Part shown: positions 1-64,000 of the stretch, piece after piece
Layout: every line of letters begins with the position of its first letter
Numbering within the stretch: position 1 is the stretch's first letter
NCBI RefSeq assembly: GCF_014207985.1
Contig: NZ_JACHMI010000001.1
Coordinates: 11,639,001 to 11,703,000 of the forward strand
Direction: 5' to 3'
Length of the DNA stretch: 64,000 bases
DNA from: Nonomuraea rubra
Lineage (GTDB): Bacteria > Actinomycetota > Actinomycetes > Streptosporangiales > Streptosporangiaceae
Program-made: the position numbers and the translations under genes
The notes under the pieces: generated by a model
What the model was told of the DNA's origin: nothing
Database searches by the model: none
What the model saw: only the letters and a program-made list of their open reading frames with translations

Positions 1-1
1 C

Positions 2-229
2 TCGCCGCTGCTGCTGGCGATCTCGGCCGCGCTCGTCATGGGGTCGGCGGGCGCGTGGCTGCTGGCGGCGTACTTCGTGTCGCGGACCCTGCGGGTCCGG
101 CGCGAGCCGGCGGAGGAACTGCGCTGGATCGCGCGGATCAGCCGCGGCAAGGAGTGGGCGTTCTGCTCGCTCAGCGCCTACGTGGCCTGGCACCTGCTGC
201 ACTTCGTGACAGCACTGCTGCTGGGCTGA
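2..229 (+). CDS. C-terminal end of a membrane protein (cut by window edge)
   Basis: The reading frame is already open at base 2 and ends at 229, so about 75 C-terminal residues are visible. The visible part is hydrophobic at both ends (a helix around LLLAISAALVMG and another around WHLLHFVTALLLG), with a basic stretch between them. This fits a small integral membrane protein with a cytoplasmic loop. No family can be named from this fragment. The true start lies upstream of the window. Confidence 0.5.
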   Translation, partial: SPLLLAISAALVMGSAGAWLLAAYFVSRTLRVRREPAEELRWIARISRGKEWAFCSLSAYVAWHLLHFVTALLLG

Positions 230-252
230 AGGGCCGGCGGCGGGGTGTCACC

Positions 253-948
253 TCAGGAATGGGGCCGGGGTGAAGCCCCGCCGCCTCCGTCGAGGGCGGC
301 GCTCTCCAGGGAGTGGACGCGGATGCCCTCTCCGGTGTGCAGGAACTGGACGATCTCGGCCGCAGGCAGCCCGATGGTGCCGAAGTCGGCGTCCGCGTGG
401 GTGTCGCACCATTCGACCAGCTCCCGGGGGTTCGTCAGCGGAGCGGCGAAGTGCACGAGGCTGACGTACCAGAGGTCGCGGACGCGGCCGTGCTCCAGGT
501 CCCGCACGCGGCGCGACTCCAGCGCGTGGGCGAAGCGCTTGCGGAGCGTGTCCAGGGTGTCGTCCTGCGGGTGGGCGCCCACGAGGACGCCGCCCCGGTG
601 CGGGCTCACGCCGGCCAGGCGTACCTCCGCCGGGGGCAGGCCGTCCGCCGCCTCCGCCAGCGCGGCGCCGTACGCGCGGCGCAGCGGGTCGTCCTGGGGG
701 ATGTGCGTGCGGTACGGCTCCAGCGTCCTGAGCGTGACGTGCAGGGTCCGGCCGCCGTGCACCCAGTGGCCGGGGGCGCTCACGGTGGCGGCCAGCTCCG
801 TCATCCGGTCCACGATCTCGCCCTCGGGGCGCAGCACGGCCGCGGCTCCCCAGCGCGTGGCACCGTCCACCATGGGGAGGTCGTGGGTGGCCTCGCCGGC
901 CAGCAGGGCCGCGCGTCCCCTCGCCCGGAACTCCACGAAATCGGACAT
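253..948 (-). CDS. 2H phosphoesterase-like (LigT/2'-5' RNA ligase fold) protein
   Basis: A 231-residue protein with the layout of the 2H phosphoesterase superfamily, whose members act on 2'-5' or cyclic phosphodiesters through two HxT/S motifs. The first motif is clear (HVTL, residues 70-73). Where the second is expected, near residue 165, the sequence reads YVSL, so the second histidine appears to be tyrosine. Catalysis may therefore be reduced or lost. The start faces the neighbouring kinase-fold gene and the two starts are only 50 bp apart if the latter begins at 999. The fold call rests on motif pattern only. Confidence 0.6.
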   Translation of the reverse strand: MSDFVEFRARGRAALLAGEATHDLPMVDGATRWGAAAVLRPEGEIVDRMTELAATVSAPGHWVHGGRTLHVTLRTLEPYRTHIPQDDPLRRAYGAALAEAADGLPPAEVRLAGVSPHRGGVLVGAHPQDDTLDTLRKRFAHALESRRVRDLEHGRVRDLWYVSLVHFAAPLTNPRELVEWCDTHADADFGTIGLPAAEIVQFLHTGEGIRVHSLESAALDGGGGASPRPHS

Positions 949-998
949 CCGTGCAGTATGCCATGATCAGCGCCCGCCTCCCGCGTGATACTGGCGCG

Positions 999-1943
999 AT
1001 GGAGCTGGCGGAGTGGTGCGCGAGGTGGCTGGGGGCGGCGCCGGTCGGGGAGCTCTTCCGGGCGGGGCATCTCTCGGTGGTGCGGGGGCTGGAGCTGGCC
1101 GACGGGCGGCGGGTGGTGGTCAAGTGCCGGGTGGCGGACGAGGCCCGGGTCCGGGGGTGCGTGGGCGTGCAGCGGCACCTGGCCGGGGCGGGCTTCCCCT
1201 GCCCCGCCCCGCTCGCCGGCCCCGAGCTGCTCGCCTGCCCCGTCCCGCTCGCCGAACCCGAACTGCTCGGCGAGGAGGTCGTGACGGCCGAGGAGTACGT
1301 GTCCAGGGGTGAGCAGCTCGGCGGCAGCGGGGTGGACCGGGCGCGGCCGTTCGCGGAGGCGCTGGCCCGGCTGGTGGGGCTCGCTCCCTCTCCCGGCGCC
1401 GCCGGCCCGCTCTCGCCCGCGCCGCCGTGGGTGGGGTGGGAGCACGCCGGGGCCGGGGTGTGGCCGTGGCCCGACGACCTGGACGCCGACCTCAACGCCC
1501 ACCCTGGGCCCGGCTGGCTCGACGACCTGGGCCGGCGGGTGCGGGAGCGGCTGCTGGGCACGCGGCTGCCTGCCGTGGTGGGGCACGGGGACTTCGAGTC
1601 GCAGAACGTGTGGTGGCGCGGGGGCGAGCTGCTCGCCGTACATGACTGGGACAGCGTCGTGGCACTCCCGGAACCCGCCGTCGCGGGTGCGGCCGCCGCG
1701 GTGTTCACCGAGACGGGGCGGGCAGCCGAGCGGGCCACGGTGGAGGAGAGCGCGCGCTTCCTGGAGTGTTACGTGCGGGCGCGGGATGTGGGCTGGGGTC
1801 GCGAGGAGTGGGGGGTGGCGTGGGCGGCCGGGTTGTGGGTGCGGGCGTTCAACGCCAAGAAGGCCGTGGTGGCGGGCGCCGGACGCGAGCTGCTCGACCA
1901 GCTCGCCGCCCAAGCGGAGGCCCGGCTGCGGCTCATGGATTGA
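999..1943 (+). CDS. Aminoglycoside phosphotransferase (APH)-fold protein
   Basis: A protein of about 314 residues with the APH/choline-kinase fold. The catalytic loop is HGDFESQN near residue 196 and the metal-binding motif is HDWD near residue 215. Such proteins phosphorylate small hydroxylated molecules; the substrate cannot be told from sequence. GTG at 951 and ATG at 963 are in-frame alternatives, but they leave almost no room for the promoter of the divergent gene starting at 948, so the ATG at 999 is preferred. The stop lies 6 bp before the end of the convergent SET-domain gene. Confidence 0.75.
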   Translation: MELAEWCARWLGAAPVGELFRAGHLSVVRGLELADGRRVVVKCRVADEARVRGCVGVQRHLAGAGFPCPAPLAGPELLACPVPLAEPELLGEEVVTAEEYVSRGEQLGGSGVDRARPFAEALARLVGLAPSPGAAGPLSPAPPWVGWEHAGAGVWPWPDDLDADLNAHPGPGWLDDLGRRVRERLLGTRLPAVVGHGDFESQNVWWRGGELLAVHDWDSVVALPEPAVAGAAAAVFTETGRAAERATVEESARFLECYVRARDVGWGREEWGVAWAAGLWVRAFNAKKAVVAGAGRELLDQLAAQAEARLRLMD

Positions 1944-1949
1944 GCCGCG

Positions 1950-2465
1950 TCAGGGGCGCCGGATGAGCGCGAGGAGGGCGGGGACCCAGTGGTCGCCGTA
2001 GCGTTCGCGCAGGTCGGGGCGGCGCCAGTCGGTGCCGGTGACGCGGCCGCGGCAGAGCGGGGTGGCGCAGCGGCAGTCGAGCGCGAAGCCGGGGTCGGCG
2101 GTGCTGGTGGCGTAGTCGCTGGTGACCTCCTCGCCCGGCGAGAGGTCGCGGCGGGCCGCGAGGGTGTAGGGGCCGGTCCACCACAGGTTCGGGTCGCAGC
2201 TGTGGTTGGCCTTGCCGATCGGGCTGCCGGGAGGCAGGACCAGGTGGAGCTCGGCGCTCACGGTGATGGTGTCGACGTAGGGGACGGCGGGGTCGGCGAA
2301 CAGGGCCTGGAGCCGGTCCCAGGTGACCAGGCGCCCGCCCAGGCGGGAGACGGTGGTGCCCGCGGGGATGGCCGCCGTGGCGAACAGGCCCTGGCCCGCG
2401 ATCGGTGAGGGGCGGACCTCCAGGTCGGGATGGAGCCGGCACTCGGGCTCCGGATCTTCCGGCAT
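1950..2465 (-). CDS. SET domain protein (putative protein-lysine methyltransferase)
   Basis: A 171-residue single-domain SET protein. It shows the GQGLFA entry motif (about 24-29), the knot motif NHSCDPN (87-93), GEE (111-113), the DYA motif (117-119) and a short cysteine-rich post-SET tail (CRC at 131-133, C138). In this family these bind S-adenosylmethionine and the acceptor lysine. The bacterial target is unknown. It sits 4 bp downstream of the membrane protein gene on the same strand, so the two are probably co-transcribed. Confidence 0.85.
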   Translation of the reverse strand: MPEDPEPECRLHPDLEVRPSPIAGQGLFATAAIPAGTTVSRLGGRLVTWDRLQALFADPAVPYVDTITVSAELHLVLPPGSPIGKANHSCDPNLWWTGPYTLAARRDLSPGEEVTSDYATSTADPGFALDCRCATPLCRGRVTGTDWRRPDLRERYGDHWVPALLALIRRP

Positions 2466-2469
2466 GCGA

Positions 2470-3663
2470 TCAATCCTGCCTCGGGAAGGCGGAGGTGTGC
2501 GGGCCGCTGTCGGGGTCGAACTCGTGGCGGATCCGCGCGCAGTCCTCCAGCAGCGCCCCCTGCAGCGAGCGCAGCTCCGTGTTCCGGGTCTGGTGGAACG
2601 CCATGACCAGCCGCTGCTGCTGGTGCGCGCCGTCGTCGAGCGCGGCGCACAGGTCTTCGAGGTCCTCGCGCCGCCCGCGGCCGACCTGCAGCATGCCGAA
2701 GTCCCTGAACACGCGTGACAGCGCCGCCAGCTCGTCCGCCAGGGGCTCGGGCAGGTCCGCGCCGCGCTCGCCCGGCAGCCCGCGTACGCCGGCGATGAGG
2801 TCCACCAGGCCCCTGGCGATGCCCCTGAGCTGGTGGCAGGCGTGGTCGAGTGCGGTGGCGGCCTCGGCCACCTGGCGCAGGCGGCGGTCGTAGCGGCGGC
2901 GGCGCAGCGACAGCCGTACGGACTCGGCCGCCTGCTCCGCGGCCTCCTCGGTGTCCTCCAGGCGCGTCGACAGGCCGCGGGCCCGCTCCAGCCAGTCGCC
3001 CGCCATGTCCCTGTCCCAGTCGCCCCGCAGGCCGCGCGACATGTCCTCGGCCAGGTCGGCCAGCTCGGCGGACAGGCCGCACAGCTCCTTGCCGGCCTTG
3101 TCCACGTAGCGGGGCGGCAGGACCAGGAGGTTCGCCGCGATGCCGATCGCGGCGCCGAGGAGCACGTCCGCGAGGCGGGCGAAGCCGTACGTGCTGCCGA
3201 GCGCGAACACCAGCAGCGCCGTGATGGGGATCTGCACGTTCTGGGCGGGCAGGTTCAGCAGGCGCGTCAGGACCAGGCCCGCCACCACCAGCACGGCCAG
3301 CGTCACCACGTTGGCTCCGATCAGCCAGATCAGCACCGTCGCCGCGCCCACGCCGGCGACCACGGCCAGGATCTGCTGGCCGCCGCGGACGAGCGTGCTG
3401 TACGCGGTCGCGGAGACCGTCAGCAGGACACCGATGGGCACCAGCACCGGCAGGTCCACCTTGAGCACGTACGCGGCCAGCCACCAGGCCAGCGCGCACG
3501 CCGCCGTCACCTTGACCGTCTGGGCCAGCGCCTCGCGCTCCATGCGCAGCCAGCGCCCGAACCCCATGCTCCGCACGCGCGAGAGCGCCGCCGCCCCGCC
3601 CGACACGATGCGTTCGAGCGGGGAGCCGGCCACTTCGCGCCCGCGCCCCGTTTCGGTCTCCAT
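2470..3663 (-). CDS. FUSC/aromatic-acid exporter-like membrane protein
   Basis: A protein of about 397 residues. The N-terminal half has five or six closely packed hydrophobic helices, including WWLAAYVLKVDLPVLVPIG and LLGAAIGIAANLLVL. The C-terminal half is a long charged helical region rich in Arg, Glu and Leu. This is the arrangement of FUSC/DUF939 (ArAE) proteins, which form half-channels for aromatic acids or other anions. An upstream in-frame start at 3753 would overlap the start of the divergent hydrolase, so ATG 3663 is preferred. The transported substrate is unknown. Confidence 0.7.
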   Translation of the reverse strand: METETGRGREVAGSPLERIVSGGAAALSRVRSMGFGRWLRMEREALAQTVKVTAACALAWWLAAYVLKVDLPVLVPIGVLLTVSATAYSTLVRGGQQILAVVAGVGAATVLIWLIGANVVTLAVLVVAGLVLTRLLNLPAQNVQIPITALLVFALGSTYGFARLADVLLGAAIGIAANLLVLPPRYVDKAGKELCGLSAELADLAEDMSRGLRGDWDRDMAGDWLERARGLSTRLEDTEEAAEQAAESVRLSLRRRRYDRRLRQVAEAATALDHACHQLRGIARGLVDLIAGVRGLPGERGADLPEPLADELAALSRVFRDFGMLQVGRGRREDLEDLCAALDDGAHQQQRLVMAFHQTRNTELRSLQGALLEDCARIRHEFDPDSGPHTSAFPRQD

Positions 3664-3751
3664 GTCCAGGACCTCTTCCCAGCGAAGTCGCTGATAGAGC
3701 CCCCTTCGATCGGGTAGCGGCAGGGTCGCGGCAGCTGAGGAGGGGTGGCAC

Positions 3752-4360
3752 ATGTCCGGCGATCTGATCGTTCCTGACGCCGCTCAGGGCGTGGTGGTCT
3801 TCGTGCACGGCAGCGGCAGCAGCCGGCACAGCCCGCGCAACCGCTACGTGGCGGCCGCGCTCAACGAGGCGGGCCTGGGCACGCTGCTGTTCGACCTGCT
3901 GACGCCCGAGGAGGAGGCCGACAGGGCGAACGTGTTCGACATCGCGCTGCTGGCCGAACGGCTGCTGGAACGCACCGCCTGGGTGCGCGAGCAACCGGAG
4001 GCCAAGGGCCTGCCGATCGGGTACTTCGGCGCCAGCACCGGCGCGGCGGCGGCCCTGTGGGCGGCGGCGGAACCGGGTAACGCGGTCGCCGCGGTCGTCT
4101 CGCGCGGCGGCCGTCCCGACCTGGCCGGGGACCGGCTGGCCGAGGTACGCGCGCCGACCCTGCTCATCGTGGGCGGGCGCGACCCGGTGGTGGTGGAGCT
4201 GAACGAGGAGGCGCGGGGGCGCCTGCGCGCGGAGAGCCTGATCACGGTCGTGCCGGGGGCGACGCACCTGTTCGAGGAGCCCGGCGCGCTGGAGGCCGTG
4301 GCCGGGCATGCCCGAGACTGGTTCACCACGCACTTCTCCGGACCCCGGGAGCCGATGTGA
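3752..4360 (+). CDS. Alpha/beta hydrolase (dienelactone hydrolase-like)
   Basis: A 202-residue alpha/beta hydrolase. The oxyanion region is FVHGSGSS (about 17-24) and the nucleophile elbow GASTG (93-97) gives Ser95. An Asp in GGRDP and a His in GATHLFE complete a plausible catalytic triad. There is no signal peptide, so it is cytoplasmic. The stop overlaps the GTG start of the next gene (ATGTGA), so the two are translationally coupled. The substrate is not evident. Confidence 0.8.
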   Translation: MSGDLIVPDAAQGVVVFVHGSGSSRHSPRNRYVAAALNEAGLGTLLFDLLTPEEEADRANVFDIALLAERLLERTAWVREQPEAKGLPIGYFGASTGAAAALWAAAEPGNAVAAVVSRGGRPDLAGDRLAEVRAPTLLIVGGRDPVVVELNEEARGRLRAESLITVVPGATHLFEEPGALEAVAGHARDWFTTHFSGPREPM

Positions 4361-4719
4361 GACTGTCCGCCACCGTTCTGGAGTCGCCCGACGCGAACGC
4401 GCTGGCCGCCTTCTACCTGGCCCTGCTCGGCTGGCAGGTGAGGGAGGAGGAGCCCGGCTGGGTGATGCTCGCGCCGCCCGGCGGCGGGGCCGGGCTGTCG
4501 TTCTCGACCGACCCCCAGTACGTACGGCCGACCTGGCCGGCCAGGCCCGGCGCCCAGCAGATGATGGCGCATCTGGACATCGAGGTGGACGACCTCGACG
4601 AGACCAGCGCCAGGGCGGTCGAGCTGGGCGCGACGGTCGCCGGCTTCCAGCCCCAGCAGCACGTACGCGTGCACTTCGACCCGGACGGTCACCCCTTCTG
4701 CCTCTTCGTGAACACGTAG
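4357..4719 (+). CDS. VOC-family (glyoxalase/bleomycin-resistance fold) protein
   Basis: A 120-residue protein of the vicinal oxygen chelate superfamily. It begins with the usual ESPDANALAAFYLALLGW strand-helix and ends with DPDGHPFCLF, where D/H and the late residues form the metal or substrate site. The length is right for one VOC monomer (two beta-alpha-beta modules). The GTG start overlaps the hydrolase stop by four bases. Substrate unknown. Confidence 0.85.
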   Translation: MRLSATVLESPDANALAAFYLALLGWQVREEEPGWVMLAPPGGGAGLSFSTDPQYVRPTWPARPGAQQMMAHLDIEVDDLDETSARAVELGATVAGFQPQQHVRVHFDPDGHPFCLFVNT

Positions 4720-4807
4720 CGGTGCTGATCCATCACGTTGAAGTCACGCACGGTTTGTGCGAACGTCAGGTGCGGATGACATCCCGACTCGACGGCGGTT
4801 TGCGGAC

Positions 4808-5446
4808 GTGCCACTTCTGGAGATCAACGGTCTCACCTGGGAGACGCACGGGCTCCGGCGCCGCCTGTCGCCCGACCCGCTGACCCTCGACCCCGGCCAG
4901 ACCGCCGTGGTGGTGGCCGGGGGGCACGCGGAGGCCGACGCGTTCACCGACCTGCTGCTCGGCCTGGAGATGCCCGTCGGCGGCCCGATCCGCCTCGGCG
5001 GCCAGGAGATCACCATGCGGCTGCCGGCGGAGCGCGAGATCGGGCTGGTCCCGGCGGGCGCGGGGCTGCTGCCGCACCTGACCGTCGAGCGGAACCTGGC
5101 GCTGGCCGCGCGTGACGACCTGGCGCCGTCGTTCGTGCAGGGCCGGATCGCGTTCATGGCCAGGCGGATGGACATCCAGGGCTTCCTGCGTTCGAGGCCG
5201 CACGAGCTGGCCCACGACGAGCGGCTGAGCGTCGCGCTGGCGCGGGTCCTGTGCCGGCCGCTGCCCGTGAAGGTGGTGGTGATCGAGGACCGGACGGGCT
5301 GCGGGCCGTGCCACGGGGCCGTGAGCGGGGCGCTGGGCGCCGATCCCGGGCTGGCCGTGCTCGTCGTCACCGACGACGGCACCAGGGTGGCCAGCCTCGC
5401 CTCCCCCTCGTGCATCTGGGAGATCGCCGATGCCGATCAGCCGTAG
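4808..5446 (+). CDS. Catalytically dead ABC-ATPase-like protein
   Basis: About 212 residues that align by eye with an ABC transporter ATP-binding subunit along their whole length, yet every catalytic motif is changed. The Walker A slot reads AGGHAEADA, without the GxxGxGK[ST] lysine. The Q-loop reads GLVPAGAGLLPHLTV with Ala for Gln. The signature LSGGQ reads LAHDE. Walker B ends in IED rather than DE, and the H-loop position reads VTDD. The surrounding scaffold (LTLDPGQ, LLPHLTVERNLAL, VALARVLCRP) is well kept, so this looks like a maintained pseudo-ATPase rather than decay. GTG 4808 is the likely start (VPLLEINGL); an in-frame GTG at 4757 would add 17 unlike residues. It overlaps the next gene by 17 bp. 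Confidence 0.75.
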   Translation: MPLLEINGLTWETHGLRRRLSPDPLTLDPGQTAVVVAGGHAEADAFTDLLLGLEMPVGGPIRLGGQEITMRLPAEREIGLVPAGAGLLPHLTVERNLALAARDDLAPSFVQGRIAFMARRMDIQGFLRSRPHELAHDERLSVALARVLCRPLPVKVVVIEDRTGCGPCHGAVSGALGADPGLAVLVVTDDGTRVASLASPSCIWEIADADQP

Positions 5447-6653
5447 GGTGTTGCTGGCCGCCGTTCCCGCCGTGCTGGTGGCGGGCTGTGCCGGGCAGCC
5501 GCCGTTGCGGGTGGCGGTGGTCTGGAGCGGCGAGGAGTTACGCCGCTTCCTGCGTGTGGTGGACGCGTACGTCGCGGCCTTCCGGCGGCCCGTCAGCGTC
5601 TACTCGGCGGGCGACAACATCAGCGCGCTGCTGCGCGGCCCCGCCGAGGACGTCATCCCCGACGTGGCCGTCATCCCGCGCCTCGGGCTGCTCTTCGACC
5701 CCGTGGTACGGCCCCGCATCAGGCCCAGGACCGGCGGGCACGCGCAGCCGGAGTTCTGGCGGCGGCTGGTCACGCCTCGTGGGAGCGGGGAGGAGCTCGG
5801 CGCCTGGTTCAAGATCGCGAACAAGTCGCTGGTGTGGCAGCGTACGGGCGAGCAGTGGGCGCCGGCGAGCCTGACCTCCTGGCAGCCCCGCCCCGGCTCG
5901 CTGGCGATCGGCGCGGCCGACGGGTGGGTGCTCAGCGACTGGTTTGAGAACGTGCTGCTCGCCTACGCCCCCGAGGTGTACGACGGCCTCTTCCCGCCGG
6001 CGGAGCGGGGCAACCAGGCGTGGTGGGGCGTGGCCCAGGTCACCGAGGCGCTCACGCTGCTCGCCACGATCTGGCGCGAGGCGTTCACCCACGACCAGGG
6101 CCGGCGGGCGCTGACCATGCAGTTCCACGACTCGATCCTCGACGTGTTCAGCTACCGCACCGCCGACGTGGTGGCCGCGCCCGACTTCGCGCTGCCCGTC
6201 ATCGAGCTCTACGGCGGCCGGGACGTGGCCCGCCACTTCCCCTTCCCGCGGCACGGGGACAAACCGCCCCCGCTGGTGGTGGGGGGCGACGTGGCCGTGG
6301 CGATGCGCGGCGGCGGGCAGGACGCGCTCGACTTCGTGAACTGGCTGACCAGGCCGCGCGCCGCCGGCGAGCGTGACGCGCTGACCGACTGGGTGGACGA
6401 GGGCGGCTTCCTGACCCCGTACAGGGCGCCGTCGCACCCCCTGCTGCGCGCGCCCGCGCAGGCGCTGAGCAGGGCGGAGAACCGCCACTACGACCTGTCC
6501 GACCGGCTCATCGGCAGGTTGGAAGGCGGCGACGGGCGCGGGTTGTGGCGGGTGCTCACCGAGCTGTTCACCGACGTCACCGCGGGCACGGTCGCGCCCG
6601 CCACGGCGGCCGCGGCCGCCCGCGAGAAGATCGTGGAGGGCGCCGCCCGATGA
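5430..6653 (+). CDS. Solute-binding lipoprotein of an ABC-like system
   Basis: A 407-residue protein with a lipoprotein signal: two arginines, a hydrophobic stretch and the lipobox LVAGC (Cys20). The body has the general look of type-1 ABC extracellular solute-binding proteins of the carbohydrate type, with ALLRGPAEDVIPDVAVIPRL in the early hinge region and LPVIELYGGRD later. It should be anchored outside the membrane and deliver or sense a ligand for the adjacent permease. It overlaps the pseudo-ATPase gene by 17 bp upstream and the permease gene by ATGA downstream. The ligand is unknown. Confidence 0.75.
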   Translation: MPISRRVLLAAVPAVLVAGCAGQPPLRVAVVWSGEELRRFLRVVDAYVAAFRRPVSVYSAGDNISALLRGPAEDVIPDVAVIPRLGLLFDPVVRPRIRPRTGGHAQPEFWRRLVTPRGSGEELGAWFKIANKSLVWQRTGEQWAPASLTSWQPRPGSLAIGAADGWVLSDWFENVLLAYAPEVYDGLFPPAERGNQAWWGVAQVTEALTLLATIWREAFTHDQGRRALTMQFHDSILDVFSYRTADVVAAPDFALPVIELYGGRDVARHFPFPRHGDKPPPLVVGGDVAVAMRGGGQDALDFVNWLTRPRAAGERDALTDWVDEGGFLTPYRAPSHPLLRAPAQALSRAENRHYDLSDRLIGRLEGGDGRGLWRVLTELFTDVTAGTVAPATAAAAAREKIVEGAAR

Positions 6654-8350
6654 GCGAGCAGAACGCCTTCCTGTTCGAGGTGGCCCCGCACCACGACGCC
6701 AGGGTGCCGGTGGCCGGTCAGGGGCTCAGCCGCTGGCGGGCCGCCCTCTACCTGCTGCTGGCGGTGCTGCTGTCGGCGGGCGTGATCCTGGCCCCGCTCC
6801 TGGTGACCGTGCTCATCAGCTTCTCCAGGCCCGGCGCCTGGTCCGACGTGCTGAGCGACGGCCAGGCCTGGCAGGCGGTCGGCAACACGCTGATCTGGTG
6901 GGTGCTGGTCGTGGTCGTGTGCGCGGTGGGCCTCGGCCTGGCCTGGCTGGTCAGGAACGCCGGCCCCGCGCTCGGCCTGGTCATGCGGGTCATCCTGGTG
7001 CTGCCCGCCGTGGTCTCCCCGCTCACCACGGGAGCGATCTTCCGGCTGCTGTTCGACACCAGCCGCGAGCGCGGCATGGCCGCCGCCCTGCTGGGCAGGG
7101 ACACGGCCTTCCTCGGGCCCGGCTGGATCTGGCTGGTGCTCGGGCTGGCCTTCGTCTGGCAGTACGCCGGCGTCGCGTTCCTGGTCTTCCACGAGGCGCT
7201 GAACCGGCTGCCGTCGAACCTGCTGCGCATGGCCAGGGCGTTCGGCGTCGGGCGGCAGCGGCGGCTCTGGTCCGTGGTGCTGCCCGCGCTGGCCGGGCCG
7301 GCCGCGCTGGCGTACCTGTTCGCGCTGGTGGCGGCGGCCCGCGTGTTCGACCTGGTGCTGATGGGGGTGCCGGGGGCGACGCAGGCGCTGGTGGAGGGCG
7401 GCGGGCTGTACTGGTGGCGGCACAACGACGATCTGGGCGACGCCGGGGCCGCCGCGCTGGCCGTGCTGATGTCCCTGCTGGTGGCGGGGCTGGCCTCGCT
7501 GGCGCTGCTCGGCCTGCGGGGGCGGGTGAGCTGGGCGGATCCGGCTCCCGTGGCGCCGCCCCCGGCTGGCCGGGGCCGGCGGTTGTGGCCGCTCGGCGGC
7601 GCGGTGGCGGTGCTGTGGCTGCTGCCGTTCGCGGCGCTGCTGTTCACGTCCCTGCGCGAGCCGGTCGCCGCCGCGCGGACCGGGTGGTGGAACGGCGAGC
7701 CGTGGACGCTCGGCTCGTACGCGGAGGCGCTGTCCGACAGCGCGTTCACCGGGGCGCTGGGCACCACGTTCCTCCGGGCCGTCGCGGTGGTGTGCGTGGT
7801 GCTGCTGGCCTCGGTGCCGGCCGCGTACGTGCTGGCCCACGAGCACCTGCTGCCCCGGCGCGCCTGGCGGCCCGTCCTGCTGGTGTCGGTGGCCCTGGCG
7901 GCGCTGCCGCCGCAGGCGTTCGCCGTGCCGCTGCAGCGCTGGCTGAGCCCGGTCGGCACCCCGCTCGCGCTGATCATCGTGCACGCGGCGCTGGTGATGC
8001 CGCTGGCGGTGCTGGTGCTGCACAACGCGTTCGTCCGGGTGCCCGCCCCCATGCTCGCGCGGGACCGGTGGGAGCTGTTCCACGTGGTACGCGAGGCGCG
8101 CCCGGCCGTGGTGCTGGCCGGGGTGCTGGCGTTCGTCCTGGTCTGGAACGACGCGGTCGTCGGGCTGCTGCTCAACTGGCCGTCCGGCGACCACCTGCCG
8201 CTGATCCTGCTGGAGCAGGCCCGCCACTTCATGAGCGCGGCGAGCCCGCTGGCGGCGCAGGCGGTGATCGCCACAGCGGTGCCCGTGCTGGTGGTGGCCG
8301 TGACCGCGCGCCGGCTCTACAGAGGGCTGACCCGGGGGGTGCGCCGGTGA
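6650..8350 (+). CDS. Fused double-domain ABC transporter permease
   Basis: A 566-residue protein with about 12 hydrophobic helices, made of two MetI-like (binding-protein-dependent transport inner membrane component) domains in tandem. The split is near residue 300, around a Pro/Arg-rich linker. The first domain keeps a good EAA coupling loop (EALNRLPSNLLRMARAFG ... VVLP). In the second domain the matching loop (FVRVPAPMLARDRWELFHVV) has lost the conserved glycine. EAA loops normally dock the ATPase, so partial loss fits with the partner ATPase being dead. The ATG overlaps the lipoprotein stop (ATGA), and the end overlaps the next GTG (GTGA). Confidence 0.8.
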   Translation: MSEQNAFLFEVAPHHDARVPVAGQGLSRWRAALYLLLAVLLSAGVILAPLLVTVLISFSRPGAWSDVLSDGQAWQAVGNTLIWWVLVVVVCAVGLGLAWLVRNAGPALGLVMRVILVLPAVVSPLTTGAIFRLLFDTSRERGMAAALLGRDTAFLGPGWIWLVLGLAFVWQYAGVAFLVFHEALNRLPSNLLRMARAFGVGRQRRLWSVVLPALAGPAALAYLFALVAAARVFDLVLMGVPGATQALVEGGGLYWWRHNDDLGDAGAAALAVLMSLLVAGLASLALLGLRGRVSWADPAPVAPPPAGRGRRLWPLGGAVAVLWLLPFAALLFTSLREPVAAARTGWWNGEPWTLGSYAEALSDSAFTGALGTTFLRAVAVVCVVLLASVPAAYVLAHEHLLPRRAWRPVLLVSVALAALPPQAFAVPLQRWLSPVGTPLALIIVHAALVMPLAVLVLHNAFVRVPAPMLARDRWELFHVVREARPAVVLAGVLAFVLVWNDAVVGLLLNWPSGDHLPLILLEQARHFMSAASPLAAQAVIATAVPVLVVAVTARRLYRGLTRGVRR

Positions 8351-10623
8351 CGGAGATCTCGCGCAGGGAGCGGCTGAGCTTCCGGCTGTCGCGCCTGTAC
8401 CGGCGGGCCGCGGCGCACCTGCCAGAGCTGGGGATCGGCGGGGTGCTGACGGTGGGCGGCACGATCCTGATCCTCCAGGAGGAGCTGATCAAGCAGCTCA
8501 TCGGCGGGTTCCCGACCTGGTTGCTGATCGTGCTCGTCCTGGTGGTGCCGGTCGTGGCGGGCGTGCTCACGTACCTGGTGCGCCGCCGCCGTCCCGAGCC
8601 CGGGCCCCGGCCGGTCCTGGCGGCCATGCCGTTCCCCGACCGGGTGGACGGCCTGGTGGGCAGGGACGCCGAGCTGCGGCGGATCAAGGAGGAGGCCCTG
8701 GAGCACGGGATCGTCGTGGTGCACGGCGGCATCGGCATGGGCACGTCCTCCGTGGCCATCCAGGCGGGGTGGGACCTGGCGGGCGAGGAGCGCAAGCAGC
8801 GCTACGCCGACCTGCGCGGCCCCGACAGGGACCGTCCCGAGACGCCGCTGAGCGTGGCCCAGCGGGTGCTGCGCACGCTGAACCGCCCGCCGGGCGGCAT
8901 CCAGGAGCCACAGGACGCGACCGCGCAGGTGATCGAGGCGCTCACCGGCACGGGCTGCGTGCTCCTGCTGGACAACGTCAGCTCGTGGAGCCAGGTCGAG
9001 TGGCTGCCGACCCGGGTGCCCGGCGCGCACGTCGTGGTGGCGGGCACGCTCACCGACCCGCCGCCGCAGCACGTGCAGCCCATCCAGCTCGGCCCGCTCG
9101 CCCCCGACGCGGGCCGGGCCCTGCTCACCCGCCACCTCGGCGCCGAGCGGGGCTCCCCCGACCCGAAGGCGCTGGACCTGCTGGTCGACTCCTGCCTGGG
9201 CAGCCCGCTGGAGATCGTCAGGGTCGGCCGCTGGCTGGCGGGCAATCCGAACGTGCCGCTCCAGACGCTGGTGGACGACCTGCGCAGCCTGTCTGTCGCC
9301 GACACGCTCGACTTCGTGCTCGGGCTCAGCGTCAAGCAGCTCAGGCCGACGGCCAAGCAGCTCTTCGTGCTGCTGGCCGGGCTGCCGATCGCGGAGGTGG
9401 ACCACCAGGCCGCCGCCGCGCTGCTCGGCGTGCCGTCCGCCGCGGACGCGATCAACGAGCTGGCCGAGCTTGGGCTGGTGGAGAACGTCCGGATGACGCG
9501 CGTCAGGGTGTCGAGCGCGTTCCGCGGCGGCGGCGCGGACAGCACGCCCCGGGAGGTGGCGGCCTGGCGGCGGCTGGTCGAGCACTTCGCCGAGCAGGCC
9601 GGCGCGTACGCGGAGCGGCTGCCCGCCGAGGAGGCCAGGACCTGGTTCGCGATGGAGGACCGGGTGCTGCTCCAGGTGCTGGCCCGCAAGGCGCCCGCGC
9701 CCAGGACCGGGCGCGCGCTCGCGCGGATCGCGGACGCGCTGGAGACCTGGTTCCGGCTCGAACAGCGGCACGAGGACCGGCTGCGCGCGGCGGCGGAGCT
9801 GGCCAGGGCCGCAGAGGCGCTCGGGGACGAGCCGGTGCAGGCCACGGCCGAGCTGCGCCAGTGCGCGATCCTGCTCACCTCGGGCGACCCGCGCAAGGCG
9901 CGCCAGCACTTCAACCGCTCGGCGGCGCTGCGGGTCAGGGTCGAGTCGTGGCCTGCGGAGCTGCACCTGGCGCACGCGGCGATCCTCCTGTCCGGCGGCG
10001 ACGAGTTCACCGCCGTCGAGTCCGCCCTCGTCCGGTACGGGCAGGCGCTGGCCGGCGGCGACGTCCTCGGCCAGGCCATCCGGCTGGCGAACGTGGCGGC
10101 GCTGCTCATGCGCAGGGGCCAGACGCTCGACCACGACGGCCGCGGCCCCGAGGCCCGCAGCCTGTACACCAACGCCAGGGTGGTGCTGTTCCAGGCGGTC
10201 GACCTGGCGCGGCGGGCCGGCGAGCCCGCGACCGAGGCGCACGCCCAGGAACTGCTCGCGCTGGCCCACCACTACCTGGGCCAGAGCCACGACGCCGGCC
10301 TCCACCTGGACGAGGCCGAGCGGCTCTACGCCGGGGCGGCGGACGAGCTGGGGCGGGCGCGCTGCCTGGTGCACCGGGCCGGGATCATGCTGGAGGACCC
10401 CGGGCAGGCCGCCGACGCGGTGGCGGCGCTGCTGGAGGAGGCCGAGCCGCGGCTGCCCCAGGCAGGGGTGAGCACCGCGCTGGTCCACCTGCACCTGGGC
10501 AGGCTGCGGAGGGAGCGCGCCGCGGAGCACCGGGAGGCCGGGCTGGCGGCCCTGTCACCCTGGGACGGGATCGCCGAGCCCAGGCAGGTCAGCGAGCTGC
10601 GGGCGCTGTTATCGGCCCTGTGA
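8347..10623 (+). CDS. Membrane-anchored NB-ARC/TPR-like protein with degenerate P-loop
   Basis: A 758-residue protein. Two N-terminal membrane helices (about 29-45 and 56-78) are followed by a STAND-like NTPase region that opens with DGLVGRDAELRRI (101-113). The remaining 400 residues are helical TPR-like repeats rich in Ala/Leu/Arg. The P-loop reads GGIGMGTSS (about 127-135), so the Walker A lysine is replaced by threonine. Walker B is LLLDNVSS, and the usual TSR sensor slot reads AGT. Nucleotide hydrolysis is therefore doubtful. The GTG start overlaps the permease stop (GTGA), making it the last gene of the operon with the pseudo-ATPase. It could be a cytoplasmic scaffold or sensor for that complex. 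Confidence 0.7.
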   Translation: MTEISRRERLSFRLSRLYRRAAAHLPELGIGGVLTVGGTILILQEELIKQLIGGFPTWLLIVLVLVVPVVAGVLTYLVRRRRPEPGPRPVLAAMPFPDRVDGLVGRDAELRRIKEEALEHGIVVVHGGIGMGTSSVAIQAGWDLAGEERKQRYADLRGPDRDRPETPLSVAQRVLRTLNRPPGGIQEPQDATAQVIEALTGTGCVLLLDNVSSWSQVEWLPTRVPGAHVVVAGTLTDPPPQHVQPIQLGPLAPDAGRALLTRHLGAERGSPDPKALDLLVDSCLGSPLEIVRVGRWLAGNPNVPLQTLVDDLRSLSVADTLDFVLGLSVKQLRPTAKQLFVLLAGLPIAEVDHQAAAALLGVPSAADAINELAELGLVENVRMTRVRVSSAFRGGGADSTPREVAAWRRLVEHFAEQAGAYAERLPAEEARTWFAMEDRVLLQVLARKAPAPRTGRALARIADALETWFRLEQRHEDRLRAAAELARAAEALGDEPVQATAELRQCAILLTSGDPRKARQHFNRSAALRVRVESWPAELHLAHAAILLSGGDEFTAVESALVRYGQALAGGDVLGQAIRLANVAALLMRRGQTLDHDGRGPEARSLYTNARVVLFQAVDLARRAGEPATEAHAQELLALAHHYLGQSHDAGLHLDEAERLYAGAADELGRARCLVHRAGIMLEDPGQAADAVAALLEEAEPRLPQAGVSTALVHLHLGRLRRERAAEHREAGLAALSPWDGIAEPRQVSELRALLSAL

Positions 10624-10627
10624 GCGG

Positions 10628-11323
10628 TCAGACGGCCACCGTCGCCAGCGTCCTCCCGTCGAAGGTCTGGATGGTGAAGTGGTTCAGCTCGGACTGCGGG
10701 AGGCTGGTGCCGCCGTGCAGGAGCAGCGGGTCGGGCGAGCCGGGCACGCCGTACCCCTTCTCGGGCACGCCCCAGCTCGCGACGACCTCCGAGCGGCCGT
10801 CGTCGCCCACCGCCATGAGCCGGCACTGCAGCGGGCCCTTGACGCCCTTGAGCTCCAGCGCGACGTGGGTGCCCCAGCCCTTGTCCTCCACGCCGACGAG
10901 CCCGGACACGCCGGTGGCCGGGTCGCTGACGGGGTAGGTGCGGCCGGTCATGAGCAGGGCGCGGGCCGGGCTGTGGATGCTGTCGGGGTTGGGGCCGCTG
11001 GTGAAGGAGCTGACGCCGAGGAAGACGCCGGCCGCGACCACGAGGCACGCGGCGGCGGTCATGAAGCCGCGGTGGAGGCGGCGGCGCCTGCGCTCCTTGG
11101 CGGCGCGGTGGACCAGCAGGGACTCCACCTGCGGGTCGGCCGGATGGGGCAGGAGATCGTCCGGATGGACGGTCTTGATCAGCTCGCCCATCGCGGCGAA
11201 CGACCCCACTTCCGACGCGCAGCTCCCGCAGCCGTCCAGATGGCGCTCGAAAGCGGCCCGCTCCTCCTCGCTGAGCAGGCCGAGCGCGTACGCGGCCACG
11301 TCCTCGTGGTGTACCTCTGTCAT
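10628..11323 (-). CDS. Anti-sigma factor with zinc-finger (zf-HC2) domain
   Basis: A 231-residue membrane protein. An N-terminal zf-HC2 anti-sigma domain is visible (HH at 5-6, then H28, C32 and C35 in HLDGCGSC), followed by a basic stretch, one membrane helix (about 87-107) and an extracytoplasmic domain of about 120 residues that probably senses the envelope. Proteins of this type hold their ECF sigma factor inactive at the membrane. It lies 34 bp downstream of the sigma gene on the same strand, as expected for such a pair. The signal sensed is not known. Confidence 0.85.
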   Translation of the reverse strand: MTEVHHEDVAAYALGLLSEEERAAFERHLDGCGSCASEVGSFAAMGELIKTVHPDDLLPHPADPQVESLLVHRAAKERRRRRLHRGFMTAAACLVVAAGVFLGVSSFTSGPNPDSIHSPARALLMTGRTYPVSDPATGVSGLVGVEDKGWGTHVALELKGVKGPLQCRLMAVGDDGRSEVVASWGVPEKGYGVPGSPDPLLLHGGTSLPQSELNHFTIQTFDGRTLATVAV

Positions 11324-11357
11324 GGCGCCACCCCCCTGTCATCGTGACGCACCTGGA

Positions 11358-11882
11358 TCACGGCAGCGTCACCCCCCTTTCCTCCAGCGCGACCCGTAAG
11401 GCGCGCATGGCGTAGTACACGCGGGACTTCACCGTGCCCACGGGCACGCCGATCGTCTCCGCCGCCTCCTGGACGGTGCGGTCCAGGAGGAACGTCTCGG
11501 TGAGCACCTGCCGGTGCGCCGGGGAGAGCGACATCATCGCGTCGGTGACGACGATCTCCCGCAGGAGCTGCTCGTCCTCGGCCGCCACGGGCATGACGCG
11601 TTCGGGGATGTCCTCGACCGTGTCGAGGGGGCGGGAGCCGGAGCGGCGGCGGTTGTCGATGACGACCCGCCGCGCGACCGTGGCCAGCCAGGGCATCAGC
11701 GAACCTGAGTCCGTACGGAGGTCGTGAAGGTTGCGCCAGGCTCGGACCAGGGTCTCCTGGACGACGTCCTCGGCCCAGCGGCGATCGCCGCCCGTCAGCC
11801 TGACGGCGAAGGCCATCAGGGGGGCGCCATATTCGCGGTAGAGGGCTCTGACCATGGCCTCGTCGGTTACGCGGTGAGTCAC
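11358..11882 (-). CDS. ECF-type RNA polymerase sigma factor
   Basis: A sigma factor of about 174 residues. Region 2 is seen in LYREYGAPLMAFAVRLTGG ... WAEDVVQETLVRAWRN, and the region 4 helix-turn-helix in VQEAAETIGVPVGTVKSRVYYAMRAL. The WLATVARRVVIDNRR segment is typical of ECF factors paired with zf-HC2 anti-sigma proteins. GTG 11882 is chosen because GAGGAG lies 8 bases before it; the longer reading to 11960 has no such site. It is divergent from the secretion ATPase gene at 12052, so it may control that island; this is inference. Confidence 0.88.
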   Translation of the reverse strand: MTHRVTDEAMVRALYREYGAPLMAFAVRLTGGDRRWAEDVVQETLVRAWRNLHDLRTDSGSLMPWLATVARRVVIDNRRRSGSRPLDTVEDIPERVMPVAAEDEQLLREIVVTDAMMSLSPAHRQVLTETFLLDRTVQEAAETIGVPVGTVKSRVYYAMRALRVALEERGVTLP

Positions 11883-12035
11883 TCCGGGGCTCCTCGCGCA
11901 GCGGATATCATGAAATATCGCGCTCGGTAGGCTGATATTGAGAATTATCACTCTAGCCACGAGGCGAGGCCAGGGTTGGGTAGTTTGCCCGTCTCGCCGT
12001 ATAGCTAGATTTATCCGTTAAATCGTGCTTCAGTC

Positions 12036-12051
12036 CCCTGGAGAGGGGATT
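12036..12051 (+). promoter_or_regulatory. Ribosome binding site fixing the start of the FHA-FtsK gene
   Basis: GGAGAGG lies just upstream of ATG 12052 with normal spacing. This supports 12052 over the in-frame GTG at 12025. The 170 bp between the sigma factor start (11882) and this ATG is A/T-richer than its surroundings and must hold both divergent promoters; I cannot assign the -35 and -10 boxes with confidence. Confidence 0.6.
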
Positions 12052-15000
12052 ATGATCATTCGGTTGACGATCCGCGATCCGGCGGCCTCCACCGCCGTCG
12101 ACGCCGAGGTGACGGCGGAGCCCGAGACCCTCGTCGGCTCGCTGCTGCGGGCGCTGCCCTTCCCCGTCAGAGGCCGCCCCTGTTACGTCGGCGGCGACAA
12201 GCTCGACCCCGACTCCCGCGTCGCCGACAGCCCCCTGGTGCCGGGGGCGACGATCAGCGTGGGCGAGCCGGAGCGTACGCAGCCCTGGCGGCCGCTGGCG
12301 GCGGCGGGCGCGATCCGCGTGTTCGCCGGCCCGGACGCCGGCCGGGTGATCTGGCTCAGCCCCGGCAGCTACGTCATCGGCCGCGAGTGGACCGACCTCA
12401 GCCTGCCGCGCGACCAGAAGGCGTCCAGGCGGCACGCCCGCCTCGACGTGTCGTGGACCGGCGAGGCCACGGTCGTCGATCTCGGCTCGCGCAACGGCAC
12501 CCTGGTGAACGAGCTGCGCGTCCAGAGCCCGGTGGCGCTGCGTCCCGACGGGGTGCTCCAGGTGGGCGACGACCGGATGCGGTGGGCGCCGCTGCCGTCC
12601 ACCCGGCTCAGGACCACCCGCGCGCGGGACGGCCGCATCGACTTCGACCGGGCCTTCTCCCCCGCCCCAGCCGTCGCGGGCGCCCGCATCACCATGCCCA
12701 GGAACGAGATCCCGCAGCGCAATATCGCCGTGGCGCTGATTTCGTCACTGTTGCCGCTGCCGATATCGATCGCGATGGCAGTCCTGTTGAAAAGTCCATA
12801 TTTTCTGCTGTTCGGAATTCTGACGCCGATCACGTTCTTCGGCACGCAGTGGGTGGAAGGGCGGCAGCGCAAGAAGAAAGAGCGCGAGTTCGACCAGCGC
12901 AAACGCGACACGCTTGAACGCATCAGGCAGCACGTCGTGCACGAGCAGTGGTTGCGGCACGTCGTCGCGCCCGACGAGGTGGACCTGACGTTCGCCGCCA
13001 CTCACGAGGGGCCGGGCCTGTGGCCGCGCAACGCCGACTCGCCCGACGGGCTCACCCTGCGCGTCGGCGTGGCGGACGAGCCGGCCACGATCACGTTCGA
13101 CGGCGAGCCGTGGCCGGAGTTCACGCCGCCGGTCCTGCGCGGCGTGCCCGTCACCGTGGACCTGCGCCAGATCGGCGTGCTGGGCGTCATCGGCCCGCCG
13201 GAGCCGGTGGACGCGCTGCTGCGCTGGCTGCTGGTCCAGCTCGGCACCCTGCGCGCGCCCGACGAGCTGCGGCTGGTGGTGATCACCGCGTCCGGGGGCG
13301 GGCACCTGGCCTGGGCGCGCTGGCTGCCGCACCTGAACGTGGACGCCCCCGTACCGTGCCTGGTCGGCAACACGCCCGAGACCCGCACGGAACGCATCGA
13401 GGAGCTCAAGGACCTGGTCACCGAGCGGCTCAAGGCCAAGGAGCGGCGCGTCGCCTTCGGCGAGGAGATCGTCGTCGTCCTCGACGGGGCGCGGGCGTTA
13501 CGCGACATCCCCGGCATGAAGGAGGTGCTGCGGGAGGGCCCCTCCGTCGGCGTGTACGTGATCTGCGCCGACCAGCGCAGCCTGAACGAGTGCCGCGGCG
13601 TCTGCGAGCTGGACGGCACCGGCATGCTGCTCACCAGGGGCCGCCAGGGCCTGCCGGTCGCCGTGCAGCCCGAGAGCCTCGGCGAGCAGGCCGCCGAGCG
13701 CATCGCCCGCGCCGTGGCGCCCATGCGCGACCGCCTCACCCTGGCCAGGGCCGAGAGCGTCATCCCCGACGCCGTACGCCTGCTCGACGCGCTCGGCCTG
13801 GGCGTCCCCGGCCCCGAGGCCGTGCTGGCGCGCTGGGCCGCCGACCCCGGGCCCACGACGAAGGTGTGCATCGGCGCCGACGGCACCGGCCCCGTGACCG
13901 TGGACCTCGCGGCGGACGGGCCGCACACGATGCTCGGCGGGGCCACGGGCGCGGGCAAGAGCATCCTGCTGCAGACCCTGGTCACCTCGCTGCTGCTGGC
14001 CAACCGCCCCGACGAGCTGAACCTGGTGCTCGTCGACTTCAAGGGCGGCAGCGCGTTCCTGCCGTTCGAGCACTGCCCGCACGTGGTCGGGCTGATCCGC
14101 TCGACCGGCGACACCGCCGCGGACGTCTTCGACGAGAGCGCCGCCCGCCGCGTCCTGGCCTCCGTACGGGCCGAGGTGCGGCGGCGCGAGGCCATCCTCG
14201 CCAGGTACGGCGGCGAGATCGACGCCTACTGGAACGCCGGAGGGCGGCTGCCCCGGCTGGTCATGGTGTTCGACGAGTTCGCCCGCGTGCTGGAGACCTC
14301 GCCCGACTTCCTGCGCGAGCTGGTGAACGTGGCCGCCAAGGGCCGCTCGCTCGGCATGCACCTGGTGCTGGCCACGCAGTCGCTGCAGGGCAAGCTGTCA
14401 CCCGAGCTGAAGAACAACATCTCCCTGCGCATCACCCTGCGCCAGAACGAGCCCTCCGACAGCACCGAGGTGCTCGGCGTGCCCGACGCCGCCACGATCC
14501 CGTCACGGCTGCGCGGCCGCGGCATGATCATGCGGGTGGGCGGCGAGCAGCGCACTCCCCAGCTCTTCCAGACCGGCTACCTGGGCGACCCGCCGCCCAC
14601 CGGCTCGGCCCCCGCCACCGCCCGGCTGACGCCCTGGCCCGCGCTCGGGCTGCCGAGGCCGGAGCTCCGGGACGCGCCGCGGGCCAGCCGTACCGACCAG
14701 GACCTGGCCATCGCGGCCGTGCTGGAGGCCGCGCCGCGCCTGTCCACCGAGCCGCCGTTCCGGCCCCTGCTGCCGCCCTTGCCCGCCGCGCTGCCGCTGA
14801 CCGCGCTGCCGGGGGCGGGCGGGGTGCCGTTCGCGCTGCTGGACGACCCGGCCAACCAGGCGCAGCCCGCCATGGGGCTGGACCTGGGCGGGACCGAGCG
14901 GCTCATGGTGGCAGGGGGGCCGCAGTCGGGGCGCACGACGTTCTGCCGGACGCTGATCTCCAGCCTGGCGGCGCGCTGCTCGCCCGAGCAGGTGTGGCTG

Positions 15001-16242
15001 TACGTGGTGGAGAACCAGCCGGGCGGGCTGGCCGCGTACGCGTCGCTGCCGCACTGCGGGGCCGTCATCGGCGGCGGGGAGCCCGACCGGATCAGGCGGC
15101 TGGTGACGTGGCTGGCCGAGGAGGTGGAGCGGCGGCGGCTGGCCCGCCTGTCGCCCGGGGAGCCGTCCGCGCCGGTGATCGTGCTCGTCATCGACGGGTG
15201 GGAGTACTTCGAGGATCGCGGCAGCCCCGACTTCTTCGAGACGCCGCTGCTCGTCACCCTGCGCGGGATCGTGGCCGGCGGGCCGCCCGTGGGCGTCCAC
15301 ACGGTGGCCGTGGGCGGGCACGACATGTTGCGGGGCAAGACGCCCGACCTGTTCTCACGGCGGCTGTTCCTGCCGTTCCCCCGGGAGGAGACGCGGCGGT
15401 CGTACCTGACGTCCGGCATGGTGTCGCCGCCCGTACTCGCCGGACGGGCCATCGAGGCGGCCGGCGGGCTGCACGCCCAGATCTGCCTCCCACCCGAGGA
15501 CCTGCCCGCCCCCGCCCGCCGCCCCTCCCACGCCCGCCCCGCCCAAGGCCCCAAGCCCTTCCCGCCGCTCCCGGCCGCCGTCCCGCTGGGCGAGCTGCCG
15601 GACCAGGCCATCGGCGTCGGCGGCCCCGACGTCACCCCCGTCGAGCTCGACCTCTTCGACCTCGGTCCCCACCTCGTGCTGGTCTCCGGCCCCTCCGGCT
15701 CGGGCCGCAGCAACGCGGCGCTGGTCATGGCCACCGTACTGCTGCGGGCGGGGGTGCGGGTCCTGGCCATCGGGCCGCCCCGCTCGCCGCTGGTGCGCTC
15801 GCTGCCCGAGGCGCGGGCGCTTGCGGGCACCTCGTTCACGGACGCCGCCCTGCGGGAGGCCGTGGAGGCTTTCGAGGGGGAACGGTACGCGGTGGTGGTG
15901 GACGACCTCGACCAGGTGACCGTCACGGCCAGGGAGCAGGGGTTCGACACCCTGCCCACGTTGCTGCAGGACATCCTCGCGCCGTCGGAGCTGGGGCGGC
16001 GGGCGCTGGTGTTGTGCGGGGACGCCACGCCGCTGCTGGAGGGGCACCGGCGGGCACTGTCGGGCGAGGTGAGCGAGGTGCTGCGGTCGGGAACCCGGTT
16101 CCTGCTGACGCCCACCAGCCGGGTGCACGCCCGCGAGCACGGCATCAACCTGGAGCCGGACCAGTTCTTCGGGGGGCCGGTGGGGCGGGCGTACATGGGG
16201 ACGGCTCGGCGGCTGGATCTGGTGCAGTTCGCGGTGCTTTAG
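12052..16242 (+). CDS. EssC/EccC-like type VII secretion ATPase (FHA + FtsK/SpoIIIE)
   Basis: A 1396-residue protein. In order it has an N-terminal ubiquitin-like or beta-rich domain (1-80), an FHA domain (about 92-175, with IGRE, SRRHA and GSRNGT), two membrane helices (about 224-263), and three FtsK/SpoIIIE-type ATPase domains. Domain 1 has a full Walker A (GGATGAGKS, near 628) and Walker B (LVMVFDEFA). Domains 2 and 3 have Arg for the Walker A Lys (GPQSGRTT near 956; GPSGSGRS near 1211), with Walker B-like VLVIDG and VVVDDLD. This is the FHA-membrane-D1-D2-D3 plan of EssC, the motor that recognises WXG100 substrates. Its stop overlaps the convergent zinc-ribbon gene by four bases. Confidence 0.88.
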   Translation: MIIRLTIRDPAASTAVDAEVTAEPETLVGSLLRALPFPVRGRPCYVGGDKLDPDSRVADSPLVPGATISVGEPERTQPWRPLAAAGAIRVFAGPDAGRVIWLSPGSYVIGREWTDLSLPRDQKASRRHARLDVSWTGEATVVDLGSRNGTLVNELRVQSPVALRPDGVLQVGDDRMRWAPLPSTRLRTTRARDGRIDFDRAFSPAPAVAGARITMPRNEIPQRNIAVALISSLLPLPISIAMAVLLKSPYFLLFGILTPITFFGTQWVEGRQRKKKEREFDQRKRDTLERIRQHVVHEQWLRHVVAPDEVDLTFAATHEGPGLWPRNADSPDGLTLRVGVADEPATITFDGEPWPEFTPPVLRGVPVTVDLRQIGVLGVIGPPEPVDALLRWLLVQLGTLRAPDELRLVVITASGGGHLAWARWLPHLNVDAPVPCLVGNTPETRTERIEELKDLVTERLKAKERRVAFGEEIVVVLDGARALRDIPGMKEVLREGPSVGVYVICADQRSLNECRGVCELDGTGMLLTRGRQGLPVAVQPESLGEQAAERIARAVAPMRDRLTLARAESVIPDAVRLLDALGLGVPGPEAVLARWAADPGPTTKVCIGADGTGPVTVDLAADGPHTMLGGATGAGKSILLQTLVTSLLLANRPDELNLVLVDFKGGSAFLPFEHCPHVVGLIRSTGDTAADVFDESAARRVLASVRAEVRRREAILARYGGEIDAYWNAGGRLPRLVMVFDEFARVLETSPDFLRELVNVAAKGRSLGMHLVLATQSLQGKLSPELKNNISLRITLRQNEPSDSTEVLGVPDAATIPSRLRGRGMIMRVGGEQRTPQLFQTGYLGDPPPTGSAPATARLTPWPALGLPRPELRDAPRASRTDQDLAIAAVLEAAPRLSTEPPFRPLLPPLPAALPLTALPGAGGVPFALLDDPANQAQPAMGLDLGGTERLMVAGGPQSGRTTFCRTLISSLAARCSPEQVWLYVVENQPGGLAAYASLPHCGAVIGGGEPDRIRRLVTWLAEEVERRRLARLSPGEPSAPVIVLVIDGWEYFEDRGSPDFFETPLLVTLRGIVAGGPPVGVHTVAVGGHDMLRGKTPDLFSRRLFLPFPREETRRSYLTSGMVSPPVLAGRAIEAAGGLHAQICLPPEDLPAPARRPSHARPAQGPKPFPPLPAAVPLGELPDQAIGVGGPDVTPVELDLFDLGPHLVLVSGPSGSGRSNAALVMATVLLRAGVRVLAIGPPRSPLVRSLPEARALAGTSFTDAALREAVEAFEGERYAVVVDDLDQVTVTAREQGFDTLPTLLQDILAPSELGRRALVLCGDATPLLEGHRRALSGEVSEVLRSGTRFLLTPTSRVHAREHGINLEPDQFFGGPVGRAYMGTARRLDLVQFAVL

Positions 16243-16499
16243 AGGCGCTGGGCGTGGCGGAGCTGCTCTTCCATGTTCCAGTCCGGGGGCCGCTTCGACT
16301 TGCGGAACCAGGGGCATCCATTGGCGATCCATTCCTCCCTGGCACGGCGCACCGAGTCCGGGGAGGAGTCCTCGTAACCGAACTCGGTGCCGCAGCAGGC
16401 ACAGATCGCCCGGTTGGGTGTCATGCCGTCATCACCCCACGGAGGCTCCGACTGGAGCAGACCGCAAACCCGGCAGTGCATGTCGCCGTCATTGGGCAT
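16239..16499 (-). CDS. Small zinc-ribbon protein, candidate immunity protein to the RHS toxin
   Basis: An 86-residue protein with two CxxC pairs (CRVC near the N-terminus, CACC near residue 34) and a tail with WIANGCPWFRKSKRPPDWN. This matches the pattern of a widespread small bacterial zinc-ribbon family (CPxCG ... CPCCGxEFGYDD ... W). ATG 16499 overlaps the last 11 bases of the RHS toxin gene, so the two are translationally coupled. A small gene directly after a polymorphic toxin is usually its immunity gene; that role is inferred from position only. A longer reading to 16586 would lie inside the toxin gene and is rejected. Confidence 0.6.
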   Translation of the reverse strand: MPNDGDMHCRVCGLLQSEPPWGDDGMTPNRAICACCGTEFGYEDSSPDSVRRAREEWIANGCPWFRKSKRPPDWNMEEQLRHAQRL

Positions 16500-19400
16500 T
16501 GAAGTAGTCCAAGTTCGTGGGATGAGGATGGCGCTGTGGATCCGGCTTGTAGTAGGTGCGGGGCACGCCCTGGGCGGTCGCCACACCGAATTGCTCCGTT
16601 TGCGGATCGTAGCGAACGACGTCGCCGTTCGACCGGGTCTTGGTGAGCACGCCGGGATGGCTGCCGGTCAGGAAGTCCGTCGCCTCCTCCACATACTCCT
16701 TCGCGTTGTTCAGGTGCGGGAAGTCGCTTCCGTGCCGTGCCCAGTGATCATAGGCGTTCTCGACCCGGGACATCCCACGCGTCCTGGTCCAGATCCCGTA
16801 GGGGGTCAGACCCAGCGGGTCCATCCACACCTGTGGATTGAGCACGTACGCGTGCGGATCCCACCCACCCCGCAACCCGATCGGATCCGCCGCCACGTAA
16901 CACCCGGCATCCGGGTCGTAATGCCGCAGGAAGTTGTAGAACAGCCCCGATTCCTGATCCTCGTACTGCCCGGGGAACCGCAGCGGGCAGTCGGCGTCCG
17001 ACGTGATCGCGTCCGGTGAGGCGCCCCACAGGGAGCGGCGGGTGCGCCAGGCGATCTCGCCCTCCGCCGACACCAGCTCGGCGGGTGTTCCCAGCAGGTC
17101 CGTGGCGATGGCGTAGAAGCGTTCGTCCACCCATGGCTGGGAGCGTTCCGTCTGGGTCAGGGGGCGGAAGGAGCCGGGGGCCCAGTCCCAGGAGGTGGTG
17201 CGGTCGTCGGTGGACTGTTCGGCCAGGGTGAGGCCGTCCCAGGTGAAGTCGGTGCGGTGGGCGCCGTCGGCGCGTTCCTTGGCGATACGGCGGCCCAGCG
17301 GGTCGTAGAGGTAGCGCCAGCGGGTGCCGTCGGGGGTGGTGACGGCCGTCAGGCGGTCGTCGGCGTCCCACGTGTAGTGCCAGGTGCGGGGTTTGGTGGA
17401 CAGGCCCTTGCGCTGGCGGAGGATCGTACGGCCCTGGCGGTCGTACTCGTAGCGGGTGCGGCCCGCCTGGCGGACCATGGTGCCGGTGTACGCGCGGGGG
17501 CCCTGCGAGTCTCCCGGCGCCGGCCAGGTGGCGTCGGTGATCTGGCCTGCGGTGTTGTAGCGGTACGTCTCCGGCCGGCCCGTCGCGTGGACGGCGGTGA
17601 CGCGGCCGGCGGGGTCGAGGTCGAAGCGGCGGCGGCCGGAGAGGAGGTCGTCGATCTCCGTGAGCTCGCCGTCCCTGCGGTAGCCGTACGTGCGGCGCTG
17701 GACCATCCGGCCGGCCGGGCCGCTGGTGAGGGTCTGGGAGTGGAGCCGGCCGTCGTCGTCCCAGTCGTGCAGCAGGGCGATGCCGGCGCCGAACGTCCTG
17801 GAGGTCTCGCGGCCCGCCTGGTCGTGGGTGAAGTGCAGGGTCTGGCCGGCCGTTTCGAGGGTGAGGGGGAGGTCGCGGGCGTCGTACGTCCAGACGGTCT
17901 CCGCCCCGGACGGCGTGCGGCGCAGCACCCGGCGGCCGAGCGCGTCGTAGGCGGAGGTGAGCGTGCGGCCGTTGCAGGTCTCGCGGACGACGCGGCCGCG
18001 GGCGTCGCGGCCGATGGTGAGGTCGGCATCGGGGTTCGCGGCGTGCACGAGGCGGCCGAGCGGGTCGTAGTCGAACGTGGTCAGGCGGTCGCCCGCCCGG
18101 CGGCCGATGAGCCGGTCCAGGACGTCGTAGACGAAGCTGGTGGACTGGCCGGCGCCGTTGATCCGTTCGGTGAGGTTGCCCACGGGGTTGTGCAGGTAGC
18201 TCAGCACGCGGTGGTCGAAGTCGGTCTCCTGGACCAGGTTCCCCACCGGGTCGTAGGTGTAGTGCCAGGTCAGGCCCTGCGGGTTGGTGACCTTGGTGAG
18301 GCGGAGCTCGGTGTCGTAGGCGAACTCCAGGCGGGCGCCGTCGGGCGTGGTGCGGGCCGTGGGGACGTCGAAGGGGCCGATCTCGAAGCGGGTGGGCTCG
18401 CCCATCGCGTCCACGTGCTCGACCAGGTTGTTCTCGGCGTCGTAGGTCCAGCGTTCCACCGCGCCGCCGGGGCCGGTGCAGGTGGCGGGGCGGCCTTCGA
18501 CCGTCCACGTGTAGTGGGTGGTGTGGCCGAGCGGGTCGGTGACGGAGGTGACGCGGCCGAAGGCGTCGCGTTCGCAGCGGGTCGTGGCGCCGGTGGGGTC
18601 GGTGATCGTCAGGGGCAGGCCGGCCGGGTCGGAGGTGATGGTGTGGGTGTGGCCGAGCGCGTCGGTGATCGTGGTCAGGTGGCCGCGGTCGTCGTAGGCG
18701 CGGGTGGTGTCGGGGGTGGCGACGAGGTTGCCACGGTCGTCGTGGCGCAGGATGGCGACGAGGTTGCCGCGGGCGTCGTGGCGCAGGATGGTCGTGGCGC
18801 CGTCGAAGCCGGTGACGGTGACCGGCAGGTGCAGGGCGTCGCGCGTGCAGCGGCTGGTGGCGCCGTCCGGGCGGGTGACCGACAGCGGGGCGCCCGCCTC
18901 GTCGTAGGTGTAGCGGGTGGTGCGGCCGAGCGCGTCCGTACGGGCGAGCAGCCGGTCGTGGTGGTCCCAGAGGTAGCGGGTGGTGTGGCCGAGCGGGTCG
19001 GTCTCGGCGGTGACCTGGAGCAGCTCGTTGTGGTGATAGGTCGTGACGTGGCCGAGCGAGTCGCGGGCCCGGGTGACGCCGTCGCCGTACGAGAGCTCGG
19101 TGTTGAACACGCCCGCCGACCCGGTGCCGTACACGCAGCGGCCCTCCAGGTCGTAGGTGTAGGCGTACCAGGTGCCGAGGCGGTCCTTCCAGCGCGTCAG
19201 CCGGCCGTCGTCGTCGTAGGTGAAGCGCAGCGGCAGGCCGGAGGAGTTGGTCACCTCGGTCAGGTCGCCGGCCTCGTCGTAGGCGTACGAGAGCAGCCGC
19301 TGTCCGGCGCCGCGCAGCCGGATCTCCACGACGCGGCCCTGGGACGTCTCGATGTCCAGGTGGTAGCCGCCGGAGTGGACGATCTCGGAAGGCAGGCCGT

Positions 19401-20913
19401 CGGTGTAGCGCACGTCCAGGCGGTTGCCGTTGCGGTCGGTGATCGCCGCGACGGGCAGCACGCCGGCCTCGGTCGTCTCGGCGAAGTGCGTGGTCCGGCC
19501 GGTGAGGGGGTCGGTGACCGTGTAGCCGTCGTCGGTCTCGCGCAGGGCCAGCCGGGGCCCGTCGTCCGGGTACGCGGGGCGGTCCTGCTCGGGGTACGGG
19601 AACGTGAGCAGGGCCCCGGTCTCGGTGGCCAGGCAGAGCCCGTCGGCGTCGGCCTCCAGCCGCTGGTCCAGCGTGGAGGCCCAGGAGCGGCCGAAGCAGC
19701 GGCCGGTGCGGTACGTGGACAGGTGGGTGCGTTCCAGGTGGAGCGGCAGCACGCCGGGCAGCTCGACGTCCGTCTGCGGGAGCAGCACGGTGCCGGTCGG
19801 GAAGTGCACCGGGTCCTGGCTGAAGAACTGGCGGCCGCGCTGCCACGACGCGGTCGCGGCCGTGCCCTGGCGGGCGCCGCCGCTCCGCACGGCCGTACGC
19901 AGCGAGGGCGAGCCCAGCGCGTTCCCGCCGCCGCGCACGCTCAGGGCGCCGGTGCCGGCCAGCGTCCCCCCGCCGCCGCGGATCGTGCCGCTCATGCCCA
20001 TCACGGCCCTGGCGCCGCGGCCTGCCAGGGCGATGCCCTTGCCGATCGGGAGCACGCCGAGCGCGGCCAGCCCGACCTGCCCCAGCGAGCCCCTGCCCTG
20101 GCGGTACTTGTTCAGCGCGTCGCCGAGCACCACCGCGCCCGCGGCCACCGCCACGCCGGCCAGGATCACCCCGGCCACGCCGCCGGTGCCGATGACCAGC
20201 ACCACCAGCCCGGCCACCGCCCCGATGGTGCCCGCGAAGGCCACGAAGTCGTCCCAGGACCTGAACGGCGTGCTGATCGTGTCCCAGGCCTTCTGCAGCC
20301 ACGACCTGTCCTTGATGCCGCTGCCTTCGAGCGCCTGGTCGATCTCCCGGGTGGCCCGGGTCTCGGCGTCCGCGCGCAACGTGGCCGCCTCCTCGGCGAT
20401 CCGGCGGGCCCGCGCGCGGTCGTCCTCCGCCCGGCGGGCCCGTTGCAGCGCCGAGCGGGTGGCCTCCTGGGTGGCCGGGTCCGCCTGTGCCAGGGCCGAC
20501 TCCGCCTCGGGCACGTCGCGTACCGGGCCGGGGAGCTGCGCCTGGATCTCGCGCAGCGCCCCCTGCGACTGGGCCGCGGCCTCCTGGCCACGGCGCAGTG
20601 CCGTACCGGCCTGGGTCCTGGCCGCCTCCAGGCTGCCCGCGTACGTCATCAGCGCCTCGCCGGCGCCCCGGTACGCCTTGCCCAGCTTGGCCAGCTCGCC
20701 GGGCAGCTCGCCCAGCGCCTCGGCGTAGCGGGCCGCGTAGTCGCCGCGCATCCGCAGCGCCGAGCTGTCACCCGACACGGTGCTCAGCTTGGCCGTGTTG
20801 TCCTCGGCCAGCCGCGCTTCCTTGAGCAGCCGGTCGGCGAGCCCTCTGACCTGCCCGGGGTCCCCCGGGGCGGGGTCGCCGGCCAGTCCCAGCACGTCCC
20901 ATCCGCCCGGCAT
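16489..20913 (-). CDS. RHS-repeat polymorphic toxin with a type VII-style N-terminus
   Basis: A 1474-residue protein. Residues 1-215 are helical, Ala/Glu/Arg-rich and WXG/LXG-like, and probably carry the secretion signal. Helices at about 220-265 are hydrophobic. A DUF6531-type entry (DPVHFPTGTVLL) near 365 is followed by roughly 20 YD/RHS repeats and the RHS core end (YVAADPIGLRGG ... DPLGL, near 1367). The last 105 residues are the variable toxin tip, with DHWARHGSDFP, NAKEYVEEATDF, NGDVVRYD and RTYYKPDP. This pattern resembles BECR-fold RNase tips of contact-dependent toxins, which is an inference. The RHS shell would encase the tip until release. It is followed directly by an overlapping candidate immunity gene. 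Confidence 0.85.
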   Translation of the reverse strand: MPGGWDVLGLAGDPAPGDPGQVRGLADRLLKEARLAEDNTAKLSTVSGDSSALRMRGDYAARYAEALGELPGELAKLGKAYRGAGEALMTYAGSLEAARTQAGTALRRGQEAAAQSQGALREIQAQLPGPVRDVPEAESALAQADPATQEATRSALQRARRAEDDRARARRIAEEAATLRADAETRATREIDQALEGSGIKDRSWLQKAWDTISTPFRSWDDFVAFAGTIGAVAGLVVLVIGTGGVAGVILAGVAVAAGAVVLGDALNKYRQGRGSLGQVGLAALGVLPIGKGIALAGRGARAVMGMSGTIRGGGGTLAGTGALSVRGGGNALGSPSLRTAVRSGGARQGTAATASWQRGRQFFSQDPVHFPTGTVLLPQTDVELPGVLPLHLERTHLSTYRTGRCFGRSWASTLDQRLEADADGLCLATETGALLTFPYPEQDRPAYPDDGPRLALRETDDGYTVTDPLTGRTTHFAETTEAGVLPVAAITDRNGNRLDVRYTDGLPSEIVHSGGYHLDIETSQGRVVEIRLRGAGQRLLSYAYDEAGDLTEVTNSSGLPLRFTYDDDGRLTRWKDRLGTWYAYTYDLEGRCVYGTGSAGVFNTELSYGDGVTRARDSLGHVTTYHHNELLQVTAETDPLGHTTRYLWDHHDRLLARTDALGRTTRYTYDEAGAPLSVTRPDGATSRCTRDALHLPVTVTGFDGATTILRHDARGNLVAILRHDDRGNLVATPDTTRAYDDRGHLTTITDALGHTHTITSDPAGLPLTITDPTGATTRCERDAFGRVTSVTDPLGHTTHYTWTVEGRPATCTGPGGAVERWTYDAENNLVEHVDAMGEPTRFEIGPFDVPTARTTPDGARLEFAYDTELRLTKVTNPQGLTWHYTYDPVGNLVQETDFDHRVLSYLHNPVGNLTERINGAGQSTSFVYDVLDRLIGRRAGDRLTTFDYDPLGRLVHAANPDADLTIGRDARGRVVRETCNGRTLTSAYDALGRRVLRRTPSGAETVWTYDARDLPLTLETAGQTLHFTHDQAGRETSRTFGAGIALLHDWDDDGRLHSQTLTSGPAGRMVQRRTYGYRRDGELTEIDDLLSGRRRFDLDPAGRVTAVHATGRPETYRYNTAGQITDATWPAPGDSQGPRAYTGTMVRQAGRTRYEYDRQGRTILRQRKGLSTKPRTWHYTWDADDRLTAVTTPDGTRWRYLYDPLGRRIAKERADGAHRTDFTWDGLTLAEQSTDDRTTSWDWAPGSFRPLTQTERSQPWVDERFYAIATDLLGTPAELVSAEGEIAWRTRRSLWGASPDAITSDADCPLRFPGQYEDQESGLFYNFLRHYDPDAGCYVAADPIGLRGGWDPHAYVLNPQVWMDPLGLTPYGIWTRTRGMSRVENAYDHWARHGSDFPHLNNAKEYVEEATDFLTGSHPGVLTKTRSNGDVVRYDPQTEQFGVATAQGVPRTYYKPDPQRHPHPTNLDYFNAQ
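18721..18792 (-). repeat. 36-bp tandem duplication inside the RHS gene
   Basis: Two adjacent 36-bp units (18721-18756 and 18757-18792) differ at only a few bases. They encode the duplicated 12-residue segments ILRHDARGNLVA and ILRHDDRGNLVA in the RHS shell. The duplication is in frame and adds or removes about half of a YD strand pair. Confidence 0.85.
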
Positions 20914-20917
20914 GGCG

Positions 20918-21220
20918 TCACGCTCCCGCGCCGCCGCTGAGCGAGGCGTCCAGCTCGCGGTGCTTGGCGATGGCCGTCTTGAGGAACTGGCTCATGCCCT
21001 CCAGGCCCTGCATGACCTGCCTGGCGCCGTTGTTCCACTGGTCGTAGTCCTGCTGGAACTTGCCCGAGGCCCGCTCGGTGACGAAGTCGCTGCTGACGAG
21101 CTGGTCGATCATCGCCTTGAGCTGGGTCAGCCGGCTCTCGATGTCCTCCTTCTCCTTGTTCAGCCGGGTGGCGCTGTTCTCCACCTGCGGGAAGCTGAGG
21201 TGATGGGTCCCACCTGCCAT
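20918..21220 (-). CDS. WXG100-family (ESAT-6-like) protein
   Basis: A 100-residue, almost entirely helical protein with a central WNNG turn (DYDQWNNGARQVMQGL), the place of the WxG hairpin in WXG100 proteins. It lacks cysteines and a signal peptide. WXG100 proteins are substrates and partners of type VII secretion ATPases. It lies 4 bp upstream of the RHS toxin gene, whose own N-terminus is also helical, so it may act as its secretion partner. The partner role is inferred. Confidence 0.8.
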   Translation of the reverse strand: MAGGTHHLSFPQVENSATRLNKEKEDIESRLTQLKAMIDQLVSSDFVTERASGKFQQDYDQWNNGARQVMQGLEGMSQFLKTAIAKHRELDASLSGGAGA

Positions 21221-21226
21221 GACGGT

Positions 21227-21823
21227 TCACTCTCCTTGGGGGTCGGACCAGGCCAGGGTGGCGCTGATCGCGTCGAACAGGTCGAGCATGGGCTCGGCCA
21301 GGCTGAGGTGCGGGCTGGTGAGCACCAGGTCCAGCACGCCGTGCCCGCCGGGCACGGGGATGAGGGTCTGCATGACCACCGAGTCGAGCTCGCCGGTCTC
21401 GACGCCGGTCACGCGTACGGCACGGCCCGCGTCCAGCTCCACGATCTCGACGCCGCGCCAGCCGGGCGTGCCGGGCCTGGGCGGCACGGCGACGATGCCC
21501 GAGGCGATCGCCTCGACCGTGTTGCCCTCGGGGTCGGAACGGCCCCGCGTGTGCAGGACCATGAGGGTGGCCAGCACGGTGCCGGCGTCCTCCACGTGGT
21601 CGGTCATCGCCGCGCCGAAGATCGCCCCGTGCCTCGCCGCCAGGTCGGCGACCTCGCGCAGCACCTTCAGCAGCACCGACCGGTGCGGGGCCAGCTCCGG
21701 CGTGGCCGCCACGCGGGCGTCCACCAGGCGGGCCAGGTCACCGGTACGGCCGGCGCGCCAGACGTCGAACTCGTACCAGGAGTCGGGCACGCGCACGGTG
21801 AACCCGAAGGGTAGATCAGCCAT
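21227..21823 (-). CDS. Hypothetical protein of the type VII-like operon
   Basis: A 198-residue soluble protein without signal peptide or membrane helix. It begins with LPFGFTVRVPDSWYEFDVW and has several beta-rich segments (AVRVTGVETGELDSVVMQTL, GVLDLVLTSPHLSLAEPM). I do not recognise a named family. It lies between the membrane-anchored protein (8 bp overlap) and the WXG100 gene (6 bp gap). Its place in the operon suggests a cytoplasmic accessory or chaperone role, but nothing in the sequence proves this. Confidence 0.7.
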   Translation of the reverse strand: MADLPFGFTVRVPDSWYEFDVWRAGRTGDLARLVDARVAATPELAPHRSVLLKVLREVADLAARHGAIFGAAMTDHVEDAGTVLATLMVLHTRGRSDPEGNTVEAIASGIVAVPPRPGTPGWRGVEIVELDAGRAVRVTGVETGELDSVVMQTLIPVPGGHGVLDLVLTSPHLSLAEPMLDLFDAISATLAWSDPQGE

Positions 21824-22499
21824 CGGTCAGCTCCTCCATGAAGGCGTCCACGGGTTCGGGCGCGAGCGTGACGTCGTCCACCCGGACGGCGCGGCCCGGC
21901 ACGAGCCGGGGTGCGGGCTGCTCGACGCCGCCGACGTTGACGGCGCCGACCTGGCGGCCGTCCGGCAGGACGATCCAGCCGCCGACGACCGACGCCCCGC
22001 GGACCTGGCCCGTCGCCCGGTACAGGCCCGACGGGCGCTCCACGACGGGCGCGGTGAAGCGGAAGGCGTCCTCGCCGAGCACGAGGTTGCCCATCGCGCC
22101 GTCCTCGTCCAGGTCGGCGGTCATCAGGGCCTTGCCGCCCTTGGGCGCGGTGAGCGTCACGCGGTTGTCGCGGGCGTCGCCCGACATCCAGATCTCGCGG
22201 CGGCCGTCACAGAAGTAGCCGATGGCCTTGCCCTCGCGCACCGAGAGGGCGACGAGCCCGCCGCCGGAGGACACCCGCCCGGCGAAGTCGGCCTTGTCCG
22301 GCGTGGGGTCCTCGCTCCGCTGGGGCGCGGCGGCCTGTCCCGTCGGCGTGGAGTCCGGGCTCTGCCCGGGTGGCTCCTCGATGAACACGGCCCGCGCGCC
22401 GGCCGGGGCCGCCGGCCGGTCCGTCAGCGCGAACACCAGAGACACCGCGACCGTCGCGATCACGACGCCGGTGAGCACGCCGAGGCCGAGCGCCTTCAT
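21816..22499 (-). CDS. Single-pass membrane protein of the type VII-like operon
   Basis: About 227 residues. One N-terminal membrane helix (LGVLTGVVIATVAVSLVFAL) is followed by a Pro/Ser/Thr-rich linker and a beta-rich extracytoplasmic domain (GKAIGYFCDGRREIWMSGDA ... GYLVLPDGR-like strands). ATG 22499 shares its A with the upstream stop (TGATG), a sign of coupled translation; an in-frame GTG sits just before it. The domain has a single Cys. Family unknown; it could be an envelope component of the secretion apparatus. Confidence 0.7.
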   Translation of the reverse strand: MKALGLGVLTGVVIATVAVSLVFALTDRPAAPAGARAVFIEEPPGQSPDSTPTGQAAAPQRSEDPTPDKADFAGRVSSGGGLVALSVREGKAIGYFCDGRREIWMSGDARDNRVTLTAPKGGKALMTADLDEDGAMGNLVLGEDAFRFTAPVVERPSGLYRATGQVRGASVVGGWIVLPDGRQVGAVNVGGVEQPAPRLVPGRAVRVDDVTLAPEPVDAFMEELTDG

Positions 22500-22792
22500 C
22501 ACGAGCCGCCCGTGCTGGTCGAGAGCGAGTCGGCCAGCGAGCCGTCGAGCGTGCCGGTGCCCTCGACGAGGGCGTCCAGCAGGCCTGCCGCGCGCTCCAG
22601 GAGCTGGTTCATGCGCTCCCGGTTGTCGGAGGACTCCTCGAAGAACCTCCGTACGGCGTCGTCGACCTTCTCCGACCCGGTCTTCGCGTCGAGCGCGCCG
22701 GCGTTGCCGCCGTCCAGTGCCGCGCGGATGGCCTTGAGGTCCCGCGAGACGTTCGCGGCCTCCTGGCGGTTCGCGGTGAATTCCTCAGCCAT
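22499..22792 (-). CDS. WXG100-like small helical protein
   Basis: A 97-residue, highly charged helical protein with a helix-turn-helix outline (SRDLKAIRAALDGG / SEKVDDAVRRFFEESS / NQLLERAAGLLDALVEG) and a Ser/Thr/Gly-rich tail. There is no tryptophan and no strict WxG, so it belongs to the wider ESAT-6/EspC-like group by size, composition and context only. It overlaps the pseudokinase gene by 8 bp upstream and the membrane protein gene by TGATG downstream. Confidence 0.65.
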   Translation of the reverse strand: MAEEFTANRQEAANVSRDLKAIRAALDGGNAGALDAKTGSEKVDDAVRRFFEESSDNRERMNQLLERAAGLLDALVEGTGTLDGSLADSLSTSTGGS

Positions 22793-24062
22793 TGCTCGTC
22801 TCCCCCTTGATGGCCTCGAACGCGCGCCAATCCCGATAGACGGTCTCGATGATCCGGGGCACGCTGCCGCGGCCCTCCATGCGCAGTTGCAGCCGCACCG
22901 GCCGGCCCTGGCCGTCCACCTGCAGCGTGAACCGCACCGGCCCCTCGGCCGGCAGGCCCGCCCACGCGTCCTGGCCCTCCTCGCCCCTGACCCGGTGGGC
23001 CGGGGCGGAGCCGCGCAGCGTGCGGCCGTTCGTGCCGGCGGGCTCGCTGGTCACGTTCGAGCCGGCCGCGTCGATCAGGCCCTTGATGGTGCGTGGCGAG
23101 CTGAGCTCCCGGACGGTGCCCGCCGTCCGCTGCGCGCACGGCTCCACCGGCGGATGGTCGGCGTCGAACGCCACGCCGCCCGCCACGCCCCTGCTGCCGA
23201 CGAGGGCCACCGGGGTGGGGCGTGGATCGTTCCCACAGGTGAGTTCCATGTCGTACGACGTGGCTGGCGTGCCCGGGTCGAAGCTCAGCCGGCCCTCGGC
23301 CACCGCCTGCCCCGTCGCCGGCGTCTCCTCGATCACCTGGCGGAACGTGGCCGTGCGCCGGCCGACCGCGCTCAGCACGTCGCTCGCGCGCGGCTGCGTC
23401 CCGCCTTCCCGGCCGGAGATCATGATCACCGCGCCTGCCGCCCCCGCGACGAGCGCGATGCCGATGGCGATGCCCGTGAGGTACGCCGGCCTGCGCCAGA
23501 ACGGCGTGGGTACGACCTGCTCAACGTACGGCGCCGGCTCCTCCGGCCTGGTCCGCCGCTCGGCCTCCAGCAGCAGCTCGTGTGCCGTGGCGCCCTGGGC
23601 GGCGCCGGAGTGGCCGAGCAGGATGCGTACCAGATCGACGGCCGACGGGCGGGAGGCCGCGTCGGAGCGGCGGCACTCGCCGATCACCGCGCGCAGCGCG
23701 GGGAGCAGCCGGTCGAGGTCGGCCCCGTCGTCGGGCTCGCGGCCCGTCGCCGCGAACACGACCACGCCGGCCCAGTCCTTGACGTCGTGGGCGGGGAACA
23801 GGCTGTCGCGCGGCCCTGGCGCGAAGAACGCCTGGCCGCGCGGCCCGATCAGGACGTTGGCGGGGGTGAGCCGCAGCCCCGCGATCCCGCCCAGGTGCAG
23901 CCTGGCCATGGTGGCGGCGGTGCCGAGCGCGAACAGGTAGAGCGCCTCGTCCTTGAGGGGGCCCGCCGTCCTGACGGCAGCGGCGAGCGTCTGGCCCTTT
24001 CCCAGGTAATCGCGCGGCCGCAGGGCCAGGCCGTCGCTCCATCCCTGAAATTCCATCGCCAT
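22785..24062 (-). CDS. Membrane pseudokinase (EssB-like candidate)
   Basis: A 425-residue protein. Residues 1-155 look like a protein kinase catalytic lobe without activity. The helix LYLFALGTAATMARLHLGG is followed by LTPANVL (65-71) in place of HRDLKPxN, no DFG is present, and DVKDWAGVVVFAATG and SRPSAVDLVRILLG match the F-helix and C-terminal helices. The glycine-rich loop and the catalytic Asp are missing. A membrane helix (about 194-216) follows, then an outer domain of about 200 residues. A cytoplasmic pseudokinase plus membrane helix plus outer domain is the layout of EssB/YukC in Firmicute type VII systems. It is the first gene of the seven-gene operon. Confidence 0.72.
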   Translation of the reverse strand: MAMEFQGWSDGLALRPRDYLGKGQTLAAAVRTAGPLKDEALYLFALGTAATMARLHLGGIAGLRLTPANVLIGPRGQAFFAPGPRDSLFPAHDVKDWAGVVVFAATGREPDDGADLDRLLPALRAVIGECRRSDAASRPSAVDLVRILLGHSGAAQGATAHELLLEAERRTRPEEPAPYVEQVVPTPFWRRPAYLTGIAIGIALVAGAAGAVIMISGREGGTQPRASDVLSAVGRRTATFRQVIEETPATGQAVAEGRLSFDPGTPATSYDMELTCGNDPRPTPVALVGSRGVAGGVAFDADHPPVEPCAQRTAGTVRELSSPRTIKGLIDAAGSNVTSEPAGTNGRTLRGSAPAHRVRGEEGQDAWAGLPAEGPVRFTLQVDGQGRPVRLQLRMEGRGSVPRIIETVYRDWRAFEAIKGETSNG

Positions 24063-24319
24063 CCCCGTGGCAGCCGGTCAGCGCGGCAGGGCACGCTCGA
24101 AATCCGCCTTCGCGCAGGTCAAGTGGCGTTTTTCGATGTCGGTGCGTGCTGTTGTCCGACAGGTTGTACGCGGTCGGGCGGGGACGGGTTCAATCGAATT
24201 CGCGAAAATCCTTCTCGCTTCCGGGAACCGGCATGGGTTCAGCCGGGGACCGCTGTGAAGAGCTCGTTTCGGCTGATGCGGTTCCGGTCACGGCGGTGGG
24301 CCGGGCAGGCGGCCGCGCC

Positions 24320-24511
24320 ACTTCCGAGCACGACCGGCGCCGCGCCGCACTCCGGCTCACGGACAGCGGGCACGCGTTGCCGGCGGGGGCGCGGGCGTGG
24401 CAGCGCCGGTCGTTCGCCGAGCTGACCGCCTCCTGGGACGAGCCCGACCGGGTCCGGTTCGCGGCCTACCTGGAACGGCCGGCCGACGAGGTCGGCGCCC
24501 AGCTTGACCTT
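24320..24511 (+). pseudogene. Remnant of a MarR-family regulator (C-terminal part)
   Basis: In the frame covering 24326-24508 the sequence reads like the wing and dimerisation helix of a MarR regulator: SEHDRRRAALRLTDSGHALP, then RSFAELTASWDEPDRVRFA and YLERPADEV. The N-terminal recognition helix is missing and no good start precedes it, so this is a decayed gene. It sits directly upstream of a membrane protein gene that it may once have regulated. The stretch 24063-24319 before it shows no other coding signal and should hold the promoter of the pseudokinase operon. Confidence 0.6.
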
Positions 24512-24566
24512 GACGCGACGTCAACGTTTCTAATCGCAGGCGAGGCCGCCGACAGGAAGGAACGTT

Positions 24567-25178
24567 ATGTTGCGGGTCGCGCTGCGGATCGTGGGGTTCG
24601 AGCTCAAGGGCCTGGCCGCCATCGGGCTGTGGGTCCTTCGCCGCCGCAGGCAGGGGGTGCCCGAGGGCGCGACCGTCGTGACGTACGCCAGGGAGCAGGC
24701 CTTCGTGCTGACGTTGTTCGCGTTCGCCATGGCGGTCGAGACCGTGGTGATCGACCTGCTGCTGGTCGCGCTCGGGGTGCCGGAGTGGCTGCGGTTCGGG
24801 GTGCTGATCGCCGACCTGTACGGCCTGCTGTTCGTGGCCATGATGGCCGCCGGCTGCGCGACCAGGCCGCATGTGGTGACCAGTGACGAGGTGTGGATCA
24901 GGTACGGCGCCTACTTCGAGGTGCGCGTGCCCCGTGACCTCATCGCCGCTGTGCGGGCTGGGGGGTCGTACAACGAGGACAGCATGGTCGCGGTCAAGGA
25001 CGGCAGGCTGACCGTGGCGGTCTCCTCGCGCGTGAACGTGGCGATCGAGCTGGCCGAGCCGCTCACCGTCGTGCGACCGCTCGGCAGCCGGGCCGAGGTG
25101 AGCTCGATCCGGTTCTTCGCCGACTCGCCGGACGTCGTCCTGGCGGCACTCCGGACCGGCGAGGCCGCCCGCCCGTAG
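24567..25178 (+). CDS. Hypothetical membrane protein
   Basis: A 203-residue protein with AGGAAGGA just before ATG 24567. Two or three membrane helices lie in the first 100 residues (VLTLFAFAMAVETVVIDLLL; LIADLYGLLFVAMMAAG). The second half is soluble and beta-rich (VTSDEVWIRYGAYFEVRVPR ... GRLTVAVSSRVNVAIEL), resembling a PH-like domain. No named family is recognised. It follows the MarR remnant. Confidence 0.75.
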   Translation: MLRVALRIVGFELKGLAAIGLWVLRRRRQGVPEGATVVTYAREQAFVLTLFAFAMAVETVVIDLLLVALGVPEWLRFGVLIADLYGLLFVAMMAAGCATRPHVVTSDEVWIRYGAYFEVRVPRDLIAAVRAGGSYNEDSMVAVKDGRLTVAVSSRVNVAIELAEPLTVVRPLGSRAEVSSIRFFADSPDVVLAALRTGEAARP

Positions 25179-25270
25179 CGCGGCCTGGCGGCGCCTCTCA
25201 GCGGGACGCCCGTGACGCATCCCGCACCCGGCCCTAGGCGAACCCGATTTGCGGCGTTACGTTCCAGTGA

Positions 25271-26848
<1,578 letters not shown>

Positions 26849-26898
26849 TTCCCCTGGCCGGGCCGCCGAAGGTCCGCCATCCGTTGTGGAGCCATGCC

Positions 26899-28275
26899 AT
26901 GGCACTGTCACCACTCATCCGAAAATCGGCCTTGCCCTTCCTCGCCGCCGTCCTGCTCGCCGGGGTGCTGACCCCCGCCGCCGAGGCGGGGGCGCCGCGC
27001 GACCCGGAGATCGAGAAGATGGTCCGGCAGGTGGACGCGCGCAACCTGGGCCGGATCATCGCCAAGCTGGCCTCGTTCGGCACCCGGCACACGCTGTCCA
27101 GCCAGGACGATCCTGTACGCGGCATCGGCGCCGCCCGGGACTGGATCCACGACGAGTTCTCCAGGATCGCCGCCACCTCCGGCGGGCGCATGACGGTGGA
27201 GAAGCAGTCGTTCGTCCAGCCCGTCTCGCCGCGCATCCCCGCCCCGACAGTGATCACGAACGTGGTCGCCACGCTGCGCGGCACCCAGGACGCCGCCGCC
27301 GGCCGCACGTACGTGGTCAGCGGCCACTACGACTCCCGCTGCAGCGACGTCATGAACGCCACCTGCGACGCCCCCGGCGCGAACGACGACGCCTCCGGGG
27401 TGGCGGTCGCCATCGAGGCCGCCCGGGTCATGGCCACCCGCACGTTCGACGCGACCGTGGTGTTCATGGCGGTCGCGGGAGAGGAGCAGGGCCTGTACGG
27501 GTCCGCGTACTACGCCCAGCGGGCCAAGCAGAACAACGTCGACGTCCAGGGCATGTTCACCAACGACATCGTGGGCAGCGCCGACGGCGAGAACGGGCGG
27601 GACGCCGGGGCGGTGCGGGTGTTCTCCGAGGGCGTGCCCACCTCGGAGACCCCGGCCCAGGCCGCCGTCCGCCAGTCGGTCGGCGGCGAGAACGACGGGG
27701 TGTCGCGGCAGCTCGCCCGGTTCGTGCACGAGACGGCCGGCCAGTACGTGCCCTGGTTCGACGCCCGCCTGTACTACCGCAGGGACCGGTACCTGCGGGG
27801 CGGCGACCAGATCCCGTTCCTGCAGCAGGGGTACGCGGCGGTGCGCTTCACGGAGGTGCACGAGAACTACCGGCACCAGCACCAGGACGTGCGGGTGGAG
27901 GACGGCGTGCAGTACGGGGACCTGCTGCGGTTCGTCGAGAACGACTACGTGGCGCGGGTGGCGCAGGTGAACCTGGCCGCGCTGGCGGTGCTGGCCCGCG
28001 CGCCGCGCTCTCCCTCGCGGGCGGCGATCGTGACGAGCCGGCTCACGAACGACACCGAGCTGCGGTGGGACGCCAACCCCGAGCCCGACATTTCGGGTTA
28101 TGAGGTGGTCTGGCGGGACACGACCGAGCCGTTGTGGACCCACTCCCGCTTCGTGGGGAACGTGACCTCGTACACGGTGGAGGGCCTGTCGAAGGACAAC
28201 TTCCAGTTCGGGGTGCGGGCGGTGGACAAGCAGGGACATCGCAGCCCCGTCAGCCATCCGGCCCCCGCGAGCTGA
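26899..28275 (+). CDS. Secreted M28-family peptidase with fibronectin-like domain
   Basis: A 458-residue exported peptidase. A signal peptide (PFLAAVLLAGVLTPAAEAG) precedes an M28 core with SGHYDSR, PGANDDASG, AGEEQGLYGS, FTNDIVGS and FTEVHENYRHQHQ as metal-site segments. A fibronectin type III-like domain ends the protein (ELRWDANPEPDISGYEVVW). It starts 50 bp after the first M28 gene, with GGAG before ATG 26899, so they may share a transcript. It differs clearly from its two M28 neighbours and is not a recent duplicate of them. Confidence 0.85.
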   Translation: MALSPLIRKSALPFLAAVLLAGVLTPAAEAGAPRDPEIEKMVRQVDARNLGRIIAKLASFGTRHTLSSQDDPVRGIGAARDWIHDEFSRIAATSGGRMTVEKQSFVQPVSPRIPAPTVITNVVATLRGTQDAAAGRTYVVSGHYDSRCSDVMNATCDAPGANDDASGVAVAIEAARVMATRTFDATVVFMAVAGEEQGLYGSAYYAQRAKQNNVDVQGMFTNDIVGSADGENGRDAGAVRVFSEGVPTSETPAQAAVRQSVGGENDGVSRQLARFVHETAGQYVPWFDARLYYRRDRYLRGGDQIPFLQQGYAAVRFTEVHENYRHQHQDVRVEDGVQYGDLLRFVENDYVARVAQVNLAALAVLARAPRSPSRAAIVTSRLTNDTELRWDANPEPDISGYEVVWRDTTEPLWTHSRFVGNVTSYTVEGLSKDNFQFGVRAVDKQGHRSPVSHPAPAS

Positions 28276-28309
28276 GTACAGGCGTCCGGCCTCGCGAGCC
28301 GAGCGCGGC

Positions 28310-28342
28310 CCGGGTGGGCGGGCGCACCGCCCGCCCACCCGG
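28310..28342. terminator. Bidirectional terminator between convergent peptidase genes
   Basis: A perfect 15-bp inverted repeat (28310-28324 and 28328-28342) with a CAC loop lies in the 77-bp gap between two convergent peptidase genes. The stem is all G/C except one pair. There is no long T tract, as is common in high-GC actinomycetes. Confidence 0.8.
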
Positions 28343-28352
28343 TCACAGATCG

Positions 28353-29858
28353 TCAGCCGGTGGCCGACTCCGCCGACAGGGCGGCCGCCGCCTGGGGCGC
28401 CGTCCTGGGCGGGATGCCGCGCAGGTTGAAGGCGAACCGGGCGACCGAGTCCGCGATCGCATCCGAGTCCACGTCCAGCGCCGTGTGGTTGATGTTGGCG
28501 ATCGTGTCGCACGCCTGGTGGTAGCAGACGTCGTACGCCACGCCGGCCGTGCCGCCGAACAGCGCCGCCTCCTCGGGCGTCTTGAGGCCCTCGGCACCGG
28601 TGAAGATGCCACCGGACGGGATGCCGACGGCGATGAACGGCCCGTAGTCCGAGCGCCCGTCGAAGTCGGTGCCGACGGTCGGCAGCGACCGGGAGCCGAA
28701 GAAGGCCTCGAACCGCTCCTCGATCTCGTCCGAGCCGGGCGGTCCAGCGGGCGACCCGACGCCGTCCGAGTCGTCACCGTCGTACAGCTTGTACGCGTAG
28801 TTCGGCGAGGCGATCATGTCGAAGTTCAGGTACACCCTGATCCGGTCGCGCTGCGCCTCCGACAGGGAGGCGACGTACTGGTCGGACCCGAGCAGCCCGA
28901 CCTCCTCGGCCGCCCAGAACGCGAAGCGCACCTTGTTCTTGGTCGGGACGAGCGCCATCTCCTCGGCGATCTCGATGAGGGCCGCGCTGCCGGAGCCGTT
29001 GTCGTTGATGCCGGGCCCCTCAGGCACGCTGTCGAGGTGCGCGCCGACCATGACGACGTTGCGCGGGTCACCGAAGCGGCTCTCCGCGATCACGTTGTCG
29101 TTGGTGCCGAGCACGAGGTTGGCGTCGACCTTGAGCCGGACGGTGGCGCCGGCCGTGGCGGCCAGCTCGTTGCCCACGGCGAAGCTGGAGAACACCATGG
29201 GGATCCCGGCCCGCCACTCGCCGATGTCCAGCGGGAAGGGGTCCGTACGCCCCGGCTGGCCCTCGTTGAAGACGATGATCCCGGACGCTCCGGCCTGGCC
29301 GGCGTTGACCACCTTGTTGACGAAGGGGCAGGTGCCGCGCTGGATGAGCGCGATCCGGCCGGGCACGAAGCCCGCGAAGTCGGACGCCTCGCAACCACTG
29401 GTCGAGCTGGGCGCCGGGGTCGGCGGCAGGGTCAGGTCCACGCCCTGGACCTGGGCGGTCACGTCACCGGCCGGGGAGGGCTGGAAGGTGACGAAGTCGG
29501 TGCCGGGCACGTACGACTTCGTGGTGGGCGCGGTGAGGTCGAGCACGGGCGGGCTGTTCTCGCTCCAGCTCTCGACGAAGTTGATCGGCTGGCGCGTGAC
29601 CTTGTAACCGGCCCTGCGCAGCTTGCCCTCGACATAGGCGACGGAGGCGTCGTAACCGGGCGTGCCGACGGCGCGGTTGCCGCCGTTGGCGTCGGCGATG
29701 GCCTGGAACGCGTCGAGATGCTTCTTGACGTTGGTGCCCTTGACCTTCTTGACGAGCACCTTGGCGAAGGCGTCGTCGAGGCCGCCCGCGTGCGCGGGCA
29801 CGGCCATGGCCAGGGGTAAGGCGAGGGTGGCGATCAGAACGGTGATGATTCTTCGCAT
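28353..29858 (-). CDS. Secreted M28 aminopeptidase with PA domain
   Basis: A protein of about 501 residues. A signal peptide (VLIATLALPLAMAVPAHA) is followed by an M28 catalytic domain interrupted by a protease-associated (PA) insert (GFVPGRIALIQRGTCPFVNK). The zinc ligands are clear: [33 protein letters not shown] and CYHQACDT. It is closely related to the peptidase at 25319 (both have [19 protein letters not shown]), but that one lacks the PA insert. ATG 29858 is preferred because GGGGACC lies before it; an in-frame ATG at 29870 has no such site. It faces the other two peptidases. Confidence 0.88.
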   Translation of the reverse strand: MRRIITVLIATLALPLAMAVPAHAGGLDDAFAKVLVKKVKGTNVKKHLDAFQAIADANGGNRAVGTPGYDASVAYVEGKLRRAGYKVTRQPINFVESWSENSPPVLDLTAPTTKSYVPGTDFVTFQPSPAGDVTAQVQGVDLTLPPTPAPSSTSGCEASDFAGFVPGRIALIQRGTCPFVNKVVNAGQAGASGIIVFNEGQPGRTDPFPLDIGEWRAGIPMVFSSFAVGNELAATAGATVRLKVDANLVLGTNDNVIAESRFGDPRNVVMVGAHLDSVPEGPGINDNGSGSAALIEIAEEMALVPTKNKVRFAFWAAEEVGLLGSDQYVASLSEAQRDRIRVYLNFDMIASPNYAYKLYDGDDSDGVGSPAGPPGSDEIEERFEAFFGSRSLPTVGTDFDGRSDYGPFIAVGIPSGGIFTGAEGLKTPEEAALFGGTAGVAYDVCYHQACDTIANINHTALDVDSDAIADSVARFAFNLRGIPPRTAPQAAAALSAESATG

Positions 29859-29971
29859 ACAGGTCCCCATGGGTTACCAGGAATGCGGCATTTCCCCCCG
29901 AGGCGCCGCTGCCCGAACGTAACCCGGCGAACAATCACCGTGAAGACCCACTATGTGGCAAATTCGCGACA

Positions 29972-30919
29972 TCACTCCGTACGGCGGGCGCGGGCCCGCC
30001 GCTTGCCCTCGTGCATCGCCTGCACGCGGGCGATCGGGATCGTGTGTCCCTCCTCGACGAGGTCGGCGGGCAGCCGCTGCGGCGCCGGCATGTGCTCGGC
30101 CCACGGGTCGCCGTCCTTCAGCAGCCCCGGCGCGGTCCGCACGGTGAAGTCCCGCGGCGACACCCGGTCCAGCTCCGACCACGCCAGCGGGAACGAGACG
30201 GGCACGCCGGGCCGGATGCGCGGGCTGTAGGCGGCCACCACCGTGGCCCCGCCCGCCCGGGTGGAGTCGAGGAACACCTTGCCCTCGCGGTCCTCCCGGA
30301 TGAACGCGGTGGTCGCCAGCGCCGGGTCCAGCCGCTCGGCCCGCGCCGCCAGCGCCCGGGTGGCCGCCGCGAGGTCGTCCATCGCCGTGCCCGCCACCAC
30401 GGGCACGAACACGTGCACCCCCTTGGCGCCGCTCGTCTTCACCGCGCCCGCCAGCCCCATGTCCTCCAGGGCCTGCCGGACCAGCAGCGCGCCGCGCACC
30501 GCCAGCGAGAACGAGTCGTCGTGCTCGGGCGGGTCGAGGTCGAGCACCAGGTGGGTGGCGTGCTCGCCGGCGAACAGTGCCGGGTGGTACTCCACCGCCC
30601 GCTGGTTGGCGAACCACAGCAGCGTCTTCCTGTCGTCGCACAGCGCGTACGTCACCTGCCTGCGCGACGCCTCCGCCCACAGGGACACCGACCGCACCCA
30701 GGCGGGGGCGTACTTGGGCAGGTTCTTCTGCATGAACGGCGCCTGCCCTGGGCGCACGCGGACGACCGAGAGCGGGCGGTCGCGCAGCACCGGGATGATG
30801 CGGTCGCGGACGGCGTCGAGGTAGTCGACCAGGTCGCGCTTGGTGGCGTCGGCACCGTCGAACAGCGGCTGGTCCAGGTTGGTCAGATCGACCCCGTCAC
30901 GCGTCTCATCAGCGGCCAC
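29972..30919 (-). CDS. LigD-type polymerase/primase domain protein (NHEJ)
   Basis: A stand-alone polymerase domain of the archaeo-eukaryotic primase fold, like the PolDom of bacterial LigD. The metal-binding pair is in HLVLDLDPP, the template or nucleotide site in KTSGAKGVHVFVP, and the third acidic residue in FIREDREGKVFLD. In non-homologous end joining, such enzymes fill gaps at double-strand breaks with Ku and a ligase. No Ku or ligase gene is visible nearby. GTG 30919 gives about 315 residues; a longer TTG reading to 30958 is possible but would crowd the thiD leader on the other strand. Confidence 0.82.
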   Translation of the reverse strand: MAADETRDGVDLTNLDQPLFDGADATKRDLVDYLDAVRDRIIPVLRDRPLSVVRVRPGQAPFMQKNLPKYAPAWVRSVSLWAEASRRQVTYALCDDRKTLLWFANQRAVEYHPALFAGEHATHLVLDLDPPEHDDSFSLAVRGALLVRQALEDMGLAGAVKTSGAKGVHVFVPVVAGTAMDDLAAATRALAARAERLDPALATTAFIREDREGKVFLDSTRAGGATVVAAYSPRIRPGVPVSFPLAWSELDRVSPRDFTVRTAPGLLKDGDPWAEHMPAPQRLPADLVEEGHTIPIARVQAMHEGKRRARARRTE

Positions 30920-30983
30920 CCGCCCTACGATGCCGATCCTCGAACGTGTGGTCAACAACGACCCCTGTTACAGTGGGCCCTTG

Positions 30984-31062
30984 ACGCGGGGTGCCCGGAA
31001 GGCCGGGCTGAGATCACACCCGTCGAACCTGATCTAGTTCGGACTAGCGAAGGGACGTCGCA
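30984..31062 (+). promoter_or_regulatory. TPP riboswitch (THI box)
   Basis: The leader of thiD carries the conserved THI-box core: GGGGTGCCC, then GGCTGAGATCACACCCGT, GAACCTGATCTAGTT, and CTAGCGAAGGGA just before the GTG start. In known TPP riboswitches the CTGAGA and ACCTGAT segments bind thiamin pyrophosphate. Because the motif ends close to the start codon, control is probably at translation initiation. It is expected to repress thiD and tenA when thiamin is plentiful. Confidence 0.92.
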
Positions 31063-31065
31063 GCC

Positions 31066-31869
31066 GTGAGCGCTGTTCCCAAAGTCCTGTCCATCGCGGG
31101 CACCGATCCCAGCGGCGGTGCCGGGATCCAGGCAGACCTGAAGACCTTCTCCGCGCTCGGCGCGTACGGCATGACCGTCGTCACCGCGCTGGTCGCGCAG
31201 ACCACCACCGGCGTGAAGGGCATCCACGAGGTGCCGGCCGAGTTCGTCGCCGAGCAGCTCGACACGCTGCTGGCCGACGTGCCCGCCGACGCCGTCAAGA
31301 TCGGCATGCTGGGCAACGCGCCGCTGATCAAGGCCGTGGCGGCGGCGCTCGACACGTACCGGCCCGAGTACGTCGTGCTCGACCCGGTCATGGTGGCCAA
31401 GAGCGGCGACCGGCTGCTGCCGGCCGACGCGGTGGCGGCACTGCGCGAGACGCTGCTGCCCCGCGTGCACCTGATCACCCCCAACCTGCCGGAGGCGGCC
31501 GACCTGCTCGCCGAGAAGCCGGCCGGGAGCCTGGCGGAGATGCACGAGCAGGCGCAGCGGCTGCGGGCGCTGGGCGCGCGGCAGGTGCTGCTCAAGGGCG
31601 GCCACCTCGACGGCGAGACGTGCGTGGACGTGCTGGCGACGCCGGAGGGCACGGTCGAGCTGGCCGCGCCCCGCGTGGACACGAAGAACACGCACGGCAC
31701 GGGCTGCACGCTGTCCTCGGCCATCGCGGCGCTGCGCCCCCGCCACGACGACTGGGAGGGCGCGGTGCGGGCCGCCAAGACGTACCTCACCGAGGCGCTG
31801 CGCGCGGCCGACAGCCTGCACGTCGGCCACGGTCACGGTCCTGTCCACCACTTCCACGCCATCTGGTAG
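31066..31869 (+). CDS. thiD: Hydroxymethylpyrimidine/phosphomethylpyrimidine kinase
   Basis: A 267-residue ribokinase-fold kinase that phosphorylates HMP and HMP-phosphate in thiamin synthesis. Visible family marks are SIAGTDPSGGAGIQADLKTF at the N-terminus, VKIGMLGN, DPVMVAKSGDRLL, ITPNLPEA and the anion-hole motif NTHGTGCTLSSAI with its catalytic Asp region. GTG 31066 is chosen because the TPP riboswitch ends just before it. It is followed 7 bp later by tenA, so both answer to the same riboswitch. Confidence 0.96.
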   Translation: MSAVPKVLSIAGTDPSGGAGIQADLKTFSALGAYGMTVVTALVAQTTTGVKGIHEVPAEFVAEQLDTLLADVPADAVKIGMLGNAPLIKAVAAALDTYRPEYVVLDPVMVAKSGDRLLPADAVAALRETLLPRVHLITPNLPEAADLLAEKPAGSLAEMHEQAQRLRALGARQVLLKGGHLDGETCVDVLATPEGTVELAAPRVDTKNTHGTGCTLSSAIAALRPRHDDWEGAVRAAKTYLTEALRAADSLHVGHGHGPVHHFHAIW

Positions 31870-31876
31870 GTCCTGC

Positions 31877-32542
31877 ATGTTCTGCGACGACATCTGGCAG
31901 CGCACGGCCGGGCTGATGCGCGCCATCCACGAGCACCCCTTCATCGCCGCCCTCGGTGACGGCACCCTCGACCGCGAGCGGTTCGGGTTCTACATGGTGC
32001 AGGACGCCCGCTACCTGGAGGCGTTCTCCAAGGCGCTGGCCACGGCGTCCGTGCGGGCCGGCGACGCCGGCGACGCGGCGTTCTGGGCGCAGAGCGCGCA
32101 CACGGCGCTGGTGGCCGAGCGGATGCTGCACGCCGGGTACATCGAGGAGCTCGACGCCAAGGGCCCCACCTCGCCGACGTGCCTGGCGTACGCGTCGTAC
32201 CTCCAGGCCACGGCCCTGACCGCACCGTACCCGGTGGTCGTGGCGGCGGTGCTGCCGTGCTTCTGGATCTACCAGGACGTCGGCACGGCGCTGCTGGAGC
32301 GCGTCGGCGACACCGCCGGCCACCCGTACGGCAAGTGGATCTCCACCTACGCCGACCCGGGCTTCGCGGCCTCCGTCGAGCAGGCCAAGGCCATCGCCGA
32401 CCGGCTCGCGGCCGCCGCCGGCCCGGACACCCGCGAGGCGATGGCGCAGGCGTACTGCCGGGCGGCGGCGTACGAGTGGATGTTCTGGGACAGCGCGTGG
32501 CGGCGCGAGAGCTGGCCCACGGAGCGGTGGCTAACCGCTTGA
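31877..32542 (+). CDS. tenA: Thiaminase II / TenA
   Basis: A 221-residue helical protein of the TenA family, which salvages the pyrimidine of degraded thiamin by hydrolysing aminopyrimidines to HMP. The active-site cysteine is in LPCFWIYQ, the helper Glu in AYEWMFWDSAW, and the early FYMVQDARYL and aromatic residues match the substrate pocket. It lies directly after thiD, so salvage product can be phosphorylated by its partner. Its end overlaps the end of the convergent cstA gene by 12 bp. Confidence 0.94.
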   Translation: MFCDDIWQRTAGLMRAIHEHPFIAALGDGTLDRERFGFYMVQDARYLEAFSKALATASVRAGDAGDAAFWAQSAHTALVAERMLHAGYIEELDAKGPTSPTCLAYASYLQATALTAPYPVVVAAVLPCFWIYQDVGTALLERVGDTAGHPYGKWISTYADPGFAASVEQAKAIADRLAAAAGPDTREAMAQAYCRAAAYEWMFWDSAWRRESWPTERWLTA

Positions 32543-34654
32543 CGAGGCCCTGGCCATCGCCTCCTTCTCCTCGCGGGTGGCGATGAGCCCGGCGGGGGCG
32601 TAGAGCTTCGACTCCTCGAACGGCGCCTCCGTGTCGGGCAGCGGCTCCTGCGCCCGGATCGCCTTGATCCACACCCGGGCGGCGTCGACGATCACCACGA
32701 TGATCAGGATCGCGAACAGCGCCGCCAGGATGCCGTCCACGGTGGAGTTGACGACGATCTGCTGCATCGCGCCGGTCGTCTTGGCCGGCGCGAGAAGCTG
32801 TCCCTGGTCGAGCGCGGTCTGGTAGCGGTCACGCTGGGCGAAGAAGCCGAGCCCCGGGTCGGGCGAGAACACCTTCTGGTAGCTGGCGGTCAGCGTGACC
32901 GCCACGTCCCAGGCCAGCGGCACGCCCGTCACCCAGGCCCATTTCAGCCGCCCGCTCTTGATCAGCAGGGTCGTGGCCACGGTCAGCGCCACGGCGGCCA
33001 GGAGCTGGTTGGCGATGCCGAACAGCGGGAAGAGCTGGTTGATGCCGCCGAGCGGGTCGTTGACGCCCTGGTAGAGGAAGTAGCCCCAGGCGGCCACGAC
33101 CACGGCGCTGGTCGCGACCAGCCCCGGCCACCAGCTCACCCGCGCGATCGGCTTCCACAGGTTGCCCAGCGTGTCCTGGAGCATGAACCGCCCCACGCGC
33201 GTGCCGGCGTCCACGGTGGTGAGGATGAACAGCGCCTCGAACATGATCGCGAAGTGGTACCAGAACGCCTGCAGCGCCGCGCCGCCGAGGAAGCCGGAGA
33301 AGATCTGCGAGATGCCCACGGCCAGCGTGGGCGCGCCGCCCGTCCTGGCGATCAGCGTCTCCTCCTGCACGGCCGCGGCGGCGGCCCGCAGATCCTCCGG
33401 GGTGATGACGAAGCCCATGTTCCTGACCGCCTCGGCGGCGGTCTCCACGGTCGGGCCGAGCACGCCCGCCGGGGCGTTCATCGCGAAGTAGAGCCCGGGG
33501 GTCAGCACGCAGGCCGCCGTGATCGCCATGATGGCCACGAACGACTCCATGAGCATGGAGCCGTAGCCGATCATCCGGACCTGGGTCTCCTTCTGGATCA
33601 TCTTCGGCGTCGTGCCCGACGAGATCAGCGAGTGGAAGCCCGACAACGCGCCGCAGGCGATGATGATGAACACGAACGGGAACAGCGACCCGGCGAACAC
33701 CGGGCCCTCGCCGTTGAAGGCGAAGTCGGTGAAGGCCGTGGTCCGCAGCGGAGGAGCGGTGATGGCGATGCCGATGGCGATCAGCACGATGGTGCCGATC
33801 TTCATGAACGTCGACAGGTAGTCGCGGGGCGCCAGCAACATCCACACGGGCAGCACGGCCGCGACGAACCCGTACGCGATCAGCCACAGCGCCAGCGCCG
33901 ACGGGCTCAGCGTGAAGAACGGCGCCCAGCTCGACTCCTGCACCCAGCCGCCCGCCACGATCGCGAGGATCAGCAGCGCGACGCCGATGACCGTGGTCTC
34001 GACGACCCTGCCCGGCCTGATCACCCGCAGGTAGAAGCCCATGAACAGGGCGATCGGGATCGTCATCGCGATCGAGAAGACGCCCCACGGCGACTGCGCC
34101 AGCGCGTTCACCACGACCAGCGCCAGCACGGCCAGCAGGATGATCATGATGGCGAACACCGCGATGAGCGCCGCGGCCCCGCCGACCGGCCCGATCTCCT
34201 CGCGGGCCATCTGCCCGAGGCTCCTGCCGTTGCGGCGCATGGAGAAGAACAGGATCACCATGTCCTGCACGGCCCCGGCGAAGATCACCCCGGCGATGAT
34301 CCAGATGGTGCCCGGCAGGTATCCCATCTGGGCCGCCAGTACGGGCCCCACCAGCGGCCCCGCCCCGGCGATGGCGGCGAAGTGGTGGCCGAACAGGATC
34401 CGGCGGTCGGTCGGCTGGTAGTCGATGCCGTTGTCGAGCCGCTCGGCAGGGGTGGCCCTGCGGTCGTCGGCACGCAGCACCTTGCGCACGATGAAGCGGG
34501 CATAGAACCGGTAGGCGATGGCGTACGAACCGAGCGCGGCGCACAGCAGCCACACCGCGTTGACGTTCTCGCCCCTGGACAGGGCGAGCACCGCCCACCC
34601 CACGGCGCCGACGATGGCCACCGCCGTCCAGATGATGATGGAACGCACCTTCAC
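32531..34654 (-). CDS. cstA: Carbon starvation protein CstA (peptide/pyruvate transporter)
   Basis: A 707-residue protein with about 16 to 18 membrane helices and CstA family marks: GHHFAAIAGAGPLVGPVLAAQ, GAVQDM, GFHSLISSGTTPK and GGINQLFPLFGIANQLLAA. Relatives carry out uptake of peptides or pyruvate under carbon limitation. The GTG start has GGGAGG before it. A small cysteine-containing protein gene sits 3 bp upstream on the same strand, in place of the YbdD-type partner seen near many cstA genes. Confidence 0.94.
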   Translation of the reverse strand: MKVRSIIIWTAVAIVGAVGWAVLALSRGENVNAVWLLCAALGSYAIAYRFYARFIVRKVLRADDRRATPAERLDNGIDYQPTDRRILFGHHFAAIAGAGPLVGPVLAAQMGYLPGTIWIIAGVIFAGAVQDMVILFFSMRRNGRSLGQMAREEIGPVGGAAALIAVFAIMIILLAVLALVVVNALAQSPWGVFSIAMTIPIALFMGFYLRVIRPGRVVETTVIGVALLILAIVAGGWVQESSWAPFFTLSPSALALWLIAYGFVAAVLPVWMLLAPRDYLSTFMKIGTIVLIAIGIAITAPPLRTTAFTDFAFNGEGPVFAGSLFPFVFIIIACGALSGFHSLISSGTTPKMIQKETQVRMIGYGSMLMESFVAIMAITAACVLTPGLYFAMNAPAGVLGPTVETAAEAVRNMGFVITPEDLRAAAAAVQEETLIARTGGAPTLAVGISQIFSGFLGGAALQAFWYHFAIMFEALFILTTVDAGTRVGRFMLQDTLGNLWKPIARVSWWPGLVATSAVVVAAWGYFLYQGVNDPLGGINQLFPLFGIANQLLAAVALTVATTLLIKSGRLKWAWVTGVPLAWDVAVTLTASYQKVFSPDPGLGFFAQRDRYQTALDQGQLLAPAKTTGAMQQIVVNSTVDGILAALFAILIIVVIVDAARVWIKAIRAQEPLPDTEAPFEESKLYAPAGLIATREEKEAMARASSSG

Positions 34655-34657
34655 CGA

Positions 34658-34999
34658 TTACCTCCCGTAGTGAGGGCCATATATGGGGCGCCCCAGGCAG
34701 CAGCGCAGACCGGCGTCCGGCGGCAGATCGGAGACGAAGCGCCGCCAGCGCCACAGCGGGCGGCAGTCGATCGTGACGGGGAGGTCGGCGAGATGCAGCC
34801 AGGCGGTCGGATGGGCGTACGCCAGGCCGGTCGGCCCCAGCGGGCGGGCCCGGCGGGGCAGCTTGGCGCGGCTCAGCGCCCTGACCGAGAACTCCCCCGC
34901 GTCCGCGCAGCAGAGGCCGGTCACGTGCCAGTCGAAGAAGACCACTTCTCCGTCGCGGAGAGCTTCACGGGCTGCGGAGGTGAGCGTGATACGGGACAT
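34658..34999 (-). CDS. Small hypothetical protein co-transcribed with cstA
   Basis: A 113-residue protein. AGGAG lies before ATG 34999, which is why I prefer this start over an upstream in-frame ATG at 35059. It contains CC pairs at both ends (TGLCCADAG; GLRCCLGRP), a Trp/Arg-rich stretch (RPLWRWRRF) and no membrane helix. It ends 3 bp before cstA. I do not recognise the family. Position suggests a partner or regulator of CstA; the paired cysteines could bind metal, which is inference. Confidence 0.7.
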   Translation of the reverse strand: MSRITLTSAAREALRDGEVVFFDWHVTGLCCADAGEFSVRALSRAKLPRRARPLGPTGLAYAHPTAWLHLADLPVTIDCRPLWRWRRFVSDLPPDAGLRCCLGRPIYGPHYGR

Positions 35000-35074
35000 C
35001 TGGGGCTCCTGAAGATCAGGCAGCTCAGAATTAACCCGGGCCTTACCCGCTGTAATCACTTCCGAAACAACAGA

Positions 35075-35101
35075 AGCGCCCCCCGATTTCCGGGGGGCGC
35101 T
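35075..35101 (-). terminator. Terminator after the subtilase gene
   Basis: A perfect 10-bp inverted repeat (35075-35084 and 35092-35101) with a seven-base loop lies 15 bp after the stop of the S8 protease gene on the minus strand. It is followed in that direction by a T-rich run (TTCTGTTGTTTC). It separates this gene from the cstA pair downstream. Confidence 0.85.
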
Positions 35102-35115
35102 CCTTCGTCAGGACG

Positions 35116-38100
35116 TCACTGCTTCCACGGCTCGAAGTACGCCACCGTGGCGAAGTCGACCTCCAGGGCGAACGGAGGCGTGCCGCCGGTCCCGCTGGCG
35201 CCCGTCACGAAGATCCGGACCCCATCGGCGCCGGTCGCGTCCACGGCCAGGCCGTGGGCGTTGTCGGAAGCGCCGACCGCGCCGTCGTAGCGGCCGACCC
35301 AGAGCTGCTCGCCGCTCCCCGCGTCGTACGCGACGGTCACGTAGTCCGTGCCCTTCGCCTGGTCGTCGGCGCTCTGACCGGCGATGACGACCTTGCCGCC
35401 GTCCGGCGTCACCCTGACGGCCCAGGCGTAGTCCTCGTTCCTGGCCTGCCCGTCGAAACGCTGCACCCAGGACCGCTGCCCGGTGGCCGCGTCGTAGGCG
35501 AGGGTGGTGAAGTCGGATCCGGTGCCCTCGCCGGTGGTGTTGCCGGTGACGTACAGCCTGCCCCCCGCGAGCGTCAGGTCGTGCGGGGTGTCGCTCTCGT
35601 GCCCGGGGCCGTCGTAGCGGTCGGTCCACAGCTCCTTTCCGGTGGTGACGTCGTACGCGATCGTCATCACGTCGCTCTGGGTGTCCTGCGTCTCGATGCT
35701 GCCCGTGACGTAGACGGCCCCGGCGTCGGCGGCCATGCCGGAAGGCACGTCGATGCGGTTCGCCGGGCCGTCCTGCCTGGCCGTCCAGAGCTGCTGCCCG
35801 GTGGCGGCGTCGTAGGCGACCGTGCCCCAGTCGGACAGGCCGGTGCCCTCCTCGCCCTGGCTCTGACCGCTGACGAAGAGCCTCGTGCCGTCGGGGGTCA
35901 GCTCGATCACGCGGGCGTCGTCGGTGCCCTTGCCGGGGCCGTCGTAGCGGGCCTGCCACTTCTCCTTGCCGTCGGCGGTGTCGTAGGCCGCGACGAAGTA
36001 GTCGGCCTCGCCGTTGTCGCCGACCGTGGTCATGCCGGTGACGTAGGCGGTCCTGCCGTCGGGTGCGACCTTGACGGCGTTGGCGTGGTCGGAGTGCGCG
36101 TTCGCCGCGGTGTAGCGGGCCGTCCAGAGCGGCTCGCCGGAGGCCGCGTCGTAGGCGAGCGTGACGGCGTCGGTGCCCGTCTCGGTGCCCGCGCTGATGC
36201 CCGCCACGAGCAGCTTGCTCCCGTCGGGGGTCAGCTCCAGCGCGAACGGCTCGTCGTAGTTGCCCGCAGGGCCGGCGTAGGTCCTGCTCCACAGCTCCTT
36301 GCCGGTCGCGGCGTCGTAGGCGACGGTGGCGATGCTCGGGCTGAGCAGGCCGGGCGTGGCGCCGTAGCTGGCGCCGGTCACGTAGACCCGCTTGCCCGCG
36401 GGGTCGTTGACGATGAACTCGGCGCTGTCCTGGCCGCCCGCGACGCCGTACGTGGCCGCCCACTTCTCGGGCACCGGGCGCACCACGACGGGCGTCCGCA
36501 CGGTGTGCCTGCGCTCCTTCCAGGTGAGCTGCCCGCCCACGTAGGCGTTCATGGGGGCCGTGGTCCGCGTGAACGTGACCGTGAACGACTTCGTCTGTCC
36601 CGAACGCAGCGTCAGCCGGCTCGGCGACACCTTGACGTCGATCCCGTCGAGGCCGGTGACGGAGGCGGTGTACGTGGCGGTCGAGCGGCCCACGTTGGTC
36701 ACCTCGCGGGTCACCCGCTGCGTGCCGGGGAGCCTGCCGATGGCGATCGAGGGCACGTTCAGGTCGCTGGCGTCGAAGGAGCGGCCCTTGCCCGCCAGCG
36801 CGTCGCACACCCCGGGCTCGACGGCGCCGGTGCTGCCGCAGAGGAAGGCCGTCCAGTCCTCGATGCCGCTGTCGTAGACGAGGCCGGGGTCGGCGGCGCT
36901 GTTCGGGGTGACGTGCCCGGCGCCCTGGCCGAAGATGACCGACGGGTCGGTGGACGGGCCGTCCTTGACGTCGGAGCCGCTGGTCATCAGGGCCGACTTG
37001 ATGGCCATCGGGGACCAGCGCGGGTTGAGGTCCTTCAGCAGCGCGGCCAGCCCTGCCACGTGCGGGGCGGCCATGGAGGTGCCGCTGGAGACGTTGAACT
37101 CCAGCCCGTTCGCGCCCGGCGGCGCGTACGCGGCCAGGATGTCCTGCCCGGGGGCGATCAGGTCGGGCTTGAGCAGGTCGCCGCCCGCCGCCTGGAGCGG
37201 GCCGCGCGAGGAGAACGCGGCCACGTACGGGGCGGGGACGTCCGTGGTGATGCTCGCCTGCTCGACCGTGGCCGTGGCCCCGGCCGTGGCGGCGTAGTCC
37301 TTGACGGCCTGCCGGTCCCCGACCGCGAGATGCACGGTGGGGATGGGGTGCAGGTCGGCGTTGAGCGAGTTCTCGTCGGTGTTCGCCAGGATCACGCCGA
37401 GGCCGCCCGCCTCGGAGACGGCGACGCTCTTGTTGACCCGCGGCGTCGTGCCGCGGTCGCAGAGCACGATCTTGCCCTTGACCTTGGCCGGGTCCAGCAC
37501 CGCCGTGCCGCCGTTGTCCCTGGCGGCCCAGCACTGCGCGGCCTTGACCGGGTCCGCGCCGGCCACCGCGGCCGCCGCGGCGTCGACGAGCGGCGCGGGC
37601 CCCGCCTTGGTGGCGGCCACCGCGACGCCGGCGTACGAGGCGCCGTTCCCGAGCGTCGCCGAGCCCTTCGTGCCGCGGTTGTGCGTGCCGGCCGCGACCG
37701 TGGTCACCCACGGGGACGGGTGCGCCACCGTGGCGGCCCCCGGCCCGTCGTTGCCGCCCGCCGCGGCCACGAACACGCCGGCCTCCGCCGCCGCCAGGAA
37801 CGCCAGCTCGGCCGGGTCGAGCAGGTCCGTGCTGGTCCCCGAGACCGAGTAGTTGATCACGTCCACGCCGTCGGCCACCGCCTGGTCGATGGCGGCGACC
37901 AGGTCGGAGTAGTAGCCGTTCGCCGTCGAGGCGTCCTGCGTGGACCACAGCGCCTTGTACGCGGCGATCCTGGCGCGCGGCGCGATGCCGCTGATCTCGC
38001 CGAACGCCGCCGCCGGCCCCGTCACGGTCACGTCATGGTTGCCGCCCGCCGTGGAGGCCGTGTGCGTGCCGTGGCCGTTGTAGTCGCGCGGCGACTGGAA

Positions 38101-38859
38101 CTCCCACGGGAGCTGCTCCTTGACGGCGGCGTCCCCGCCCCAGCCGGCGTTGAAGTGCCTGGCCGCGACGATCTTGCCGTTGCACAGCGTGGCGTCCCAC
38201 GACTGGTCCGGGCTGCTCTGCGCGCAACCGCCGTGGAAGCCGCGGAGCGGGCCGTACCGCTTGCCACTCTTGTCCGGGTTGGCGAAGCTCTGGCTGCTCG
38301 CCCAGATGCCGCTGTCGATCACCCCGATGACCAGGCCGTCACCGGCGCCCCCGTCCTTCCTGCCGCCGGTCGGGCCGCCGAGCCGGTCCCACAGGCCGCC
38401 GCGGGCGTCCAGGCCGAGGAAGGCCGGGGTCGAGGAGGTCGCCACCGAGACCTTCCTGTCCTCGGTCACCGACACGACCTCGGGTAAGGCCCGCATCTTC
38501 GCCGCCTGGTCGGCGGTCATGCGCGCGGCGAATCCCTCGTAGGAGTAGACGTACTCGTAGAGCTTGCGGCCGCCCGCCTTGCGCAGCGCGGCGTCGTGGC
38601 GGCCCTTCAGGTGCTCGACGTACTCGGTCACCTCGGCCGAGCCCGTCTCGATCTTCTCGCCCTCCGCCGGCTTGGTCCGCGCCAGCCCGGCCACGTCACC
38701 CTCGTACGTCGCCACGGGCTCCGCGGCGAGCCGCACGAGATAGGTCTTCTGCTCCTCCGCGCCGGCCGCCGCCGTGCTCGGCCAGGCGAGCCCGGCCATC
38801 GCCAGCCCGGTCAGCGCGGCAGTCGCCACCAACCGTCTGGGGGATCTGGACAGATGCAT
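35116..38859 (-). CDS. Secreted subtilisin-like serine protease with beta-propeller domain
   Basis: A 1247-residue exported S8 protease. In order: a signal peptide (1-33), an I9-type inhibitory propeptide (about 40-140), and a catalytic domain with Asp182 (GVIDSG), His263 (GHGTHT) and Ser595 (SSGTSMAAPH). A PA domain is inserted between His and Ser, as in cucumisin-like subtilases. A fibronectin-like domain follows, then seven PQQ/WD-style blades of the type VAYDAATGKELW ... VYVTGAS from about residue 800 to the end. The propeller probably binds a polymer or the cell surface. Expression may respond to the divergent LuxR regulator. Confidence 0.9.
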   Translation of the reverse strand: MHLSRSPRRLVATAALTGLAMAGLAWPSTAAAGAEEQKTYLVRLAAEPVATYEGDVAGLARTKPAEGEKIETGSAEVTEYVEHLKGRHDAALRKAGGRKLYEYVYSYEGFAARMTADQAAKMRALPEVVSVTEDRKVSVATSSTPAFLGLDARGGLWDRLGGPTGGRKDGGAGDGLVIGVIDSGIWASSQSFANPDKSGKRYGPLRGFHGGCAQSSPDQSWDATLCNGKIVAARHFNAGWGGDAAVKEQLPWEFQSPRDYNGHGTHTASTAGGNHDVTVTGPAAAFGEISGIAPRARIAAYKALWSTQDASTANGYYSDLVAAIDQAVADGVDVINYSVSGTSTDLLDPAELAFLAAAEAGVFVAAAGGNDGPGAATVAHPSPWVTTVAAGTHNRGTKGSATLGNGASYAGVAVAATKAGPAPLVDAAAAAVAGADPVKAAQCWAARDNGGTAVLDPAKVKGKIVLCDRGTTPRVNKSVAVSEAGGLGVILANTDENSLNADLHPIPTVHLAVGDRQAVKDYAATAGATATVEQASITTDVPAPYVAAFSSRGPLQAAGGDLLKPDLIAPGQDILAAYAPPGANGLEFNVSSGTSMAAPHVAGLAALLKDLNPRWSPMAIKSALMTSGSDVKDGPSTDPSVIFGQGAGHVTPNSAADPGLVYDSGIEDWTAFLCGSTGAVEPGVCDALAGKGRSFDASDLNVPSIAIGRLPGTQRVTREVTNVGRSTATYTASVTGLDGIDVKVSPSRLTLRSGQTKSFTVTFTRTTAPMNAYVGGQLTWKERRHTVRTPVVVRPVPEKWAATYGVAGGQDSAEFIVNDPAGKRVYVTGASYGATPGLLSPSIATVAYDAATGKELWSRTYAGPAGNYDEPFALELTPDGSKLLVAGISAGTETGTDAVTLAYDAASGEPLWTARYTAANAHSDHANAVKVAPDGRTAYVTGMTTVGDNGEADYFVAAYDTADGKEKWQARYDGPGKGTDDARVIELTPDGTRLFVSGQSQGEEGTGLSDWGTVAYDAATGQQLWTARQDGPANRIDVPSGMAADAGAVYVTGSIETQDTQSDVMTIAYDVTTGKELWTDRYDGPGHESDTPHDLTLAGGRLYVTGNTTGEGTGSDFTTLAYDAATGQRSWVQRFDGQARNEDYAWAVRVTPDGGKVVIAGQSADDQAKGTDYVTVAYDAGSGEQLWVGRYDGAVGASDNAHGLAVDATGADGVRIFVTGASGTGGTPPFALEVDFATVAYFEPWKQ

Positions 38860-38931
38860 CGTCGCCCCTTCATGCGTTCCGCGGGTAACGCGGATGATCG
38901 CCGACGCTAATCAGGGGCGGGCTGGGCCGGT

Positions 38932-38950
38932 ATCCGTACTGAATACGGAT
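38932..38950. promoter_or_regulatory. Palindrome in the divergent protease/LuxR promoter region
   Basis: ATCCGTA (38932-38938) and TACGGAT (38944-38950) form a 7-bp inverted repeat with a 5-bp spacer, a size typical for a dimeric helix-turn-helix regulator. Two copies of ATCCGGTAG follow at 38979 and 39003, 24 bp apart. All lie in the 163-bp gap between the divergent subtilase and LuxR-regulator genes. The likely ligand is the LuxR protein itself, which is inference. Confidence 0.45.
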
Positions 38951-39022
38951 TTATGGCGTCACAAAACGGAAATTTAACATCCGGTAGCCTGTTGCCGCTG
39001 ATATCCGGTAGGGGGTGGCCGC

Positions 39023-41872
39023 TTGCCTCTGGGACCGGCCCCCTCGGGCTCGCTCTCCGACGTACTCGTCGGCCGCCGCTCCGAGCTGGCGCTGCTGCGC
39101 TCCGTCATCGGGTCACCGCCGGCGCTCGCCCTGGTCGAGGGCGAGGCGGGCATCGGCAAGAGCCGGCTGGTGGCGGAGCTGCTGGCCGCGCCCGACCTGG
39201 CCGGGACCCGGCGGCTCGTCGGCCAGTGCGAGCAGCTCCAGGAGCCGCTGCCGCTCTCGCCGCTGCTCGACGCGTTCCGCTCCGCGGGGGCCGGGCTGGC
39301 CCGGTCGGGCCTGCCGCTCAACCCCGTGGCCGGGGCGCTGGCGCCGCTGCTGCCCGAGATCGCCGAGCACCTGCCGCCGCCCCTCCCGCCGCTGCCCGAC
39401 CAGCGGGCGGAGCGGCACCGGGTGTTCCGCGCGGCGGTCGCGCTGCTCGACCACCTCGGCCCGCTGGTGCTCGTGCTGGAGGACGTGCACTGGGCCGACG
39501 CCGGCACCCATGACTTCCTCGCCTTCCTGGCCGCCCACCAGCCGCGCGACGTGGCCGTGATCCTCACCGTACGCACCGAGGCGGGCCTGCTCCCCATCCG
39601 CGAGGCCTTCGCCAGGGCGCCGTCGGGCCCGGCCCGCACGATCAGCCTGGCCCCGCTGAGCCTGCCCGAGGTGGAGGAGCTGGCGGGCGGCGTGCTCGGG
39701 GCCGAGCTCCCCCGCACGTTCGCCGGCCCCCTCTACGAGAAGACCGGCGGCATCCCGTTCGTCGTGGAGGAGGTGCTGCGCACGCTGCTGGAGCGGCTGC
39801 CCGCCGGTGAGATCCCCGGCCGCCCCGACGTGCTGGCCGACCTGGCCGTGCCCACCGTGCTGCGGGACGTCGTGCTGCAGCGCCTGTCCTCGCTCGACGA
39901 CCCCGCGCAGGAGATCCTGGGCGCCGCGGCCGTCATCGGCATGACCCCCGACGATCGCGTGCTGGCCGAGGTCAGCGACCGCAGCCCGCCTGAGGTGGCC
40001 AGGGCGCTGGCCAGGGCGCAGGCGGTGGGGCTGCTGCACGAGGAGGACGGCCGCTGCCGGTTCAGGCACGCGCTGGCGCGGCAGATCGTGTACGAGTCCG
40101 TGGCCGTCTCCGGGCGGCGCTGGCTGCACCTGCGCACGGCGCGGGCCCTGGAGTCCGGCGGCGGCCCCCGGCCGGTGGCCCGGCTGGCGCACCACTTCCT
40201 GCACGCGGGCCGCACCTCCGACTTCGTCGGCAACGCCGAGGCCGCCGCCGACACGGCACTCTCCCACGGCGACGACGCCACGGCCGCCCGCTTCCTGCTG
40301 CGGGCGCTGGAGGTCGGCGAGCTGTCCCGCGACGTACGCGTACGGCTGGCCGTCAAGCTCGCCCGGTCGGCCGTGGACGGGCTCGCGCACGCGGAGGCGG
40401 TGCCGATACTCGAGCGCCTGCTGGCCACCGAGCCGCTGCCCGCCCCGCTGCGCGGCGAGCTGCGCTTCGCGCTGGGCCGCCTGCTGCGCCAGCACGGCCA
40501 GGCCAGGGCGGGATACCTGCAGATCGAGCGGGCGGTCGAGGACCTCGGCGAGCGGCCCGCGCTCCTGGGCCGTGCGCTGGCCGTGCTGGCCGCGCCGGAG
40601 ACCGTCGTGGACCGGCATGTCAGCGAGCACGCCGCCCGCTGCGACCAGGCGGAGCGGGCCGCGCACCGCAGCGGCGACCCGGACGTGGCCATCGCCGTCC
40701 GCATCACGCGCGCGAGCCTGCTGCTGGAGCAGGGCGACCCGGAGAGCTGGCGGCTGATCGACGCGCTGCTGGCCGACGACCGGCTGCGCGCCTCGCCCAG
40801 GGAACACGCCCGCGCCTGCCTCAACTGGGCCCAGGGCGCCCTGCACGCCGGGCGGCTGGACCGGGCCGAGACCCTGCTCGCGGAGGGACGGCGGGTGGCC
40901 GACGAGGCGGAGTACCTGCGGGTGGCGGAGGTCGTCTCGCTGGTGACGGCCGCCGTGGACCGCGCCGCCGGGCGGTGGGACGGGCTGGAGGAGCGGCTGC
41001 GCCGGCTGGGCGACACGTCCGCCACGTTCGCCGCGGCCTCGCTGGACTCGATGCTGCTGCGCGGGGCCGTGCTGGCCGCCACCGGCCCCGCCGAGCAGGC
41101 CGTCGAGGTCCTGCGCGAGGTGATCGCGATCGCCGGGCGGACGGGTGCGGTGTGGCCGCTCATCCCGGCCGAGACGACGCTGTCGCGGCTGCTGCTGTCG
41201 CTGGACGACGCCCCCGGCGCCGCCGAGCACGCCACCGCCGCCCTGGACCTGGCCCGGGCCAAGGGGAACTGGGTGTGGGCGGCCGAGAGCGTGTCGTGCC
41301 TGGTGGACGCCCTGGGCGGGCGCGGCGGCGCGGACGTGGTGGCGGAGCTGCGCGCCGGTCTCGGCGTGGCCGACGCGCCGCTCGCGCAGGCGGCGCTGCT
41401 GACCGCCGAGGCCGCGATCGCGCCCGCGGACGACGCCGGCCGGCTCCTCGACGAGGCCCGGATCCTCCTGCGCAAGGCCGGGCTGCGGTACGAGGAGGCG
41501 CTGGCCGGGGAGCGGCTGGGGCGGTGGCACTGCGAGCGCGGGTCCGGCGACGGCGGGGCGCTGCTGGAGGAGGCCCTGCGGGCGTACGGGGCGATGGGGG
41601 CGGATCGCGACATCGCGCGGATCTGCCGCGTCATGCGGCAGAACGGGGTCCCGATCCCGTACCCCTGGCGGGGCGGGCGGCCCTCGCACGGCGGGACGCT
41701 GTCATCGCGCGAACGCGAGGTGGCGCTGCTGGCGGCGGCGGGGAAGACGAACCAGGAGATCGCCGACGCGCTGTTCCTGTCCAGGCGCACGGTGGAGAGC
41801 CACATCGCCAACGCGCTGCGCAAGCTGGGGCTGGCCTCGCGCAAGGAGCTGCGCACGTTCCCCGTGGACTAG
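39023..41872 (+). CDS. Large LuxR-family (STAND/AAA) transcriptional regulator
   Basis: A 949-residue regulator. The N-terminal AAA/STAND ATPase has Walker A GEAGIGKS (40-47) and Walker B LVLVLEDVHWAD. A long helical TPR-like region follows. The C-terminal LuxR helix-turn-helix reads LSSREREVALLAAAGKTNQE and RRTVESHIANALRKLGL. Such LAL-type proteins activate nearby operons when a ligand binds the helical region. The start is TTG 39023, with GGGGGTGG before it. The final CTAG is shared with the stop of the convergent response regulator. Confidence 0.88.
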   Translation: MPLGPAPSGSLSDVLVGRRSELALLRSVIGSPPALALVEGEAGIGKSRLVAELLAAPDLAGTRRLVGQCEQLQEPLPLSPLLDAFRSAGAGLARSGLPLNPVAGALAPLLPEIAEHLPPPLPPLPDQRAERHRVFRAAVALLDHLGPLVLVLEDVHWADAGTHDFLAFLAAHQPRDVAVILTVRTEAGLLPIREAFARAPSGPARTISLAPLSLPEVEELAGGVLGAELPRTFAGPLYEKTGGIPFVVEEVLRTLLERLPAGEIPGRPDVLADLAVPTVLRDVVLQRLSSLDDPAQEILGAAAVIGMTPDDRVLAEVSDRSPPEVARALARAQAVGLLHEEDGRCRFRHALARQIVYESVAVSGRRWLHLRTARALESGGGPRPVARLAHHFLHAGRTSDFVGNAEAAADTALSHGDDATAARFLLRALEVGELSRDVRVRLAVKLARSAVDGLAHAEAVPILERLLATEPLPAPLRGELRFALGRLLRQHGQARAGYLQIERAVEDLGERPALLGRALAVLAAPETVVDRHVSEHAARCDQAERAAHRSGDPDVAIAVRITRASLLLEQGDPESWRLIDALLADDRLRASPREHARACLNWAQGALHAGRLDRAETLLAEGRRVADEAEYLRVAEVVSLVTAAVDRAAGRWDGLEERLRRLGDTSATFAAASLDSMLLRGAVLAATGPAEQAVEVLREVIAIAGRTGAVWPLIPAETTLSRLLLSLDDAPGAAEHATAALDLARAKGNWVWAAESVSCLVDALGGRGGADVVAELRAGLGVADAPLAQAALLTAEAAIAPADDAGRLLDEARILLRKAGLRYEEALAGERLGRWHCERGSGDGGALLEEALRAYGAMGADRDIARICRVMRQNGVPIPYPWRGGRPSHGGTLSSREREVALLAAAGKTNQEIADALFLSRRTVESHIANALRKLGLASRKELRTFPVD

Positions 41873-42519
41873 CGGACGAGGCGGCTCTCCCACGCCCAGG
41901 CGACGATCTCGACCCGGTTGCGCATCCCGAGCTTGGTCATGACGGACGACACGTGGCCCTTCACCGTGCTCAGCGAGATGCGCAGCTCGGTGGCGATCTC
42001 CTGGTTGGTGCGGCCCCTGGCGATGGCGCGCACGACCTCGCTCTCGCGCTCCGACAGCGACGGGGTGAGCGCGCGGGCGGTCCTGGCGGCGGCGGCAGTG
42101 ACGTGGCGCAGCAGGCGGAGCGTGATCGACGGGGAGATCAGCGCGTCGCCGGCGTGCGCGGCCCTGACCGCCTCGACGAGCAGCTCGGGCCCGGCGTCCT
42201 TGAGCACGAAACCGGCCGCGCCGCCCCTCAGCGCGCCGTAGACGTACTCGTCGAGGTCGAACGTGGTGACCACGATCACCCGCAGCGGGTCGCGCGTGTC
42301 GGGCCCCGCCAGGGCGGCGGTGACCTCGATGCCGTCGAGCCCGGGCATCTGCACGTCCACGAGGCACACGTCGGGCCGCAGCCTGCGTGCCAGCGCGACC
42401 GCCTCCGCGCCGTCACCGGCCTCGGCGATCACCCGGATGTCGGGCTGGTCCTCCAGGATCAGGCGCAGGCAACTCCGGATCATGGGCTGGTCGTCGGCCA
42501 GCAGCACCGTGATGCTCAC
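41869..42519 (-). CDS. NarL/FixJ-type response regulator
   Basis: A 216-residue response regulator. The receiver domain has DD at 9-10, the phosphoacceptor Asp55 in CLVDVQMPG, Thr in VVTTFD and Lys in VLKDAGP. The C-terminal LuxR-type helix-turn-helix has LSERESEVVRAIARGRTNQE and STVKGHVSSVMTKLGM. GTG 42519 overlaps the kinase stop (GTGA), so the pair is coupled. Its stop overlaps the convergent LAL regulator in CTAG. Confidence 0.92.
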   Translation of the reverse strand: MSITVLLADDQPMIRSCLRLILEDQPDIRVIAEAGDGAEAVALARRLRPDVCLVDVQMPGLDGIEVTAALAGPDTRDPLRVIVVTTFDLDEYVYGALRGGAAGFVLKDAGPELLVEAVRAAHAGDALISPSITLRLLRHVTAAAARTARALTPSLSERESEVVRAIARGRTNQEIATELRISLSTVKGHVSSVMTKLGMRNRVEIVAWAWESRLVR

Positions 42520-43736
42520 CGCCGCTCCCACCCACCGGCGCCGGCCGACGTGCGGCGGTCGGTGGACGATGTGCGGCGGTCGGTGGCCGACGTGCCGCGG
42601 GCGGTGGCCGACGTGCTGCCGGTGGTGGCTCGCTCGGGAAGGGGCAGCCTGGCGTGCACGGTCCAGCCGCCCTCCGGACGGGGGCCCGCCGACAGCGTGC
42701 CGCCGAGGGCCTCGGCCCGCTCGCGCATCCCGACCAGCCCGTAGCCGCCGCCCAGCCGGCCACGGTTGCGGTGGGCCGGCGGGGCGTCGTCGGTGACCTC
42801 CACCACCAGCTCCTCGTCCTCCTGCGTGACGCTGACGGTGACCGCGCTCGCGCCGGGGGCGTGGCGGGAGATGTTGGTCAGCGACTCCTGGACCAGCCGG
42901 TAGACGGTGCCCGCCACCTCGGAGGGCCACGCCGGCTCCCCGTCGGGCAGCCGCAGTGCCACGGGCGGCCCGCCGAAGTGCGCGACCAGCTCGCCGAGCC
43001 GCTCCGCCGGGCCGAACGCCGCGGGCCCGCCGGGCTCGCGCAGCAGGCCGACGACGCGGCGGGTGGCGGCCAGCGCGTCGGACCCGGCGGCCTCGATGTC
43101 GGCGAGGGACCCGGCCACCCGGCCTGGGTCCTTGCGGGCGACGAGCTGCGCGGCCTGGGCCTGGAGCACGACGCACGTGACGTGGTGGGCGACGACGTCG
43201 TGCAGCTCCCTGGCCAGCTCCAGGCGTTCGGACCGGCGTACGCGCTCGGCCGCCGCGGCCCGGCGGGCCGCCAGCCACCGTGGCCCCAGGCCGCCCGCGA
43301 GCGCGGCGAGCCAGGCCCCGAGGTTCAGCGCCAGTACGGCGCTGTGCGGCGACCCGGAGAACTGGCTGCCCAGGGCGACCGCCAGCCCGCCCGCGCCGAC
43401 GCCGGCGGCGGCCTGCGGCACCGGCAGCCTCCGGAGAGCGGAGCCGACCAGCACGGACAGGGCGAGAGCCACCCCGGGCCCCGGCTCGGCGGGCAAGCCG
43501 AAGAGCCGCGCGACCACGATGGCCACCGCCGCGACGGCCAGCCCCGCGACGGCCGTCCACAGCCGGGCGCGGCGGCGCAGGAGGGCCAGCACGCCCACCA
43601 CCGTGCCCGCCACGCAGCCGGCCACCCAGTAGCCGCCGCCCCAGCTGTCCACGATCCGGTAGGCCCACTCGGCGAGGACCACCGCGAACGCGACGCCGAG
43701 CCCGGCGGCCTCCCACCGCTCCCTCATGCCACCCAC
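42516..43736 (-). CDS. NarL-type sensor histidine kinase
   Basis: A 406-residue kinase with about six membrane helices in residues 10-155 and little outside the membrane. A HisKA_3 dimerisation domain follows, with the phosphoacceptor His179 in ELARELHDVVAHHV, then an HATPase domain (VQESLTNISRHA, TDDAPPA, GGGYGLVGMRER). The last 40 residues are an unusual Ser/Thr/Arg repeat (ATARGTSATDRRTSSTDRRT). ATG 43727 is an in-frame alternative start. It is coupled to the response regulator by GTGA. Confidence 0.9.
   Translation of the reverse strand: MGGMRERWEAAGLGVAFAVVLAEWAYRIVDSWGGGYWVAGCVAGTVVGVLALLRRRARLWTAVAGLAVAAVAIVVARLFGLPAEPGPGVALALSVLVGSALRRLPVPQAAAGVGAGGLAVALGSQFSGSPHSAVLALNLGAWLAALAGGLGPRWLAARRAAAAERVRRSERLELARELHDVVAHHVTCVVLQAQAAQLVARKDPGRVAGSLADIEAAGSDALAATRRVVGLLREPGGPAAFGPAERLGELVAHFGGPPVALRLPDGEPAWPSEVAGTVYRLVQESLTNISRHAPGASAVTVSVTQEDEELVVEVTDDAPPAHRNRGRLGGGYGLVGMRERAEALGGTLSAGPRPEGGWTVHARLPLPERATTGSTSATARGTSATDRRTSSTDRRTSAGAGGWERR
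42547..42630 (-). repeat. Four 21-bp tandem repeats at the kinase C-terminus
   Basis: Four units of 21 bp beginning GACGTGC or GATGTGC lie end to end (42547, 42568, 42589 and 42610). Each unit encodes a seven-residue T-S-x-T-x-R-x type element in the C-terminal tail of the histidine kinase. The first two units are nearly identical and the last is more diverged. Confidence 0.8.
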
Positions 43737-43840
43737 GGTAGGCGCCCGGCCACGAACGCAGTACCGGCCGAAAGTATGGTTCGACCCTTTCGGCGGGTTT
43801 TACACCATGGACAACATTCCGTCACGTTGTTACGTTCACG

Positions 43841-43856
43841 ATGACAACGCTGTCAT
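43841..43856. promoter_or_regulatory. Short palindrome upstream of the GxGYxYP gene
   Basis: ATGACA and TGTCAT form a 6-bp inverted repeat around ACGC, 37 bp before the start of the Tat-exported protein and in the divergent gap from the histidine kinase. It could be an operator, but six-base arms can arise by chance. Confidence 0.25.
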
Positions 43857-43892
43857 TCCTGGTCTCCCCCCGACGAGGAGCAGTGAACGCCC

Positions 43893-45899
43893 ATGGTGTC
43901 CCGACGTACCTTCCTGCGGGCGAACGGCCTGGCCCTCGCGGCCGGCGGGCTCGGAATCGCCCTCCCCGCCCAGGCCACCGCCGCCGCGGCCCCCCTCCTG
44001 CCGGGCTTCGGCCGCCCCACCCGCCTCGACTTCGCCGACGTCAGCACCCTGCACGGCGACGACCAGTTACTCCTGACCACCCTCCAGGGAGTCGTCAACC
44101 GCCGCCGCCCCCGCCTGTACTTCAACTACGGCCCCGAGAACTACGACACCGCCTGGCTCGACGGCACCGGCGCCCGGATCACCCGCCACGACCGCCCGCT
44201 CGACCTGATCGCCCGCTACCGGGGCGAGGCCCGCGGCGCGATCCTGCACGACCCGGCCGTCCCCGACTCGGTGAATGTCGCCACCACCCTGGCCGGGCTG
44301 GAGAACGCCGTCGCCGCCACCGCCGAGCAGGCCGCCGAGCACGGTTTCACGGTCCTCACCGACCTGCGCGGCCGCTTCGACCCCGGCGACGTGCTCGCCA
44401 CCTACCGCTGGCAGCTCGAGAACCTGTTCCCCCGCTGCACCAAGGCCCTGCTCAGCGGCCTGCCGCCGACCAGGACGGTACGCGTCGAGGACGTGCGCTG
44501 GCGCGAGGTGGCCAGGGAGACCGAGCGGATCAGGGACTCCTCGAACCGGCAGGTACGCACCTTCGACCTCAGCCAGGAGCTGACCGGCCAGGACGGCGTC
44601 TACCTGCGCTTCCAGGACTCCCTGGGCGACGACGGCTGGGGCGCCTCGGTCGGCTCGGTCGTGGTGAAGGCCGACGGCACGCAGATCGCCTCGTTCACCC
44701 CCGGCACCGACGCCGAGACCCCGTACCTCTTCGACGGCCTCAACTCCGCCATCGGCGGGGACGCCAACCGCTTCGCCGACGGCGGCAACTACTTCATCTA
44801 CCGCTTCACCGCCCCCGCCGGCACCCGCCAGCTGCTCGTCGAGGTGGACCTGTGGAACCAGTTCCTGGTCACCGCCACCACCACGGCGCCCACCCGGGTG
44901 GAGCCCTTCCCCTACTTCCGCGACTACACGGTGGCGATGCGGGCCATGGTGTTCTGGCTGCCGCCCAGCGGTGAGACGGGCGCGCTGCTGGATGAGATCC
45001 TGAGCGAGGTGCGGCCCACGACGCCGTACGCGGGCTGGTTCTCCAACGACGTGGCTGGCGAGTGGGGCGGGGTGGACCGGGCCTCGCAACACGCCGTCGA
45101 GGTGGTGCCCGCCGACTACTACATGAACGCCACCGTGCACGCGGGCGTCCAGGCCAGGGTCTCCGACCGCGTACGCCCGAGACCGCGCACCACGCTGCGC
45201 GATCGCGTCTACCTGACGCTGACCGTGGGCGAGGGCGACAACATCCAGTACTGCCAGCGCAGGATGCGCCAGATCTGGGACGACCCCGCGCGCGGACAGG
45301 TGCCCACCAACTGGACGGTCAGCCCGCTGCTCGCCGAGATCGGACCGGCGCTGCTGGCCTACTACCAGCGCACGGCCACGGACCACGACCTGCTGATCGC
45401 GGGCCCGTCCGGCGCGGGCTACACCTACCCCGGGTCGTGGCCGCGGGACGCCCTCGACGCCTACACCGCGCTGACCGGGCGATTCCTGCGCCGCACGGGA
45501 ATGGACCTGGTCTACGCCTACAACCATCGCAACGCGGCGGGCGACGGCTGGGTGGCGTTCGACGAGCGGATCGCGGCCTCGTACAGGAAGAACACGCCGC
45601 TGCGCGGCATCATCCAGTCGTGGGAGACCGGCGACCTCCAGGCCGCCCCCGCGGGGCTGCCCCTGATCGGCAACTTCTCGCCGCAGGGCAAGGCGCAGGA
45701 GTACCGGGACACGCTGGTCAGGCACATCGAGGGCTGGGACGGCGGGCGGCCGCTGTTCATCGCCGGCGCGGTCAACGCCTGGAACTGGGCGCCGGGTGAC
45801 ATCGCGGAGCTGGGCGAGCTGCTCGGCGACCCGTTCGAGATCGTCCGCGGTGACGCGTTCTTCGAGCTGCTCGGCGAGGTAATGAACAACCGGGCCTGA
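43893..45899 (+). CDS. Tat-exported GxGYxYP-domain protein (putative glycoside hydrolase)
   Basis: A 668-residue protein. A Tat signal (SRRTFLRAN, then a hydrophobic stretch to AQATAAAA) is followed by an N-terminal domain (LQGVVNRRRPRLYFNYGPEN), a carbohydrate-module-like insert (about 200-300) and the C-terminal GxGYxYP domain, with its name motif in GPSGAGYTYPGSW. The GxGYxYP family is thought to act on glycans; the enzyme activity is not established. It would be folded in the cytoplasm and exported. No sugar gene lies next to it. Confidence 0.82.
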   Translation: MVSRRTFLRANGLALAAGGLGIALPAQATAAAAPLLPGFGRPTRLDFADVSTLHGDDQLLLTTLQGVVNRRRPRLYFNYGPENYDTAWLDGTGARITRHDRPLDLIARYRGEARGAILHDPAVPDSVNVATTLAGLENAVAATAEQAAEHGFTVLTDLRGRFDPGDVLATYRWQLENLFPRCTKALLSGLPPTRTVRVEDVRWREVARETERIRDSSNRQVRTFDLSQELTGQDGVYLRFQDSLGDDGWGASVGSVVVKADGTQIASFTPGTDAETPYLFDGLNSAIGGDANRFADGGNYFIYRFTAPAGTRQLLVEVDLWNQFLVTATTTAPTRVEPFPYFRDYTVAMRAMVFWLPPSGETGALLDEILSEVRPTTPYAGWFSNDVAGEWGGVDRASQHAVEVVPADYYMNATVHAGVQARVSDRVRPRPRTTLRDRVYLTLTVGEGDNIQYCQRRMRQIWDDPARGQVPTNWTVSPLLAEIGPALLAYYQRTATDHDLLIAGPSGAGYTYPGSWPRDALDAYTALTGRFLRRTGMDLVYAYNHRNAAGDGWVAFDERIAASYRKNTPLRGIIQSWETGDLQAAPAGLPLIGNFSPQGKAQEYRDTLVRHIEGWDGGRPLFIAGAVNAWNWAPGDIAELGELLGDPFEIVRGDAFFELLGEVMNNRA

Positions 45900-45907
45900 A
45901 GGGCGGC

Positions 45908-46903
45908 GTGGAGGCGGCGATGCGGGATGAGCAGGACGCGACGGTGGAGTGGTACCGGCGGTTCGCCACGCGGGAAGCTCGCGGCGCCTCGCCCCTCTAC
46001 GAGCGGCTCGCCGCCGGCGTCGCGTCCGACCGGGAGGTGCTGGGCCTGCTGTTCGAGCTGCCGCCGGCCAAGCGCCAGCCCAACCTGCTCTTCGCCGCCG
46101 CCCGGTACGTCAACGGGGTCCCGTCCGGCTACGACGACTTCCGCGGCTCGCTGCTGGAGCACCGGGACGCCGTCGTCGCGACGATGCTCGCCCGGCGCAC
46201 CCAGACCAACGAGCCGGCCAGGTGCGCCGCCCTGTACCCGCTGCTCGCGGCGCTGCCCCAGCCGCTGGCACTGCTGGAGGTGGGCGCGTCGGCGGGGTTG
46301 TGCCTGCTGCCCGACCGGTACGCCTACGACTATGACGTACCCGGTGGTCATGTGACCGGTGCCGTGGACAGCCCGCTGCGCCTGCGCTGCCGGGTCGAGG
46401 GCGTGCCGCCGCCGCACCTCGCCCGGCCCGGCCCGATCACCGTCGCGTGGCGGGCGGGCATCGACCTCAACCCGCTCGACGTCACCGACCCCGACGACGT
46501 CCGGTGGCTGCGCACGCTGGTCTGGCCGGAGCAGCGGGAGCGGCTGCACCGCCTGGAACTGGCGATGGAGCTGGCGCGCCAGGACCCGCCGCGCATCGTG
46601 CGCGGCGACCTGAACGACCGGCTCGCCGAGGTGGCGGCGCAGGCGCCGCCGCACGCGACGCTCGTCGTCTACCACACGGCGGTCCTCTACCTCGTGCCCG
46701 AAGAGGGCAGGGCCGCGTTCGCAGCCCTGCTCGGGCGGCTCGGCTGCCGCTGGATCTCGCAGGAGACCCCGGGCGTCCTGCCGCAGGTCGCCGCCCGCCT
46801 CCCCCTGCCGCCGCCGGCGGACACCACCATGTACGTGCTCGCCCTGGACGGGCGCCCGGCGGCGTTCTCCGCGATGCACGGCGGCCGGCTGCGCTGGCTG
46901 TGA
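45908..46903 (+). CDS. DUF2332 family protein
   Basis: A 331-residue cytoplasmic protein of the DUF2332 type. It has YRRFATREARGASPLYERLA at the N-terminus, FELPPAKRQPNLLFAAARY, TQTNEPARCAALYPLL, LLEVGASAGLCLLPDRYAY (which looks like a Rossmann glycine loop) and a late VVYHTAVLYLVP segment. The EVGASAGL stretch suggests a methyltransferase-like fold, but no activity is known. It starts 8 bp after the GxGYxYP gene; GTG 45908 and ATG 45920 are both possible starts. Confidence 0.85.
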   Translation: MEAAMRDEQDATVEWYRRFATREARGASPLYERLAAGVASDREVLGLLFELPPAKRQPNLLFAAARYVNGVPSGYDDFRGSLLEHRDAVVATMLARRTQTNEPARCAALYPLLAALPQPLALLEVGASAGLCLLPDRYAYDYDVPGGHVTGAVDSPLRLRCRVEGVPPPHLARPGPITVAWRAGIDLNPLDVTDPDDVRWLRTLVWPEQRERLHRLELAMELARQDPPRIVRGDLNDRLAEVAAQAPPHATLVVYHTAVLYLVPEEGRAAFAALLGRLGCRWISQETPGVLPQVAARLPLPPPADTTMYVLALDGRPAAFSAMHGGRLRWL

Positions 46904-46918
46904 GAGCCGGGCTGTGCT

Positions 46919-47632
46919 CTATCGGCCGGGCCTGCGGGTGACGAACACGTACTCGCGGCTGTCCTCGGTGAACGGCTCGCGGGCGAATCCGCCGTACAGC
47001 GCCTCCAGTTCCAGCCCCGCGACGTCGATGAGGCCGAGCCACTCGTTCTTCGTCGCCCACCAGGACGAGCTCGTCTCCCCGCCGTCCAGCACGATGTCGA
47101 TCCGGTTGTCGCCGACGGCGAAGCGGGTCGTGTGCGGCACCGGCTCGGACCGGCGGGTCCCGTCGAAGCGGGCGGCGACGTGGTGGTCGAAGGCGAGGGC
47201 GTTCCAGGCGAAGCGGCCTCCCGGGCGCAGCGACGCGGCCACCCGTTCGAAGACGCTCCGGCGGTCGGCCCAGGTCGGCAGGTGCTGCAGCGAGCGGAAC
47301 GGGCAGTAGACCAGCGCCGCGGGCTCCTCCAGGGTGAGCTCGCGCAGGTCGCCCTCGCGCAGGTCGAGCTGGACGCCCTGCTCGGCGGCGTTCGTGCGGG
47401 CCTGGGCGAGCATGGCCGGCGAGAGGTCGACGCCGATGACCGGGCGCCCCGTCGCCCGCGCGACCGGGATCGCGACCCGCCCGTTCCCGATGGCCAGCTC
47501 GACGAGCGGCCCGTCCGCCTCCCGGGCCAGGCCGACGTAGAACGCGATGTCGGCCGCCATGTGCGCCGACCATTCCGCATATCGATCCGCGAACGCCTCA
47601 TCCCAGGTAGATGTCACACTTTTTCCCGTCAT
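46919..47632 (-). CDS. SAM-dependent class I methyltransferase
   Basis: A 237-residue methyltransferase. The SAM motif I reads LVELAIGNGRVAIPVA, the acidic motif II IGVDLSPAML, and post-motif LREGDLRELTL. Most of the core Rossmann fold is visible; the C-terminal part is beta-rich. ATG 47632 is chosen because the start of the divergent LysE gene is only 25 bp away. Longer readings to 47893 would run through LysE. Substrate unknown. Confidence 0.85.
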   Translation of the reverse strand: MTGKSVTSTWDEAFADRYAEWSAHMAADIAFYVGLAREADGPLVELAIGNGRVAIPVARATGRPVIGVDLSPAMLAQARTNAAEQGVQLDLREGDLRELTLEEPAALVYCPFRSLQHLPTWADRRSVFERVAASLRPGGRFAWNALAFDHHVAARFDGTRRSEPVPHTTRFAVGDNRIDIVLDGGETSSSWWATKNEWLGLIDVAGLELEALYGGFAREPFTEDSREYVFVTRRPGR

Positions 47633-47657
47633 TGGACGCCATGGGAGAATTTTGGGT

Positions 47658-48293
47658 ATGCCTATCGACCCCCATCTTCTCGCGCTCTTCACCGTGACCA
47701 CGATCGTCGCCATGATCACTCCTGGGCCTGACATGCTGTTCGTGCTGGGATGCGGGATGCGGGGCGGCCCTCGGGCCGGCCTGCTCGCCACCGCGGGGGT
47801 GGCCACCAGCGAGGCCGTCCACGTAGCGGTGGCGGCGGCGGGCCTGGCGGCGCTGTTCGAGGCGGTGCCGGTCGCCTTCACCGTGGTACGCATCGCCGGG
47901 GCCGCGTACCTGATCTACCTGGGTGTCCAGGCCATCCGCAAGCGTGACGACAGCCCCTTGGAAGTGGCGGTGGGCGGCGGCGGCATGTCGGGCCGCCGGG
48001 CGTACCTGAGCGGTCTGATGACCAACCTGCTGAACCCGAAGATGGTCACCTTCACCATCGCGTTCCTGCCGCAGTTCGTCACTCCGAGCCTGGGCCAGGT
48101 GTGGCTGCAGTTCGCGATTCTCGGGGCCGTGCTCATCGCGCTTGAGTTCGTCGTGGACGGCACGGTCGGCGTGCTCGCGGGCCGCATCGGCGGCTGGCTG
48201 CGCCACCGGCGCGCCGCCCGGCGCCGCATCGACGTCGCCACGGGCGGCGTCTTCGTCGGGCTCGGCGTGAAGCTGGCGCTGGAACGCCCCTGA
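47658..48293 (+). CDS. LysE/RhtB family amino-acid exporter
   Basis: A 211-residue membrane protein with about six helices and the family N-terminal signature PGPDMLFVLGCGMRGGPRAG, followed by GVATSEAVHV and FLSGLMTNLLNPK-type motifs (YLSGLMTNLLNPK here). Such proteins export amino acids or similar small molecules. GGGAG lies upstream of ATG 47658. A truncated GNAT frame begins directly after its stop. Confidence 0.9.
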   Translation: MPIDPHLLALFTVTTIVAMITPGPDMLFVLGCGMRGGPRAGLLATAGVATSEAVHVAVAAAGLAALFEAVPVAFTVVRIAGAAYLIYLGVQAIRKRDDSPLEVAVGGGGMSGRRAYLSGLMTNLLNPKMVTFTIAFLPQFVTPSLGQVWLQFAILGAVLIALEFVVDGTVGVLAGRIGGWLRHRRAARRRIDVATGGVFVGLGVKLALERP

Positions 48294-48296
48294 CCG

Positions 48297-48569
48297 CCGG
48301 CCTCCGCCTGGTCCCCATGGAACGGCAAGAGGGTCGACTTCCGGTCCGGGCTGTGGCAGCTCAACGTGGTGCCCGGCGCACAGGGGCGCGGGGTCGGACG
48401 GTTCGCCGTCTCGGCCGTGGCGGCCGAGCTCAGGCGGCAGGGCGCGACGCGGATGTACGTCACGTGGCATCCGGGCGACGGCGGGCCCGAGGGGTTCTAC
48501 CGCAAGCTCGGCTTCGAGCTCAAGGGCGAGGTGAGCGGCGACCAGACGGTCGGCGTGCTCACTCTGTGA
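48297..48569 (+). pseudogene. Truncated GNAT acetyltransferase
   Basis: The frame after the LysE stop codes for about 90 residues that match the C-terminal half of a GNAT acetyltransferase: VVPGAQGRGVGRFAVSAVAA (the acetyl-CoA P-loop Q/RxxGxG/A) and FYRKLGFELKGE. The first half, with the substrate side of the fold, is missing, and no good start codon with a ribosome site precedes it. GTG codons near 48354 could start a very short product. I read it as a remnant. Confidence 0.6.
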
Positions 48570-48654
48570 ACGAGCGTGGCCGGGGTGGGAGCGGACCACG
48601 GCCACGTATCCTTGGGCGGGTCGCCGAGCGCGCGGCCGCGAAGGGATTGCGGGA

Positions 48655-49392
48655 ATGCGTCGTTACTCACGTGTCGTGGTCAAGCTCAGCGGCGAGGCGC
48701 TCTCGGGAGAGACCGGCTGGGGCACCGACCCGGCGAGCCTGGCCCAGCTCGCGGACGAGATCCTCTCCGTCCACGACCTCGGCGTGCAGATCGCCGTGGT
48801 GATCGGCGGCGGCAACTACTTCCGCGGGCGCATGGCGGAGGGCTGGGGCATCGGCAGGGCCGAGGCCGACAACATCGGCATGCTGGGCACGGTCATGAAC
48901 GCGCTGATGATGCGCGGCGTGCTCACCGCCCGCTCGGACACGGACGTCCGGGTCATGACCGCCGTGCCCATGCAGAGCGTGGCCGAGCCGTACATCCGGC
49001 TGCGCGCCGACCGGCACCTGCGCCGCGACCTCATCGTGCTGCTGGCCGGCGGCATCGGCCAGCCGTACGTCACGACCGACTACCCCGCCGTGCAGCGGGC
49101 CCTGGAGCTCGACGCGGACGCCCTGCTGGTGGCCAAGCGCGGCGTGGACGGCGTGTACGACAGCGACCCGAACCGCAACCCTGACGCCAAGCGCTACACG
49201 AACCTCACCTACCGGGAGGCGCTGACGGCGGGGGTGCGGGTCATGGACGAGAGCGCGTTCGTGCTGGCCAACGAGCAGGGCCTGCGCATGCACGTCTTCG
49301 ACGTCGCCGCCAGGGGCGTCATGCGGGCGATCTGCGAGGGCGAGGACATCGGCACCCGCATCACCGCCGACGACGCGCCGCCGCGCGCCTAG
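48655..49392 (+). CDS. pyrH: UMP kinase (PyrH), not in the usual operon
   Basis: A 245-residue amino-acid-kinase-fold UMP kinase. Visible motifs are VVVKLSGEAL (ATP site), VIGGGNYFRG, DNIGMLGTVMNAL, GGIGQPYVTTDYPAV and VAKRGVDGVYDSDPN. It makes UDP from UMP and is normally essential. The usual neighbours rpsB, tsf and frr are absent here, and it sits between a GNAT remnant and a PHP hydrolase. The length and motifs are complete, so it should be functional. It may be a second copy. Confidence 0.92.
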   Translation: MRRYSRVVVKLSGEALSGETGWGTDPASLAQLADEILSVHDLGVQIAVVIGGGNYFRGRMAEGWGIGRAEADNIGMLGTVMNALMMRGVLTARSDTDVRVMTAVPMQSVAEPYIRLRADRHLRRDLIVLLAGGIGQPYVTTDYPAVQRALELDADALLVAKRGVDGVYDSDPNRNPDAKRYTNLTYREALTAGVRVMDESAFVLANEQGLRMHVFDVAARGVMRAICEGEDIGTRITADDAPPRA

Positions 49393-49404
49393 TACCCTGC
49401 CGGG

Positions 49405-50373
49405 ATGGCGACCGACCAGGGTAGGAGGCGCTGGTTCCGGGGCGACTGCCATGTGCACTCGCTCCTCTCGCAGGGCGCGGACCAGACGCCGGCGCAGCTG
49501 GCGGCCGCCGCCCGCGCCGCCGGGCTCGACTTCATCGCCGTCACCGAGCACAACACCGCCGCCGCGCACGAAGAGTGGCGCCCGCTGTCCGGGGACGGCC
49601 TGCTGGTGATCACCGGCCAGGAGGTGACCACCCGCACCGGGCACTGGCTCGCGCTCGGCCTCACCCCCGGCGAGGTGGTCGAGTGGCGCTACGGCGTGCG
49701 CGACGACGCCGTGGACCGCCACCTGGACCAGGTGCGCCGTTCCGGCGGCCTGTGCGTGGCGGCCCATCCGCACGCGCCGTACCCGTCCGGGGTGTTCATG
49801 TACCCGTACCAGGGGTTCGATGCGGTGGAGGTGTGGAACGGCCGCTGGGCCTCCGACCTGCCGTGGAACGCGGACAACGAGGCCGCGCTGGCCGAGTGGG
49901 GCCGCAGCCTGGCCCATGACGTGCACCGGGGCGCGTGGCGGCCCGCGATGGGCAACAGCGACGCCCACCTGGAGGGGCAGCTCGGCACGCCGCACACCGT
50001 CGTCCTGGCCGGCGAGCTCGGCGCGGGCGCCGTGCTCGCCGCGATCCGGGCCGGCCGGAGCTGGATCGCCGGATCGGCCGCGATCGAGCTGTCCTTCGAG
50101 GCGTCCGCCGGTGGCGGCCGGGCCGGCGTCGGCGAGCGGCTGGAGACCGGTGGCGAGCCTGCCGCCGTCCGGGTGGACGTGCGCGGCGTCCCGTCCGGCG
50201 CCGTCACCTTCCACACCGAACGCGGTACGGTGCTGCGCGAGTCGCTGCCCGGCGGCGGCGCGGGCGTCGTGGAGTGGCGCACCAGCGCGGCGGAGTCGGC
50301 GTTCGTCCGCGTCGAGGTCCGGCACGCGGACGGGCACATGGCGGCGCTAACCAACCCCATCGTCCTGATCTGA
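49405..50373 (+). CDS. PHP-domain (CehA/McbA-like) metallohydrolase
   Basis: A 322-residue protein with the PHP metal-site motifs GDCHVHSLLSQG (DxHxH), AVTEHNT, TGQEVTT, VAAHPHAPYP and GNSDAHLEG. This pattern is that of CehA/McbA-type phosphoester or ester hydrolases. The C-terminal 100 residues are beta-rich. There is no signal peptide. It starts 12 bp after pyrH and may be co-transcribed with it. Substrate unknown. Confidence 0.85.
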   Translation: MATDQGRRRWFRGDCHVHSLLSQGADQTPAQLAAAARAAGLDFIAVTEHNTAAAHEEWRPLSGDGLLVITGQEVTTRTGHWLALGLTPGEVVEWRYGVRDDAVDRHLDQVRRSGGLCVAAHPHAPYPSGVFMYPYQGFDAVEVWNGRWASDLPWNADNEAALAEWGRSLAHDVHRGAWRPAMGNSDAHLEGQLGTPHTVVLAGELGAGAVLAAIRAGRSWIAGSAAIELSFEASAGGGRAGVGERLETGGEPAAVRVDVRGVPSGAVTFHTERGTVLRESLPGGGAGVVEWRTSAAESAFVRVEVRHADGHMAALTNPIVLI

Positions 50374-50422
50374 CCTGGTTGCTAGCATTTCTGCTCCACA
50401 ACTTGATCATCAGGAGCCCTCC

Positions 50423-50806
50423 ATGCGATCGATCCGCCTGTTAGCCGGCCTGGTCACCCTGCTCGCCGTCCTCGTGACGGGCTGCTCGGCGGCCGAGAGC
50501 GTCGCCGTCCCCGACAGCCCGGTCGGCAAGCAGCTCCAGTGGTATCTGGACGCCGTCAACCGTACGCCGATCCCCGAGAAGGAGCTCGGCGAGCACCTCG
50601 CCGAGGCGTTCCTCAAGGAGGTGCCGGCGGAGAAGTTCAACACGCTCGCCAAGGATCTGGCCGGGCTCAAGCTGGAGGAGCTGAGCAGCACCAAGCCGAA
50701 CGAGCTGGCCGGGGTGACGTCCATTCCCGTCGGGCAGAAGTACGACACGAAGATCTCCGTCGGGGACGACGGCAAGATCGACTACCTGCTCCTCGAACCG
50801 AGGTAG
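50423..50806 (+). CDS. Lipoprotein with a stand-alone ORF12-type domain
   Basis: A 127-residue protein. A lipoprotein signal ends in LVTGC (Cys21). The remaining 105 residues (PVGKQLQWYLDAVNRTPIPE ... FLKEVPAEKFNTLAKDLAG) resemble the small N-terminal domain found before a beta-lactamase fold in ORF12/clavulanate-locus-type proteins. Here that domain stands alone. AGGAG lies before ATG 50423. Function unknown. Confidence 0.75.
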   Translation: MRSIRLLAGLVTLLAVLVTGCSAAESVAVPDSPVGKQLQWYLDAVNRTPIPEKELGEHLAEAFLKEVPAEKFNTLAKDLAGLKLEELSSTKPNELAGVTSIPVGQKYDTKISVGDDGKIDYLLLEPR

Positions 50807-50866
50807 GCGCAGGGCCGACGGCGGTCATGAGCGCCTTGCGGGGCGACCGGCCGCCGGTGAAGGATC

Positions 50867-51610
50867 ATGTCCATGATCCGAGAGCCGCAGATTCTGGCCT
50901 GTTCCGGTGTGCTTTATCCGCCCGAGGGGTTCGCCCACGTGGGTGTGCAGATCTGGCAGGCGAGACAGCTGGCCGGGGTGCCCAGGCCGCGCATGTGCCT
51001 GGTCCCGACGGCGACCGGGGACGCCCGCGAGCAGATCGACGGCTGGTACAGGCTCGCGGCGACGTTCGGCGACGCCGAGCTGTCCCACCTGCAGCTGTTC
51101 ACCCAGCCGAACGTCCCCGACGTGCGCGCGCACCTGCTCTCCCAGGACGTCCTGTTCGTGTCAGGGGGCAGCGTGGTGAACCTGCTCGCGGTCTGGCGGG
51201 CGCACCGGCTCGACGAGATCATGCGGGAGTGCTGGGAGGCGGGCGTGGTGCTGGCCGGCCAGAGCGCGGGCAGCCTGTGCTGGCACGTGGGCGGGGTGAC
51301 CGACTCCTTCGGTGACGCGCTCGACCCGGTTCACGACTGCCTGGGTTTCCTGCCGTTCAGCAACGGCGTCCACGACGACCTGGGCGATCAGCCGCGGCGG
51401 GACACGTACCGGCGCCTGGTCGGCGGGGGAACGCTCCCGCCGGGGTACGCCTCGGAGGACGGCGTCGCCCTGCACTACGTGGGCACCCGGTTCCACGAGG
51501 CCCTGAGCGTGCTGCCCGGCAGGAACGCCTGGTTCGTCGAGCCCGACGGCGACGGCGCGAGCCGGGAGACGGCCATCCCGGCCCGCCTCTGGGTCCCGCG
51601 CGCCGGATGA
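50867..51610 (+). CDS. Peptidase E-like (S51) protein
   Basis: A 247-residue protein of the S51 dipeptidase E / class I glutamine amidotransferase-like fold. The nucleophile elbow is VLAGQSAGSLCWH. FVSGGSVVNLL precedes it, and FSNGVHDDLGDQPRRD provides the expected histidine and acidic region. The family includes Asp-specific dipeptidases and cyanophycinase-like enzymes. The stop overlaps the next start (ATGA). Confidence 0.85.
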   Translation: MSMIREPQILACSGVLYPPEGFAHVGVQIWQARQLAGVPRPRMCLVPTATGDAREQIDGWYRLAATFGDAELSHLQLFTQPNVPDVRAHLLSQDVLFVSGGSVVNLLAVWRAHRLDEIMRECWEAGVVLAGQSAGSLCWHVGGVTDSFGDALDPVHDCLGFLPFSNGVHDDLGDQPRRDTYRRLVGGGTLPPGYASEDGVALHYVGTRFHEALSVLPGRNAWFVEPDGDGASRETAIPARLWVPRAG

Positions 51611-52605
51611 GAGAGCCGGACGGCGAAGGCGCTGACAGGCCGGGCGCACGCAGGCGGAGGCCGTGGGTCCTGGTCCCGGCGGCCGTGCTGGTCGCCGGGC
51701 TGCTGGCGTTCCACTCCGCCGTCCCCAACACCGTGGGCAACCTCGGCAGCCTGCTGGAGACGTTCCTGCCCTGGCTCGGCCTGGCGGTCGTGGTGCTGCT
51801 CGTCCTGGCGTCCTGGCGGCGCTCGGCCGTCGCGGTCACGGCCGCGGCCCTGCCGGCGGTGGTCTGGGCCGTCATGTTCGGCACGTCGGTGTTCCCCGGC
51901 TCCACGCACCCGCGCCCGGTGGATGCGGGCGCCCCGGAACCGGCGTCCATCCTCACGGTGCTCCAGCACAACGTCGCCGACGACAACGCCGACCCCGCGG
52001 GAACGGCGCGCGCCCTGGCCGCCGCCGGCGCCGATCTCGTCGCCCTCCAGGAGCTGTCACCCCAGGCCCTGCCCGGCTACGAGGCCGCCCTCGCCCCGGA
52101 ACACCCCCATCGCATCGTCGTCGGCACCGTCGGCCTCTGGTCCAGGTATCCCCTCGCCGACAGCCGCCCCGTCGACATCAAACCCAGGGACATCACCGCC
52201 GACTGGCGCCGCGGGCTGCGTACCACCGCACGCACCCCGACAGGCGACATAGCCGTATATGTCGCCCACCTCCCCTCGGTACGCATCCGCCCCCAGGACG
52301 GCTTCGGCACGGCCTGGCGCGACGAGAGCGCCGCCGCGCTCGCCACCGCCGTGGCCGCCGAGAAGCTGGAGCGGATCGTCCTGCTGGGCGACCTGAACGG
52401 CACCGTCCACGACCGCGGCCTGTCCCCGCTCACCTCCCGGCTGACCCCGGCGCTCGAAGGGTTCGGCTTCACCTGGCCCGCCGCGTTCCCCCTGGCCAGG
52501 ATCGACCACGTCATGACCCGCGGCACGACCCCCGCCACCACCTGGACCCTGCCCGCCACCGGCAGCGACCACCTCCCCGTCGCGGCCCGGCTCGCGCTGC
52601 GATAA
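51607..52605 (+). CDS. Membrane endonuclease/exonuclease/phosphatase-family protein
   Basis: A 332-residue protein. Three membrane helices in residues 20-95 are followed by an EEP catalytic domain: VLQHNVADDNAD (Asn), LVALQELSP (catalytic Glu), VYVAHLPS, LLGDLNGTVHD (DxN) and a terminal GSDHLPVAARL (Asp-His). The active site would face outside the membrane. Members cleave phosphodiesters or phospholipids; the substrate is not evident. ATGA overlap with the peptidase gene indicates a shared transcript. Confidence 0.85.
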   Translation: MREPDGEGADRPGARRRRPWVLVPAAVLVAGLLAFHSAVPNTVGNLGSLLETFLPWLGLAVVVLLVLASWRRSAVAVTAAALPAVVWAVMFGTSVFPGSTHPRPVDAGAPEPASILTVLQHNVADDNADPAGTARALAAAGADLVALQELSPQALPGYEAALAPEHPHRIVVGTVGLWSRYPLADSRPVDIKPRDITADWRRGLRTTARTPTGDIAVYVAHLPSVRIRPQDGFGTAWRDESAAALATAVAAEKLERIVLLGDLNGTVHDRGLSPLTSRLTPALEGFGFTWPAAFPLARIDHVMTRGTTPATTWTLPATGSDHLPVAARLALR

Positions 52606-52630
52606 ATGGCTGCGATATATGACGGAGGGA

Positions 52631-52659
52631 TGTCGAGAAGGCCCGCCCGGGCTCCGTCC
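52631..52659 (+). promoter_or_regulatory. ECF42-type promoter before the PPOX gene
   Basis: TGTCGA (52631-52636) and CGTC (52655-52658) are separated by 18 bp, about 50 bp before the PPOX start. The same pair, in nearly the same sequence, occurs before the DGPF gene. ECF42 sigma factors are reported to recognise a TGTCGA -35 with a CGTC-like -10. The ECF42-like gene lies 1 kb downstream. Confidence 0.7.
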
Positions 52660-52707
52660 CAGGGACAACAGCGGCCACCACCGGCCGCACGACGGAGAGG
52701 AACGGCC

Positions 52708-53202
52708 ATGCTGCCGAACGAGATCACCGAGGTGCTGAACCGCCCGTACAGCCAGGAGCTGCTGGCCCGCGACCTGACCCGCCTGGCCTACGTCGCCAAG
52801 GACGGCACCCCGCGCAACGTCCCCATCGCGTTCACCTGGAACGGCTCGCAGCTCGTCATGTGCACCTCGAAGAACGCCCCGAAGCTGGCGGCCCTGCGCG
52901 AGAACCCGATGGTCGCCCTGACGATCGACATTGAGGTGCACCCGCCCAAGATCCTGCTCATCCGCGGCCGGGCCGAGCTGGACGTCGTCGAGGGCATCCC
53001 GGACGAGTACCTCCAGATGAACGGCTCCTACCAGATGTCCCCCGAGCAGCGGATCAAGTGGGAGGCGGAGGTGCGTTCGCTGTACGACGGCATGGTGCGG
53101 ATCGTGGTGACCCCGTCGTGGGCGAAGCTGATCGACTTCGAGACGACCCTGCCGAGCGCGGTAGAGGAGCTGGTGCGGCAGCGGGAGGAGCGGCGTTCCT
53201 GA
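52708..53202 (+). CDS. Pyridoxamine 5'-phosphate oxidase-fold (PPOX/F420-type) protein
   Basis: A 164-residue split-barrel flavin- or F420-binding protein. It has AYVAKDGTPRNVPIAFTWNG and LVMCTSKNAPKLAALRENP near the N-terminus, and DDLGRPPKILLIRGRAELD-like beta strands in the middle. GGAGAGGA lies before ATG 52708. The cofactor is uncertain between FMN and F420. It is expressed from an ECF42-type promoter, which is unusual for this group and suggests it belongs to the sigma factor regulon. Confidence 0.82.
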   Translation: MLPNEITEVLNRPYSQELLARDLTRLAYVAKDGTPRNVPIAFTWNGSQLVMCTSKNAPKLAALRENPMVALTIDIEVHPPKILLIRGRAELDVVEGIPDEYLQMNGSYQMSPEQRIKWEAEVRSLYDGMVRIVVTPSWAKLIDFETTLPSAVEELVRQREERRS

Positions 53203-53220
53203 GAATTCACGGCGGCGGGA

Positions 53221-53247
53221 TGTCGAGAACCCGCGCGCGGCTCCGTC
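53221..53247 (+). promoter_or_regulatory. ECF42-type promoter before the DGPF/YCII gene
   Basis: TGTCGA (53221-53226) and CGTC (53244-53247) with a 17-bp spacer lie about 50 bp before the YCII gene. The sequence GATGTCGAGAA is identical to that before the PPOX gene. This is the expected target site of the ECF42 factor encoded directly downstream. Confidence 0.78.
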
Positions 53248-53298
53248 CCCGGCGTGAACACCGGCCACAATGGGCCGTATCGCACAGAGGAGAACACG

Positions 53299-53706
53299 AT
53301 GGCCAAGTACCTGCTGCTGAAGCACTACCGTGGCGCGCCCGCGCCGGCCAACGACGTGCCGATGGACCAGTGGACGCCGGAGGAGCTGTCGGCCCACGAG
53401 CGGTACATGCGGGAGTTCGCCGCCCGGCTGCAGAGCACGGGCGAGTTCGTCAGCTCCCAGGCGCTCTCCCCGGAGGGCACGTTCGTCCGGGGCGACGGCG
53501 AGGGCCGGCCGCCGGTCACCGACGGCCCGTTCGCCGAGACCAAGGACCTGATCGCCGGCTGGATGATCATCGACGTCGAGACGTACGAGCGGGCGCTCGA
53601 AGTGGCCGCCGAGCTGTCCGCGGCTCCCGGCGCGGGCGGCAAGCCGATCCACGAGTGGCTCGAGGTACGCCCGTTCATGTGCGCCCTCCCGACCATCACG
53701 GAGTGA
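53299..53706 (+). CDS. DGPF/YCII-domain protein (ECF42 partner)
   Basis: A 135-residue protein of the YCII/DGPF family, with MAKYLLLKHYRG at the start, the name motif VTDGPFAETKDL and a ferredoxin-like fold pattern (KDLIAGWMIIDVETYERALE). DGPF proteins are the usual neighbours and targets of ECF42 sigma factors; their biochemical role is unknown. It ends 6 bp before the sigma gene. Confidence 0.9.
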   Translation: MAKYLLLKHYRGAPAPANDVPMDQWTPEELSAHERYMREFAARLQSTGEFVSSQALSPEGTFVRGDGEGRPPVTDGPFAETKDLIAGWMIIDVETYERALEVAAELSAAPGAGGKPIHEWLEVRPFMCALPTITE

Positions 53707-53712
53707 CGAACG

Positions 53713-54858
53713 GTGGACGAGTCCCTGCTGCGGACCCTCACCCCCACGGTGATCAGCATCCTCGTCCGTCGCGGAGCCGGCTTCGCGGCGGCCGAGGACG
53801 CCGTCCAGGAAGCCCTGATCGAGGCCGTGCGCGGGTGGCCGGACGATCCGCCGCGCGACCCCAAGGGCTGGCTGGTCACCGTGGCCTGGCGCAAGTTCCT
53901 CGACGCCGCCCGCGCCGACACCTCCAGGCGGCACCGCGAGGTGCTCGTCGAGGGCGAGCCCGATCCCGTCCCCGGTGAGGAGGTGGACGACACGCTCCAG
54001 CTGTACTTCCTGTGCGCGCACCCGTCGCTCACTCCGGCCTCGGCCGTCGCGCTGACGCTGCGCGCGGTCGGCGGCCTGACCACGCGCCAGATCGCGCAGG
54101 CCTACCTGGTGCCGGAGGCGACGATGGCCCAGCGCATCAGCCGGGCCAAGCGCACCGTCTCCGCCGTCCGGTTCAACCAGCCCGGGGACGTCGCCACCGT
54201 GCTGCGCGTGCTCTACCTCGTGTTCAACGAGGGGTACTCCGGCGACGTGGACCTCGCCGCCGAGGCGATCCGGCTCACCCGCCAGCTCGCCGCCAGGACC
54301 AAGCACGAGGAGGTGGCGGGCCTGCTCGCGCTCATGCTGCTGCACCACGCCCGCCGCCCGGCGCGGACGGCCGCCGACGGCAGGCTCGTGCCGCTCGCCG
54401 AGCAGGACCGCTGCCTGTGGGACACCCGCCTGATCGCCGAGGGCGTGGACGTGCTCCAGGCCGCCCTCGCCCGCGACCGGCTGGGCGAGTTCCAAGCCCA
54501 GGCCGCGATCGCCGCGCTGCACGCCGACGCCCGTACGGCCGCGGAGACCGACTGGGTGCAGATCGTCGAGTGGTACGACGAGCTGGTGCGCCTCACCGGC
54601 AGCCCGGTGGCCCGCCTCAACCGGGCCGTCGCGGTCGGCGAGGCCGACGGCCCGCGAGCCGGCCTGGCCGCCCTGGCGGAGCTCGACGCCTCCCTGCCCC
54701 GCCACACCGCCGCCTTGGCGTACCTGCACGAGCGTGACGGCGACCTGGCGACGGCGGCCCGCCTCTACGCCGAGGCCGCCCGATCGGCGCCCAACCTCCC
54801 CGAACGGGACCACCTCACCCGCCAGGCCGCCCGCCTCAACGCCGAACTCCGCGACTGA
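53713..54858 (+). CDS. ECF42-type RNA polymerase sigma factor
   Basis: A 381-residue ECF sigma factor. Sigma regions 2 and 4 occupy about 1-160 (AEDAVQEALIEAVRGWP, WLVTVAWRKFLDAARA, TTRQIAQAYLVPEATMAQRI). The long C-terminal region (about 165-381) is helical and TPR-like (VLYLVFNEGYSGD, LNRAVAVGEADGP), which is the extension typical of ECF42 factors. No anti-sigma gene is present, in line with that group. GTG 53713 lies 6 bp after the DGPF stop. Confidence 0.9.
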   Translation: MDESLLRTLTPTVISILVRRGAGFAAAEDAVQEALIEAVRGWPDDPPRDPKGWLVTVAWRKFLDAARADTSRRHREVLVEGEPDPVPGEEVDDTLQLYFLCAHPSLTPASAVALTLRAVGGLTTRQIAQAYLVPEATMAQRISRAKRTVSAVRFNQPGDVATVLRVLYLVFNEGYSGDVDLAAEAIRLTRQLAARTKHEEVAGLLALMLLHHARRPARTAADGRLVPLAEQDRCLWDTRLIAEGVDVLQAALARDRLGEFQAQAAIAALHADARTAAETDWVQIVEWYDELVRLTGSPVARLNRAVAVGEADGPRAGLAALAELDASLPRHTAALAYLHERDGDLATAARLYAEAARSAPNLPERDHLTRQAARLNAELRD

Positions 54859-54862
54859 TGCA

Positions 54863-54900
54863 CAAGAGTCGTTGTACAAGGACTCTTGCGCATCTACGCT
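54863..54900 (+). promoter_or_regulatory. Operator and leaderless promoter of the ArsR-MFS operon
   Basis: CAAGAGTC (54863-54870) and GACTCTTG (54881-54888) form a perfect 8-bp inverted repeat with a 10-bp centre. A -35 box TTGTAC (54872-54877) and a -10 box TACGCT (54895-54900), 17 bp apart, overlap it. The ATG of the ArsR gene follows at 54907, so the transcript should be nearly leaderless. This is a typical self-repression layout. Confidence 0.72.
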
Positions 54901-54906
54901 GAGCCC

Positions 54907-55470
54907 ATGCCCGACCGCCCGACGCGCGAGATCCGCGACTCCAAGGTGCTCGCCGCCATGTCCCATCCCCTGCGCCGCCGCCTGCTCGACCTCCTCCGGG
55001 TCGACGGGCCCTCGACCGCCTCGGCCCTCTCCGCCAGGACCGGCCAGGCCGTCGGGAACATCAGCCACCACCTCAAGGTGCTCGCCGCCTGCGAGCTCGT
55101 GGAGGAGGCCCCCGAGCTCGCCCGCGACCGCCGCGAACGCTGGTGGCGCAGATCGGCGGACGTGCTGAGCTGGTCACCATCGGACTTCCCCGGCGACCCC
55201 GTCGCGGCGGCGGCGGAATCGTTGCTGCTCGACCGCCAGGCCGGCCTGGTCAGGCAGTGGTTCGCCGAGCGCGACGGCTACCCGGAGCCGTGGCGGCGGG
55301 CGGCGTTCACCTCCGACCACTGGGCGAGGCTGTCGGTCGCCGAGCTGGCCGAGCTGGAGGAGCGGATACTCGCCCTGCTGTCCTCCGTGGCCGACAGGGA
55401 GATCCCCGACGACGGGCAGGAACGCAAGCTCGTCTTCCTCACCGTCCGCGCCGTGCCCGGACAGCCGTGA
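54907..55470 (+). CDS. ArsR-type helix-turn-helix repressor
   Basis: A 187-residue regulator. The winged helix-turn-helix lies in residues 15-80 (VLAAMSHPLRRRLLDLLRVD, TASALSARTGQAVGNISHHL, LKVLAACELVEEAPE). The C-terminal half is helical and probably binds the ligand. There are no metal cysteines, so it is not a metal sensor. ATG 54907 is preferred over TTG 54886, which lies inside the operator. Its stop overlaps the GTG of the MFS gene (GTGA), so the pair is co-expressed. Confidence 0.85.
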   Translation: MPDRPTREIRDSKVLAAMSHPLRRRLLDLLRVDGPSTASALSARTGQAVGNISHHLKVLAACELVEEAPELARDRRERWWRRSADVLSWSPSDFPGDPVAAAAESLLLDRQAGLVRQWFAERDGYPEPWRRAAFTSDHWARLSVAELAELEERILALLSSVADREIPDDGQERKLVFLTVRAVPGQP

Positions 55471-56720
55471 CCTCGGCCCCGCCGGCCACGCGCGGCGGGC
55501 TGCTGCGGATGCGCGACTTCCGGCTGTTGTGGGCCGGCGAGACGACCAGCATGCTGGGCAGCTCCGTCGCCGCCGTCGCGCTCCCGCTGGTCGCCGTGGT
55601 GACGCTGGACGCCGGGACCTTCACTGTCGGCCTGCTGACCGCGGCCGCCTGGTCGCCGTGGCTGGTGGCCGGGCTGCCCGCCGGCGCGTGGGTGGACCGG
55701 ATGCCGAAGCGGCCGGTGATGCTGGCCTGCAACACCGTGTCCGCGGTGGCGTTCGCGAGCGTGCCGGTGGCGGCGTGGCTGGGCGGGCTCACGATGGCGC
55801 ACCTGCTCGTGGTGGCCGCGGTGGGTGGCGTGGCGAAGGTGTTCTTCAGCCTCGCCTACCGGGCGTACCTGCCCGTCCTGGTCGGAAGCGAGCGGCTGCT
55901 GGAGGCCAACACCAAGCTCCAGGGCAGCGAGTCGGCGGCGCAGCTCGCCGGCCCCGGCCTGGCGGGTCTCCTCGCGCACGCCTTCGGCGCGGTCAGCGGC
56001 GTGCTCGCCGACGCGCTCAGCTTCGGGGTCGCCGCGCTCTGCCTGCGCTCCGTACGTACGCGCGAGGCCGCCCGCCCGCGCGGCCCGGCGGAGCGGCGGC
56101 TGCTCGCGGAGATCCGCGACGGGGTACGGTTCGTCGTCCCCGACCCGTACCTGCGCACGCTCACCCTCTTCAGCGCGATGTCCAACCTCGCGCTGATGGG
56201 TTACCAGTCGATCCAGGTCGTGTTCCTGGCCCGGCTGCTCGGCGCGGGCGCGGGCCAGGTGGGCCTGGTGCTGGCGCTGGCCGGCGCGGGCGGCCTGTTC
56301 GGGGCGGCGCTGGCCGGCCGCGTCGCCGCCCGGTTCGGGACGGCACGCGGGTTCCTGCTGTGCGAGGCGTTCGCCGCGCCGATGCTGCTGCTCGGGCCGG
56401 TCGGCGACGGCCTCGTCCTGTTCACCGTGGCGGGCTTCTGCGCCGGCGCGGGCATCGTCGCCTCGAACATCCTGACCAGCACCTTCCGCCAGCAGTACTG
56501 CCCGCCTGAGCTGCTCGGGCGGATCACCGCGAGCACCTCGGCGCTCAACTACGGCGCCATCCCCCTGGGCGGGCTGCTCGGCGGCCTGCTCGGCGAGTCG
56601 ATCGGGGTCAGGGAGACCATGTGGCTGATGGCGGCCCTCCAGCTCGGCTCGCTCGCCATCCTCCTGCTCAGCCCGATCCGCCGCAGAAAGCATTTCCCCG
56701 GGCGTACCCGGGGATCTTAG
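55467..56720 (+). CDS. MFS transporter (efflux type)
   Basis: A 417-residue protein with 12 membrane helices. The MFS loop between helices 2 and 3 reads GAWVDRMPKRPVM, and the PaoR-like pattern of small-molecule exporters is seen in RDFRLLWAGETTSMLG at the start. The GTG start overlaps the regulator stop, so it is the likely target of the ArsR repressor. The substrate is unknown. A methyltransferase gene starts one base after its stop. Confidence 0.88.
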   Translation: MTSAPPATRGGLLRMRDFRLLWAGETTSMLGSSVAAVALPLVAVVTLDAGTFTVGLLTAAAWSPWLVAGLPAGAWVDRMPKRPVMLACNTVSAVAFASVPVAAWLGGLTMAHLLVVAAVGGVAKVFFSLAYRAYLPVLVGSERLLEANTKLQGSESAAQLAGPGLAGLLAHAFGAVSGVLADALSFGVAALCLRSVRTREAARPRGPAERRLLAEIRDGVRFVVPDPYLRTLTLFSAMSNLALMGYQSIQVVFLARLLGAGAGQVGLVLALAGAGGLFGAALAGRVAARFGTARGFLLCEAFAAPMLLLGPVGDGLVLFTVAGFCAGAGIVASNILTSTFRQQYCPPELLGRITASTSALNYGAIPLGGLLGGLLGESIGVRETMWLMAALQLGSLAILLLSPIRRRKHFPGRTRGS

Positions 56721-56721
56721 G

Positions 56722-57525
56722 GTGTTCACCGTGCAGGACGAGATCTACCGCTACAACGAGGAACGCTGGGAAGCCCTCGTGGAGGCGGACGCGTTGTTCA
56801 CCCGTCCCATGCTCGACCTGGACGAGGAGCAGGCCCGGGCCTATCTCGGCCTGGAACGGCTCGGCCTCTCCGGCGACCTCACGGGCCGGAAGGTGCTCTG
56901 CCTGGCGGGAGGAGGCGGCCAGCAGTCGGTGGCCTTCGCCCTGCTCGGGGCCGACGTGACGGTCTTCGACATCTCCTCGGGGCAGCTGGAGCGGGACCGC
57001 TCGGCCGCCGAGCACTACGGCACCACGGTCCGCACGGTCCAGGGGGACATGCGGGACCTGTCGGCCCTCGAAGGTTCCTCGTTCGAGCTGGTCTGGCATC
57101 CGTACTCGCTGACCTTCGTCCCCGACTGCCGGATCGTGTTCCGCGAGGTCGCGAAGGTCGTCGGAACGGGCGGCCACTACTACCTGATGTGCGCCAACCC
57201 GTTCTTCTCGGGGCTCACCCACCATTCCTGGAACGGCACCGGATACCTGCTCACCCAGCCCTACACGGACGAGACCGCGACCTCCTATCCCGACCAGGAC
57301 TGGGTCTACGAGCCGTCCGCCCATCGCATCCAGGAGCCCAGGGAGTACCGGCAGACGTTGAGCCGGATGACGAACAGCTTGATCCAGGAAGGCTTCGTGC
57401 TGACGTTCCTGTCGGAAGTGCGCGGCGACTATCCGGGCGCGGAGCCGGGCAGCTGGGCGCACTTCACGGGGGTCGCCCCGCCGTGGCTGGAGTCCGTCTG
57501 GCGGTACCGGCCCGGCGCCCTCTGA
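56722..57525 (+). CDS. SAM-dependent methyltransferase
   Basis: A 267-residue class I methyltransferase. Motif I reads VLCLAGGGGQQSVAFALLGA and motif II VFDISSGQLERD. Motif IV is VWHPYSLTFVPD, with later aromatic-rich substrate-side segments. GTG 56722 is one base after the MFS stop, so it is the third gene of the regulator-transporter operon. A link to modification of the exported compound is inference. Confidence 0.87.
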   Translation: MFTVQDEIYRYNEERWEALVEADALFTRPMLDLDEEQARAYLGLERLGLSGDLTGRKVLCLAGGGGQQSVAFALLGADVTVFDISSGQLERDRSAAEHYGTTVRTVQGDMRDLSALEGSSFELVWHPYSLTFVPDCRIVFREVAKVVGTGGHYYLMCANPFFSGLTHHSWNGTGYLLTQPYTDETATSYPDQDWVYEPSAHRIQEPREYRQTLSRMTNSLIQEGFVLTFLSEVRGDYPGAEPGSWAHFTGVAPPWLESVWRYRPGAL

Positions 57526-57624
57526 ACGCGGCTCCTCGCCGTCCCCTGGAAAGCCCGCGATTCCCATCTGATGGCCCTCCACCGGGCACGCCTGAACTGG
57601 CGGGCCCTCGAACCGGCTCACCCC

Positions 57625-58290
57625 ATGACGCGCACCCGCACCCAGACGGTCGCGGACCGGCTGGCCGTGGTCGCCAATCCCGCCTGTCCCCCTGAGATCC
57701 TCATCATCCTGGTGGACGACCCGCACTGGTCGGTCCGCTGGTCGCTGCCGGACCATCCGGCCACCGGCGTCGAGGTGCGCCGCGCCATCTGCCGTTCCGC
57801 GGACGACGTTCTGCGCCGCCTGCTCGCCGAGAGCGGGGGCCTGGACGCGGAGACGAACGCGGCACTCGCCGCGGACCGCTCCCCGGACGTCCGAGCCGGC
57901 CTGGCCGCCCACACCGACGACCCGCACCTCCTCGCCACCCTGCAGACCGACCCCGCCCCCGAGGTCCGCGCCCGCGCCGCCGAGAACCCCCTCGCCGACC
58001 ACCACCTCCTCGCCCGCGACAGGTTGGCCGACGTGCGGATGGCCGCGGTGCAGTGGGGCGAGCTCCCTCCCGACGAGTTGCAACGCCTCGCCCATGACCG
58101 CTCGGTCCACGTGCGATGGTTGCTGACCGCGTTGCATACCACCCCGCAGGCCGTCCTGCGGGTGCTCGCCGAAGACCCGCATCCCGACGTGGCGTTCCAC
58201 GCCCGGGCGAGGCTCGGGAACAGCGTCACGAACAACGCCGCGACCAGCGCCTCGGTCACGGGATGGAAGAGCAGCTCGATCAGGTGTTGA
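57625..58290 (+). CDS. HEAT-like/leucine-rich repeat variant protein
   Basis: A 221-residue protein made of short helical repeats of about 22-24 residues: VVANPACPPEILIILVDDP, PHWSVRWSLPDHPATG, RSPDVRAGLAAHTDDPHLLA, PAPEVRARAAENPLADHHLL and HPDVAFHARARLG. This is the LRV/HEAT-like repeat pattern, used to bind proteins. ATG 57625 gives a clean N-terminus; an upstream ATG at 57571 adds unrelated residues. Partner unknown. Confidence 0.75.
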   Translation: MTRTRTQTVADRLAVVANPACPPEILIILVDDPHWSVRWSLPDHPATGVEVRRAICRSADDVLRRLLAESGGLDAETNAALAADRSPDVRAGLAAHTDDPHLLATLQTDPAPEVRARAAENPLADHHLLARDRLADVRMAAVQWGELPPDELQRLAHDRSVHVRWLLTALHTTPQAVLRVLAEDPHPDVAFHARARLGNSVTNNAATSASVTGWKSSSIRC

Positions 58291-58490
58291 GCTCCGGCTC
58301 GGTGGCGATGGTCGGAATTGCGCCACTATGGGCGCCCGAGAGCATCTCCAGCGTGTCGAGGAGCGCGCCGTCAGCGGTCGCGTCAGCACGGCGACAGGCC
58401 GGTGTCAGCGCGCTCCGCGATCGTCATCGACATGAACGGCGCGACACCCCGCCCGTTCCACCCGAACCTCACCCAAGGAGCGCACCCGCC

Positions 58491-58892
58491 ATGTCGATCA
58501 CCCTCTCCGACCAGGACCAGCTCACCCTCCGCACCGCCGCCTGGGGCGCCGTCTCCCTGATGTCGGCCGCCGGCGCCGCCGGCTCGGCCCACAAGGCCGC
58601 CACCAACGGCTCCATCGCCCTGACCTCCGCCACCGGCCTGACCGGCCACGTCCTGGCCAAGGCCCCCAAGGGCCTGTCCGGCAAGACCGTCGCCGCCCTC
58701 GCCGACCAGGTCCTGCCCGCCCTGACCGCCTCCACCGCCCTGCTCAAGCAGCACGCCCCCGACGAGGCCGGCAACTTCCGCCGCACCGTCACCGTCGCCA
58801 TCGACGCCGCCCTCCAGTCCCAGACCGGCGACCCCAGCCCCACCATGACCGAGATGGCCCGCAAGATCACCGAAGCCCTCGACGCCGCCTGA
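58491..58892 (+). CDS. Hypothetical small Ala-rich protein
   Basis: A 133-residue protein with AAGGAG before ATG 58491. It is Ala/Thr-rich and mostly helical (TLRTAAWGAVSLMSAAGAAG, KTVAALADQVLPALTASTAL, RTVTVAIDAALQSQ), with no signal peptide and no clear membrane helix. No family recognised. The 200 bp before it show no coding signal. Confidence 0.72.
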   Translation: MSITLSDQDQLTLRTAAWGAVSLMSAAGAAGSAHKAATNGSIALTSATGLTGHVLAKAPKGLSGKTVAALADQVLPALTASTALLKQHAPDEAGNFRRTVTVAIDAALQSQTGDPSPTMTEMARKITEALDAA

Positions 58893-58984
58893 CCGTGGTC
58901 AGGGACGTCTCAGCCTCACCGCGAGAAACGAGCCCCACGGCATCGGGGGCGAGCCATCGCGAATCCGGCGTCGGAGGCCCGCGA

Positions 58985-59836
58985 TCAGCCGCGGGCGTCC
59001 GACCCGTTTCGATCGACCGCCGCCCGGAGCTGGGCGAGCCACTCCACACCCAGCCGCCGCCCGTCCGGAAGCTGGTCGTCTCGATCCCAGCGCCACGCTG
59101 TGATCATCGCCAGCATGAGAGTCCGGCACTCGCGCAGCAGGTCCTGATCGGCATCCGGATAGTGCTCGCCGACCTCTTCGGGCGCATGGGCGAGGTCGAA
59201 TTCGACCGGCCCGCGGCAGCACGTCTCGAAGTCGATGAACAGCAGCCCGTTCTTCGTGGTGAGCACGTTCCCCGGGTGCGGCTCGCCGTGCAGCACCTGC
59301 TCGGGGGCGCCACGCGCACCGATCACAGCTCTCAGGCGCCGTAACGTGTCGCCGAGCAGCTCCCGGTCCGCGTCGGCGAGCGCCGGCGAACGTTCGCGGC
59401 TCGCCACGAGCGCCTCCGCCTCCGCGGCCCGATCCGTGAAGTGCGGCGTCGGGACCTCGACCGCTCGCATGCCGGCGTGCAGCCGCTTGAGCGCGTCGGC
59501 GTAACCGGCCGGTGAGATCTCTCCGGGTGCCACGGGTTCGTAGTACGTCCACAGCGTGACCTCGAAGCCATCACGCCCGTAAACGCGTGGCTCCACCCGC
59601 GGCTCCAGAACGGCCACAGGACACCCGGAGCCGGCGAGCTGCTGAGCGAGCCGGACCTCGAACTGCGCGACCTGATGCGCCGCGGGCGACACCCGCGCCA
59701 GGACGTCACAGGGCAGCAGCCGCAGGGTGAGCTTGTTCGAGTCCTGCAGCACGACCGCGTCGTCGGCCGGCAGACCGAGTGACGAGGCGACCGACCTGGC
59801 CGCGGACACCGCACGCTGGACCTCTGACGCCTGCAT
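58985..59836 (-). CDS. APH-fold phosphotransferase
   Basis: A 283-residue protein of the aminoglycoside phosphotransferase fold. The catalytic loop is VLHGEPHPGNVL and the metal site FIDFETCCRGP. The N-lobe has VVLQDSNKLTLRLLP. It may phosphorylate a small molecule or be a resistance-type enzyme. It differs from the APH-fold protein at 999, which has HGDFESQN, and is not its close copy. Confidence 0.82.
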   Translation of the reverse strand: MQASEVQRAVSAARSVASSLGLPADDAVVLQDSNKLTLRLLPCDVLARVSPAAHQVAQFEVRLAQQLAGSGCPVAVLEPRVEPRVYGRDGFEVTLWTYYEPVAPGEISPAGYADALKRLHAGMRAVEVPTPHFTDRAAEAEALVASRERSPALADADRELLGDTLRRLRAVIGARGAPEQVLHGEPHPGNVLTTKNGLLFIDFETCCRGPVEFDLAHAPEEVGEHYPDADQDLLRECRTLMLAMITAWRWDRDDQLPDGRRLGVEWLAQLRAAVDRNGSDARG

Positions 59837-59904
59837 CGTCCCTGATGTCCTCTCCGTCGAACGCCGCCTGGCACCCTACCAAGCCACGGCCCATGACCCT
59901 CGGT

Positions 59905-60666
59905 TCACCAGCTCAGCACCGCCGGACGCCCGGCAGGGGCGGGCAGCCGGCCCCGCAGCATCCGCACGCCCAGCGGAACCAGCGCCACGCAGAGCAGGCC
60001 GGTGACCAGGGCGTCGGGGAGGGAGGCTCCCTTCAGCACCCCCATCCAGGTGCCTCCTGCCAGCAGCAACATCAAGGAGCGGGCGGTGCCGAAGAGCCCC
60101 GAGCGCCACGTGGCGATGGCCAGCAGGAGCGAGCCCGCGTACTGACCGACCGAGGCCCACACCGGCACCCGCCACGGCCCGTAGGAGATGTCCACGTACT
60201 CCTTCATGATCGCGTTCGTCGCCTGCTCCAGCCCCACGACCTCCGTGAGCTGGAAGGCGGTCTGGTCGGCGCCGGCGAAGTACAGGCGGGCGAAGAGCCC
60301 GGCGACCAGCAGAGCGGCCCCCCAGAACGCGAGCCCGCCGCCGACCCGCTGGGCGAGGGCGACGAAGGCGGGGAAGAGCAGGATCGCGCCCAGTGCGAAG
60401 ACCGCGTAGGAGAGGGTGAGCAGGGCGGGTTCCGAGCTGTAGGCGAGCAGCTGGCCGTAGGCGGCGAAAGGCTGCGCCTCGGCCCAGGCTTGTTGCTGCG
60501 GGGTGAGGGCGGTGACGGTGCTCAGGTGACGCAACAGGTATCCGGCGCACATGACCACCGGCCCCAGGATGAGCGCCACCCCACCGATCCATCGCCCTGG
60601 AAAGTATGTGTTCACGCGGATCAGCGTGTCGAAGCGGGGGCGGCGAATCATCTGCCGATCGTCCAC
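59905..60666 (-). CDS. Integral membrane protein of unknown function
   Basis: A 253-residue protein with about six membrane helices (WIGGVALILGPVVMCAGYLL, LLTLSYAVFALGAILLFPAF, GGGLAFWGAALLVAGLFARL, SVGQYAGSLLLAIA and two more). There is no family signature I can name. The 215 bp before it, up to 60882, carry no clear coding signal. Confidence 0.7.
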   Translation of the reverse strand: MDDRQMIRRPRFDTLIRVNTYFPGRWIGGVALILGPVVMCAGYLLRHLSTVTALTPQQQAWAEAQPFAAYGQLLAYSSEPALLTLSYAVFALGAILLFPAFVALAQRVGGGLAFWGAALLVAGLFARLYFAGADQTAFQLTEVVGLEQATNAIMKEYVDISYGPWRVPVWASVGQYAGSLLLAIATWRSGLFGTARSLMLLLAGGTWMGVLKGASLPDALVTGLLCVALVPLGVRMLRGRLPAPAGRPAVLSW

Positions 60667-60882
60667 CGGCGTCCCTGCCGAAAGTCAGGTCCCTGCCGTC
60701 GGCTGTGTCCCGGAGGCTCGGGGCTTGGACGGCACGCTCATCGCATGAGATCATCCCGGCCATGTCATCGATCAGAAAGGGCCATGCCGCGTAGGCGCCC
60801 TTCCCAGGTCCGTACGCGTGGATCGGCGTGCGGGACCCACAGAGCCGTGATCCATCACGTTCCCGGACTCGGCCGTCGTCCC

Positions 60883-61215
60883 ATGACCGCGGTGACCGCC
60901 CTCGAACACACGCGGATGTGGCCCGGCGCGGTGGCGGACGCCTTGGTGGCATGGCAGGAAGCCGCCCTGATCGGGACCGCTGATCGCCACTTCGCCAGGT
61001 GCGAATGCGACGAGTGCACCGGAAACGCACCCCGCTGGCGGCTTCACCAGGCTCTCGTCACCTTGCCGTCGTGGGCCGGAGCGCACCTGTACGCCCTGGT
61101 CTTACCCGTCGACCGTTATTACCTCCGTCGAACCTCACCGGTGCCGTTCATCTCCCCGGACTCCCACGGGGCCTGGTGGCAACATCGCCGGCGACGTGAT
61201 GATGGGAGCGGATAG
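60883..61215 (+). CDS. Hypothetical protein with CxCxxC motif
   Basis: About 110 residues. The middle holds FARCECDECTGN, a CxCxxC metal-type motif, and the end is Trp/Arg-rich (GAWWQHRRRRDDG). The segment ALVTLPSWAGAHLYALVLPVD is helical. GTG 60847 is an in-frame alternative start. No named family; similar small proteins seem common in actinomycetes, but I cannot check. Confidence 0.55.
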   Translation: MTAVTALEHTRMWPGAVADALVAWQEAALIGTADRHFARCECDECTGNAPRWRLHQALVTLPSWAGAHLYALVLPVDRYYLRRTSPVPFISPDSHGAWWQHRRRRDDGSG

Positions 61216-61267
61216 CACGAGGAAGCTCTTGCTTGCCGCGGGTTCGTGCCGTACGCGACACTGCAGC

Positions 61268-61630
61268 GTGCCCTCTGAAGATCCAGCCGACACCAACTTC
61301 GAGCCCTCCTTCGCCCTCGAACCCGGCCTGTGGGCCGTGCTGGAGCACGCACTGGAGGTGGTGGAGCGCGACGTCCGCGCCCGAGGCATCACCGGCACCC
61401 TCCGCTTGATCACCCCTGACTGGGACGACCGCGGTGAGGCCTGGGTGGAGTTCCAGGGCTGCTACCACGGCAACGGCATCCCACCCAGCACGGGGCCGGC
61501 ACTCGATCGTGTTGGATGTCTTGGCGGCTTTGCTGTCGAGCATGGCGCGGAAATCGGCCAGAACCCCACCGGAACCGAACGCAGAGCTCAGCGCTGGAGA
61601 TGAGTCGAGTTCTCGAGCCACGCAGGATCG
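61268..61630 (+). pseudogene. Small hypothetical gene with a probable frameshift
   Basis: From GTG 61268 the frame reads VPSEDPADTNFEPSFALEPG, then a good helical region (WAVLEHALEVVERDVRAR) and DRGEAWVEFQGCYHGNG. After about 61500 this frame loses the GC-rich third-position pattern, while the next frame (VLDVLAALLSSMARKSARTP) picks it up. A single-base indel near 61500 would explain this. The open frame used by a simple reading ends at 61603. Confidence 0.35.
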
Positions 61631-62311
61631 GTGAGCCGGAGAAGCAGCGCGGCCGCGATGTAGCGCGCGTGCCCCGTGATGCTCCGAGGGTCGTACCCGA
61701 GCGCCCGCGTCAGCGACTCGTGCTTGGCCTGCACGGTCGAATGATGCATCCCCAGCGCCGCCGCCGCTGACCGCACGCTGTCGGACTCGACGAGGACGCG
61801 AACGATGTCAGCCGACCGGGGATCGAGACGGGCGAGCGCGCGCACATCGTCGTGCGGCGTACGCGGCTCGTACGCCTGCGCGAGTATCAGCAGCGCCCCG
61901 ATGTCAGTGGCGTCCACGACGGGGGTTTCCGGCTCGGTGAGGCGGTAGGCGATGACGGCGCCCTCCCACGACTCCGGCGCGCGGTCGGCGCTGAGACGCG
62001 GTCCGAATCCGGCGGGTTCGGTGAGGGGGAGGTCGCCGGTCAGGTCGAGGGTGGCGCGCAGGAGGCCGTAGCGGGTCGGGACCACGGTGGACGGAGCGCA
62101 CATCACGGGCGCCTCCGTGGCCGTCGCGATGAGCCGGACGTGCGCTCGGCCGGACGCGGAGCCTGGCGAGGGCCTTGGCGCGCTCGTCGGCGGGCGCGGC
62201 GGAGTCGAGGCCGGCTCCGCCCGCGCTGAGGGTGTCGAAGTAGGAGATGACCTTGAGCGCCTCACTCGCATCCGGGTCAAGGGCTGTGAGCCGTCCGACG
62301 AGATCCTGCAT
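61588..62311 (-). pseudogene. PucR-type helix-turn-helix regulator, broken by a frameshift
   Basis: The N-terminal part starts at ATG 62311 (MQDLVGRLTALDPDASEALK, then ISYFDTLSAGG) and stays in one frame to about 62170. The C-terminal part (RYGLLRATLDLTGDLP, ATDIGALLILAQAYEP and the HTH VRSAAAALGMHHSTVQAKHE, ending AALLLRLTDPAWLEN) is in another frame. The joint also lacks about 20 residues of linker, so a small deletion plus shift is likely. The C-terminal HTH is of PucR/CdaR type. Confidence 0.6.
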
Positions 62312-62368
62312 GTGTGCTCCCTCGGCCGGTGACCACCAACATACCCGCAGGTCGGGAGCGCGTTTGAG

Positions 62369-62812
62369 TCACTGACCGAGCACGCGTGCCACCCAGGCGT
62401 TCCGTGCCGCGACCATCGCCTGGGCGAGCGCCGAGTGCGGGGCGAGCAGGTCGAAGCCGTGGAACCCGCCCGGCCACACGTGCAGATCGGCCTGGCCGCC
62501 CGCCTTCCACAGCCCCATGGCGTAGTCGACGTCCTCGTCGCGGAAGACCTCGGCGGAGCCGCAGTCGATGAACGCGGGCGGCAGTCCGCCCAGATCGGTC
62601 GCGCGGGCCGGGGCGGCGTAGATCGAGACGTTCTCCGTGCTCCGCCGCTCGCCGACCAGCCCATCACGTTGCTCGCGCGGTCCCACAGGCCGACGCCGTC
62701 CATCTGCAAGGACGACACGGTCTGGTCGCGGTCGTCGAGCATGGGGTAGATGAGCGCCTGCCCGGCCAGCGAGGGGCCGCCACGGTCGCGGGCCAGCAGG
62801 GCGGTGCCGGCG
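62369..62812 (-). pseudogene. C-terminal remnant of an alpha/beta hydrolase (esterase)
   Basis: The minus strand reads GTALLARDRGGPSLAGQALI then YPMLDDRD in one frame, and after about 62660 PARATDLGGLPPAFIDCGSA, EVFRDEDVDYA and GGFHGFDLLAP in another. These are the acid and histidine parts of a hormone-sensitive-lipase-type esterase. The N-terminal half, with HGGG and GxSxG, is absent, and an internal frameshift is present. It stops at 62812, exactly where another remnant begins on the other strand. Confidence 0.62.
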
Positions 62813-63252
62813 GCATGGTGCCGATGGTCACCCAGGGCGCGTACGTCGCCTCCAAGTTCGCCAGCCTCGGGTTCTCGATGGTGCTGCGCGACGAGTTGCG
62901 GGGCACCGACATCGGGGTGTCGGTCCTCTGCCCCGGTACGGTGGCCACTCGGCTGGGGGTCACCGCAGGCGAGGGCGAGGCGAAACTGCTGGGCAAGGAG
63001 ATGGACGTCCAGGTCATCGAGCGCAACAGCACCCTGCTGGCGGCCGGCGCCGACCCCGGCAAGGTCGGAGAGCAGGTGGTCGAGGCGATCCGGGCCCGGC
63101 AGTTCATGATCGTCACCCATCGCGAGAGGGCACCGCTCGTCGAACGCGTGCACGCGGAGCAGGCCCGCGCCTTCAGCGAGTTCGACGGCCGCCACGGGGT
63201 GGACGCGACCGCGCGGATGCTGGCCTCGGGGATCGACCTCGACCAGGCCTAG
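62813..63252 (+). pseudogene. C-terminal remnant of a short-chain dehydrogenase
   Basis: From 62815 the plus strand reads MVPMVTQGAYVASKFASLGF, VLRDELRGTDIGVSVLCPGT and VATRLGVT, which is the catalytic YxxxK and following part of an SDR enzyme. The N-terminal Rossmann half (TGxxxGxG) is missing. The ATG at the joint is probably an internal Met of the SDR. The gene faces the hydrolase remnant head to head. Confidence 0.65.
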
Positions 63253-63375
63253 GTACGGCCGGGCCGTACTCAGGGGCAGGTCTTCCGGTACTCAGGGCCT
63301 GCCGGCACGTGCCTCTTCCACTCCTCCGGGTGAAGGAACGGCCCAGCTGGGCACACAGAAACACTGACCCCACCC

Positions 63376-63530
63376 TTGGCAGGGAACGCCCCCGAAACCG
63401 CCGACCAAGCGGACGCGACCATCACACTGTCCGACGGCACTCGCCGGTGCGCGACGTTCATGACGCTCGTCGCGACTGGAGAAATCGACGACGCATGCGG
63501 CGTCCTGCCGCCTCCTGATGAGCAGGCCGT
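63376..63530 (+). pseudogene. Possible remnant of a small plus-strand gene
   Basis: A short stretch reads DADQATITLSDGTRRCATFM-like sequence (TITLSDGTRRCATFMTLV), which has the look of a beta-hairpin domain of small actinomycete proteins. It then loses coding pattern. Nothing else convincing lies between 63253 and 63546. Confidence 0.2.
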
Positions 63531-63546
63531 GGTCAGTAGTGGATGC

Positions 63547-63954
63547 CTAACCCGTGATCCACCAGCAGTAGAGCAGTTCATCGCTCTCCTTGGCCCGCCG
63601 CGCAAGGGCGACCAGCTCTTCGACCAGGTCCACCACGTCTTCACCGTCACGGAAGGGGCAGAGCGGGTCCATCGTCCAACGCCGGGCCACTTCGAGCAGG
63701 CGGGAGTCCTCGACCTCGGCGAGCGCATCACGTGCACTCGCCGATAATTCATCGATTTGTGGTCCATCGACGTATGGCGAGTCCTCCGGAAGGGCCAGCC
63801 ATTCTTCTTCGGTTTGTGGTGCCCCTTCAGGCGGAGGGTACAAGGTGACCGTCTCGACGAGATCATCCGAGTTGGGAACGTTCTTGATGGCGGCCACGAG
63901 GCTGCCCAGAGATCCGCTGGGGTCGACCCAGGTGATTTCCACGACATCGAACAC
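63547..63954 (-). CDS. Hypothetical acidic protein
   Basis: A 135-residue acidic protein (many Glu and Asp) with VEITWVDPSGSLGSLVAAIK at the start and SRLLEVARRWTMDPLCPFRD near the middle. There is no signal peptide or membrane helix. Its base composition is a little less GC-rich than that of the neighbours. No family recognised. Confidence 0.55.
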   Translation of the reverse strand: MFDVVEITWVDPSGSLGSLVAAIKNVPNSDDLVETVTLYPPPEGAPQTEEEWLALPEDSPYVDGPQIDELSASARDALAEVEDSRLLEVARRWTMDPLCPFRDGEDVVDLVEELVALARRAKESDELLYCWWITG

Positions 63955-64000
63955 TGGCGCGCCACGAAGGGGTTTGCTGCGGTCCCGTACAGTGGTCGGC

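Follow-up and report, generated by a model that had tools for sequence, protein, structure and literature searches.

Genes and features of the cassette

The window, a stretch of 64,000 nucleotides from the 12.9-Mb genome of Nonomuraea rubra, contains four genes on the forward strand that overlap by 17 bp, ATGA and GTGA, as the preliminary description had claimed. They code for an ABC-ATPase-like protein, a solute-binding lipoprotein, a fused double permease and a STAND/TPR protein.

4808–5446, +, pseudo-ATPase ORF, GTG start, 212 aa
4916–4942, +, degenerate Walker A, AGGHAEADA (residues 37–45)
5048–5086, +, Q-loop region, VPAGAGLLPHLTV (residues 81–93), Gln lost and much of the remainder nearly invariant
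5207–5221, +, degenerate signature, LAHDE at the LSGGQ position
5285–5290, +, reversed Walker B acidic pair, ED for DE
5372–5377, +, H-loop His replaced, TDD for THD
5430–6653, +, sugar-type solute-binding lipoprotein ORF (by profile similarity and lipobox), ATG start, 407 aa, 17-bp overlap with the pseudo-ATPase ORF
5487–5489, +, lipobox Cys (residue 20)
6650–8350, +, fused double permease ORF, ATG start, 566 aa, ATGA overlap with the lipoprotein ORF
7217–7291, +, first EAA loop, partly kept
8033–8110 (approximate limits), +, second EAA loop, eroded
8347–10623, +, membrane-anchored pseudo-STAND ORF (predicted NB-ARC, winged-helix-like part and TPR-like superhelix), GTG start, 758 aa, GTGA overlap with the permease ORF
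8428–8589, +, N-terminal hydrophobic helices, probable membrane anchor (residues about 28–81, low pLDDT)
8725–8751, +, STAND Walker A, GGIGMGTSS, Lys replaced by Thr

The identities proposed earlier for the first three proteins are in line with the lipobox cysteine and with Pfam matches above cutoff, at 28.7 bits for ABC_tran (cutoff 25) and 49.4 bits for BPD_transp_1 (cutoff 26.4), the permease having its domain but degenerate EAA loops. The predicted structure of the 212-residue pseudo-ATPase was an ABC NBD with its fold intact in the model, in agreement with the proposed ABC ATPase identity, and a non-ABC fold was rejected on these grounds. All the motif losses that had been named were present, the Q-loop reading VPA in place of V.Q.

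The losses were not peculiar to the window. Among 60 distinct orthologues (out of 70 rows, with the fragment P0033 left out), none had the Walker A Lys, the Q-loop Gln or the H-loop His, and the Walker B pair was ED in 58, the other two having Asp-Leu or Asp-Gly. Most carried acidic residues at flanking positions of Walker A. The 12 canonical ABC ATPases compared, all from paralogous loci and by our reading 9 MalK/AglK-like and 3 MacB/LolD-like, had the Lys, the Q-loop Gln, the His and Walker B in every case. A database search gave 46 matches, 33 from the close family and 13 weak ones to ordinary ABC ATPases (E 1e-8 or worse); those of the 33 closest relatives that name an organism were all Nonomuraea, and the Walker A Lys was absent from all 34 aligned family rows, window included. 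No intact intermediate between the canonical and the dead ATPase was seen among the loci examined. The least eroded pseudo-ATPase, at locus L048, reads GPSGFGGTT and is accompanied by a near-canonical first EAA loop, but it also has no Lys.

Around the lost Gln, the preceding Pro was invariant in 60/60 orthologues, and so were Leu, Pro and Asn in the LLPHLT....N stretch that follows. The Q-loop side of the NBD is the surface that meets the coupling helix of the permease in ABC importers, so docking of the pseudo-ATPase on the permease may have been kept while catalysis was lost. At the D-loop position (residues 164–172), most orthologues have a Pro-Cys-His/Arg motif (GPCHAAV-like), which is absent from L045 and L048.

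The fourth protein had been described as a STAND-like partner. Of this description the STAND–TPR fold stood up in the model and the membrane anchor is probable: the Pfam NB-ARC match was below threshold (15.5 bits, cutoff 23.5), and the predicted structure was a clear, intact STAND–TPR fold. A normal STAND switch did not, since the protein's own NTPase motifs are lost. In 34 distinct orthologues (among 52 sequences), Walker A read GTS in 32 and GAG in 2 and had Lys in none, the sensor-1 Arg was found in none and the Walker B Asp was kept in all. The Walker A Lys and TSR were kept in 8/8 STAND paralogues, four of which are copies of one upstream gene. No HTH output domain was matched in the pseudo-STAND.

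The lipoprotein matched no Pfam solute-binding protein (SBP) family. Its profile gave eight weak PDB matches (E 2.5e-5 to 2e-4), all named as binding sugar, xylo-oligosaccharide, trehalose or chitin-oligosaccharide and including the trehalose-binding LpqY, and the lipobox Cys was invariant in 13/13 aligned rows. By similarity and lipobox it appears to be a sugar-type SBP, whose ligand would be sugar-like. Across 27 four-gene systems 85 SBP columns were conserved at 90%; the residue was shared by at least 80% of the 14 canonical SBPs at 49 of these columns and by at least 80% of the 15 Nocardia SBPs at 61 (both groups described below), which argues that the binding core has been kept. A third, distant SBP relative lies elsewhere in the window genome (L129, G000:C1:4246589); its neighbours matched neither the permease nor the ATPase profile.

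The preliminary description had reported erosion of the second EAA loop of the permease. This was confirmed, down to loss of the Gly, but the second loop is not alone: in the first, the Gly is kept and the Glu and Asp of EAA..DG are gone. In a few four-gene permeases (P0129, P0136 and P0139) the Gly of the first loop is gone as well.

Distribution and selection

In the search of named genomes, 18 of 24 loci had all four genes in order, namely 12 in Nonomuraea (including [Actinomadura] parvosata), 3 in Streptosporangium and one each in an Actinoallomurus MAG, a Micromonospora and an Actinomycetales MAG; the other six (L046, L047 and L049–L052) had no cassette. Of a further 18 loci from the family, 17 had the complete cassette and the cassette of the other was truncated at a contig end; L127 added one more. 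With four repeats of named loci removed, this gave 33 distinct complete loci, window included, and the order and the overlaps were conserved, as predicted for other actinomycetes. The protein search with the fused permease returned at least 96 clusters with E values no worse than 1e-87, with the next match at E 1e-18, among the best 8000 candidates. Fused permeases from Actinophytocola, Flindersiella and Actinopolymorpha were among those seen in the permease searches. Among the titles and abstract openings listed in a library with few subscription papers, no published description of the four-gene cassette was found.

The cassette is distributed patchily. It was found in at least 16 of 54 Nonomuraea genomes by the STAND protein and in at least 20 of 200 genomes of the family by the SBP at a cut of 380 bits, both lower bounds because the best 19 (STAND) and best 9 (SBP) candidates per genome were scored. 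SBP searches of two more families at E 1e-60, where an empty result is no proof of absence, gave matches in 0/22 and 1/35 genomes; the single match (G417) scored 262 bits, as would be usual for the canonical form, and no permease match was found on its contig (L137, 7.7 kb). When 394 genomes of the class were searched with the best four candidates per genome, G000 and G057 gave matches at orthologue level, and G568 and G343 gave matches of the Nocardia type.

Against three near relatives, dN/dS (NG86, on high-GC genes) was 0.19, 0.40 and 0.33 for the pseudo-ATPase, 0.20–0.30 for the lipoprotein, 0.15–0.29 for the permease and 0.39–0.44 for the STAND protein, all below 1, as the preliminary description had expected of genes under constraint. 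Neighbouring genes in the same pairs gave 0.10–0.55. Since these ranges are comparable, the pseudo-ATPase is constrained about as much as its ordinary neighbours. More distant pairs (window–L031 and L032–L034) reached 0.72 for STAND and 0.65 for the SBP. Losses throughout the family, a predicted ABC fold and purifying selection together upheld the earlier proposal of a maintained system, one unable to hydrolyse ATP in the usual ABC manner.

Canonical paralogue and Nocardia form

The SBP profile also matched a common paralogue, at about 245–290 bits, in the majority of the family genomes searched and elsewhere in the class. We take this paralogue to be AglK/AglE/AglF/AglG-like and of the CUT1 class; 'alpha-glucoside transport system' is a label found among the matches to the fused permease. 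Like the cassette, 9/11 canonical loci had the order ATPase-SBP-permease-permease, and the SBP and permeases are homologous. Unlike it, they code for an ATPase of about 400 aa with an intact GPSGCGKT, separate permeases and no STAND gene, whereas the cassette has a dead ATPase of about half that length, a fused permease and an added STAND/TPR protein. The EAA..DGA pattern was found in the first permease of 11/11 canonical loci and, taken strictly, in the second of 5/11. In the window genome's own canonical copy (L128) both permeases carry EAA motifs, and no AglK-like ATPase lies next to them. The common gene order, the homology of SBP and permease and the intact ATPase of the canonical loci make the cassette look like a converted aglKEFG-type operon, and an aglKEFG-like operon with an intact ATPase was likely its ancestor. 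In the conversion the ATPase would have been shortened and inactivated, the permeases fused and a STAND gene added.

The class-wide SBP search also led to two related loci without an ATPase. This form proved widespread in Nocardia, where the fused permease was found in 37/59 genomes. The Nocardia-type permease was absent among the best 8000 candidates of the permease search above and was listed among the best 8000 of a second one. In 22/22 Nocardia loci the SBP and fused permease were adjacent on the same strand, and they are followed by a third protein whose match to the STAND profile is confined to its C-terminal part (position 337 onwards), when gene-call and six-frame searches were combined; L150 and L164 had this match in only one of the two. 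No same-strand ABC ATPase was found in any of the 22 loci (18–20 kb each), and four had a canonical ABC ATPase on the opposite strand. Applied to four-gene controls, this procedure recovered the ATPase in 7/7, although three of them (L045, L048 and L110, the last identical with L041) were in the training set of the profile. Five of the third proteins were compared with Pfam; they gave TPR-type matches, mostly below cutoff, and none matched NB-ARC or AAA. Thus, both NTPase modules are missing from 22/22 Nocardia loci, while the lipoprotein, the fused permease and the TPR protein are kept. As the STAND NTPase motifs are either lost or, in Nocardia, part of a domain that is not detectable, ADP/ATP switching by the usual mechanism is unlikely, judged from these sequences.

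In the SBP tree rooted on the canonical SBPs, Nocardia branched after the L045+L048 branch, followed by Streptosporangiaceae. The tree was drawn with a midpoint root, and this order requires the root to lie between the canonical SBPs and the rest. The key split had support of 97/96, the L045+L048 group 92/76 and monophyly of the canonical SBPs 78/38; 11 canonical rows had deviant composition, and L143, L125 and L129 were long. Given the assumed root, Nocardia branches after L045+L048 and therefore probably lost both NTPase modules when they were already dead.

Retention of the first EAA loop only alongside the pseudo-ATPase had been expected, and the Nocardia loops run against this expectation. 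With 89/95 four-gene-type and 83/96 Nocardia-type permeases kept after a length filter, the first EAA region was about equally conserved in the two groups (mean top-residue frequencies 0.60 and 0.62), and the second was more conserved in Nocardia (0.81 vs 0.64) and keeps a Gly. This suggests that some cytosolic partner may dock at the second region in Nocardia.

Interpretation, alternatives and precedents

We favour, at slightly better than an even chance, the reading that an aglKEFG-like importer was converted to a non-transporting membrane receptor that signals by conformation and docking. The operon anatomy, the predicted ABC and STAND folds, the loss of both NTPase sites, the purifying selection and the conserved SBP core are its basis, and from these we infer a ligand, docking, a direction of the signal and an output, as well as formation of a complex and signalling to the STAND partner. 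The lipoprotein would capture a sugar-like ligand outside the cell and dock on the fused permease, and the pseudo-ATPase would act as a non-hydrolysing adaptor that relays the conformation of the permease to the cytosol through the kept Q-loop region. It could then pass its state to the pseudo-STAND/TPR protein, which would serve as a scaffold or sequestering platform, comparable to MalK holding MalT. The conversion probably took place before the branches of Streptosporangiaceae, Nocardia and Micromonospora/RSA1 split. Against this reading, neither an output domain nor a conserved gene around the cassette was found, the distribution is patchy and the motif losses are compatible with weak nucleotide binding. 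The second EAA region weakens it further and strengthens the case for transport, since Nocardia conserves it more despite having no ATPase in the operon. The wider proposal, a whole actinobacterial class of importer-derived receptors in which a pseudo-NBD acts on a pseudo-STAND by conformation and in which Nocardia dropped both NTPases, is held tentatively, at somewhat less than an even chance.

The system could still be a transporter, its permease driven by a shared ATPase of the MsiK/AglK type from another locus, with the pseudo-ATPase as a heterodimer partner or a regulatory plug. Such a shared enzyme may exist, as the canonical copy in the same genome also has no AglK-like ATPase beside it; permease and SBP are well conserved, and the Gly-containing second EAA region of Nocardia may have something to dock there. 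However, both EAA loops in the window are without the canonical Glu and Asp, and the second is without Gly. Loss of both Walker A and the signature would leave neither composite site of a heterodimer complete, and transport would offer little explanation for a dead subunit. We therefore regard continued transport as unlikely. Less likely again is a passive surface module, in which the lipoprotein acts outside by glycan capture or as a decoy and the remainder anchors or localises it. It would fit the missing output domain and conserved neighbours and the missing NTPase modules in Nocardia, but even those loci retain a large TPR part in the cytosol, and a lipid anchor alone should hold a lipoprotein. 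We find it improbable that the two degenerate P-loop proteins bind ATP or ADP weakly and report the energy state without hydrolysis: both folds are intact in the models and the STAND Walker B Asp is universal, but the Walker A Lys is replaced in every orthologue, most ATPase orthologues have acidic residues beside it, the STAND sensor-1 Arg is lost and the Nocardia loci have neither module. Local gene decay en route to loss, which patchy presence might suggest, is hardly credible and was rejected because the same losses occur in 60/60 orthologues, frames remain open down to 30% identity and dN/dS is like that of the neighbours.

ABC exporters with one degenerate nucleotide site keep one of their two sites active, whereas no active NBD is coded in the cassette. 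What the two have in common is loss of NBD catalytic residues (PMC7756269). In the E. coli maltose system, MalK tethers the STAND protein MalT to the transporter while the latter is idle (PMC10427625). MalK and MalT are both functional NTPases, and MalT is an activator that binds DNA (see PMC10427625). In contrast to MalFGK2–MalT, the cassette has both NTPases dead and a membrane-anchored STAND protein, coded within the operon, in which no HTH was matched; the pseudo-STAND resembles MalT no more closely than Apaf-1. Judged from genes and models, the maltose system would be the nearest working precedent, and the cassette may be like MalK–MalT minus ATP. The iSTAND modules of Kaur et al. likewise have a STAND domain with eroded NTP motifs that is retained as a sensor or assembly part (PMC7159879, PMC8195603). 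Unlike the cassette, they are partnered with MoxR-vWA pairs or effector domains, and the terms solute-binding, permease and ABC transporter are absent from the main texts of both papers.

Hydrolysis of ATP is what defines an ABC importer, and switching between ADP and ATP what defines a STAND protein. The combination matters because here both NTPase sites are gone jointly and remain so in several genera of actinobacteria, with Nocardia lacking the two modules but retaining the other parts. If the cassette is a receptor, it would exemplify a natural route from transporter through transceptor to pure receptor, and signalling by a permease without ATP would become testable. The labels 'alpha-glucoside transport system permease protein' and 'ATP-binding cassette domain-containing protein' would then probably be misnomers within the cassette family.

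Other than ABC ATPases, no flanking family was common to more than 2 of 18 four-gene loci outside Nonomuraea, based on simple GC-based gene calls. An anti-phage defence system was considered and rejected: none of the four proteins matched a PADLOC family at E 1e-3, and there is no conserved island around the cassette. Directly 3' of it, on the opposite strand, lie a zf-HC2 anti-sigma factor and an ECF-type sigma factor (10628–11855, −), families common to 6/8 Nonomuraea loci compared and to none of the compared loci outside the genus. Nearby, at about 12025–16242 (+), is a large type VII secretion-like FHA-FtsK/SpoIIIE protein, presumably EccC-like. At four of the Nonomuraea loci compared (L029, L033, L035 and L127) a separate large STAND gene with an intact Walker A, GLPGVGKT, lies several kb 5' of the cassette (3123–4652 in L029 and 4432–6393 in L127).
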